Assembly (NCBI RefSeq): GCF_020144665.1
Contig: NZ_JAAHBQ010000020.1
Span: 50,640-85,419 of the forward strand
Direction of reading: 5' to 3'
Source: Oscillatoria salina IIICB1
Lineage (GTDB): Bacteria > Cyanobacteriota > Cyanobacteriia > Cyanobacteriales > SIO1D9
Length of the DNA stretch: 34,780 nucleotides
Shown here: in pieces, positions 1 to 34,780 of the stretch
How positions within the stretch are numbered: position 1 is the first letter of the stretch
How the letters are laid out: the number at the start of each line of letters is the position of its first letter
Made by a program: the position numbers and the translations under genes
The notes under the pieces: generated by a model
Databases searched by the model: none
Told to the model about the DNA's origin: nothing
Seen by the model: the letters and a program-made list of their open reading frames with translations, nothing else

Positions 1-2784
1 TACGGTAATTTCTTGACTACTTGCGGTATCTAAAGTAACTGTAAAGACTGCTTCTCCATCTATTTCAGAAACAGTTACATCATTAATATTGAGATTTGCT
101 ACATCATCATCGAGAATAGTTCCAGTACCTAAACCATTAGCTAAATCTGTACCATTTTGGGTAGATAATTGAATAGTAAAAGTTTCTGTTGCTTCGGCTA
201 AAGTATCATCAGTGATATCAATAGTAATTGTAGCTGTATTAGTTCCAGCATCAATTGTAAAACTTCCCGAACCAACAACATAATCATTACCCGCAGTTGC
301 GGTGTCATCACTAGTAGCAAAGCTAAAATTAACAGGTTGAGGAGTACTGCTATCTAAGGAAACAGTAAATACTAATTCACCGTCGGTTTCTGAGACAGTA
401 ACACTATCAATACTAACCTCAAGTGGAGCGCCGGAAAATTCTGAAGTATCGTTAGTATTAAGATTAGTTGCAGTTGCCGTTAGGACGGGTAAACCCACAG
501 GTAAGGTAGCAGTATCAAATTCAAATTCGGCGATTCCATTTGCATCAGTTGTGACATTTTGTGCTAAAATAAATTGTTGTCCTTCACCGGCTCCGAGCGG
601 ATCTTCGGTAGCATTGGCAAATAATTCGATGCGGAAATTGGTATTAGGTAAACTGTTGAGAATGGTGGTAACAATTGTCCCATCTTTAAGAATTAAAACT
701 GGAGCATTCTGAAGGTTATTCGCTCCTGTATCGCTATCATCTGGGTCATTTTCTGTGATGCCATCGCTAGTAAGGTCGATCGCTAAATCACCATTATCAA
801 AAATACTATTAGTGGAAATTTCGTTACCAGTACCACCAAAAACTATCACACCCTTATTAGTATTGTTGGCAATAGTATTTCCTTCGTCAGTTCCTGTACC
901 TCCAATAGTGTTATTGGAACCAAGAATTTGTATCCCATCTCCACCATTACCTAGGGGGTCGCCATTGATATCTGTACCAATTGAATTACCTTGAACGATG
1001 TTGTTGCTTGCAGGAGCTAAAACCTCAAAAATACCCACCCCAGAACCAGTATTACCGGAGAGAATGTTTTCGGCTCCGTCTGCGGTACCACCTACGGTGT
1101 TATTGCTAGCACTGACGATAACTATTCCAGCACCATCATTAGCGATCGCTGTTGTACCATTAAGATCTGTACCGATTAAGTTACCTTGAATGGTGTTGTT
1201 AGCAGCAGTTCCGTTGTTACTACCAAGAATTACTAATCCGTCTAAATTTCCGCTTAAACCATTACCCGAAATGAGGTTGCCTTCGCCTGGATTAACTCCT
1301 CCAATTAAATTACCATCGGTACTGCCAGTGGAACTGTCCTCAAATCTACCAATATATATTCCTTCTCGCTGATTACCAAGTCCAACTGTACCTGTTATGT
1401 CAGTACCGATATAGTTACCTTGGACAATATTATCATCAGCGTTGCCATCGCGATAAACAATCGATAAACCTGTTAATTGATTACCGGAAATCAGATTACG
1501 TGCGGCATCGATATCACCACCAATGGTATTGTTAGAAGCGTTTTCCAGACGAATACCATCTCCTAAATTACCGATATCGCTGGTACCGTTAAGGTCGGTA
1601 CCAATATAGTTTCCTTGGATAATGTTACCAGTTGCACTTCCTGCACTAGCCGAGATAAAAATACCAGCGACTTCGTTTCCAGAGATAATGTTGCGATCGC
1701 CAGGATCTGTCCCACCAATTGTGTTATTATTCCCCTCAAAGATAAAGACACCACTGTTTCCGTTTCCTTGTGTTGTCTGTCCATCTACGTCTACACCGAG
1801 GTAGTTACCGCGAATAACATTCCCATCTCCTTGAATTTCAATCGCGCTACCGCTAAATGTGCGCGTGGGGGGAGAACCATTAGCGTCGTTAAAGTTAATA
1901 ATTGCTAATCCCTGGACAGTGCTATTATCGGCTTGAATTAACAAAGCGTTGGGAGCTTTATCATCTACATCGTTGGGTATTTGACTACCGTCGAGGACAA
2001 TTTGGATATTAGCATCGTTCCCGACTGCTAAAGTATTTTCACTTGACCCAGGTTGAGTGTAACCGTCGATGGTAACAGTTTCAATAATATCGTCTAATGC
2101 TGTTTGTAGCTGAATTACATGAGGACCTGTCCCAGGAATATTAAACTCGATTGTATCTGCTACACCGTTAGCATTAGCATCAGCGATCGCTTGTCTGAGT
2201 GAACCTGCACCTGTATCGTTGGTGTTAGTCACTATAAATGTCGCTAAAACACCTGCATACGCTTCGGTTGTAGCTGAGTCAAATGCTAGGGGTGCGGTAA
2301 TTTTACCTGTCGTTACTGCTAAATTCCAGTTACCACCAAAAGCAGCGTTACCTGTAACATCGACAGAAGCAGCAATTTTGGCTTTGGTTAGTTCTTGAAC
2401 TCGCCAAAGTAATCTATCTGACAACTTGGCTACGTTACAACCATAAAGCAAAATCTCGCCCTGTTCAACTAAGGCTTCGCCCCATTTTTTGATTTGAGAG
2501 GTATATTTTTCGATTGTGTCTAGGGTAAGCTTTTGATTGCCTAAATACAAGCAACCTGGGGAACCGTGAGAGACAATGTGAATGCTGCTAATGTCTCGAT
2601 AATTTGCCAGTGTTTTTGCTATTTGTGCTACCCCGTCTCTATCTTTATCTAGAAGAATGATTTCTGTATTTGGGATTACACCAGCAACCAAATTTTGATA
2701 GTCTTCTACTGCTTGGTCGATGAATACAACTTGGTTTACATGGCTTTTTGCTGACAGAATAATATTTTTTAACGATCCTGGCAT
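1..2784 (-). CDS. DUF4347 / beta-helix / Calx-beta giant exoprotein (5' part, truncated by window edge)
   Basis: The minus-strand frame is open from ATG at 2784 to base 1 without a stop, giving at least 928 residues; the C-terminus lies outside the window. Residues about 1-175 are a DUF4347 domain (motifs VFIDQAVEDYQNLVAG, HIVSHGSPG, LLYGCNV). Residues about 190-690 carry repeated right-handed beta-helix turns of the type QGNYIGTDLNGT and NTIGGT, as in secreted parallel beta-helix proteins. After an Ig-like linker, from about residue 785 there are Calx-beta units (SETDGELVFTVSLD, then a second unit), a fold often found in calcium-binding adhesins. There is no N-terminal signal peptide; large cyanobacterial proteins of this kind are often type I secretion substrates with a C-terminal signal, which cannot be seen here. 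An AAGGGA stretch lies about 11 nt before the ATG. The likely role is a surface or extracellular matrix protein; no enzymatic function is visible. Confidence 0.85.
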   Translation of the reverse strand, partial: MPGSLKNIILSAKSHVNQVVFIDQAVEDYQNLVAGVIPNTEIILLDKDRDGVAQIAKTLANYRDISSIHIVSHGSPGCLYLGNQKLTLDTIEKYTSQIKKWGEALVEQGEILLYGCNVAKLSDRLLWRVQELTKAKIAASVDVTGNAAFGGNWNLAVTTGKITAPLAFDSATTEAYAGVLATFIVTNTNDTGAGSLRQAIADANANGVADTIEFNIPGTGPHVIQLQTALDDIIETVTIDGYTQPGSSENTLAVGNDANIQIVLDGSQIPNDVDDKAPNALLIQADNSTVQGLAIINFNDANGSPPTRTFSGSAIEIQGDGNVIRGNYLGVDVDGQTTQGNGNSGVFIFEGNNNTIGGTDPGDRNIISGNEVAGIFISASAGSATGNIIQGNYIGTDLNGTSDIGNLGDGIRLENASNNTIGGDIDAARNLISGNQLTGLSIVYRDGNADDNIVQGNYIGTDITGTVGLGNQREGIYIGRFEDSSTGSTDGNLIGGVNPGEGNLISGNGLSGNLDGLVILGSNNGTAANNTIQGNLIGTDLNGTTAIANDGAGIVIVSASNNTVGGTADGAENILSGNTGSGVGIFEVLAPASNNIVQGNSIGTDINGDPLGNGGDGIQILGSNNTIGGTGTDEGNTIANNTNKGVIVFGGTGNEISTNSIFDNGDLAIDLTSDGITENDPDDSDTGANNLQNAPVLILKDGTIVTTILNSLPNTNFRIELFANATEDPLGAGEGQQFILAQNVTTDANGIAEFEFDTATLPVGLPVLTATATNLNTNDTSEFSGAPLEVSIDSVTVSETDGELVFTVSLDSSTPQPVNFSFATSDDTATAGNDYVVGSGSFTIDAGTNTATITIDITDDTLAEATETFTIQLSTQNGTDLANGLGTGTILDDDVANLNINDVTVSEIDGEAVFTVTLDTASSQEITV

Positions 2785-3259
2785 AATTCGCTTTTCCCTT
2801 TGGTAGACACGGAATTTACACGCCCGTCGTTGAATTTCGGACGATGAAGATTAACTGAATTTTTCAAACCTAAATTAAGTTAACACACTTTTTCCTTATT
2901 TATCTTTATAGAAAAAATTTTTTACATTTTTGCTGATGGTTTATTAACTTAAAATTATTGAGCTTTGAATTGTACTCTACCTTCCGCAATAAATTTCCGA
3001 TAAGTTCGCCATTTTCCTCTCGTAAATAAATAATATTTAACTTAACTAAAACTTTTAATAGGGAGATTCACAAAACAATTCTTCACAAGATGTGAAACTG
3101 AGCAGCCAAATGAAATTTTTCTGCTCAACTTAGCTAAGACCAATGTCTATGAAGTAGCAGTTAATATAGGTCTACGAGATAATCCCATCTACTTAAAGAG
3201 ACGTAGGCTTAGACCGTCATTAGACATCATATATTCGCTCAACCACTTCCGAGCTCATT
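2785..3259. other. Intergenic region, AT-rich, with two small inverted repeats
   Basis: No credible gene was seen in these 475 bases between the start of the DUF4347 gene and the end of the polysaccharide operon. A 15-bp palindrome (TTCACA-AGA-TGTGAA, 3082-3096) could be an operator or a short hairpin. A larger imperfect inverted repeat (GGTCTACG at 3169-3176 against CGTAGGCTTAGACC at 3202-3215) lies just downstream of the methyltransferase stop and might help end operon transcription, but it has no following T-run. The promoter of the DUF4347 gene must lie here, but no convincing -35/-10 pair was found. Confidence 0.5.
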
Positions 3260-4450
3260 TTACCTCGCGGTTTCCTCAACTGTCCAGTGATGGGGAGGAC
3301 AAATAATCCCTTTTTCTTCTTTGGCTGCACGAATTGACAACGGATAAACCTGCCAGTGATAATCGTAGGTAGAAGCCCAATTTTGCTCGTAAGCCCCCAC
3401 ATCTATATAATATTGTCCGGCATTTAAGTCAAGTCTCTCAAGATAGAGTTTAATTCGTCCTTTTCTGGCAATTTGCAGCGATAACTCTGTTGCTGATGTG
3501 TGAGTATCGTAGCAAACTAAACCATCTACACGACTAATTTTTACCCCAAAAATTGGGTTATTAATCTCTTCGTTAGCCCGGTATTCAAGAATTATTGCTA
3601 AAAAAGTTCCACAATCGATTGCTGTTACTAACTCTCCAGCTAGATTCAATAAATTAACTTCAATTATTTCTAATTTTAAGGAACCAAAACGATTTTTCCC
3701 AATGCTTAACTCGCTTATCTCTGTAGTGGTGACAGCCGGATTTTGTTCTTTGATTTGCTGTTGAGTATCTTTGTCTATTTGAGGAATTTTACTCAGATAA
3801 ATTTGCGGATGAACTATTGACAATTGAGCCAAACTAGTATCTTTAATTTCCGCAGCTAAGCGAGGATACTGGGAGAGAGAATTTCCTGGCAAAAAAACTA
3901 GCAGATTTTGTGCGTACCAAGGTTCAATTCGCGGATTATCCCAAATCTTTCTGCGCAAACAATCTATTACTTGAAAACCACGCTGTTGAAACAATTTTAA
4001 CCAATAATCTGCCCATTGTTCGTTAAGATGTTCCGTTCCTCCTTGATAAGGTATAGCCGCAGAGAAAACAATAATTTCTCCTAGTTTAGTCAGAGAATCT
4101 ATGAAAATTTCCGCGTCTGATTCGGGGAGATGTTCGGCTACTTCTAAAGACAAGACCAAATCGAAGGTTTTGTCAAGATGTAAAGGCTGTTTTAAATCTT
4201 TAGCTAAGAATTTTTCTGGAGAGATTTGTAACATTTCTGGTTTGAGATAATCTCCATCGATTCCTAAATATTCAGTAATCCCATTTTCGGCAAAAACCGA
4301 TAACCAAGTTCCATCACCGCAGCCAACATCGACAACAGTTTGCGGTTGAATTAAATCTAAAAGTAAAGGAACAATTTCTCTGGCTGATTGAAGAGAACCT
4401 GCTTGTAATTCTGTAAAAAATTCTTGGTTATAAGGAGTTGGGGATGACAT
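3260..4450 (-). CDS. SAM-dependent methyltransferase fused to a Wzt C-terminal-type glycan-binding domain
   Basis: 396 residues. The N-terminal half is a class I methyltransferase: motif I is VVDVGCGDG (residues 39-47), the acidic end of strand 2 is GIDGD, and LSLEVAEHLPE (about 100-110) is typical of family 11/23 methyltransferases. Residues about 248-390 match, almost module for module, the C-terminal domain of the Wzt encoded two genes upstream: NRFGS, NPIFGVKI, LERLDLNAGQYYIDVG, YDYHWQVYPL, and a final PPxHW. In Wzt this beta-sandwich recognises the end of the glycan to be exported. The gene is last in the operon, starting 2 nt after the glycoside hydrolase stop. Inference: it methylates the non-reducing end or residues of the exported glycan, with its own binding module docking on the substrate. 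The methyl acceptor (O or C) is not readable from sequence. Confidence 0.9.
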   Translation of the reverse strand: MSSPTPYNQEFFTELQAGSLQSAREIVPLLLDLIQPQTVVDVGCGDGTWLSVFAENGITEYLGIDGDYLKPEMLQISPEKFLAKDLKQPLHLDKTFDLVLSLEVAEHLPESDAEIFIDSLTKLGEIIVFSAAIPYQGGTEHLNEQWADYWLKLFQQRGFQVIDCLRRKIWDNPRIEPWYAQNLLVFLPGNSLSQYPRLAAEIKDTSLAQLSIVHPQIYLSKIPQIDKDTQQQIKEQNPAVTTTEISELSIGKNRFGSLKLEIIEVNLLNLAGELVTAIDCGTFLAIILEYRANEEINNPIFGVKISRVDGLVCYDTHTSATELSLQIARKGRIKLYLERLDLNAGQYYIDVGAYEQNWASTYDYHWQVYPLSIRAAKEEKGIICPPHHWTVEETAR

Positions 4451-4452
4451 AA

Positions 4453-5880
4453 TTAATTGGCACCTATTTTAACTAAAATTGCTGCTTGACTGGGAACAGT
4501 CAAATTAACTTGACCTTGAGTAATATTTGTGCTATTAACTATTTCGTCTCGGTGTTGTTGACTAAATTCCCAAATTGTGCCAATTCCCTCGGTGAAAAAG
4601 TCAGAAAAATCGGCATTAATAGGATAAGATTCTTGACTACTATTAATCACAAGGAGATAAATATCGCTGTTATTATCTTGAGTTGCAATCGCTATTAAAT
4701 CGCTGTTGCTAGTGGAAGTTACCCAGGTTTTTTTCCCTCCTTGTAAGCCGCGTATTCCCATTCGTAAAGCATAATAACCGAGACTGCGTTTTCCCTCGGC
4801 GGAAATGAGTCCGCGATATATTCCTGACTGTCCCCAATCGTAGAGGGAAAAAACATGACTACCGTAAATATAATTATCGCCCGGAAGAGAACCACGCAGC
4901 AAATTTTTTATTAAATTAAGCGCGAAATCTAGATTTTCGTAATCAGTTTGATAAGTTCCCCATTCACCTAACCAAATTGGCGAGTTAGCATGAATAGTGG
5001 AATTCATCCAAGTATGTACTTGCTGAGTATAAACAGAAATATCGGCTTGGTAATCATGAATATTAATACTGTCGAAATAAGTCGGGATTTGCTGTAAAGC
5101 GTCGAGTACCCAAGTGCTATTTTCTATGGTGACAGGGGCGTGGATGTGATAGTTTCTGTTAGGTAAATAATTTTTGTAGACAAAATCAAGAGCATCTTTG
5201 GCTACTTTTACCAATTCAAAATAATCAGCTTGGTTTCCTCCCCAACCTTGAGGACGATTATCAGGTTCGTTATGAATTTCAAACTCGTCAACTTGATAAT
5301 CATTGCGGACATTTAACCAATAAACTGTGGCAAAAATATGTTCCCACCATTCATTCCAATCTGCTTCATTTCGGGGTGGATTGAGTTGTAATGCCCAGGA
5401 GGGATTCCAAGCGTCATCGGTGTTGCGTAGAGTTACAACTGGGCGAATATTTGCTTGTTTTAACTGACTAAAAATTGTTCTGGCGTTACCTTGCCAAGTG
5501 TCATTTCCTGACCACCAATAGTCGCTGTTATTTGGTGGTTCGGTCATAATTTTGTCCCACCAATCCCAGTTGATAATGTTAGGATTAGCTTTAATTTCGC
5601 TAATTGTTGGTTGTCCGTAGATACCGTCATCGTCTTCTGCTTCCCAACGGGACATTCCGCCATAAATCCGATAAGTATTGATGCCTAAATCTTGTAAATC
5701 TTTGATGTCAAAGTTGACGTTACCTTCGACAGCGCCAATGTAGCGGGTACTAACGCCCATTGGTTGCTTAGAAATTGCAATAGTTACTAGGTTTTGGGCG
5801 TTGACATGAAGAAATGAGTTGAGAAGTATGTAGGTTAAAATACCTGTTAAAAAAAGTAGCAATAACTTTTTGAAGTACAT
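4453..5880 (-). CDS. Secreted clan GH-A glycoside hydrolase (GH39/PslG-like) of the polysaccharide operon
   Basis: 475 residues. The N-terminus has two Lys, a hydrophobic core (LLLLFLTGILTYILL) and a polar end near residue 29 (VNAQN), so it is a signal peptide or an uncleaved membrane anchor. The body is a TIM-barrel glycosidase of clan GH-A: EIHNEPD gives the acid/base Glu205 with the typical Asn-Glu-Pro, and WLGEWGTY gives the probable nucleophile Glu306. A C-terminal beta-domain (about 390-475) follows. The gene starts 12 nt after the wzt stop and ends 2 nt before the methyltransferase. Exported GH-A enzymes in exopolysaccharide operons (PslG is the known example) trim or clear polymer in the periplasm. 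Inference: this one acts on the glycan made by the same operon. The exact GH family is uncertain. Confidence 0.85.
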   Translation of the reverse strand: MYFKKLLLLFLTGILTYILLNSFLHVNAQNLVTIAISKQPMGVSTRYIGAVEGNVNFDIKDLQDLGINTYRIYGGMSRWEAEDDDGIYGQPTISEIKANPNIINWDWWDKIMTEPPNNSDYWWSGNDTWQGNARTIFSQLKQANIRPVVTLRNTDDAWNPSWALQLNPPRNEADWNEWWEHIFATVYWLNVRNDYQVDEFEIHNEPDNRPQGWGGNQADYFELVKVAKDALDFVYKNYLPNRNYHIHAPVTIENSTWVLDALQQIPTYFDSINIHDYQADISVYTQQVHTWMNSTIHANSPIWLGEWGTYQTDYENLDFALNLIKNLLRGSLPGDNYIYGSHVFSLYDWGQSGIYRGLISAEGKRSLGYYALRMGIRGLQGGKKTWVTSTSNSDLIAIATQDNNSDIYLLVINSSQESYPINADFSDFFTEGIGTIWEFSQQHRDEIVNSTNITQGQVNLTVPSQAAILVKIGAN

Positions 5881-5892
5881 TTGAGTTGAGAT

Positions 5893-7131
5893 TTAGCGTT
5901 GGACTAATGAGGGAGAAAATTCCCAATGTTGGGGTGGGTTGAGAAAGCCTTTTTTGCTGATGCTAGAGTTAATTAAGAGGGGATAAACGCGCCAATGATA
6001 GTCATAAGCGTAAGCCCATTTTTGTTCGTAAATTCCAACGTCAATAAAGTATTTGCCACCATTTAAGTCTAAGCGTTCGAGGTGGAGTTGAATCTGTCCG
6101 TTGGTAGAAATTTCTGGTAAAGTTAAATTCATGGCTTCGGTGTTGGTATCGAGACAGGTTTGTCCGTCTTCGCTATTAATGGTTACGCCAAAAATAGGTG
6201 CAGAAATGGTTTGGTTGGGTTGATATTCGATGGAGATTGTGAGAGATTCGCCGCTTTTTATTTCAGGTTGTGGTAAAATACGGACATCGATGATTTCAAT
6301 TTCTTGGGAACCGAAACGATTTTCATTGACTCGCAATTCTACGCCGGATTTGGTAAACTGAGGTGGTTTGGGGGGAGTGAGTTTTTGGGTTTGGGAAATC
6401 ATTTCGCTTTTGTATTGTCCGGTAACTATTTCTGGTTCCCCATAAGCGACGATTTTACCTTGTTTGAGCCAAAGGGCGCGATCGCATAACTCCTCGATTT
6501 GTTCGGGACTGTGAGATATTAAGACTATGGCGCATCCTTGGGCTTTTAATTGGGAAATTCTCTCTAAACATTTGGCTTGAAACGCTAAGTCCCCCACGGA
6601 AAGAAATTCATCGACTAACATTATTTGGGGATTTGTATACACGGCTACAGAAAATGCTAACCGCATCTGCATTCCTGTACTATAAGTGCGGACGGGATTA
6701 TCGATAAAATCGTTTAACTCGGCAAATTCGACAATATCTGCAAAACGTCTGGTGACTTGCTGACGAGTTAAACCTGCAACGACACCTGTGACAAAGACAT
6801 TTTCTCTTCCGGTTAAGTCAGGAGAGAAACCCGCACCTAAATCCAGTAATGCTCCGATTCTACCATTAACTTTCACTCTTCCCGCATCAGGACGAGTAAC
6901 GCCGCCGATAAGTTGTAGTAAAGTTGACTTACCTGCACCATTATGACCGATAATTCCCAACATTTCCCCAGGAGACACGGTAAAACTGATATCTTGCAAC
7001 GCCCAAAAACGTTCCACTGCTTGCATTCGTCTTAACCCAGACAGCGCTGCTTCCATAATTGTACGCGGTCGGTCGGCATGATAGCGAGTGTAGCGTTTGC
7101 CCAGTTTGCGGACAATAATAGCATCTTTCAT
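5893..7131 (-). CDS. wzt: ABC transporter ATPase Wzt with C-terminal glycan-binding domain
   Basis: ATG at 7131 (MKDAIIVRKL, 412 residues) is chosen because AGGAG precedes it and it overlaps the wzm stop as ATGA; the open frame further upstream is just wzm read out of frame. ATPase features are Walker A GHNGAGKST (62-70), an extended Q-loop region, signature YSTGMQMRL (150-158), Walker B IMLVDE (170-175) and the switch His207. After a linker, residues about 265-405 form the Wzt-type C-terminal domain (NRFGS, SAPIFGVTI, LERLDLNGGKYFIDVG, YDYHWRVYPL). With Wzm it forms the inner-membrane exporter of lipid-linked polysaccharide, such as O-antigen or a capsule-like glycan. The C-terminal domain is known in O9a-type systems to recognise the chain terminus. 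It shares this domain with the methyltransferase at 3260-4450. Confidence 0.95.
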   Translation of the reverse strand: MKDAIIVRKLGKRYTRYHADRPRTIMEAALSGLRRMQAVERFWALQDISFTVSPGEMLGIIGHNGAGKSTLLQLIGGVTRPDAGRVKVNGRIGALLDLGAGFSPDLTGRENVFVTGVVAGLTRQQVTRRFADIVEFAELNDFIDNPVRTYSTGMQMRLAFSVAVYTNPQIMLVDEFLSVGDLAFQAKCLERISQLKAQGCAIVLISHSPEQIEELCDRALWLKQGKIVAYGEPEIVTGQYKSEMISQTQKLTPPKPPQFTKSGVELRVNENRFGSQEIEIIDVRILPQPEIKSGESLTISIEYQPNQTISAPIFGVTINSEDGQTCLDTNTEAMNLTLPEISTNGQIQLHLERLDLNGGKYFIDVGIYEQKWAYAYDYHWRVYPLLINSSISKKGFLNPPQHWEFSPSLVQR

Positions 7132-7916
7132 AACTCCTCTACAAAGCGATCGCTCTGGACGCGAAAAATATACAGTCCCACAGGTAAAAATATTACTGTG
7201 GCTATTCCTATAATTAGCAAAGCTTGCCAATCTGGTGCAGTGCCGTAAATTAAAATATTACGATAAGCGGTGATGAGATGTACCATCGGATTAAGGTTAT
7301 ATAAAGGTAAATATTTGGCGGGTACGTTGTCAATTTGATAGAAAATTGGCGTGAGATAAAAAAATAGTTGTAACAATACGCCTAGGGTATGTTGGGTATC
7401 GCGAAAAGTTACATTAATGGCTGCTAAGATATAGGCCAAACTGACGGTGAGTAAAAATTGAATTGTTTGCAAGATGGGCAGGAAAAATACTATTAGTTTT
7501 AACTCGACATTATCGATGAGGAGAAAGACGATTAAAACTGGGAGGGCGAGAAGAAAGTGAATTAAACCTGTGGTGGTAATTACTATTGGTAAAATTCCTT
7601 TGGGAAAACCGGGTTGGCGAATTAAGGGACGATTGGCGATAATTGCCCCAGTTGCTTGAAATAAGGAATTTTGGAACCACGTCCAAACTAATAAACCTGT
7701 AAAAACATAAGATGAGTATTGGGGGATGTCTATGGCGAGGACTAATTTAAAAATAAAGACGAAAACTGCTAGTTGGAGGAGGGGGTTAATTAATGTCCAA
7801 GCGATTCCTAAAAGCGAACGTTTGTAGAGTAGTTTTATGTCTCGACTTACTAATTCTCTGAGTAAGTCGTAAAGGTAGGTTAGTCGCCATTTGGGTGAGG
7901 TTTGGGGTGATTTCAT
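7128..7916 (-). CDS. wzm: ABC-2 type polysaccharide exporter permease Wzm
   Basis: The real start is ATG at 7916 (MKSPQTSPKW, 262 residues). The frame extends to 8438, but that part overlaps the upstream glycosyltransferase in another frame and gives low-complexity Arg/Leu-rich sequence. The protein has an amphipathic N-terminus with the family motif YDLLRELVSRDIKLLYKRSLLGIAWTLINPLLQ region (residues about 15-47), then about six hydrophobic helices. The reentrant part QLFFYLTPIFY is typical of ABC-2 permeases. It pairs with Wzt through an ATGA stop/start overlap, which implies translational coupling and equal stoichiometry. It moves undecaprenyl- or other lipid-linked glycan across the inner membrane. 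The RBS before 7916 is weak. The 32 nt between the upstream stop and this start contain the short interspersed cyanobacterial word CGCAAAGACGCAAAGG on the complementary strand. Confidence 0.94.
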   Translation of the reverse strand: MKSPQTSPKWRLTYLYDLLRELVSRDIKLLYKRSLLGIAWTLINPLLQLAVFVFIFKLVLAIDIPQYSSYVFTGLLVWTWFQNSLFQATGAIIANRPLIRQPGFPKGILPIVITTTGLIHFLLALPVLIVFLLIDNVELKLIVFFLPILQTIQFLLTVSLAYILAAINVTFRDTQHTLGVLLQLFFYLTPIFYQIDNVPAKYLPLYNLNPMVHLITAYRNILIYGTAPDWQALLIIGIATVIFLPVGLYIFRVQSDRFVEEL

Positions 7917-7948
7917 TGGGTAATTTTGCACGCAAAGACGCAAAGGCG

Positions 7949-10540
7949 CTAAGGGGTTTGGGATGAGGTTCTTCCTTGTTGGTTTACTCTTTGATATGAT
8001 TGCCAAAGTGCTAAGGGTCCGAGGATGTTTCCAGTTATTTCCAGTAAAGATAGGGAAATGGGATAATCGTTCCAGCCTCGGAGTCGGTGGTAAATGCGTT
8101 TGAGGTGGTAGCCGGGGAGGTAGAAGAATAAGTTGGGTAGTACGCGCCAGTCGCGATCGCGTAATAATGTTGTTAGTTGATAGGATACGAAGCCTTTTGA
8201 GTAGTTGTAGAGTTGGCGGCGTAATGCTGACATATCTTGACGGTGGCGATGCCAAACATAGGCTGCTGGTTCGTAGATAATTGTATAGCCTGCTTTGAGG
8301 ATTTTGTAGAATAAATAAATGTCTTCGCCGACTCCCGAAGGCATTCCCGGACCGAGGGTTTCGTCCATTAAACCGATTTCTGGGTCGTGGAAGATTTTCG
8401 CACGAAAGGCGGCATTGGCTGTACCGCCTAATTCCCAAGTCGGCACTACGTGCAATGGCGATCGCTCAAACCATTCGCTACTTACTTCAAAATACTCGAA
8501 ACCGCGCCCTAAACCACCATATTTTTCAAATAATTTTTGGGATTCGGTATCTAATTTTAAAGGTAGAATGTTCCCAGTGATACAGATTACGTCGGCGCGG
8601 CTGAATTTCGCGATTAAATTTTCTAGCCAGTCTTTCGGCATGGTAACGTCGTCGTCGGTGGTAACGATAATTTCGCCACTACTCGCTAAAATGCCTGCGT
8701 TACGCGCGTAAGCTACTCCTTGACGGGCTTCGCTAACTAATTTGACTTTAGGAAATTCGGCGACGACTGGGGGGGTGATACCGGAGTCGGGATGGTTATC
8801 GACGACAATGATTTCTACCGGGTGGGGGGAGTTTTGCGCGACTAAGCAGTTTAAGCAGTTACGCAAGTCTTTCGGGCGATCGTAGGTTCCGACTAAAATT
8901 GAAACGGAAACGTGGGCTGGTAATTTGGTGTTTGCTGCGGCTTTTTTCGGTTGATAATGTTGCTGTAAGGTTGTTACTGCTTGACTCCAGAGTAAATCTT
9001 GACTGATTTGAGCAGATCCTGCGAGTAATTTTAAACCGAGATTAGTTACAATTGCTTCAATTAAGCGAGTTGTGCTAATTATTTGGTAATTGTTGGTGAT
9101 GTCTGCGCTACCGAGAGGTTTGCCTTCCCAAGTACAAAAAATATGCACGCTTTGGTAGTTGGTTATCTGGGTTAAGGGTTGAATTGCTTGTGTTAACTCG
9201 ATTGTGACGACACCAGTTTGGTTTGTTTGCCAATTGTCGTTTTGAGGATTTTCCCTAGGGACGCGATCGGGGATAAAATTACCTTGAGTTGCGATAATTT
9301 GGGCTAAATTTTTCTTGGCTTGGGGATAGCGAATTAAACCAATCAAACAACCGCGCAATTCTGCCCAAATCAACTCTCGTGGAAACTGCGTTGGATGCAA
9401 CAACGATATTAATAAACGCTTACAATGCCAAGTTAATAACCAAGTTATACCCAAACGAACAAAAGAAAGTAATTCTTCTGGATACGCCATTATTGCACAA
9501 ACAAAATAAGAGAAAACGCTACCGTTATTAATAAGTTGTTTTTTCAGTTGATTGTATTCTCGGCGGTGACGGTGGCGAATTAAGGCTTTTGGTTCGTAAA
9601 CTAAGGGATGTCCGGCTTTTAAAATGCGAAAAAACATTTCTAAATCGCCAGCTCCATTAGTAATGGTTCCAACATCTAAAGCGGGATCGAAATAACCCAC
9701 TTGCTCAAAAATTTGACGGCGATAAGCCATATTTGCACCAGTACCAAAGTTACCTGTTCCTAATAAATACCAAGGTATTTTTTCTCCTTGTTTAACTCGA
9801 TACCACTTGGTTGCAAAACCTTTACCAAAACCACCTTGTTTCTCAAATAAAATTTGCGCTTCTGTTTCCAGTTCGTAGGGGACAACTAAGCCTGTAACTG
9901 CCATTACTTCGGGGTTTTTAAGAAATACTCGAACTAAGTTTTTTACCCAATCCGAATCGACAATTACATCGTCATCAGTATAAGCAATTATTTCCCCTTT
10001 TGCTTCAACAATCGCCCGATTTCTTGCCCAGTCTAAACCGGGACGAGGTTCGCAAACGTAGCGATATTGAGGATATTTGTCTTTGACTAAATTTTGGGTG
10101 GCGTCGTTACTAGGGGCGTTGTCAACTATTAAGATGTCTAAATTGGGATAGTCTAGTTTAGTAATTGCTGATAAACATAAATCTAAATCTGTTGCGCGAT
10201 CGCGGCTACAAATTGCTACTGTTATTAAAGGTGATTCTCCCTCATTTTCTGCTGGTTTGATCTCAAATAAATCTTCTAAACGTAAACTATTTAGGTGGAT
10301 TTTTGTCGCTAAACCATTCTGCAATAAATGTTGGATAATTGTCCAACTGTGTTCCTGTAAAATTATTTTACTTATCGTTTCTGCTGGACAAATATCGTTA
10401 GTAATTGGTAAATCTACATAGCCAATTGGTACGTTATGCAAACGCACTAATCCTTTGATTGCTTTGTAACCTTCTAAACCGACAATAGTTTCTAAAGGAC
10501 GGTTTAATTCAATGTCAACAACCTTGATTGGATACAACAT
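7949..10540 (-). CDS. Two-domain GT2 family glycosyltransferase (internally duplicated)
   Basis: 863 residues from ATG at 10540, preceded by AGGA; a TTG one codon upstream is the less likely start. There are two GT-A glycosyltransferase 2 domains. Domain 1 (about 104-350) starts ITVAICSRDRATDL and has YTDDDV for the metal site, then GAGDLEMFFRI and HRHRR. Domain 2 (about 550-800) starts VSVSILVGTYDRPKDL and has TTDDDV, then GVGEDIYLFYKI and HRHRQ. Each is preceded by a similar ~90-residue non-catalytic segment (VDIELNRPLETI... against VTIELTQAIQPL..., both with PIGYVD/PLGSAD and ITN), so the whole unit is duplicated. Both metal motifs are intact, suggesting two active transferases adding two sugars of a repeat or linker. 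It sits between the single GT2 gene (13-nt gap) and wzm. Acceptor and donor cannot be read. Confidence 0.92.
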   Translation of the reverse strand: MLYPIKVVDIELNRPLETIVGLEGYKAIKGLVRLHNVPIGYVDLPITNDICPAETISKIILQEHSWTIIQHLLQNGLATKIHLNSLRLEDLFEIKPAENEGESPLITVAICSRDRATDLDLCLSAITKLDYPNLDILIVDNAPSNDATQNLVKDKYPQYRYVCEPRPGLDWARNRAIVEAKGEIIAYTDDDVIVDSDWVKNLVRVFLKNPEVMAVTGLVVPYELETEAQILFEKQGGFGKGFATKWYRVKQGEKIPWYLLGTGNFGTGANMAYRRQIFEQVGYFDPALDVGTITNGAGDLEMFFRILKAGHPLVYEPKALIRHRHRREYNQLKKQLINNGSVFSYFVCAIMAYPEELLSFVRLGITWLLTWHCKRLLISLLHPTQFPRELIWAELRGCLIGLIRYPQAKKNLAQIIATQGNFIPDRVPRENPQNDNWQTNQTGVVTIELTQAIQPLTQITNYQSVHIFCTWEGKPLGSADITNNYQIISTTRLIEAIVTNLGLKLLAGSAQISQDLLWSQAVTTLQQHYQPKKAAANTKLPAHVSVSILVGTYDRPKDLRNCLNCLVAQNSPHPVEIIVVDNHPDSGITPPVVAEFPKVKLVSEARQGVAYARNAGILASSGEIIVTTDDDVTMPKDWLENLIAKFSRADVICITGNILPLKLDTESQKLFEKYGGLGRGFEYFEVSSEWFERSPLHVVPTWELGGTANAAFRAKIFHDPEIGLMDETLGPGMPSGVGEDIYLFYKILKAGYTIIYEPAAYVWHRHRQDMSALRRQLYNYSKGFVSYQLTTLLRDRDWRVLPNLFFYLPGYHLKRIYHRLRGWNDYPISLSLLEITGNILGPLALWQSYQRVNQQGRTSSQTP

Positions 10541-10553
10541 CAACTATTTTTCC

Positions 10554-11654
10554 TTATAACATTAGCAGCAAGCGGTGCAAGCTATTTCCTACTAACAGTT
10601 TGAATTGTATACTTAGGTATTTTTTTTGTAAATCTGTTAGCTTAATGCGGCGTTTTTTGACTTTATTTTGTTTGGGTAATTCGGGAGAGTAAGGTTTCTT
10701 GCCAAACCAAATTTCCCTAATTTTTTTACTTGCAATAAATAAAATACTTTTGCTTGCCATTATATACAAACCGTAGCGAAAAATTGGTGTCAAGGGATCG
10801 ATTTTTACAGATTTATACAGCCAAAATAAAGTTTCCCCATGTTTGCCAAAATTACTACTTTGTCTCGCGAGATACATATAAAAACTACTGCTAGACAAGC
10901 GATACAAAGTGCCAGAAATTTCTGGGTGTTTGGTGCGAAAATCTTCTAACATTAAACTGTGAGATTTTGCCATACCGCTATAGTTACGAGACATACTGCC
11001 TTGTATTTTACGATAACCGATCAGAAATTCTGGCACAACCAGAAATTGATAACATTCGGCAATGCGTAAATATAAATCCCAATCTTCGCATCCTTGAGCA
11101 TTTTTGGCTTTTAATTCCGTGCTATAACCGCCAACTTTGTCGAAACAAGTTTTGCGAATTAAAGTCGCACTTGAATTGCCAATAAAATTATGGCATAATA
11201 GAGTTTTATAGACATTTCCTTCAATTTGGGCAGCGCGAAAATCTCCGGTGGGTAAGTTATTTTCATTGATATCGATCGACCAAGAATAAACTAAACCCAC
11301 TGATGAATTAGCATTGGCTAATAATTGTACTTGCTTGGCAATATTTTCCGGATACCAGATGTCATCTGCATCGATGGGAGCAATAAATTCTCCTTGTGCA
11401 TGAGCGATCGCTAAATTTCTGGCTGCGGCTACACCAGCATTTTCTTGTTGTAACAAGATCGCGCGATCGTCTCGCATAACAAAATCTTGGACAATTGCTG
11501 CGGTGCGATCGCTGGAACCATCATCAACAACGATAACTTCTAGATTAAGATAAGTTTGGGAGAGAACGGAAATCAAAGTTCGTTCGATAAAAAGTTCTGC
11601 ATTATAAGCAGGAATAATGACGGAAACTAAAGGCGACAGATGACGAATATTCAT
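10554..11654 (-). CDS. GT2 family glycosyltransferase
   Basis: 366 residues. The N-terminal GT-A domain (about 8-215) has the classical start VSVIIPAYNAELFIERTL, then the nucleotide-binding VVVDDGSSD region (Asp-Asp at about 42-43), the metal-binding PIDADDIW motif, and the GCEDWDLYLRI acidic pair that usually provides the catalytic base. The C-terminal 150 residues are Lys-rich and weakly conserved, with one hydrophobic stretch (FRYGLYIMASKSILFIAS) that could touch the membrane. It starts 20 nt after galE stops and ends 13 nt before the double glycosyltransferase. It likely transfers a hexose or amino sugar onto the lipid-linked glycan at the cytoplasmic face. Sugar specificity is unknown. 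Confidence 0.93.
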   Translation of the reverse strand: MNIRHLSPLVSVIIPAYNAELFIERTLISVLSQTYLNLEVIVVDDGSSDRTAAIVQDFVMRDDRAILLQQENAGVAAARNLAIAHAQGEFIAPIDADDIWYPENIAKQVQLLANANSSVGLVYSWSIDINENNLPTGDFRAAQIEGNVYKTLLCHNFIGNSSATLIRKTCFDKVGGYSTELKAKNAQGCEDWDLYLRIAECYQFLVVPEFLIGYRKIQGSMSRNYSGMAKSHSLMLEDFRTKHPEISGTLYRLSSSSFYMYLARQSSNFGKHGETLFWLYKSVKIDPLTPIFRYGLYIMASKSILFIASKKIREIWFGKKPYSPELPKQNKVKKRRIKLTDLQKKYLSIQFKLLVGNSLHRLLLML

Positions 11655-11674
11655 GAGAAAAAGTCCTCAGCGAG

Positions 11675-12703
11675 CTAATATTTATGTGAGTTAGTTAAAG
11701 AAGGTAAACCGTGGCGTTTTTGATGCCAATTCCAAGCATGAGTTATCATTTCTTTTAGATGGGGATATTCAGGTTGCCAACCGAGGATTTGGTAAGCTTT
11801 CTCAGCACTACCGACTAAAATAGCGGGATCTCCGGGACGGCGATCGCATTTAATCGTCTCGATCTTATTTCCCGTTACCTCTTTTGCTGTCTCAATGACT
11901 TCTCGCACCGAGAAACCACTACCATTACCCAAATTAAAGACTTGACTTTGATTTTCTTTTCGCAGATACTCTAAGCCGAGCAAGTGCGCCCTAGCGATAT
12001 CCACCACATGAATGTAGTCGCGGACACAAGTGCCATCAGGTGTGGGATAATCAGTACCGTAGAGACTAATTGCCTCGCGCTTACCCAACGCTGTCAGCAA
12101 CACCAAAGGAATTAAATGAGCTTCGGGTGAATGATCTTCTCCCAATTTCCCTGTCGGATCTGCCCCAGCCGCATTAAAATAACGGAAACAAACATATTTC
12201 AAATCGTAAGCACGGTCAAAATCTGCTAAGATTTTTTCGACCATCAATTTGCTAATTCCATAAGGATTGATTGGGTTTTGTACGCAATCTTCTGTAATCG
12301 GGACTATTTCAGGTATACCGTAAGTAGCACAAGTAGAAGAAAATACGAATTTCTTTACCCCGGCTGCTATCATTGCTGACAAAAGTGCTAACGTTCCGGC
12401 GACATTATTCTGGTAATATTTAGCAGGATTAACTACCGACTCTCCTACATAACCATAAGCCGCAAAGTGCATGACGGCTGTTACAGAATAAGTAGTAAAA
12501 ATTTCGTTTAATAACTGGCGATCGCTGATATCTCCAACAATTAATTTAGCTTGTAAAACATTTTCAACTAAATCGCGATGTCCATATACCAGGTTATCCA
12601 GGATAATTACCTCATAACCTTGCTGTTGCAACGTCTGCACCGCATGGGAGCCAATATATCCCGCTCCCCCCGTCACTAAAATTGTTGGCTGTTCTTGCTT
12701 CAT
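11675..12703 (-). CDS. galE: UDP-glucose 4-epimerase GalE
   Basis: 342 residues from ATG at 12703 (MKQEQPTILV), preceded by AAAGAG; in-frame GTG and TTG codons up to 12724 allow a slightly longer form. This is an extended SDR protein: NAD-binding TGGAGYIGSH (11-20), the Ser/Thr of FSSTCATYG (122-130), catalytic Tyr148 and Lys152 in PYGISK, and the family signatures FRYFNAAGADP and GDGTCVRDYIHV-type PDGTCVRDYIHVVD. It interconverts UDP-glucose and UDP-galactose (possibly the N-acetyl forms) and so supplies UDP-galactose to the downstream glycosyltransferases. It is the first gene of the seven-gene minus-strand operon. Confidence 0.96.
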   Translation of the reverse strand: MKQEQPTILVTGGAGYIGSHAVQTLQQQGYEVIILDNLVYGHRDLVENVLQAKLIVGDISDRQLLNEIFTTYSVTAVMHFAAYGYVGESVVNPAKYYQNNVAGTLALLSAMIAAGVKKFVFSSTCATYGIPEIVPITEDCVQNPINPYGISKLMVEKILADFDRAYDLKYVCFRYFNAAGADPTGKLGEDHSPEAHLIPLVLLTALGKREAISLYGTDYPTPDGTCVRDYIHVVDIARAHLLGLEYLRKENQSQVFNLGNGSGFSVREVIETAKEVTGNKIETIKCDRRPGDPAILVGSAEKAYQILGWQPEYPHLKEMITHAWNWHQKRHGLPSLTNSHKY

Positions 12704-13217
12704 TTTACTCTTTGTCAGCACCAAACTACGATTTTTTTTCCAGTCTTAGTATAGTCAACACTTTGTCCAGTTTATTTTCCGAATATCTTGACCAAATCTT
12801 CAAATATACACGCAAAATTAAAGTTATTTTGCAACTGTCAACCGAACTATGCTAGAAGAATTACGCATTTCGATAGTTACAGAAAGGTATAATAAGTTTT
12901 CTTGTTCATTATTTTTCTGTAGTATTTCCCTACACAAGTTATTTATTTTCTTCAAGACTAATATATGACAATTTCATTGAGAAGTATGTGCTTGCGGTCA
13001 CAAATTATTCTTTCCTCAGAAATTAATTGTTAACTATTAAATACTAAGTTGCGTCCCGACATAGTGTCCTTGCAAGGTGATAATAATCTAGAAAAATGTC
13101 GTCCTTTGCGAAGCGAAGGATGAGGAAAGATGAAATGAAGCTGCATTTGACGATAATAATTACTACAGCTAATTTCAGTTTTGATAGTGAGGGCTGAAGC
13201 CCTCACTACAAACTAAT
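12704..13217. other. Intergenic region upstream of the polysaccharide operon
   Basis: No gene was seen here. On the minus strand a TATACT hexamer (12748-12753) about 45 nt before the galE ATG could be the -10 box of the operon, but the matching -35 is poor. At 13099-13124 a hairpin-forming word (TCCTTTGCGAAGCGAAGGA) resembles small cyanobacterial interspersed repeats. The hairpin at 13185-13208 is listed separately. The remainder is AT-rich without obvious structure. Confidence 0.45.
13185..13208 (-). terminator. Hairpin downstream of NDH-2; member of the GAGG-type interspersed repeat
   Basis: TAGTGAGGGC-TGAA-GCCCTCACTA is a perfect 10-bp stem with a 4-nt loop, 9 nt beyond the NDH-2 stop codon. 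No T-run follows in the direction of that gene, so factor-independent termination would be weak. The core (TAGTGAGG...CCTCA) is the same family as the tandem units at 15.2-15.8 kb, so it may simply be a dispersed repeat. Confidence 0.5.
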
Positions 13218-14552
13218 TTAAACTTCAACAGTTTCTCGTGCTTTTTCTTGTAAGTCAATAACTTCACTTCCCAGAGAATCTTCACCAGTAATTAAACGCG
13301 CACCGCGTCCGCGAGTAAAGTAGTTCCAACCCCACTGAAGCATGACGATTAACTTGTTATCAAATTCAATCAGGAAGTAAATATGAGCAAATACCCACAT
13401 TAACCAAGCCAAGAAACCGGAAACTTGCAAAAAGCCTAAATCAACTACAGCTTTATTTTGTCCAATTACTGCTAGTTTTCCGTAATCTTTGTAACGGAAT
13501 GGCGGTAAAACATCACCTTTAAGTTTTGCCTGAATTAATTTAGCTACATATTCCCCTTCTTGCATGGCTACTGGGGCAATTCCCGGTAAGGGTTTGTCTC
13601 CTTGATGAGGAAAATTAGCTAAGTCACCAATAACAAAAATGTGAGGATTTTCTGGTATACTTAAGTCAGGTTCAACGATTACTCGTCCGGCGCGGTCTAA
13701 TTCGGCATTTGTACGTTCTTGCAAGACTTTACCCATTGCTGAAGCTTTGACACCAGCCGCCCATAAGATTGTTTTGGCGGAAATTTGACTTAAATTTTCG
13801 CCTTGGCGAACGGTGACGATATTGTCGTTAATATCAGTTACTAATGTGCCTGTTTCTACTTGTACTCCTAACTTAGTTAAAGATGCTTCAGCTTGGGCGG
13901 ATAATTCTGGGGGATAGGGTGGTAAAATGCGATCTAAGCCTTCGAGTAAGAGAATTTTGGCTTCGGTGGTATCGATGTGACGAAAATCTTTTTTCAGCGA
14001 TCCGTGAGCAATTTCTGCGATCGCGCCAGCTAATTCTACTCCCGTGGGACCGCCACCGACAATGACAAATGTTAGCCAGGCTTGACGTTTTTCGCGATCG
14101 CGTTCTTTTTCTGCGGCTTCAAAGGCTAGAAAGATTTTCCGCCGGATTGAAAGTGCATCTTCAATTGTTTTTAAACCTGGTGCAATATCTTGCCAATGTT
14201 CGTTACCAAAATAATGATGGCTGACTCCGGTAGCGATAATCAAAGTATCATAGTTAATTTCGCCATTTTTCAGGATTACTTTTTGCTGTTGGGAATCGAT
14301 ATCGGTGACTTCTTCCAACAACACTTGAGTGTTTTTGTTTCTTCTTAAAACTAGGCGCAAAGGTGAAGAAATATCCGCCGGAGATAAGCTTCCAGTAGCA
14401 ACTTGATACAACAAAGGTTGGAATAAGTGAAAATTCCGCTTATCGATTAATGTTACCTTGACAGGAGCGCTACCTAATGCTTCTGCCGCATACAAGCCGC
14501 CGAAACCGCCACCGACGATAACGACGTGATGAGGAGATTTTTGCTCTACCAT
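13218..14552 (-). CDS. Type II NAD(P)H dehydrogenase (NDH-2), membrane-associated
   Basis: 444 residues, with ATG at 14552 preceded by AGGA. There are two Rossmann dinucleotide folds: FAD at VVIVGGGFGGLYAAE (about 10-24) and NAD(P)H at FVIVGGGPTGVELAG (about 162-176). The second FAD contact is VFVIGDLANF-like (HIFVIGDLANF). The C-terminal hydrophobic helix (SGFLAWLMWVFAHIYFLIEF, about 378-397) is the usual membrane-attachment region of NDH-2. It oxidises NADH or NADPH without proton pumping and reduces plastoquinone or another quinone. Cyanobacteria have several Ndb paralogs, one of which reduces demethylphylloquinone; I cannot tell which this is. It appears monocistronic, with the next gene on the same strand about 94 nt upstream. 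Confidence 0.93.
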   Translation of the reverse strand: MVEQKSPHHVVIVGGGFGGLYAAEALGSAPVKVTLIDKRNFHLFQPLLYQVATGSLSPADISSPLRLVLRRNKNTQVLLEEVTDIDSQQQKVILKNGEINYDTLIIATGVSHHYFGNEHWQDIAPGLKTIEDALSIRRKIFLAFEAAEKERDREKRQAWLTFVIVGGGPTGVELAGAIAEIAHGSLKKDFRHIDTTEAKILLLEGLDRILPPYPPELSAQAEASLTKLGVQVETGTLVTDINDNIVTVRQGENLSQISAKTILWAAGVKASAMGKVLQERTNAELDRAGRVIVEPDLSIPENPHIFVIGDLANFPHQGDKPLPGIAPVAMQEGEYVAKLIQAKLKGDVLPPFRYKDYGKLAVIGQNKAVVDLGFLQVSGFLAWLMWVFAHIYFLIEFDNKLIVMLQWGWNYFTRGRGARLITGEDSLGSEVIDLQEKARETVEV

Positions 14553-14646
14553 TTTTTGAGTTCCTGATGCTAGGGTTTTTACTTTTCTTTACACCAGGAT
14601 ATCGAGTCAGGGACAAAATGGGGGTAGTTATGGTTACAGGCGATCG

Positions 14647-15219
14647 CTAAATCATCGCGTCTTTCCCCAATAACCAGATTAAAGTGAATCCAGTCAAGCC
14701 GCCAGCGATCGCCCAAGCGACACCTAAACCGACAACATCTGCTAAAAATAAGTTAGTAGCGAGGCGCAAAACTCCACCATACGCCCAACCTAGAGATAAT
14801 CCTACCGCCCAAGAGACAACACTAGCCAGAATCCACAACCAAGATAAGGATATTTGTTTAGCGAGGATTAACCATTGGGCTATCCCTAAACAAATTCCTA
14901 CTTTAGCCCCATGAATAGCACCATAAATTAATCTTAAATCTATTTGCAGAGTTCTGGGCGCAATCCAACCCACCGCACCGATTTTTACAGTTTCTAGTAA
15001 GCCCCAAATTATTATACTTGTTAACAACCACAACCAAGCTTTATCGATTCTTCGGTACAAAACCAAGGTTTGAGTTAAGCCAACTATTGCCCCACCGCTT
15101 AAAGCTTCAACTATGCCAAGATCTGGTTTTTCGCCAACTTCAATTAATAGCAAACTGAGGAAAAAACCGCCGAGAGTTGCCAAGATCCATTGCAACCAAA
15201 AAACGCAACTTGTTTTCAT
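14647..15219 (-). CDS. Hypothetical integral membrane protein
   Basis: 190 residues, not recognised. About five to six hydrophobic helices alternate with short loops (WILATLGGFFLSLLLIEVG; AIVGLTQTLVLY; LWLLTSIIIWGLLE; GICLGIAQWLILA; WILASVVSWAVGLSLG; GVAWAIAGGLTGFTLIWLLG). The segments GGAIVGLTQTLVL and GAKVGICLGIAQWLIL look like two related G-x-Q-x-L-hydrophobic units, so an internal repeat is likely. Trp is frequent at membrane edges. No signal peptide cleavage site or catalytic motif was seen. The tandem hairpin array lies directly upstream and would form part of, or insulate, its promoter region. Function unknown. Confidence 0.75.
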   Translation of the reverse strand: MKTSCVFWLQWILATLGGFFLSLLLIEVGEKPDLGIVEALSGGAIVGLTQTLVLYRRIDKAWLWLLTSIIIWGLLETVKIGAVGWIAPRTLQIDLRLIYGAIHGAKVGICLGIAQWLILAKQISLSWLWILASVVSWAVGLSLGWAYGGVLRLATNLFLADVVGLGVAWAIAGGLTGFTLIWLLGKDAMI

Positions 15220-15241
15220 TTTTTTCTTTATCTATTGGAAT

Positions 15242-15823
15242 AAATTTGTTAGTAGTTAGGACTTTAGTCCTCATAAAAAAGCACTAACTACGAACATAAA
15301 TTTGTTAGTAGTGAGGACTTTAGTCCTCATAAAAAAGCACTAACTACGAACATAAATTTGTTAGTAGTGAGGACTTTAGTCCTCATAAAAAAGCACTAAC
15401 TACGAACATAGATTTGTTAGTAGTGAGGACTTTAGTCCTCATAAAAAAGCACTAACTACGAACATAAATTTGTTAGTAGTGAGGACTTTAGTCCTCATAA
15501 AAAAGCACTAACTACGAACATAAATTTGTTAGTAGTGAGGACTTTAGTCCTCATTGAAAAGCGCTAAAGCGCTAACTACGAACATAAATTTGTTAGTAGT
15601 GAGGACTTTAGTCCTCATTGAAAAGCGCTAAAGCGCTAACTACGAACATAAATTTGTTAGTAGTGAGGACTTTAGTCCTCATGAAAAAGCGCTAACTACG
15701 AACATAAATTTGTTAATAGTGAGGACTTTAGTCCTCATTGAAAAGCGCTAAAGCGCTAACTACGAACATAAATTTGTTAGTAGTGAGGACTTTAGTCCTC
15801 ATGGAAAAGCGCTAACTAAGAAC
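15242..15823. repeat. Ten-unit tandem array of 56/64-bp hairpin repeats
   Basis: Ten head-to-tail units share AAATTTGTTAGTAGTGAGG, then ACTTTAGTCCTCAT, then ACTAACTACGAAC-type ends. The ACTTTAG core starts at 15261, 15317, 15373, 15429, 15485, 15541, 15605, 15669, 15725 and 15789: six units are 56 bp and three are 64 bp, the extra 8 bp coming from GCGCTAAAGCGCTAAC in place of GCACTAAC. Each unit contains a GAGGACT-TT-AGTCCTC stem, and its ends (GTTAGT...ACTAAC) can pair as well, so RNA or single-stranded DNA would fold into a row of hairpins. The array lies between two minus-strand genes, and its last unit enters the 3' end of the GHL10 gene. Confidence 0.95.
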
Positions 15824-17105
15824 TAGAAAAAAGTTCTTGAAAAGCGCTACGGCGTTGCTGGGGCGACTCAGGAGTTAAATAACTCCATAAACTTTCCCAA
15901 TAGAAGAAAGATACCCCACTAAAATTACGCGATCGCACAGCTTCTACTTGTAGTTTAATATTGTCGATCGCTACCGGACGTTGAATTGTGCCACTAGAGA
16001 TCCCGATCGCTACAGGAATCTTACTACGCGCTGACTGTACTGGTGGTTGTCCTAACTCAGGAATGAAACTATTGAGATCGTCGCGATAAACTTGTAAGAC
16101 TAATTCATCGATGAAACCTTGCTGTACCCAAGTTTGCCAATCTTGCAAATAGTTATTATAAGCAAAGCCATAAGGATTAGGAGAAACGGAAACAATTAAA
16201 TCCGGTTTAACCGTTTTTATAGCTTGATAAATATCTTGCATAAACTTAGTGATTTTTCCCGCACGCCAGCGCATCCATTCGGGATCTTGAGGATTATCAG
16301 GAGGACTTTTTCCCTGGTGTTCTTGTTGGTAAAGCTGAATTGTGTAGGAGTCATAACCAAACTCGACTGGTAAACCAAAATGATCGTCTAGTTGAATTCC
16401 ATCTACGTCATAAGCAATAACTACTTCTAAAATTAACTCGCGCAGAAATTTTTGTACTTCGGGATGAAATGGGTTTAACCAAAGATTATTAATTGACAAT
16501 CCGGCGCGTACTGATTCCAGAAATTTTTGTGAGGAAGTTTGGAGATTAGAGGGAGGAGAATTAGCTACTTCTACTTCCTCTGGGACTTCCTCAACTATTT
16601 CACTGCGATCTTTAGTTTTCGTAATCCAATCAGGATGTAACTTAGCCAAGGGAGAATTAACTGGCGCGAGAAAACCATATTCAAACCAAGGAATAACGCG
16701 CAAACCTTGGCGATGTCCCTGCTTAACCATCAAAGCTAGAATATCTTTTCCTGGATGAGTTAATTCTAGTAACGATTCTTGGTTTCTACCTGTAACTCGT
16801 TGGGCGACGCGACTAGGATAAAAAGTGTGTCCGCGATTCCAAGCGACCGGATAGATCGTATTAAAGTTTAGTTGGTGGAGTTGTTGCAGGGCGCGGTTGA
16901 TTCCCCAAGGAGAAAATAATACGCCGCTAGCCACATTGGTAATCCAAACGCCGCGAATTTCCGCAGGATGGCGATTTACCTGCGGTTGGACGATCGCAGC
17001 CGACGGAAAAAGCAACGCGGCGATCGCTATTCCCACTACTACCCAGTAAAAAAACTTTCTGCGATCGGCTAAATTTGATTTTTCAACCCGGAAAGCTTTT
17101 TTCAT
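15816..17105 (-). CDS. GHL10-family glycoside hydrolase-like protein, membrane-anchored or secreted
   Basis: 429 residues from ATG at 17105 (MKKAFRVEKS); an in-frame TTG at 17129 would add 8 residues. After a basic N-terminus, a hydrophobic segment (FFYWVVVGIAIAALLFPSAAIV, about 19-40) is a signal peptide or anchor. The body is the glycosyl-hydrolase-like 10 (DUF187) barrel: it begins EIRGVWITNVASG, continues NTIYPVAWNRGHTFYPS, and has the acidic GIQLDDHFG motif and an ending GVSFFYWESLW. This family is thought to cleave peptidoglycan-associated or other envelope glycans. A second GHL10 protein is encoded at 21209-23221. Oddly, the TAG stop lies inside the last unit of the tandem repeat array, so the array has defined the present C-terminus (FSSS). 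Confidence 0.88.
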   Translation of the reverse strand: MKKAFRVEKSNLADRRKFFYWVVVGIAIAALLFPSAAIVQPQVNRHPAEIRGVWITNVASGVLFSPWGINRALQQLHQLNFNTIYPVAWNRGHTFYPSRVAQRVTGRNQESLLELTHPGKDILALMVKQGHRQGLRVIPWFEYGFLAPVNSPLAKLHPDWITKTKDRSEIVEEVPEEVEVANSPPSNLQTSSQKFLESVRAGLSINNLWLNPFHPEVQKFLRELILEVVIAYDVDGIQLDDHFGLPVEFGYDSYTIQLYQQEHQGKSPPDNPQDPEWMRWRAGKITKFMQDIYQAIKTVKPDLIVSVSPNPYGFAYNNYLQDWQTWVQQGFIDELVLQVYRDDLNSFIPELGQPPVQSARSKIPVAIGISSGTIQRPVAIDNIKLQVEAVRSRNFSGVSFFYWESLWSYLTPESPQQRRSAFQELFSSS

Positions 17106-17450
17106 CGCAACTTCATAATTAGTTTTCAAGTTTACTTAAAAATTCCTTATCCTACTAAATTTTAATTTTCAATTTTTAATTATTGATTTGACTGTAACCA
17201 GAGATAGAAATTGTGCCTAACCTGTGAAATGCTTTCATCCAGGACTCTTTCCTAACTCTAGGCTAGTTCCCCAAATAACTTTTTCTTCTTCCCACCAAGA
17301 CTGTCACAATCTGGAATTTCGGCAAACGAGTAGGTAGAATAGGCTGTTAATTAGCCGATCCTTAATGTATAATTTTCATAAATTTCCTGCCTGTGACCTA
17401 GATCGCAGTAATTTTTTTGCTTTACATTTACCTTATAGAAAGGAGACCTA
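17106..17450. other. Intergenic region between divergent genes
   Basis: No gene was seen in this part. A TATAAT hexamer at 17368-17373 on the plus strand could serve the small ORF at 17451, but no good -35 is at 17 bp. The region upstream of the GHL10 start is AT-rich. No tRNA or known small RNA was recognised. Confidence 0.4.
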
Positions 17451-17519
17451 ATGACAATCGCGTTTTTGTACGTTAATTGGCTGGCTAGCTGGCAGAGACA
17501 GTTGAGTAACGCTCCTTAA
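17451..17519 (+). CDS. Possible 22-residue leader or small protein
   Basis: ATG at 17451 is preceded by AAAGGAGACCTA, one of the best Shine-Dalgarno matches in the window (AAGGAG with 5-6 nt spacing). The ORF encodes MTIAFLYVNWLASWQRQLSN plus AP and a TAA stop. The first half is hydrophobic with two Trp, so a short membrane peptide or a leader peptide for the downstream HD gene is possible. Support is only the RBS and the isolated context; no homolog is recognised. Confidence 0.35.
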   Translation: MTIAFLYVNWLASWQRQLSNAP

Positions 17520-17548
17520 TGCAGGTTAGATTAGGTTAGGCAAGTCTT

Positions 17549-17575
17549 TTGAAAGTGGCACCGATTTAGTATAAT
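17549..17575 (+). promoter_or_regulatory. Candidate sigma-70-type promoter for the HD-phosphohydrolase unit
   Basis: TATAAT at 17570-17575 is preceded by TTGAAA at 17549-17554 (15-bp spacing, short) or TTTTGA at 17547-17552 (17 bp). It lies about 105 bp upstream of the 33-codon ORF and 210 bp upstream of the HD gene. The -10 is perfect and the -35 is weak, so this remains a candidate. Confidence 0.35.
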
Positions 17576-17680
17576 AATTAAATTTCGGACTTTTTCTGGT
17601 TCTAATTCGAGAAAAGACTATTCACCCCAAAGATATATTTTTGGAGTCGAAAGCCTTGACTAGATAAAACAAAAGCAAAG

Positions 17681-17782
17681 ATGAGTAAAAATCAACTAGC
17701 AGCAGTTTTCAATCTTGCTGAGAAAAAAAATATATTAATTGATAAAAGCCAATTAGTCAACACCGTCGTGCCGGGGAAATAG
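17681..17782 (+). CDS. Possible 33-residue ORF directly upstream of the HD gene
   Basis: ATG AGT AAA begins a 33-codon frame (MSKNQLAAVFNLAEKKNILI, then DKSQLVNTVVPGK) whose TAG stop is 2 nt before the ATG of the HD-domain gene. That spacing would suit translational coupling. The RBS is weak (AAAGCAAAG). Composition is amphipathic and soluble. It could be a real small protein, a leader, or chance; there is no recognised family. Confidence 0.35.
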   Translation: MSKNQLAAVFNLAEKKNILIDKSQLVNTVVPGK

Positions 17783-17784
17783 TT

Positions 17785-18780
17785 ATGTACAGTTCCACAC
17801 AGATAGTAATCGATAACTGCACGAAAAGCCTACAAGCGGGCTACCTCAATACCTACGATAACTTGAAGCCTGAATATGCGGATTTGATTGGGGAAGTCGC
17901 TGAGATAACTTTGGGGAAAATTGCTCAGAGTGATGCACCTTATCATGATGTTGAACATACAGTTTTGGTGGCGCTAGCGGGACAAGAAATTTTGCGGGGA
18001 AAGCAACGACGCGAGGCAAGTGTTTCCTGTGAAGATTGGTTCCACTGTATTGCGGCTTTGCTTTGTCATGATATTGGTTATGTTAGAGGAGTTTGTCGCC
18101 AAGATGAACCGAAAAAAAGATTGTATGTTACAGGTAGAGATGAAGAAAAAATTTTTCTACCTCTGAGTGCGACTGATGCGAGTTTAACTGCTTGTCACGT
18201 CGATAGAGGCAAGTTATTCGTAGAAGAAAATTTGGCAGGTCATCGACTGATTAATATTCCTAAACTGAAACATAATATTGAGTTAACTCGCTTTCCTGTA
18301 CCTACTAGCGAGGAGCATCAAGATACAGTAAATTATGCTGGTTTGGCTCGTGCGGCGGATTTAATTGGTCAATTGGCAGATCCTCGCTATTTGGACAAAA
18401 TGCCTGCTTTATTTCAAGAGTTTGTGGAAACTGGTGCTGATAAATGTTTAGGTTATAAAAATCCCAGCGATTTGCGGGCTGGATATCCAAATTTTTTCTG
18501 GAATGTGGTTTATCGTTATATTAAAGATGGGTTGGAACATTTGCAGGAGACTCGCGAAGGTAGACAAATTTTAGCTGATTTGTATGGCAATGTTCTGATC
18601 GTGGAAAGGGAACAGGTTTTACGCGATCGCGATTTACCTTTAGGTGCTTTTCATCCTCAACTAAAAAAGCTTTTACAACAAAAAAAACCTCGACAAGTTA
18701 GTAGTAATAATAGTGAAAATATCCAGTTTACTGAGTTTGAACAAGAGGCTTTGTCTCTGTTACAAAAATGTTTTGCTTAA
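17785..18780 (+). CDS. HD-domain metal-dependent phosphohydrolase
   Basis: 331 residues. The HD superfamily metal ligands are visible: His54-Asp55 and His58 in PYHDVEHT, His95-Asp96 in LLCHDIGY, and a later Asp in LARAADLIGQLAD (about 190-200). This matches the H...HD...D pattern of the family, which hydrolyses phosphoester bonds of nucleotides or cyclic nucleotides. The spacing (about 40 residues between first His and HD) and the compact single-domain form are typical of a cyanobacterial branch without GAF or response-regulator modules. GGGGA precedes the ATG. Substrate is unknown. It is the only long plus-strand gene in the first 24 kb and faces the Rpn-like genes convergently. Confidence 0.85.
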   Translation: MYSSTQIVIDNCTKSLQAGYLNTYDNLKPEYADLIGEVAEITLGKIAQSDAPYHDVEHTVLVALAGQEILRGKQRREASVSCEDWFHCIAALLCHDIGYVRGVCRQDEPKKRLYVTGRDEEKIFLPLSATDASLTACHVDRGKLFVEENLAGHRLINIPKLKHNIELTRFPVPTSEEHQDTVNYAGLARAADLIGQLADPRYLDKMPALFQEFVETGADKCLGYKNPSDLRAGYPNFFWNVVYRYIKDGLEHLQETREGRQILADLYGNVLIVEREQVLRDRDLPLGAFHPQLKKLLQQKKPRQVSSNNSENIQFTEFEQEALSLLQKCFA

Positions 18781-18930
18781 TTGGCTGAAATTCATTGACA
18801 TTTATTTTCTGGTTTGGTAAGATTTACCTGGTGGAAAAGGTGCGCGCTAAAAAAAAGGGTTAAAAAAGAATTGCTAGGATCTCGCGCTAAGTCTGGTTTG
18901 CGTCTCAGAAAAATCTAGACAAGTTTCTAA

Positions 18931-19227
18931 TTAACCTTGATATTTTCCGCATCTAGCTAACAAATCCTCACGGGATAACTGTAAAATCAAACGGGTATGC
19001 TCTTGGGGAGGTAATGCTAACAAAGCATCAACTATTTGTAAAATCGACTCGTCACGAAAACCAAAACGAACTTGTAACAAGTTTTCAATTACTAAACGTT
19101 GTCCTTGTAAGCTTCCTTGTAAGCTTCCTTGTTGAATACCTTGTTGAATACCTTGTTGAACACCTTGTTGAATTCCTTCGTTAAGGGTAGCTTCACGCCA
19201 CTGAAGGTAAGCTGGTGATAAATTCAT
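18931..19227 (-). pseudogene. Tandem duplicate of the 3' end of the Rpn-like gene (98-codon ORF)
   Basis: Bases about 18951-19228 repeat 19251-19552 almost exactly. Outside the repeat tract I see a single base change (GGGTATG versus GGGTATA, His for Tyr). The ORF starts at the internal ATG (MNLSPAYLQW) of the parent and contains the Gln/Gly tract (GIQQGVQQG..., SLQGSLQGQ) and the C-terminal domain ending LLAR. The tract is 24 bp (8 residues) shorter than in the parent. Its tail CGKYQG may be the ancestral end of the gene, whereas the upstream copy now ends FSGDRD. Only the C-terminal part exists, so it is a gene fragment; translation as a standalone accessory domain is possible because the ATG lies 3 nt after the parent's stop. 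Confidence 0.8.
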
Positions 19228-19230
19228 AAG

Positions 19231-20211
19231 TTAGTCGCGATCGCCAGAAAATCTAGCTAACAAATCCTCACGGGATAACTGTAAAATCAAACGGGTATAC
19301 TCTTGGGGAGGTAATGCTAACAAAGCATCAACTATTTGTAAAATCGACTCGTCACGAAAACCAAAACGAACTTGTAACAAGTTTTCAATTACTAAACGTT
19401 GTCCTTGTAAGCTTCCTTGTTGAATTCCTTGTTGAACACCTTGTTGAATTCCTTGTTGAACACCTTGTTGAATACCTTGTTGAACACCTTGTTGAATTCC
19501 TTCGTTAAGGGTAGCTTCACGCCACTGAAGGTAAGCTGGTGATAAATTCATAATTAACTCCCGATCTTCATCAGTTAAATTTTCCCTCATTTGTAAATTA
19601 ATACGCCAGTTAGCAATAAGTTCCAGAGTATTGACACGCAATAAATTTGCTTTCGGTAAGGCAATTAACTCACTAATTGCTTGTTGCTGAGTCGTACCTT
19701 TTCCCAGAATTCTCAGCCATAAGGTTTCTGGTACAGTTGGTAACTGGTTAATCGCGACTACTGCTGTCTTGAGTGCCTCAGCGAGGAAGTACACTCCTCG
19801 ACACCAGTTTTCTAGTTCTAGTTTAGCGCCAAAAGTCTCAATTAGGTTACTAGAAGCTGAAGTAGCTAAAATCCAAAGCCGGGGTAATTCGGTTTCGCTG
19901 AGAGTGCGATTTTCCCGTCTAGCTTGGCGCTGAAATTCGCTTTGTAGTTGCAAAAGCTTCAGCAAACAACTACGAATTTCGGTTTGGCTGGGTTGGTTGC
20001 GGAAAGGTTCGAGTAAACAAGGAAAAGATGCGAGTCTACCGAGTAAACCCAGAGTTTGAGGTTCGGCTGTTGGGGTAGCGGAGGGCGCAAAATAAAGGTC
20101 AATTTGGCGTACTTCTCCTGGTACTTCTTTGCTAATTTCTACTGTACCTAGGGAAGCGAGCAGTTCGGTTAAATATTGTTTCGCAAATTGGTCATGGGGT
20201 TGTCTGGTCAT
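19231..20211 (-). CDS. Rpn-like PD-(D/E)XK family protein with Gln/Gly repeat tail
   Basis: 326 residues. The N-terminal region (MTRQPHDQFAKQYLTELL, then EVPGEVRQIDLYFAP) resembles the Rpn/transposase_31-like PD-(D/E)XK nuclease family common in cyanobacteria, with Asp in QIDLYF as the likely metal ligand. The usual downstream ExK is not obvious, so activity is uncertain. A linker leads to MNLSPAYLQW, then a tract of alternating GIQQGVQQG units (about 232-265), and a C-terminal DUF4351-like domain (QRLVIENLLQVRFG... LLARF). It is 28 nt downstream of the PilC-like gene. Known Rpn proteins promote recombination or act in phage defence; a role here is inference. Its 3' third has been duplicated in tandem downstream. 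Confidence 0.7.
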   Translation of the reverse strand: MTRQPHDQFAKQYLTELLASLGTVEISKEVPGEVRQIDLYFAPSATPTAEPQTLGLLGRLASFPCLLEPFRNQPSQTEIRSCLLKLLQLQSEFQRQARRENRTLSETELPRLWILATSASSNLIETFGAKLELENWCRGVYFLAEALKTAVVAINQLPTVPETLWLRILGKGTTQQQAISELIALPKANLLRVNTLELIANWRINLQMRENLTDEDRELIMNLSPAYLQWREATLNEGIQQGVQQGIQQGVQQGIQQGVQQGIQQGSLQGQRLVIENLLQVRFGFRDESILQIVDALLALPPQEYTRLILQLSREDLLARFSGDRD

Positions 20212-20239
20212 CGGCTTTTAATTTTAAGAATAATTCAAA

Positions 20240-21178
20240 TTAACTGGGGAGAGAATCGAGCATAAATGTCAGGCTTTTGACTGCAATAACTGCAACTAAA
20301 GTACCAAAAGTAAGCACAGTTAAAGGACGCAAACTATTTAAAAATAATTGTAAGCGTTGCTGTAATTCATCTTCATAGTATGCGGCTAATCTTTCCATTG
20401 CTAGATCGAGATTACCTGTTTCTTCACCAGTGCGAATAATTTGGATTGCAGGGGGCGGTATTTTACCTGTCAAACTTTGAGTGAAAGATTGTCCAGAGAG
20501 GATTTTTTTAGCAGCTATAGAGAGATTTTTTCTGGCGATCGGATCGGGTATTTTAGTGCGAACTAATTCGATTGCGGTTAAAATTGGTACACCGCAGTGT
20601 AAGGGGAGGTGTAATTGTCCGAGAAAAATTAGCGATCGCGCTTCAACTATTTTACCAACGAGCGGTAATTCGATCGTGAGTTGCTGAGAATTTGCTGTTT
20701 GGAAGCGAGACGCAAGAAAACTTACTCCTAACAACACCAAACCCAGACTAATACTGCGTAACCAAAATTCTGGTTTGACTAAACCTGAAGGAGTTGCATT
20801 TAAGATCGCAGCGATCGCGGTTAGCAGACTCCACAATGCCGCGATCGCGTATAATCTAATTGAACGATAAAGCTTTTCTCTTTGGATCTGTTTTTCAGTA
20901 GCTTCGGCGATCGATTCGCAAATTTCTGCTAGAGAACTACCCCATTCAGATAATCTAATTAAACTAATAGTCCAACTATCGAGAAAACGATTATTTTTCG
21001 CTAATGCTGAAGCTAAATCTTGACCTTTTGCTACATTTATGCTAGCACTTTGTAAGTAACTTTTAAAAGCTGGAGAAGCTTTATTTCCTGCTAAAGTTAA
21101 ACTTTGCTGTACGCTTAGCCCCGACTTGAGTAAATTAGCTAATTGAGAGAAAAATTGTGCTTTTTGTTTACAGTTCAT
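20240..21178 (-). CDS. Orphan GspF/PilC-type inner-membrane assembly protein
   Basis: 312 residues, shorter than typical PilC (about 400). There are two T2SSF domains: residues about 6-105 (FFSQLANLLKSGLSVQQSL, GQDLASALAK) and about 180-300 (FLGQLHLPLHCGVPILTAIEL, SGQSFTQSL, IIRTGEETGNLDLAMERLA). Each is followed by hydrophobic helices (about 106-126, 138-158 and 284-306). The GEETGNL motif is diagnostic. This family forms the platform that couples the pilus or secretion ATPase to pilin assembly. No PilB, PilT, pilin or secretin gene is adjacent, so partners must be elsewhere. It follows the SLH-GHL10 gene by 30 nt and could be co-transcribed with it. Confidence 0.88.
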   Translation of the reverse strand: MNCKQKAQFFSQLANLLKSGLSVQQSLTLAGNKASPAFKSYLQSASINVAKGQDLASALAKNNRFLDSWTISLIRLSEWGSSLAEICESIAEATEKQIQREKLYRSIRLYAIAALWSLLTAIAAILNATPSGLVKPEFWLRSISLGLVLLGVSFLASRFQTANSQQLTIELPLVGKIVEARSLIFLGQLHLPLHCGVPILTAIELVRTKIPDPIARKNLSIAAKKILSGQSFTQSLTGKIPPPAIQIIRTGEETGNLDLAMERLAAYYEDELQQRLQLFLNSLRPLTVLTFGTLVAVIAVKSLTFMLDSLPS

Positions 21179-21208
21179 TGTTCTTTATTAGTTAACAGTC
21201 AAGGAAAA

Positions 21209-23221
21209 CTAATCAACATCAACAACCACACCTCGACTTTCATTAGCTAAACTATCTACAGTAGCAACTGCATAAGTTCCTGGTGAAACATTAATCGTTG
21301 TAGTTAACGGAGTAAGAATTTTATCCAGCTTCCAAATATCGCCTTGTAATTGATAAATTGTCCAAGCACGAATTGCCGTGTTTGTTGGCGGTTTCCAAGT
21401 AATTTTTCCGTTAGTAGGGGTTACTTCTACGGGTTGTTTGGGTGGTATATCATCAATCCAGCGCATCACCGGAACTAATGCTAAATCTTGGTAAATTTCT
21501 GTTTGGAAATAATTAACTACATTGAGACGATTTTGGCTAAATACGCGCATAGAATAGAAAATATTTCCTAAAGCTTGTTGCGGTGCAAGTTTGCGAGTAA
21601 GTTCGATTTGTTGCTTAAATTCTTCGAGAGTGTAGCCTCTACCACCTAACTCTTGAGGTCCTAATCTTTCGATTGCATTACCGGGGTAAATATGACGCTG
21701 TTTGAGGTTACGATCTAACCACCAATTAAGCAAAACTGGATAACTTTGGGCGTATTGATCGATACGCCAATATAATTGCGGTGTAAGATAATCTAGCCAA
21801 CCTTGTTCGAGCCATTTTTTCGGGTCAGCATAAACTGTATCATATTGATCTAAACCTTGAATTTGGGGCGGTTGTCCGGGACGATAAATCCCAAAAGGAC
21901 TAATCCCAAATTTCACATAAGATTTAGTTGCGTGAATGCCGTTGTAGAGACGCTGAATAATTTGATTAATGTTATCTCTGCGCCAGTCAGCTAAACTAAG
22001 AGTACCGCCGGAATTTTGATATGCAGCATAGGTTTTATTGTCAGGAAAAGTTTCTCCTTCTTTAGGATAAGGATAGAAATAATCGTCGATGTGAACGCCA
22101 TCAATATCGTAGCGACGAACTACATCAATAATCACATTATAAGTTAAATCTTGAACTACTTTTGCACCTGGGTCCATCCACAAATCAGATCCGTATTGAT
22201 AGACATATTCCGGGTGAGTAATAGCAATGTGGGGGCTAACATTTGGCGAACGTTCTCCTGATAATTTAGCACGGTAAAGATTGAACCAAGCATGAAATTC
22301 AAGATTGCGTTTGTGTGCTTCGGCGATCGCGAACTCTAAGGGGTCGTAAAATGGTTCTGGTGGTTTACCTTGGGTACCTGTCAGCCATTCACTCCAAGGT
22401 TCTAAACCAGAGGTATAAAAAGCATCCCCCGAAGGACGTATTTGTAAGACGATCGCATTAAATTTCAAAGCCGCGATCGTGTCTAAAATATTAATTAATT
22501 CTCTTTTTTGTTCGTCAACTGATAATAATCTACCACTAGGCCAATCGTAGTTCCAAGCAGTCGTTACCCAAACACCACGAAACTCGCGTCGATGACTGAC
22601 ATTAACTGTTTTTTCGCGACGAACGATGTATTCTGATGCTACAGGTGGAACTTTGCCTTGATGAAACAAAGTTTGATAGATAAAAGCCGCTACATCAGCG
22701 CGAGTTGCTGCATCTTGAGGACGTAATTTATTGAGATGAGGATAATTTACGACGATATCTGCGTCAGTGGCGATCGCTATGCGATCTTTCGCCCAAACCG
22801 GAATTGCTTCCGCATCTTGATATAATTTTGGTAACGCCGATCTCGCATCATTAAGATAATTTGTGGTAATTTTTAAACCCGCAACCAAGGAAACTAACAC
22901 TTCGGTGCGGGTAATATTAGCGTAAGGGAAAAAACGATTACCTGGATAACCAGAAAGAAAGCCTGTTTCGTAAGCTTTTTTAATTACTTCGGCTGCCCAA
23001 AATTGCGGACGCACATCGATAAATTGCACGTATTGTCGTATTGTCGGTTTAGGAAAAGCCTTAACTAAAATAGCAGCAAATTCCGAACGACTCATAGCTC
23101 GATCTGGGCGAAAAGTACCGTTAGGAAAGCCGCTAACAATACCTCTTTTGGCTAAACCTTCAATAAAGGGTTTAGCCCAATGAGTTTGAATATCGGGAAA
23201 AGTAGTTTGCGAAGTTACCAT
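21209..23221 (-). CDS. SLH-domain protein with GHL10 glycoside hydrolase-like domain
   Basis: 670 residues. Three S-layer homology modules occupy residues about 6-190 (FPDIQTHWAKPFIEGLAKRG with GFPNGTFRPDRAMSRSEFA; FIDVRPQFWA with GYPGNRFFPY; a third around AIPVWAKDRI with RPQDAATRADVAAF). The GHL10 barrel follows (about 212-530): FRGVWVTTAWNYDWPSG, NAIVLQIRPSGDAFY, EFHAWFNLYRA, and GVHIDDYFYPYP with the acidic pair. A C-terminal fibronectin-type domain (about 575-670) ends it. SLH modules bind peptidoglycan-linked polymer, so this is an envelope-bound glycan hydrolase. No signal peptide is present: SLH begins at about residue 8 and an in-frame TGA stands two codons before the ATG. Confidence 0.92.
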   Translation of the reverse strand: MVTSQTTFPDIQTHWAKPFIEGLAKRGIVSGFPNGTFRPDRAMSRSEFAAILVKAFPKPTIRQYVQFIDVRPQFWAAEVIKKAYETGFLSGYPGNRFFPYANITRTEVLVSLVAGLKITTNYLNDARSALPKLYQDAEAIPVWAKDRIAIATDADIVVNYPHLNKLRPQDAATRADVAAFIYQTLFHQGKVPPVASEYIVRREKTVNVSHRREFRGVWVTTAWNYDWPSGRLLSVDEQKRELINILDTIAALKFNAIVLQIRPSGDAFYTSGLEPWSEWLTGTQGKPPEPFYDPLEFAIAEAHKRNLEFHAWFNLYRAKLSGERSPNVSPHIAITHPEYVYQYGSDLWMDPGAKVVQDLTYNVIIDVVRRYDIDGVHIDDYFYPYPKEGETFPDNKTYAAYQNSGGTLSLADWRRDNINQIIQRLYNGIHATKSYVKFGISPFGIYRPGQPPQIQGLDQYDTVYADPKKWLEQGWLDYLTPQLYWRIDQYAQSYPVLLNWWLDRNLKQRHIYPGNAIERLGPQELGGRGYTLEEFKQQIELTRKLAPQQALGNIFYSMRVFSQNRLNVVNYFQTEIYQDLALVPVMRWIDDIPPKQPVEVTPTNGKITWKPPTNTAIRAWTIYQLQGDIWKLDKILTPLTTTINVSPGTYAVATVDSLANESRGVVVDVD

Positions 23222-23361
23222 CTTTCACTGATATATTTTCTTGAATTGTATGCCAATATTCACCCAATTTTGGATAGTATTCCTAATTTTGCCCAAATAG
23301 CCGCTTCTATTTTCTGCCTCATCCTCTTCAGCCGATAGTTAAATTCGATCGCAGTCAAATT

Positions 23362-24249
23362 TTAAGCGATCGCCCACAATACCAAAGGTAGAGTGAGGAA
23401 ACTCAATACTGTCGAAACTACCACAGTTTTTGCTACTCGGGGAGCATCGCCACCAAATTCTGTCACCAAAACTACTGTATTTACTGCCGTGGGCATGGCA
23501 CTTTGAAGGACTAACACTTGTAAATCTAAGTCAGCTAATCCTAACATTAAACCCACAGCATAGGCGATCGCGGGCGAAATTAGCAAGCGCATCGCTGCGG
23601 CAAAAGCTTCATATATCCCTACTTTAAAGCTAGTTTGTGCTAGTTGTAATCCCAAAATTAGCAATCCGAGGGGAATCGAAGCCCTACCTAACATTTCCAC
23701 CGCGCGATCGATATTTTCTGGTAACGCAATTGGCAATAAACGCAGTAATAAACCTACAAGGATCGCCCAAAATAAAGGGATTTTCAAAGTTAAGCGTAAC
23801 CGAGAAATAATTCCACCACCTGCCAATAATGCTGGACCTGAGGCAAATGTAAAAACTGAAGCTATAATTAAGTAAATTATCGCTCTTTCTAGTCCCGGCG
23901 TGCCGAAAGCAAAGTCATTCACAGGTAAACCAAGATTACCTGTATTCGGAAATAATGTCGTCGCAATTAAACTTTTTTGTACTATTGGCGGTAAGCGCAA
24001 AATCTTGCTTAGTCCCCACGTCAATAGAAACAACACTAAAGTAGTAATTGTATAGCCAATGACTAAATTAGTCGTGCTTTCGCTTGATAAATTTGTTCGG
24101 TAGAGACTGCCTGCAATTAAAGCTGGTGACAGAATATAAATTACCAGTTGCGAAAGACTTTGTTTTTCTAAGGAGAGGGTTTTACCTGCGATTAAACCAA
24201 TGATGATGATTAATCCAACTGGAATAAGGGCTTCAAAAACAACTGTCAT
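23362..24249 (-). CDS. AEC-family (auxin efflux carrier-like) transporter
   Basis: 295 residues with about ten hydrophobic helices in two halves separated by a loop near the middle, the architecture of AEC/BART-fold permeases. Family signs are the helix-breaking TLFPNTGNLGLPV segment (Asn-x-Gly-x-x-Gly-x-Pro, about 99-111) and the related ending LVLQSAMPTAVNTVVLVTEFG, where AxPtAvN is the second-half counterpart. Members export or take up organic acids such as malate, or auxin-like compounds; the substrate here is unknown. It sits alone on the minus strand, with its stop overlapping a GCGATCGC site. Confidence 0.9.
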   Translation of the reverse strand: MTVVFEALIPVGLIIIIGLIAGKTLSLEKQSLSQLVIYILSPALIAGSLYRTNLSSESTTNLVIGYTITTLVLFLLTWGLSKILRLPPIVQKSLIATTLFPNTGNLGLPVNDFAFGTPGLERAIIYLIIASVFTFASGPALLAGGGIISRLRLTLKIPLFWAILVGLLLRLLPIALPENIDRAVEMLGRASIPLGLLILGLQLAQTSFKVGIYEAFAAAMRLLISPAIAYAVGLMLGLADLDLQVLVLQSAMPTAVNTVVLVTEFGGDAPRVAKTVVVSTVLSFLTLPLVLWAIA

Positions 24250-24478
24250 TAGTTCTATTTTTGACGAGTATGGATATTAAACCTTTACTTCTCTTAACAA
24301 TTTTTGCGATTTTCCTCACTAACGCATAAGTATTTTATTTTGTCAATGGAAATTATCGCTTAATTTTGGTAAAATATCAGCGATCGCCCTTTTGGGTCGC
24401 CAATCGCTATCAGTTGTTAGCAAACCTTAAAAAATAAGCTCCTAAATTGCAATTTATCGATATATTTAAGTCTATTGG

Positions 24479-24688
24479 ATGATGTCATCACCAGGAACTC
24501 AACCCAAAGTTGAATTAGAAAAAGTAGTTGAGCGCATTTTCTTGTTTCGTCAAATCACTCATCTGGATCGTCAATTATTGAAAACGGCGCTATTATCAAA
24601 AAATTCATTTACCCCGAAAGATCGAATGTTGATTAAAAAAGTTGTTGATGGGGTAAGAGAAGGAAAAATTCTTGTTGCAGATTCATAG
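24479..24688 (+). CDS. Small conserved-type hypothetical protein
   Basis: 69 residues (or 68 from the second ATG). It is charged and predicted helical: VELEKVVERIFLFRQITHLD, then RQLLKTALLSKNSFTPKDRM and LIKKVVDGVREGKI. No signal peptide or membrane segment. The pattern of hydrophobic residues every three to four positions looks like a real folded protein and codon use is normal, but the RBS is poor. The family is not recognised. It faces the gamma-glutamyltranspeptidase gene convergently with a 37-nt gap. Confidence 0.65.
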   Translation: MMSSPGTQPKVELEKVVERIFLFRQITHLDRQLLKTALLSKNSFTPKDRMLIKKVVDGVREGKILVADS

Positions 24689-24725
24689 AGAAAATCAATA
24701 AATGCACTCACTAACAAATTAATCT

Positions 24726-26315
24726 TTACCAAGCAATAGCTAATCCATCAGCGCGAGGTTCCGAAGCCGCAATCAAAACATCTTTTTGCCGCCAAATTAT
24801 TTGACCTCGACCAAACATTTCTCTAGTCTTAGTTAGGGTCACATTATGACCTTTATCTCTTAATCCGTGGGCGATAAATTCCGGTACATTTGCTTCTAAA
24901 AGAACTTGTTTGTCAGCTATAAATCGCCATCGGGGAGCATCTAAAGCTCCTTGGGGATTTAAATTGTAATCGGCGAGATTAACAACTACCTGTAAATGTC
25001 CTTGAGGTTGCATTTGTCCTCCCATTACACCAAAAGTAGCAAGAGGTTCATTTTCTTGGGTGATAAATCCGGGAATAATTGTGTGAAAAGGACGTTTTTC
25101 TGGTGCAAGTTGATTGGGATGTTCTGGTTCTAATGTAAAGCCAGAAGCGCGATTTTGCAAAGCAATTCCTGTCCCTGGAATGAGAATTCCACTACCAAAA
25201 CCATCGTAATTTGATTGAATTAAAGAAACCATCAAGTTTTCATCAGCAGCACAAAGATAAACTGTTCCTCCTTTAAAAATACCAGGTTCGGCAACAGAAA
25301 TGGCTTGTTCTTGGATTAATTTTTGGCGTTTATTTGCATAACTTTTAGCTAATAATTCCTCGCAAGTGACATTCATAAACTTAGGATCGGCAACATAGTT
25401 ATTCACATCAGCAAAAGCCAGTTTCATGGCTTCAATTTGCTGATGATAACTCTCTACCGATTCGCGAGAATGTTTATTGATGTTAAAGTTTTCTAAGATA
25501 TTAAGTGCCATCAAAGTGGCAATTCCTTGAGTATTTGGAGGAATCTCCCAAACTCGTAAATGACGATATTGAGTTGAGATAGGATTTACCCAATCTGCTT
25601 GATGATTTGCTAAGTCAGATTTGGCGATCAAACCATTAGTATTAGCCGCAAAGTTAGCAATTTTTTCCGCAATTTCCCCACTGTAAAAAGATTCACCACC
25701 CGAAAACGCGATCGCCCGCAGTGTCTCAGCATGAATTATACTACCCCAAATTTCTCCAGCTTGCGGGGCGCGATCGCCGGGAAAAAATACCTCTTTAAAC
25801 TGCTGAAATTCTCGCCCAGTTAAAGGCAAGTATACCTTTTCTGCTTGCTTCCAAGCCATAGCTGTCACAGGCGAAACTGGAAACCCTTCCTCAGCATAAC
25901 GAATCGCAGGCGCAAACAACTCCTCAAAAGGTAACTTTCCCCAACGTTGCCACAAACTGCGCCAAGCCGACACCGCACCTGGTATTGTTACCGTAAGCCA
26001 ACCAGTACGCGGCACGCTGCATAAATTACTGTATTTGTCAAGAGTCATTGCGGCGGGACTTTTTCCCGAAGCATTCAAACCGTGAAGATTTCCATCCCAA
26101 ACCAAAGCAAAAGCATCCGCACCGATACCATTAGAAGTAGGCTCAACCACAGTTAACGCGATCGCCGTAGCCACAGCCGCATCAACCGCATTTCCCCCCC
26201 GCCAAAACATCTCCATACCTGCTAAACTAGCCAGAGGTTGAGAAGTAGCCACCGCCCCACGTTTACCGAGAATTACTCTTCGTTGAGAAGCATAAGGATA
26301 GTCAGTTAAATTCAT
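24726..26315 (-). CDS. ggt: Gamma-glutamyltranspeptidase family protein
   Basis: 529 residues. Typical N-terminal start of the family (GAVATSQPLASLAGMEMFWRGGNAVDAAVATAIAL region, about 20-54) and SNGIGADAFALVWDG (about 61-75) of the large subunit. The autocatalytic site is KGGTVYLCAADEN, with Thr351 as the predicted nucleophile that becomes the N-terminus of the small subunit. Ligand-binding parts follow as NRASGF and PFHTIIPGF, then FGVMGGQMQPQGHLQ, the usual Gly-Gly oxyanion motif. No signal peptide, so it is probably cytoplasmic, like the YwrD-type branch. It would hydrolyse or transfer the gamma-glutamyl group of glutathione or similar compounds. Confidence 0.93.
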   Translation of the reverse strand: MNLTDYPYASQRRVILGKRGAVATSQPLASLAGMEMFWRGGNAVDAAVATAIALTVVEPTSNGIGADAFALVWDGNLHGLNASGKSPAAMTLDKYSNLCSVPRTGWLTVTIPGAVSAWRSLWQRWGKLPFEELFAPAIRYAEEGFPVSPVTAMAWKQAEKVYLPLTGREFQQFKEVFFPGDRAPQAGEIWGSIIHAETLRAIAFSGGESFYSGEIAEKIANFAANTNGLIAKSDLANHQADWVNPISTQYRHLRVWEIPPNTQGIATLMALNILENFNINKHSRESVESYHQQIEAMKLAFADVNNYVADPKFMNVTCEELLAKSYANKRQKLIQEQAISVAEPGIFKGGTVYLCAADENLMVSLIQSNYDGFGSGILIPGTGIALQNRASGFTLEPEHPNQLAPEKRPFHTIIPGFITQENEPLATFGVMGGQMQPQGHLQVVVNLADYNLNPQGALDAPRWRFIADKQVLLEANVPEFIAHGLRDKGHNVTLTKTREMFGRGQIIWRQKDVLIAASEPRADGLAIAW

Positions 26316-26401
26316 TTTTTTAGTTAAATAACTTCCTTCTATTAAACTACAAATTTACCAATTTATTTGCCTAAATTACTTTTCCACTACAATTAATGTA
26401 G

Positions 26402-26421
26402 AGACGTTGCATGCAACGTCT
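26402..26421. repeat. 20-bp perfect palindrome (interspersed repeat type)
   Basis: AGACGTTGCATGCAACGTCT is its own reverse complement. It lies in the 184-bp gap between the ggt start and the first antitoxin-like gene. The word GTAGAGACGTTGCATGCAACGTCTC is a widespread short interspersed repeat in cyanobacteria, so an operator role is not needed to explain it. Confidence 0.8.
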
Positions 26422-26461
26422 GGTACAAGATGAATATAAAGAAAATAACTGTTAATTTTAT

Positions 26462-26470
26462 TGCTATAAT
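26462..26470 (+). promoter_or_regulatory. Extended -10 promoter (TGCTATAAT) before the first antitoxin-like gene
   Basis: TG-C-TATAAT fits an extended -10 element and lies 30 nt upstream of the ATG at 26500. The surrounding word AATAACTGTTAATTTTATTGCTATAATGA recurs, with one change, at 27147-27173 before the third paralog, so the promoter was duplicated along with the gene. Confidence 0.55.
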
Positions 26471-26499
26471 GAGAGCAGCAATATAAATGGAAGCAAGTA

Positions 26500-26790
26500 A
26501 TGACAAAGATTAATATAGCAAAGGAAGCCGCTTTATCCAAAAATTTAGAGATTGTAGAAGAATTGCTCGAAAAAGATAACTTATTCAAAAATTTAAACAA
26601 AAATGAATTAAGGAAAATATTTACTCAAACTTTAGATGAAGTATCTCCAGAAGAAATTATTTCTCTCGATAACGAAGATTTGAGAACAAGAGTTGATAGA
26701 ATAATGGCAATTGAATTATTATCGGGAATGTTAGATGATTTGACTCCAGAGGAAATAGAAATCTTTGATGCTGCGGTAAAAGGAAAATAA
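26500..26790 (+). CDS. Small helical protein, candidate antitoxin (paralog 1 of 3)
   Basis: 96 residues (MTKINIAKEAALSKNLEIVE...), strongly charged and predicted all-helical. It is one of three tandem paralogs sharing the pattern KE-x2-LS-x4-IVE near the start and a C-terminal E-x-EIFDAxVxGK. This copy is the most diverged, with NLFKNLNKNEL where the others have SDPxxQER. GGAAG stands 6-7 nt before the ATG. The three lie directly upstream of a VapC-type toxin remnant, where antitoxin genes normally sit, so an antitoxin role is inferred; no AbrB, Phd or RHH DNA-binding domain is recognisable. Composition is more AT-rich than neighbouring housekeeping genes. Confidence 0.7.
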   Translation: MTKINIAKEAALSKNLEIVEELLEKDNLFKNLNKNELRKIFTQTLDEVSPEEIISLDNEDLRTRVDRIMAIELLSGMLDDLTPEEIEIFDAAVKGK

Positions 26791-26855
26791 ATATCTATTT
26801 TATTTGTATAGTTAAACACTATAACTCAATTTAAAGTTAGCACTAGGAGGAAATT

Positions 26856-27149
26856 ATGGAAAAAACTACTGTCGAAAAAGAATTAGCTTTATCTCGAATT
26901 TTGCAAATTGTTGAACAAATAATGGAAAGCGATCCTTGGTTTCAGGAAAGACTAAAGAAAAACGAAATTATGCAAGTAATGAATAGCTTGTTTAATAGTG
27001 TTTCTCCAGAGGAAACACTCAAAATAGATTTAGAAGATTTAACTAAGAAAATTAGTAAGATTATGACTTTAGAAGCAACCGCAGGAACTTTAAATGAATT
27101 AAGTTCAGAACAAATAGAAATCTTCGATGCTTTCGTAGAAGGAAAATAG
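26856..27149 (+). CDS. Small helical protein, candidate antitoxin (paralog 2 of 3)
   Basis: 97 residues (MEKTTVEKELALSRILQIVE...). Consensus AGGAGG lies 5 nt before the ATG. It shares with paralog 3 the VEKE-x2-LSR-x-L-x-IVE start, the SDPxxQER turn, and GTLNEL-x2-EQ-x-EIF near the end, finishing VEGK. Predicted all-helical with no cysteine and no signal peptide. The 65-nt gap after paralog 1 has no duplicated promoter, so paralogs 1 and 2 may be one transcript. Function is inferred only from its position ahead of the PIN toxin remnant. Confidence 0.72.
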   Translation: MEKTTVEKELALSRILQIVEQIMESDPWFQERLKKNEIMQVMNSLFNSVSPEETLKIDLEDLTKKISKIMTLEATAGTLNELSSEQIEIFDAFVEGK

Positions 27150-27165
27150 CTGTTAATTTTATTGC

Positions 27166-27171
27166 TATAAT
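27166..27171 (+). promoter_or_regulatory. Duplicated extended -10 promoter before paralog 3
   Basis: TGCTATAAT (27163-27171) in the word CTGTTAATTTTATTGCTATAATGA is the copy of the element at 26462. It starts only a few bases past the stop of paralog 2, and would drive paralog 3 together with the PIN toxin gene. Confidence 0.5.
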
Positions 27172-27200
27172 GATAAGAGCTACATAAATAGGAGGAATTT

Positions 27201-27494
27201 ATGACAAAAATTACTGTAGAGAAAGAAGTAGTCTTATCCAGACTCTTGGAAATTGTCGAAAAATTAATGCAAAGCGATCCCTTTCTTCAGGAAAGAATAG
27301 ATAAGACAAAACTAAGCCAAATTTTAGCTCAAGCTTTAGATAAAGTATCGCTTGAAGAACTGATTTATTTGTCAGAAAAAGAACTTATAAAAATAGTTAA
27401 TAAAATTATGGTAAGACAAGCTGTATCTGGAACATTAAATGAGTTAGATCGAGAGCAAAAAGAAATTTTTGAAGTAATTGTAGAAGGAAAATAG
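27201..27494 (+). CDS. Small helical protein, candidate cognate VapC antitoxin (paralog 3 of 3)
   Basis: 97 residues (MTKITVEKEVVLSRLLEIVE...). AGGAGG stands about 6 nt ahead of the ATG. It is closest in sequence to paralog 2. The stop is 8 nt before the ATG of the PIN-domain gene, the close spacing usual for antitoxin and toxin pairs, so this is the best candidate for the cognate antitoxin. Predicted helical throughout; in type II systems the C-terminal helix usually wraps the toxin active site, and here the conserved EIFEVIVEGK tail could do that. No DNA-binding motif was recognised. Confidence 0.75.
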   Translation: MTKITVEKEVVLSRLLEIVEKLMQSDPFLQERIDKTKLSQILAQALDKVSLEELIYLSEKELIKIVNKIMVRQAVSGTLNELDREQKEIFEVIVEGK

Positions 27495-27502
27495 TTATTA
27501 AA

Positions 27503-27914
27503 ATGAGTTACTTGCTCGATACGAATGAATATAGTAACAGCTATTTTAAAACAAAATGAAAAAATCAACCAAAAATTAACTGAAGTAGATTTAGCTAGAA
27601 ACGAATTATTTATCAGTTGTATCACTTACTATGAAATAAAAAGGGGGCTGATAGCTGTCAATGCTACTAGACAACTAGCCAATTTTGAGAAACTTTGTAC
27701 AACGCTGACAATTTTGTTTTTAGACGACTTAAGAATTGTTGAGAAAGCAGCCGAAATTTATGCTAATTTGAAAACAAAAGGAAGCATAATTCAAGATGCT
27801 GATATTTTCATTGCAGCGACAGCAATAACACGCGATTTGACTTTAGTTTCTCACGACACAGATTTAGCGAGAGTGAAGGAAGTTAAATTAGCAAATTGGT
27901 TGCAAAATGAGTGA
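27503..27914 (+). pseudogene. vapC: VapC-type PIN-domain toxin gene broken by a 4-bp insertion
   Basis: ATG at 27503 opens with the canonical VapC start MSYLLDTN (catalytic Asp6 at 27518-27520). It then shifts frame and stops at 27557-27559 after 18 codons. The rest of the PIN domain continues in another frame: NIVTAILKQNE..., ISCITYYEIKRGL with the second acidic residue, IIQDADIFIAATAI, and SHDTDLARV. The sequence at the join is ACG AAT GAAT ATA GTA; removing one 4-base GAAT restores MSYLLDTNIVTAILKQNE, the normal family sequence. An alternative ATG at 27525 gives a 129-residue product lacking the first catalytic Asp, which should be inactive as an RNase. Either a toxin inactivated by slippage or a sequencing error; the AATGAAT context favours slipped duplication. 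Confidence 0.8.
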
Positions 27915-27943
27915 ACTACAAAAGCTGCAAAAACTTTTGTAGT
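27915..27943. terminator. Bidirectional hairpin terminator between convergent genes
   Basis: ACTACAAAAG (27915-27924) pairs perfectly with CTTTTGTAGT (27934-27943) around a 9-nt loop. It begins 1 nt after the PIN gene stop and ends 8 nt before the stop of the minus-strand DUF4114 gene. A short TTTT (27950-27953) follows on the plus strand. Symmetric position and stem suit termination from both sides. Confidence 0.6.
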
Positions 27944-27951
27944 CTTAGGTT

Positions 27952-28944
27952 TTAAGTAAAATTAACTTGGATAGCTAAATCATTGTAGTCGCGATCGCCA
28001 CCATTCGGCAAATCTTCAAAACCAAACGTATTCTCCCCCTCCAGACGGATGTGGTCGAAGCCATCTTGGTTTATACCAACAAAAGGAAAATACACTTGAG
28101 GATCGTTACTAGCATCATTATCCAGCAACTCATCTAACCTACCATTCGCAATAATAAAAGGTGCAAGTAAATCTCCACCCTCCAACTCCGCTTCCACAGT
28201 TGTCGTTTGTTGATTACCCACACTCAAATCGACACCCGCTACAACATTATCTAACGCCGCCGCCAAGTAAGCTTCTGGGGTAATATTAGCATCATTAGGA
28301 TTAATCTCTCCAATATTTCCTTCCAAACTATCAATGCGGTAAAAGCCGACAAAATTATCAAAAGCCGCTTCTCTGTTTACCACAAAATCGACACTTTGTA
28401 AACCAGTTATATCCCGTAAATCGATAAATTCCTGCTCAATTTTTGCTACTTCAGTTGTTTCAGTTAACGGAGTTTCTTCTGTGTCTGGGGAAGTTACCGA
28501 ATCGTCATTTCCCGGAGAAATTTCGCCGCTATCGATTGTCACACTACCATCAACTAAAGTAGCCGGAATCACACCTTCATTAATTCTACTTTGCTGAGTA
28601 TCCAACTCTTCAACCAAATCCAAAGTCGTACTACCAGTAGCCGCATCATCGGGAACTTGGAAATTCAGCTTAAAAAGTTCACCCGCACCACTTGTGAGAC
28701 TAGAAACATTAAAAGCACTAAGAATAATTTGACCCGATGAATCGTCAACATTAGGAACAAAAGTAAAGTTATCCAATAAATCGCCTAGTTGGACATCTTC
28801 GTTAGTAATGTCGAGTAAATCAGTGTCATAAGTAAGGACGAGATCGATAGCTTCGATATCCGTTGCATCATCAATTGTAATTGGAACCGTAAAGCTTTCT
28901 CCAGGGAGAACATTTAATTGATTCGGAAGAGTAATTATTGCCAT
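27952..28944 (-). CDS. Cohesin-like / DUF4114 exoprotein
   Basis: 330 residues. Residues about 1-120 form a cohesin-like beta-sandwich (LPGESFTVPITIDDATDIEA, then LTYDTDLLDIT and FKLNFQVPDDA), similar to the first cohesin-like domain of the neighbouring CHAP protein. A low-complexity Thr/Ser/Glu linker follows (about 145-165). The C-terminal ~150 residues match DUF4114: FVGFYRID, LLAPFIIANG, and the diagnostic ending FGFEDLPNGGDRDYNDLAIQ, whose DRDYND acidic cluster is likely to bind calcium. No N-terminal signal peptide; proteins of this class are usually exported by type I systems. The likely role is matrix or surface assembly, possibly with the CHAP protein 220 bp upstream on the same strand. 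Confidence 0.85.
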   Translation of the reverse strand: MAIITLPNQLNVLPGESFTVPITIDDATDIEAIDLVLTYDTDLLDITNEDVQLGDLLDNFTFVPNVDDSSGQIILSAFNVSSLTSGAGELFKLNFQVPDDAATGSTTLDLVEELDTQQSRINEGVIPATLVDGSVTIDSGEISPGNDDSVTSPDTEETPLTETTEVAKIEQEFIDLRDITGLQSVDFVVNREAAFDNFVGFYRIDSLEGNIGEINPNDANITPEAYLAAALDNVVAGVDLSVGNQQTTTVEAELEGGDLLAPFIIANGRLDELLDNDASNDPQVYFPFVGINQDGFDHIRLEGENTFGFEDLPNGGDRDYNDLAIQVNFT

Positions 28945-28986
28945 TTTTTTGTTTTAGTTTGTAGAGGAATTAGGATTAAATTGATG

Positions 28987-29154
28987 TAGAGGAAACCCCT
29001 CCCCAACCCTCCTCTTACCAAGGGGAGGGTGCGCGCAGCGCGGGTGGGGTTATCTACTGGATGCTTGTCAGATGTCAGTATTTGCTTAGTCCTGGAAATC
29101 AGACTGGAGTTAAAACCCCAGACGAATGTGGCTTAGTGATGAGTTAATAACTCA
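28987..29154. repeat. Cluster of interspersed hairpin repeats between two exoprotein genes
   Basis: Three different short inverted-repeat elements stand in 170 bp. CCCCTCCCCAACCC...GGGGAGGGT...GGGTGGGGTT (28987-29048) is a common cyanobacterial repeat with an internal GCGCGCAGCGCG word. CTGGAGTTAAAACCCCAG (29104-29121) is another. TGAGTTA-A-TAACTCA (29140-29154) is a 15-bp palindrome 10 nt past the CHAP gene stop. Together they could act as terminators, but none has a T-run. Confidence 0.6.
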
Positions 29155-29164
29155 CCGTAGAGAA

Positions 29165-32100
29165 TTAGTGTTTTACTAAGCGGATATATTGCTTAGGAGT
29201 TCCTACTGAATACTTAACAATCCTGTGTAGTGTTCCATCGCCTAAAGTAAGACCATCACCATCTAAATCACCATCAAAATCGCTACCCCAATGAGATTCT
29301 GATAAGTAAATGAAACCATTTTCAACTTTTTCAACTACAGCGACATGACCAGCAGACCCAGACAACCATTGAGCAACATCACCTGGTTGAGGCGTTTCAT
29401 TATTACCTAAAATTCTTGCACCATTACGCAAAACGTTTCCCCACTGGTTTGCATTAGGATAGCCATACATAATGTCATCTGGTGTATAGCCTAATTCTTT
29501 TAACCGACCATAGGCATACCAAGTACAGTTACCTTCCTGACCAAAGTTGTTAGTACCTAGTAAAGAAGAACCATAGCCGTACTTAGCATAGCCATTTCCT
29601 GCTTGCATATAAAAATCTGGGCGTTCTTGGAAGTATTGCGAACCCTGAACTGTCAAAAGTGGAGTACCTTCTCCTCCTCCTCCTCCTCCTCCGGTTGCTA
29701 CCTTCTCCCAGGACAAATCAAACTCAGCATCACCACCATGTTCATAGTAGTAGAAATGAACATCATAGCGACCTGCGGGTAAAGTAGCTTTGTACTCTTG
29801 GTGCGAACCATAAACTTGTTGCCAATTATCGGTAGGAGTGATGTCATGCCATTCATTTGTGTTAGTTTTCTTCGCACGAAGATAGAAACCATCATCACCA
29901 CGAACTCGGAAGTTATATTCGCTACCATCAAAGTCCGCTTGAGTATGAGCTACTATCGCAAAATCATCATCCGGTAAACGATGTCCTTCTCCTCGGACTG
30001 CACCATATTCATAATCAAAAACGATGCCTTTTTTCCCATCGCTGCGAGTATTAGAACCCAGATTTAAGGTAGCAATTCCGTTCGCGTAATCGATAAAAGA
30101 ATCAACTGGTGGCTGATTTCCTTGGCTATCATCCCAATGGAAAAGAACACTATACCATTCATTATTAGTATTAACTGGTTCTCCAGGAATATTAGGTTCA
30201 TTCAAACCAAAACTAAGTGCCGCAAGTCCTCCATTTTCAAAGTAGTCAATAGTGACAGGATAAACGCGATCGTCTGTATTTATGTAGCCAGTATTATGAA
30301 GAAATGGTTGGGGTTGCCACTTATTAACAACTGTAGTGTCGCCGACTTTGACGCGCACACCATCATCAGCTTGAGTGTGAACTTGATACAATTGGTCGCT
30401 CAAATCGCGACGGCTAGAAATCCGCGCGGAAAAGTTATCCACAGGAATTACGTCATCAGGAGAACCATTACCCCAATTACGAGAAAATTGGTTAGTAGAG
30501 CCTAAGTTTTGCACATAAAGCGGATGTCCATATAGTTCTTTATTTGGGAAATATTCAGCTTTCCAGTTACCAGCCGGAATATGCAAATTACTATCTTCAT
30601 ACACCCGAAGATTAGCGAAGAAACTTTCGGCTGTGGGGTTAGCTACATCCTCGTCGTTAATGAAAAATAGGTGGTTCATGTCACCTGTATAAAATTCTCC
30701 CACGGGAATCCGATAATGTTTCCATTCACCGATGGTATCCTCATAATCAAGGAAGTCTTTAATCAGAAATTGAGAGGAAATATCATTTCCGTAAAGAGCG
30801 AAATTGCGTTCTTCGGTATTAACTAAATCGTCGTCGAAACCAATTCCATGACCTTCTCCTTCTACGGTACTCTTGAAATCAAATTCTAAGATTGTATTTC
30901 CTGTAACTGTGTAAGGAAAATCGATCGCTTTCCAAGTATTTCCTTTCAGATGTAAGGTATCGCCGTTGTCTTCTACTTGGGCAATAATCGGTTGCGTATC
31001 TTGAGGTCCGTTAATCCCGTAGGACTTAATTTGATAGTCTTTGAAATCTAGACTGGGTAAGCTTTTATCTTCGTAAAGTTTGACGTTACTGAAGAAACTT
31101 TCGGCGGTAGGATTATCTACGTCATGGTCGTTAATAAAGGTGAGGTAATTTATTTCACCAGTTTCGCCACTAAAGAAACGTCCGATGGGAATTTCGTAGT
31201 GTTTGTATTCGCCGATAAATACTGAACCATTTACCATATCAGCATAGTCGTGGAAAGCAATTTGCTCGGTGTTATAAAGTGCCTCGGTTTGAGTACCGTA
31301 AAGTGAGAAATATTGCTGGAAATTATCTGGATCATTGGGATCGTTTTGTAAGTCAACATCTATCCCAATACTGTGAGCTTCTCCAGGAGAATCTGTTTTG
31401 AAATCGAAGGCTAAAACTGTATCCGGGGTAATTGTGTAAGGAAGCTCAATTGCTTTCCAAGTATTACCAGCAAGATGTAAAGTTGAGCCGTGGTCTTCGA
31501 TATTAACTAAAGTGGGATTAATATCTTGCTTTTCGTTGATTCCGTAGGAAAGAATTGGACCGTAATCATTGAAATTGAAGGGAATAGTTAACCCATCTGG
31601 GACGGAAACTGTGTCTGGGGCTTCGGTTAATTCGATATCAACGACTGCGATAACTCCTCCTTCATAAAATTGGAAAGTGAAGTCATAAAATCCTGATTCT
31701 TCGACATTGAAATAATGCGTTGTTGTGGGGAATGCCAGATTACGAGTTCGCCAATCTGCACCAAGATTAATTATCTCATCTGTATCGGGATTTCTGAGGA
31801 AGAAACGAGTACCATTATCTGAGTTGATGGTAACTTTATAGACTTTATTTGCATCAAAGTAATTACTCGTCCAAGCTTCCATTGCAAAATGCTCAGGATC
31901 TACATTCGGATGAGGAGCATCATAGCCTAAATCGAGATTGAGACTGATGCTATCTGGCTTACTTTGACGATAAACTGCTGTCGCTGCGGGGTTGCTAAAA
32001 TCGTAGTTGCGGTAGTCGTCATCGGTTTCTGGGGTGAGGTTGATGAAGCTAGCATTCCAGTCTTGATTGACAATTTCAGGAATTTCTGGTTGTCGGATAG

Positions 32101-33727
32101 CGATCGCTTCACGCGCAACGATCGCCGCGTCCATACTAGAGATTGTACCATCCCCAGTCACGTCGCCAATTACGACCGGATCGGTAAGCGGATAAGCATC
32201 GAAACCAGTATCTAACCGGGCTGCAACTCGCGCAATAAATGAAGCATCTAAGCTAGTATAAGCCCCGTTACCCGTAGCATCTCCGAGATAGCCGACTTGG
32301 TGAATTGCGCTATCCCCAACCGCGTCAATTTTACCTTCGTTGAGGGTAACTGAAGAAATCGAAATTACCTGCGAAGCCAAATCGGGAGCAAAAGTTGGTA
32401 CGATCGCCTCTAGAAACAGTAATTCTAAATCTTTCCCTGACAAAGCTTTTGTCCCGGATAACGACAATTGTACCTGTCCTGGCGTATCCAAGTTAATCTC
32501 AATGTCCCAATCCGCAGGCACATCTGCTGCTAAACTAGCACCAGTAATATCGAGAAAATCGGGATTATAACTCAATTCTAAGTCGATACTCGTGACTTTT
32601 TTCCCATTATCGATGCTAATCGGTAATCCTAAACTACCATTGGGAACTTCGACAAACTGGCGATCGCCGCGCGTAAAGTCTGGTAAACTGAGAATCCGAG
32701 CCTTATTTTTGTCGATGGTAAAGGTTTGCGTGTAATCTCCACCCGGAAGATTATCGCGATCGCCATCTAAAAGTTCGCCTTCAAGATCGATAAAACCATC
32801 AATCCGACTATCAAGAGTTACCGTATAAGTATCGGGGGCTAAAATATCTCCAGTTTTGACAAAAGTAATCGTTTTCCTGTCAGCATCGTAAACTAAAGAA
32901 CCATTGACAGCACCAGTTTTGTTTCCTACCAAAGTTAAATCTGGTAAGTCATCACTCAAATCTTGTCCGTCATAAAGATTCAGTTGACTCAAATCCAACT
33001 CGCGATTAAATTTAATCTCAAAACCACTCGGATTAGTCGCAAAATCGACAACTCGGAAACTAGCAGGAATCACCTCAAAGCTACCGTCTGTAAGCGTGGG
33101 AATGAAACTTTCATTCAACGCTGCACTGACAAGATCGAGAGTTGAGATATTATTAAGAACAGCATCTTCAGCTACTTGAAACTCTATTTCTACAATGCTA
33201 CCAGTACCATTTATGAGCGGTTGAGTCGTAAATAAACTCAGTCTGAGTTCCCCATTTTCCTCATTAATATTCTCAAAGACACTCCAATTGGGATTTAAAC
33301 TACCGACGCTAACTTCGTTAACATCTAAAAGATCCGTATCGAAGTTGAGTAAAATATCGGCTGCTTGCACTCCTGCACCGTTTTCTAAGTTAATCGCAAC
33401 CGAGAAAGTTTCCCCCGCAGTTGCAGCCAAATTTTGGTCGATACTAAGACTAGCGTCAGATAAATCATTCGCTGCTAAATTTACTGCAAAATTATCACCT
33501 AAAAGTGGGTCATTTTCCACAGCAACCGCAGCGTATTTCGACTCGTCTAAATCATAATTTTCTGTCGCAAAATCCGACAAATCTGCAAAATTTGCACTGC
33601 TACCGACTCCTGAATAACTTTCATTAACTAACGATGGTGTGAGGAGATCGGAGGTATCTCCAGTAGGGTTAAAATCTGCTGAATTTAAAGGATTATTGCT
33701 TGATTCTGGTAGATCTTCGGCAAACAT
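29165..33727 (-). CDS. Multimodular exoprotein: cohesin-like, dockerin-like, PA14-like modules and C-terminal CHAP amidase
   Basis: 1520 residues from ATG at 33727 (MFAEDLPESS), with AGG 8 nt before; an in-frame GTG at 33736 is the alternative. Order: cohesin-like domain (about 90-225), SbsA/Ig-like domain (about 225-345), second cohesin-like domain (about 350-475), dockerin-like pair with calcium loops GDATGNGAYTSLDA and GDVTGDGTISSMDA (about 480-545), PA14-like module (about 555-705), two similar modules of unknown family (about 705-1055), two further PA14-like modules (about 1060-1365), a Gly7 linker encoded by a TCC-type microsatellite near 29670-29693, and a CHAP domain (about 1385-1520) with Cys in NCTWYAYGRL and His in AGHVAVVEKV. 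CHAP domains cleave peptidoglycan amide bonds. No N-terminal signal peptide was seen. It is likely a secreted, calcium-stabilised, sugar-binding wall or matrix hydrolase. Confidence 0.88.
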   Translation of the reverse strand: MFAEDLPESSNNPLNSADFNPTGDTSDLLTPSLVNESYSGVGSSANFADLSDFATENYDLDESKYAAVAVENDPLLGDNFAVNLAANDLSDASLSIDQNLAATAGETFSVAINLENGAGVQAADILLNFDTDLLDVNEVSVGSLNPNWSVFENINEENGELRLSLFTTQPLINGTGSIVEIEFQVAEDAVLNNISTLDLVSAALNESFIPTLTDGSFEVIPASFRVVDFATNPSGFEIKFNRELDLSQLNLYDGQDLSDDLPDLTLVGNKTGAVNGSLVYDADRKTITFVKTGDILAPDTYTVTLDSRIDGFIDLEGELLDGDRDNLPGGDYTQTFTIDKNKARILSLPDFTRGDRQFVEVPNGSLGLPISIDNGKKVTSIDLELSYNPDFLDITGASLAADVPADWDIEINLDTPGQVQLSLSGTKALSGKDLELLFLEAIVPTFAPDLASQVISISSVTLNEGKIDAVGDSAIHQVGYLGDATGNGAYTSLDASFIARVAARLDTGFDAYPLTDPVVIGDVTGDGTISSMDAAIVAREAIAIRQPEIPEIVNQDWNASFINLTPETDDDYRNYDFSNPAATAVYRQSKPDSISLNLDLGYDAPHPNVDPEHFAMEAWTSNYFDANKVYKVTINSDNGTRFFLRNPDTDEIINLGADWRTRNLAFPTTTHYFNVEESGFYDFTFQFYEGGVIAVVDIELTEAPDTVSVPDGLTIPFNFNDYGPILSYGINEKQDINPTLVNIEDHGSTLHLAGNTWKAIELPYTITPDTVLAFDFKTDSPGEAHSIGIDVDLQNDPNDPDNFQQYFSLYGTQTEALYNTEQIAFHDYADMVNGSVFIGEYKHYEIPIGRFFSGETGEINYLTFINDHDVDNPTAESFFSNVKLYEDKSLPSLDFKDYQIKSYGINGPQDTQPIIAQVEDNGDTLHLKGNTWKAIDFPYTVTGNTILEFDFKSTVEGEGHGIGFDDDLVNTEERNFALYGNDISSQFLIKDFLDYEDTIGEWKHYRIPVGEFYTGDMNHLFFINDEDVANPTAESFFANLRVYEDSNLHIPAGNWKAEYFPNKELYGHPLYVQNLGSTNQFSRNWGNGSPDDVIPVDNFSARISSRRDLSDQLYQVHTQADDGVRVKVGDTTVVNKWQPQPFLHNTGYINTDDRVYPVTIDYFENGGLAALSFGLNEPNIPGEPVNTNNEWYSVLFHWDDSQGNQPPVDSFIDYANGIATLNLGSNTRSDGKKGIVFDYEYGAVRGEGHRLPDDDFAIVAHTQADFDGSEYNFRVRGDDGFYLRAKKTNTNEWHDITPTDNWQQVYGSHQEYKATLPAGRYDVHFYYYEHGGDAEFDLSWEKVATGGGGGGGEGTPLLTVQGSQYFQERPDFYMQAGNGYAKYGYGSSLLGTNNFGQEGNCTWYAYGRLKELGYTPDDIMYGYPNANQWGNVLRNGARILGNNETPQPGDVAQWLSGSAGHVAVVEKVENGFIYLSESHWGSDFDGDLDGDGLTLGDGTLHRIVKYSVGTPKQYIRLVKH

Positions 33728-34094
33728 ATTGGACACCTGGTTTGGGTTAGTAAACTCTTACATAAGCGCTTAATACCAACTATTTCCCTCTCCTAAATTT
33801 TCGGAAAAAGTTGGGTAAGAAACTTGGGAAGACAGCAAAAATTAGTTCCCAAACTAAATTGGGAATTTGCTTTTACGAACCTTCCTATAGTGGTTTTGGT
33901 GCCAATTCGCCGTTTTTATGCACAAACTCAAATTTTGTAACAAAAGTTTAGATTTTGTCAGGAATAAACTGCTATCCGAAAAATAGCAGGTACAGAAGAT
34001 CGCATCCCAGCCAAAGTTACACCTCTCGACTGATGAAAATCAGGCAAATCAGCAGAAAAATGTAACTGAAATTACAGACATTTGGGAGAAACTT
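33728..34094. other. Divergent promoter region
   Basis: No gene was seen in these 367 bases between the divergent CHAP and stress-protein genes. A hairpin CTGCTAT (33969-33975) with ATAGCAG (33983-33989) stands near the middle and could be an operator or leader structure. Promoters for both genes must be here; TATAGT at 33885-33890 is a possible plus-strand -10 without a clear -35. Confidence 0.4.
34062..34075. promoter_or_regulatory. Possible NtcA-type site (GTA-N8-TAC)
   Basis: GTAACTGAAATTAC fits the NtcA consensus GTA-N8-TAC exactly and is nearly palindromic (TGTAA...TTACA). It ends 19 nt before the start codon of the stress-protein gene, much closer than a usual activator position, so it would overlap the leader or act in repression. 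A 6-base consensus is expected by chance, hence low confidence. Confidence 0.25.
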
Positions 34095-34664
34095 ATGGCA
34101 TTAGGTTCTTATAGACGCGGAATCGGCGTATTTTCTAATCGTCGAGATGTAGAATTAGCGATTAACGAACTGAAAGATATTGGTTTCTCGATGAATCAAA
34201 TTTCTGTCGTCGCTAAAGATGTAGATGATAAAGATTCAATTAGAGGAACGGATGTTAACAAACCCCAAGGTAACGAAGCCAAAGAAGGTGCAGAAATTGG
34301 TTCAGTAACGGGAACCGCATTAGGAATGGCTGGCGGTTTGTTAGCAGGTTTGGGAACTTTAGCAATTCCCGGTATTGGTCCAGTAGTAGCCGCAGGTACA
34401 ATTGGAACTACTTTAGCCACAACCTTAGCAGGTGGTGGAATTGGGGCAGTTTCCGGCGGTTTAGTGGGTGCATTAGCAGGTTTAGGAATACCCAGCGATC
34501 GCGCGCAAGTTTATAGCGATCGCCTTGCGAGTGGCGATTATTTAATAATTGTTGAAGGTAGAAGCGATGAAATTGCCCGCGCAGAAATGGTACTTTTAAA
34601 TAATCGCGGTATTGAAGAATGGGGTGTCTACGACGCTAACCGAGATGAAGCCGTGCGTCACTAG
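34095..34664 (+). CDS. General stress protein 17M-like (YflT domain) protein
   Basis: 189 residues; GGGAG lies about 8 nt before the ATG. The N-terminal region (GIGVFSNRRDVELAINELKD, then GFSMNQISVVAKD) is the alpha/beta YflT/GSP17M fold. The middle (about 70-135) is a Gly/Ala-rich hydrophobic stretch (GSVTGTALGMAGGLLAGLGT..., IPGIGPVVAAG, GGGIGAVSGGLVGALAGLGIP) as in glycine-zipper segments. The end (YSDRLASGDYLIIVEG) repeats the ferredoxin-like strand pattern. Family members in Bacillus and cyanobacteria are stress-induced; biochemical function is unknown. The Gly-zipper may insert into membranes or self-associate. Confidence 0.82.
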   Translation: MALGSYRRGIGVFSNRRDVELAINELKDIGFSMNQISVVAKDVDDKDSIRGTDVNKPQGNEAKEGAEIGSVTGTALGMAGGLLAGLGTLAIPGIGPVVAAGTIGTTLATTLAGGGIGAVSGGLVGALAGLGIPSDRAQVYSDRLASGDYLIIVEGRSDEIARAEMVLLNNRGIEEWGVYDANRDEAVRH

Positions 34665-34731
34665 TTTCTATCTGGTAATTTTTCTATTTCGGCAACGTGG
34701 TTTCATACTCAAGAAAAATGGGATTATCACC

Positions 34732-34765
34732 TCTCCCCCAACCCCTATCCTGGTAGGAGAGGGGA
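34732..34765. repeat. Interspersed CCTCTCC...GGAGAGG hairpin repeat
   Basis: CCTCTCCCCCAACCCC...GGTAGGAGAGGGGAG forms a stem of about 7 bp after the stress-protein gene, and is followed by CCTTTTGA. It belongs to the same broad family of dispersed C-rich/G-rich cyanobacterial repeats as the element at 28987. It may also terminate the upstream gene. Confidence 0.55.
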
Positions 34766-34780
34766 GCCTTTTGATAATTA

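What the first reader, a model, noticed from the sequence alone, without database searches (positions are those of the whole stretch)
3260..4450. Methyltransferase carries the same C-terminal glycan-binding domain as the Wzt of its own operon
Seen: residues about 248-390 of the methyltransferase and about 265-405 of Wzt share NRFGS, PIFGV, LERLDLN-G-YxIDVG, YDYHW-VYPL and PP-HW. Known: in O9a-type systems the Wzt C-terminal domain recognises a chain end modified by a separate terminator enzyme (WbdD). Inference: here the modifying enzyme holds its own copy of the reader domain, so the writer and the exporter recognise the same glycan end. This could be a compact chain-termination and export checkpoint in cyanobacteria.
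Basis: partly seen in the sequence, partly recalled or inferred. Interest (0 to 1): 0.62.

Follow-up and report, generated by a model that had tools for sequence, protein, structure and literature searches.

The report
Methyltransferase carrying the exporter's sugar-reading domain
In several groups of cyanobacteria, the enzyme that probably methylates a surface sugar chain carries the same kind of sugar-binding domain that the chain's export pump uses, which suggests that finishing the chain and letting it out are linked.

Summary
The window's methyltransferase (MT) ends in a Wzt_C domain (Pfam 77.4 bits, cut-off 30.4) that is 51% identical to that of the Wzt in its own operon. It is not a one-off: 11 more of 388 class genomes sampled carry an orthologous MT-Wzt_C protein. 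In 9 of 9 with contig upstream it lies downstream of a wzm-wzt pair of the same subfamily; in 9 of 11 the next gene is the same exported GH-A-like hydrolase. The 12 fused MT domains form one clade (98/94) against 55 MTs without Wzt_C, so the fusion probably arose once and was kept.

The domain belongs to the exporter's own subfamily, and the Trp that stacks on the methyl cap in Aquifex Wzt is kept in 12 of 12. But another ligand contact (Asn313) is Asn in 2 of 12 MT-linked against 39 of 49 Wzt domains, and the nine other MT-linked domains with their Wzt at hand are not closest to it. So the MT's reader probably holds a related glycan end, not shown to be the identical one. Best reading: a glycan O-methyltransferase that caps or licenses the chain. 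Nearest precedent: a predicted CBM in Klebsiella O7 ORF6. New variant of a known kind.

The parts
3260..4450 (-). MT-Wzt_C fusion protein, 396 aa
   Evidence: Single open frame; Pfam Methyltransf_23 and Wzt_C; AlphaFold2 model with two domains and a low-confidence linker
3842..4426 (-). Class I SAM-dependent methyltransferase domain, about residues 9-203
   Evidence: Pfam Methyltransf_23/25/12/11; 51 of 56 columns invariant in 7 unfused relatives are kept; fold matches to sugar methyltransferases CalS10 (Z 15.4) and TylM1 (Z 15.2)
3305..3697 (-). Wzt_C (carbohydrate-binding) domain of the MT, residues 252-382
   Evidence: Pfam Wzt_C 1.4e-21; Z 15.6, rmsd 2.0 over 124 residues to Aquifex Wzt CBD 6o14
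4453..5880 (-). Exported GH-A-like glycoside hydrolase, 475 aa
   Evidence: N-terminal hydrophobic segment in the sequence; HNEPD and GEWG motifs in 12 of 12 homologues compared; only sub-threshold GH39/GH79 Pfam hits in two of five homologues scanned; fold not established (model pLDDT 40.8)
5893..7131 (-). wzt, export ATPase with C-terminal Wzt_C
   Evidence: ABC_tran 2e-24 and Wzt_C 7.1e-25; Aquifex WzmWzt 8dku E 2.8e-66; 4-base overlap with wzm
5944..6327 (-). Wzt_C domain of Wzt, residues 269-396
7128..7916 (-). wzm, export permease, 262 aa from an internal ATG
   Evidence: ABC2_membrane 3.1e-13; start placed
7949..10543 (-). Double GT2 glycosyltransferase, 864 aa
   Evidence: Two Glycos_transf_2 stretches; homologues next to wzm in many related operons
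10554..11654 (-). GT2 glycosyltransferase
   Evidence: Pfam Glycos_transf_2 9.7e-37
11675..12724 (-). galE-like NAD-dependent sugar epimerase
   Evidence: Pfam Epimerase 7.1e-62

Best explanation
The protein is a SAM-dependent glycan O-methyltransferase that works on the lipid-linked chain made by the neighbouring GT2 enzymes and exported by Wzm-Wzt. Its C-terminal Wzt_C domain, taken from this Wzt subfamily in one ancient fusion, holds the non-reducing end of the chain near the active site. Methylation caps the end; the Wzt_C of the exporter then reads the capped end and lets the chain out. Shown here: the fusion, a single origin of the fused MT clade, its conservation, its operon, intact MT motifs and a predicted Wzt_C fold. 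Inferred: that it binds glycan, that it methylates the chain end, and that the cap licenses export.
For: Wzt_C membership and fold. Twelve of the 60 subfamily CBM rows found in 388 class genomes are the fusion, window included. Both Pfam domains are above cut-off in 10 of 10 further fusions scanned. The fused MTs are one clade, 98/94, and none of the 55 other MT frames holds a Wzt_C match at E <= 0.01. In 9 of 9 fusions with upstream contig, wzm and wzt of the same subfamily lie upstream, directly in 7 and a few genes away in 2. Distances of the MT domain correlate with those of its own CBM (r 0.91) and of the Wzt ATPase domain (r 0.80) over 10 operons. The gene after wzt in related operons is often another chain-modifying enzyme: FkbM or Methyltransf_24 MTs, GT2-MT-deacetylase, sulfotransferase-deacetylase. 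In Microcoleus-type genomes a sulfotransferase domain is fused onto Wzt itself. Literature: Aquifex Wzt CBD binds 3-O-methyl-mannose, not mannose (PMC9445017, section 9 and passages). In Synechocystis, deleting an operon-linked MT (slr1610) gave a phenotype nearly identical to deleting the Wzm and Wzt homologues (PMC3769361, passages). The Trp over the methyl pocket is W in 12 of 12 MT-linked domains.
Against: Asn313-equivalent is Asn in only 2 of 12 MT-linked domains against 39 of 49 Wzt domains (Fisher 9e-5, not corrected for kinship). In the window, the Leu300-equivalent is Lys304 in the MT and Thr in Wzt. Nine of 10 MT-linked domains with their own Wzt at hand are not closest to it. No extended coiled-coil is modelled in the protein (longest modelled helix 25 residues), although the Klebsiella terminator systems discussed in PMC11231755 have one (Discussion part 1). 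The glycan of this operon is unknown. Most wzt genes of the subfamily seen here are not accompanied by the fusion, and some are followed by genes with no obvious capping role (PMT-like, acyltransferase, beta-lactamase-like). In Synechocystis the paper reports no difference in purified O-antigen and links the phenotype to exopolysaccharide, and whether slr1610 is related to this MT was not tested.
Confidence: 0.5

Rival explanations
1. The domain is a docking part, not mainly a sugar reader. Wzt_C domains pair by swapping C-terminal strands, so the MT's copy could pair with a Wzt copy and park the methyltransferase on the exporter.
For: Wzt CBDs are strand-exchanged dimers (PMC9445017 Introduction passage). 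The window pair is 51% identical. In Microcoleus-type genomes a sulfotransferase domain is covalently fused to Wzt, the same coupling by other means. Retained fold but a changed ligand contact.
Against: In 9 of the 10 operons where both domains are at hand they are only 29-37% identical, so a conserved hetero-pair is less likely there. No complex was modelled. Trp of the sugar pocket is kept in 12 of 12.
Confidence: 0.18
2. The MT methylates sugars along the chain or on side residues; its domain only keeps it on the polymer. It does not set chain length or license export.
For: CBMs on carbohydrate enzymes are used to recruit substrate (stated in PMC11231755 section 11, passage). The contact that helps fix the ligand in Aquifex Wzt is variable in the MT-linked set. 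No coiled-coil ruler in the protein.
Against: The Wzt_C domains described in the passages read bind chain ends, not inner residues (PMC9445017, PMC11231755). Tight pairing with CBM-type wzt.
Confidence: 0.22
3. The domain is a leftover of duplication inside the operon with no present role.
For: The MT-linked domains diverge faster (mean pairwise identity 37% against 51% for Wzt domains in the same 10 operons).
Against: One fusion kept across several families of the class, with core pocket Trp in 12 of 12 and Gly in 11 of 12; both domains above cut-off in 10 of 10 scanned.
Confidence: 0.05

Closest known systems
Klebsiella pneumoniae O7 ORF6 terminator (methyltransferase-kinase; PMC11231755)
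   Same: Methyltransferase in a wzm-wzt operon with an additional predicted CBM; [quoted passage not shown]
   Different: ORF6 also has a kinase, a coiled-coil and two GT2 modules, and its CBM was described only as an immunoglobulin-like fold. Whether it is Wzt_C was not tested here. The present protein is MT plus Wzt_C only, and its CBM is kin of the exporter's.
E. coli O9a/O8 WbdD with Wzt (recalled, partly from passages of PMC11231755 and PMC9445017)
   Same: Methyltransferase plus exporter with a CBM that recognises the capped end.
   Different: WbdD carries a kinase (O9a) and a coiled-coil ruler and no CBM; here no kinase or long helix is seen in the MT, and it has its own reader.
Aquifex aeolicus WzmWzt (8dku, 8dky; PMC9445017)
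   Same: Wzt_C fold; methyl-sugar cap; stacking Trp conserved in the MT-linked domains.
   Different: In Aquifex the domain is on the ATPase; the word methyltransferase does not occur in that paper's main text, so its capping enzyme is not described there.
MTs of the same family without Wzt_C in cyanobacteria, Pseudomonadota and one Marivirga
   Same: Same MT family (30-57% identical).
   Different: No Wzt_C in 55 of 55 compared; they fall outside the fused clade.

Membership tests
Wzt_C domain (PF14524) | Score above the curated cut-off | tested here: met
   77.4 bits against 30.4; 10 of 10 further fusions scanned are above it (33-48 bits)
Wzt_C domain (PF14524) | Beta-sandwich of the Wzt CBD type | tested here: met
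   Z 15.6, rmsd 2.0, 124 aligned to 6o14; also 8dky, 5hno, 2r5o; ten-residue mean pLDDT 54-84 in 261-396
Wzt_C domain (PF14524) | Cap-binding residues of Aquifex CBD | tested here: inconclusive
   Trp kept 12/12, Gly at Ala348 11/12, aromatic at His350 12/12; Asn313 equivalent Asn in 2/12. Mapping rests on a profile alignment
Wzt_C domain (PF14524) | Binds glycan | not testable with these tools
   needs binding assay
Wzt (export ATPase) | ABC ATPase domain in the same protein | tested here: not met
   No ABC_tran in P0001; it is not a Wzt
WbdD-type chain terminator | SAM methyltransferase in a wzm-wzt operon whose Wzt has a CBM | tested here: met
WbdD-type chain terminator | Kinase domain (O9a type) | tested here: not met
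   No kinase family in P0001 at E <= 1
WbdD-type chain terminator | Extended coiled-coil ruler | tested here: not met
   No long helix in the model of P0001; linker 205-257 is low confidence. Other operon proteins were not tested for a ruler
WbdD-type chain terminator | Stops polymerisation by capping the non-reducing end | not testable with these tools
   needs mutant and glycan analysis
Class I SAM methyltransferase | Fold and SAM motif | tested here: met
   Pfam; CalS10 Z 15.4, TylM1 Z 15.2; 51 of 56 family-invariant columns kept

The most novel reading that the evidence does not exclude
A capping-export complex: the methyltransferase and the exporter carry related reader domains that pair or hand the chain end from one to the other. 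Cyanobacteria would have built such writer-reader coupling at least twice, once as MT-Wzt_C beside Wzt and once as a Wzt-Wzt_C-sulfotransferase fusion.
Probability: 0.25. Interest if true: 0.8.

Novelty: new variant of a known kind. Interest (0 to 1): 0.6.

Why it matters
How a bacterium makes sure that only finished surface chains are exported rests on a few models in which the enzyme that caps the chain and the pump that reads the cap are separate. A conserved enzyme with the pump's own kind of reader domain gives a simple protein in which capping, end recognition and hand-over can be taken apart. It would also say something about cyanobacterial surface glycans, whose chain ends are, as far as I know, little studied, and gives a marker (MT-Wzt_C, or Wzt-sulfotransferase) for predicting methylated or sulfated chain ends.

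Tried and rejected
I first believed the fusion to be unique to this genome. P0001 against 386 phylum genomes (mostly at most 4 candidates scored per genome), a mixed profile against 388 order genomes (at most 6 scored in the rows shown) and a named-genome scan (6 loci) gave no second MT-Wzt_C, and 91 distinct fetched Wzt_C places in the relatives (own Wzt included) were all ABC-linked. The CBM profile in a class-wide sample (at most 9 scored in the rows shown, E <= 1e-15) overturned that: the 11 other carriers are 'same class', not same order, and bear handles that first appear, so they were not in the earlier samples. P0001 in 299 genomes of the phylum of G671 (Pseudomonadota, recalled from the order named in the title of L084) matched 18 genomes, none with both domains; the one CBM-only match lies in an ABC-linked 420-aa frame. 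A plasmid search with the CBM gave 4 places, all annotated as ABC ATP-binding proteins.

Intra-operon gene conversion or independent fusions: the 61-row CBM tree puts MT-linked domains in three places (3 changes, at least 2 forced by starred branches), but one clade is not rejected (log-likelihood 19.2 lower, p-AU 0.18), while the MT tree shows one clade. I therefore do not claim domain replacement. Left out of the 61-row CBM tree: near copies L086, L087, L088, L047; the far rows L058 (G082) and L120; stretches under 121 residues; L254 (G999), whose ABC and CBM lie in different frames. The 18-row tree that held L058 and L120 and a 16-row tree were unresolved around the window's domain. The MT tree holds matches at E <= 1e-25 over more than 150 query residues, with identical cores once.

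Fold of the GH neighbour: no PDB sequence match with its profile at E <= 0.1, no NCBIfam family, single-sequence model unusable (pLDDT 40.8). The VIA-align list was filled largely by MT rows, so absence of other folds is not claimed.

Paper searches. Among their listings and the passages I read, no paper describes an MT-Wzt_C or Wzt-sulfotransferase protein; the library lacks most subscription papers, and read 'Wzt_C' as one word and returned nothing.

Full report
OBSERVATION. The ORF at 3260-4450 (-) encodes 396 aa. Its residues 252-382 match Pfam Wzt_C with 77.4 bits (cut-off 30.4) and residues 25-115 match Methyltransf_23. The operon's Wzt (5893-7131 -, 412 aa) matches ABC_tran and, at 269-396, Wzt_C. 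The two C-terminal domains are 51% identical (74 of 146 columns; BLASTP E 1e-46). No other copy exists in the genome at E <= 0.001.

SURROUNDINGS. On the minus strand lie galE-like, GT2, double GT2, wzm, wzt, a hydrolase and MT-Wzt_C, with gaps of 20, 10, 32, -4, 12 and 2 bases, so they look like one transcription unit (inference). After the MT there are 475 bases before the next ORF. The hydrolase has an N-terminal hydrophobic stretch and HNEPD and GEWG motifs, as in clan GH-A enzymes (motif meaning recalled); no Pfam family reaches its cut-off and no NCBIfam family matches the window copy.

STRUCTURE. AlphaFold2 with an 8-row alignment gives an MT domain (ten-residue mean pLDDT mostly 71-96, with a dip near 133-145), a low-confidence linker at about 205-257 and a beta-sandwich (54-84). 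The sandwich matches the Aquifex Wzt carbohydrate-binding domain (6o14, Z 15.6, rmsd 2.0 over 124 residues), that of the O-12 Wzt (5hno) and 2r5o. The MT part matches sugar methyltransferases such as CalS10 (Z 15.4) and TylM1 (Z 15.2). The MT keeps 51 of 56 columns that are invariant in seven unfused relatives.

IS IT A ONE-OFF? At first it seemed so. In 100 relatives the Wzt_C search listed 116 rows (my count): one is this MT, 95 places that I checked are ABC-linked (91, where one place was read twice, and four more), and 20 rows were not examined. P0001 against 386 phylum genomes found no second fusion (matched frames with a locus were classified). But the subfamily profile in 388 class genomes hit 48 genomes with 60 rows. 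Reading these loci, 12 rows are MT-Wzt_C (the window and 11 others), 47 are ABC-linked in one frame, and one (G999) has its ABC and CBM in different frames. Pfam gives Wzt_C and Methyltransf_23 above their cut-offs in 10 of 10 other fusions scanned (the eleventh, L253, was not scanned with Pfam).

CONSERVED OPERON. Of the 11 other fusions, seven (L240-L246) follow wzt directly and two (L247, L248) lie a few genes downstream of it; in L250 and L253 the contig begins inside the fusion. In nine of the 11 the GH-A-like gene is the next gene, and the order is MT then GH; in the window it is GH then MT. HNEPD and GEWG are kept in 12 of 12 GH proteins compared. Genome G062 holds a broken GH-MT remnant in the window's order; its MT stops being recognisable before the place of the CBM, so it does not tell whether it was fused.

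ORIGIN. In a tree of 67 MT domains the 12 fused ones are one side of a branch, 98/94, against 55 others, none of which has a Wzt_C match in its frame (0 of 55 at E <= 0.01): one fusion is the simplest account. In a 61-row CBM tree the MT-linked domains fall in a group of nine, a pair, and the window's alone among Wzt domains, but holding all 12 together is not rejected (p-AU 0.18), nor is pairing the window's MT domain with its own Wzt (p-AU 0.52) or with the pair (p-AU 0.51). Short domains cannot settle this. Distances agree between MT and its CBM (r 0.91), MT and the Wzt ATPase domain (0.80), and the two CBMs (0.80) over 10 operons (Mantel p 0.0002 each), as expected if they travel together; part of that is shared species history.

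DO BOTH READ THE SAME END? Aquifex CBD holds 3-O-methyl-mannose with Ile299, Leu300, Asn313, Thr346, Ala348, His350 and Trp362 among others (PMC9445017 section 9). By profile alignment the window's MT has V, K, H, D, G, Y, W and its Wzt V, T, N, D, G, Y, W. Across the sets, Trp is W in 12 of 12 MT-linked and 43 of 49 Wzt-linked domains; the Asn position is N in 2 of 12 and 39 of 49 (Fisher 9e-5, kinship not corrected). So the pocket floor is shared but a specific contact is not. The MT's reader may hold the acceptor end before methylation, or a related end; 'the same end' is not shown.

MECHANISM. The gene after wzt in this subfamily is often a chain-modifying enzyme: FkbM MTs (L252, L255, L271, L274) and Methyltransf_24 MTs (L264, L281, and L273 as the second ORF), a TPR-Methyltransf_24 protein (L270), GT2-MT-deacetylase (L066, L260, and L259 after an acyltransferase), sulfotransferase-deacetylase (L068, L070). 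It is not universal: others have PMT-like transferases (L067, L247, L248, L268, L280), an acyltransferase (L277), a beta-lactamase-like protein (L069), or no close gene on that strand (L261, L263). In Microcoleus-type genomes Wzt itself bears a 278-residue tail (seven sequences), identified as a sulfotransferase domain in the one scanned. With the Synechocystis result that loss of an operon-linked methyltransferase gave nearly the same phenotype as loss of the Wzm and Wzt homologues (PMC3769361, passages; I did not test whether slr1610 is related), I think a capping or licensing MT is most likely (0.5), a general chain methylase next (0.22), and docking to Wzt through the domain third (0.18).

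KNOWN OR NEW. The nearest precedent is Klebsiella O7 ORF6, an MT-kinase terminator with a predicted immunoglobulin-like CBM; [quoted passage not shown] The present protein differs in having no kinase or GT and no long coiled-coil in its model, and in that its CBM is kin to the exporter's. I did not find it described in the listings and passages seen. I rate it a new variant of a known kind.

Noticed in passing
L071:8190-10262 (-), L068, L072, L085-L088: Wzt of Microcoleus-type genomes is a 690-aa ABC + Wzt_C protein with a 278-aa tail; in L071 the tail is a sulfotransferase domain (Pfam Sulfotransfer_1 1.5e-13), and seven tails align. A writer fused to the exporter.
   Followed up: partly
4453-5880: Exported GH-A-like hydrolase without a Pfam family above cut-off or an NCBIfam match, adjacent to MT-Wzt_C in 9 of 11 other genomes and also found away from wzm-wzt in Microcoleus-type genomes; perhaps an unnamed hydrolase family.
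   Followed up: partly
L064:459-1484: Decayed GH and MT remnant in genome G062, same order as in the window, giving way to other sequence after about MT residue 117.
   Followed up: partly
L262:5541-8136 and L264: wzt followed by the GH gene directly (L262), or by a Methyltransf_24 MT and then the GH (L264), without MT-Wzt_C.
   Followed up: no
26500-27494: Three + strand ORFs of 96, 97 and 97 aa in a row, possibly tandem copies.
   Followed up: no
19231-20211: 326-aa protein with a repeated QGVQQGIQ stretch.
   Followed up: no
L036-L039, L077:7051-10317: MTs of the same family inside frames of about 1000-1100 aa; the L077 protein has a further MT domain and a GT2 domain.
   Followed up: no
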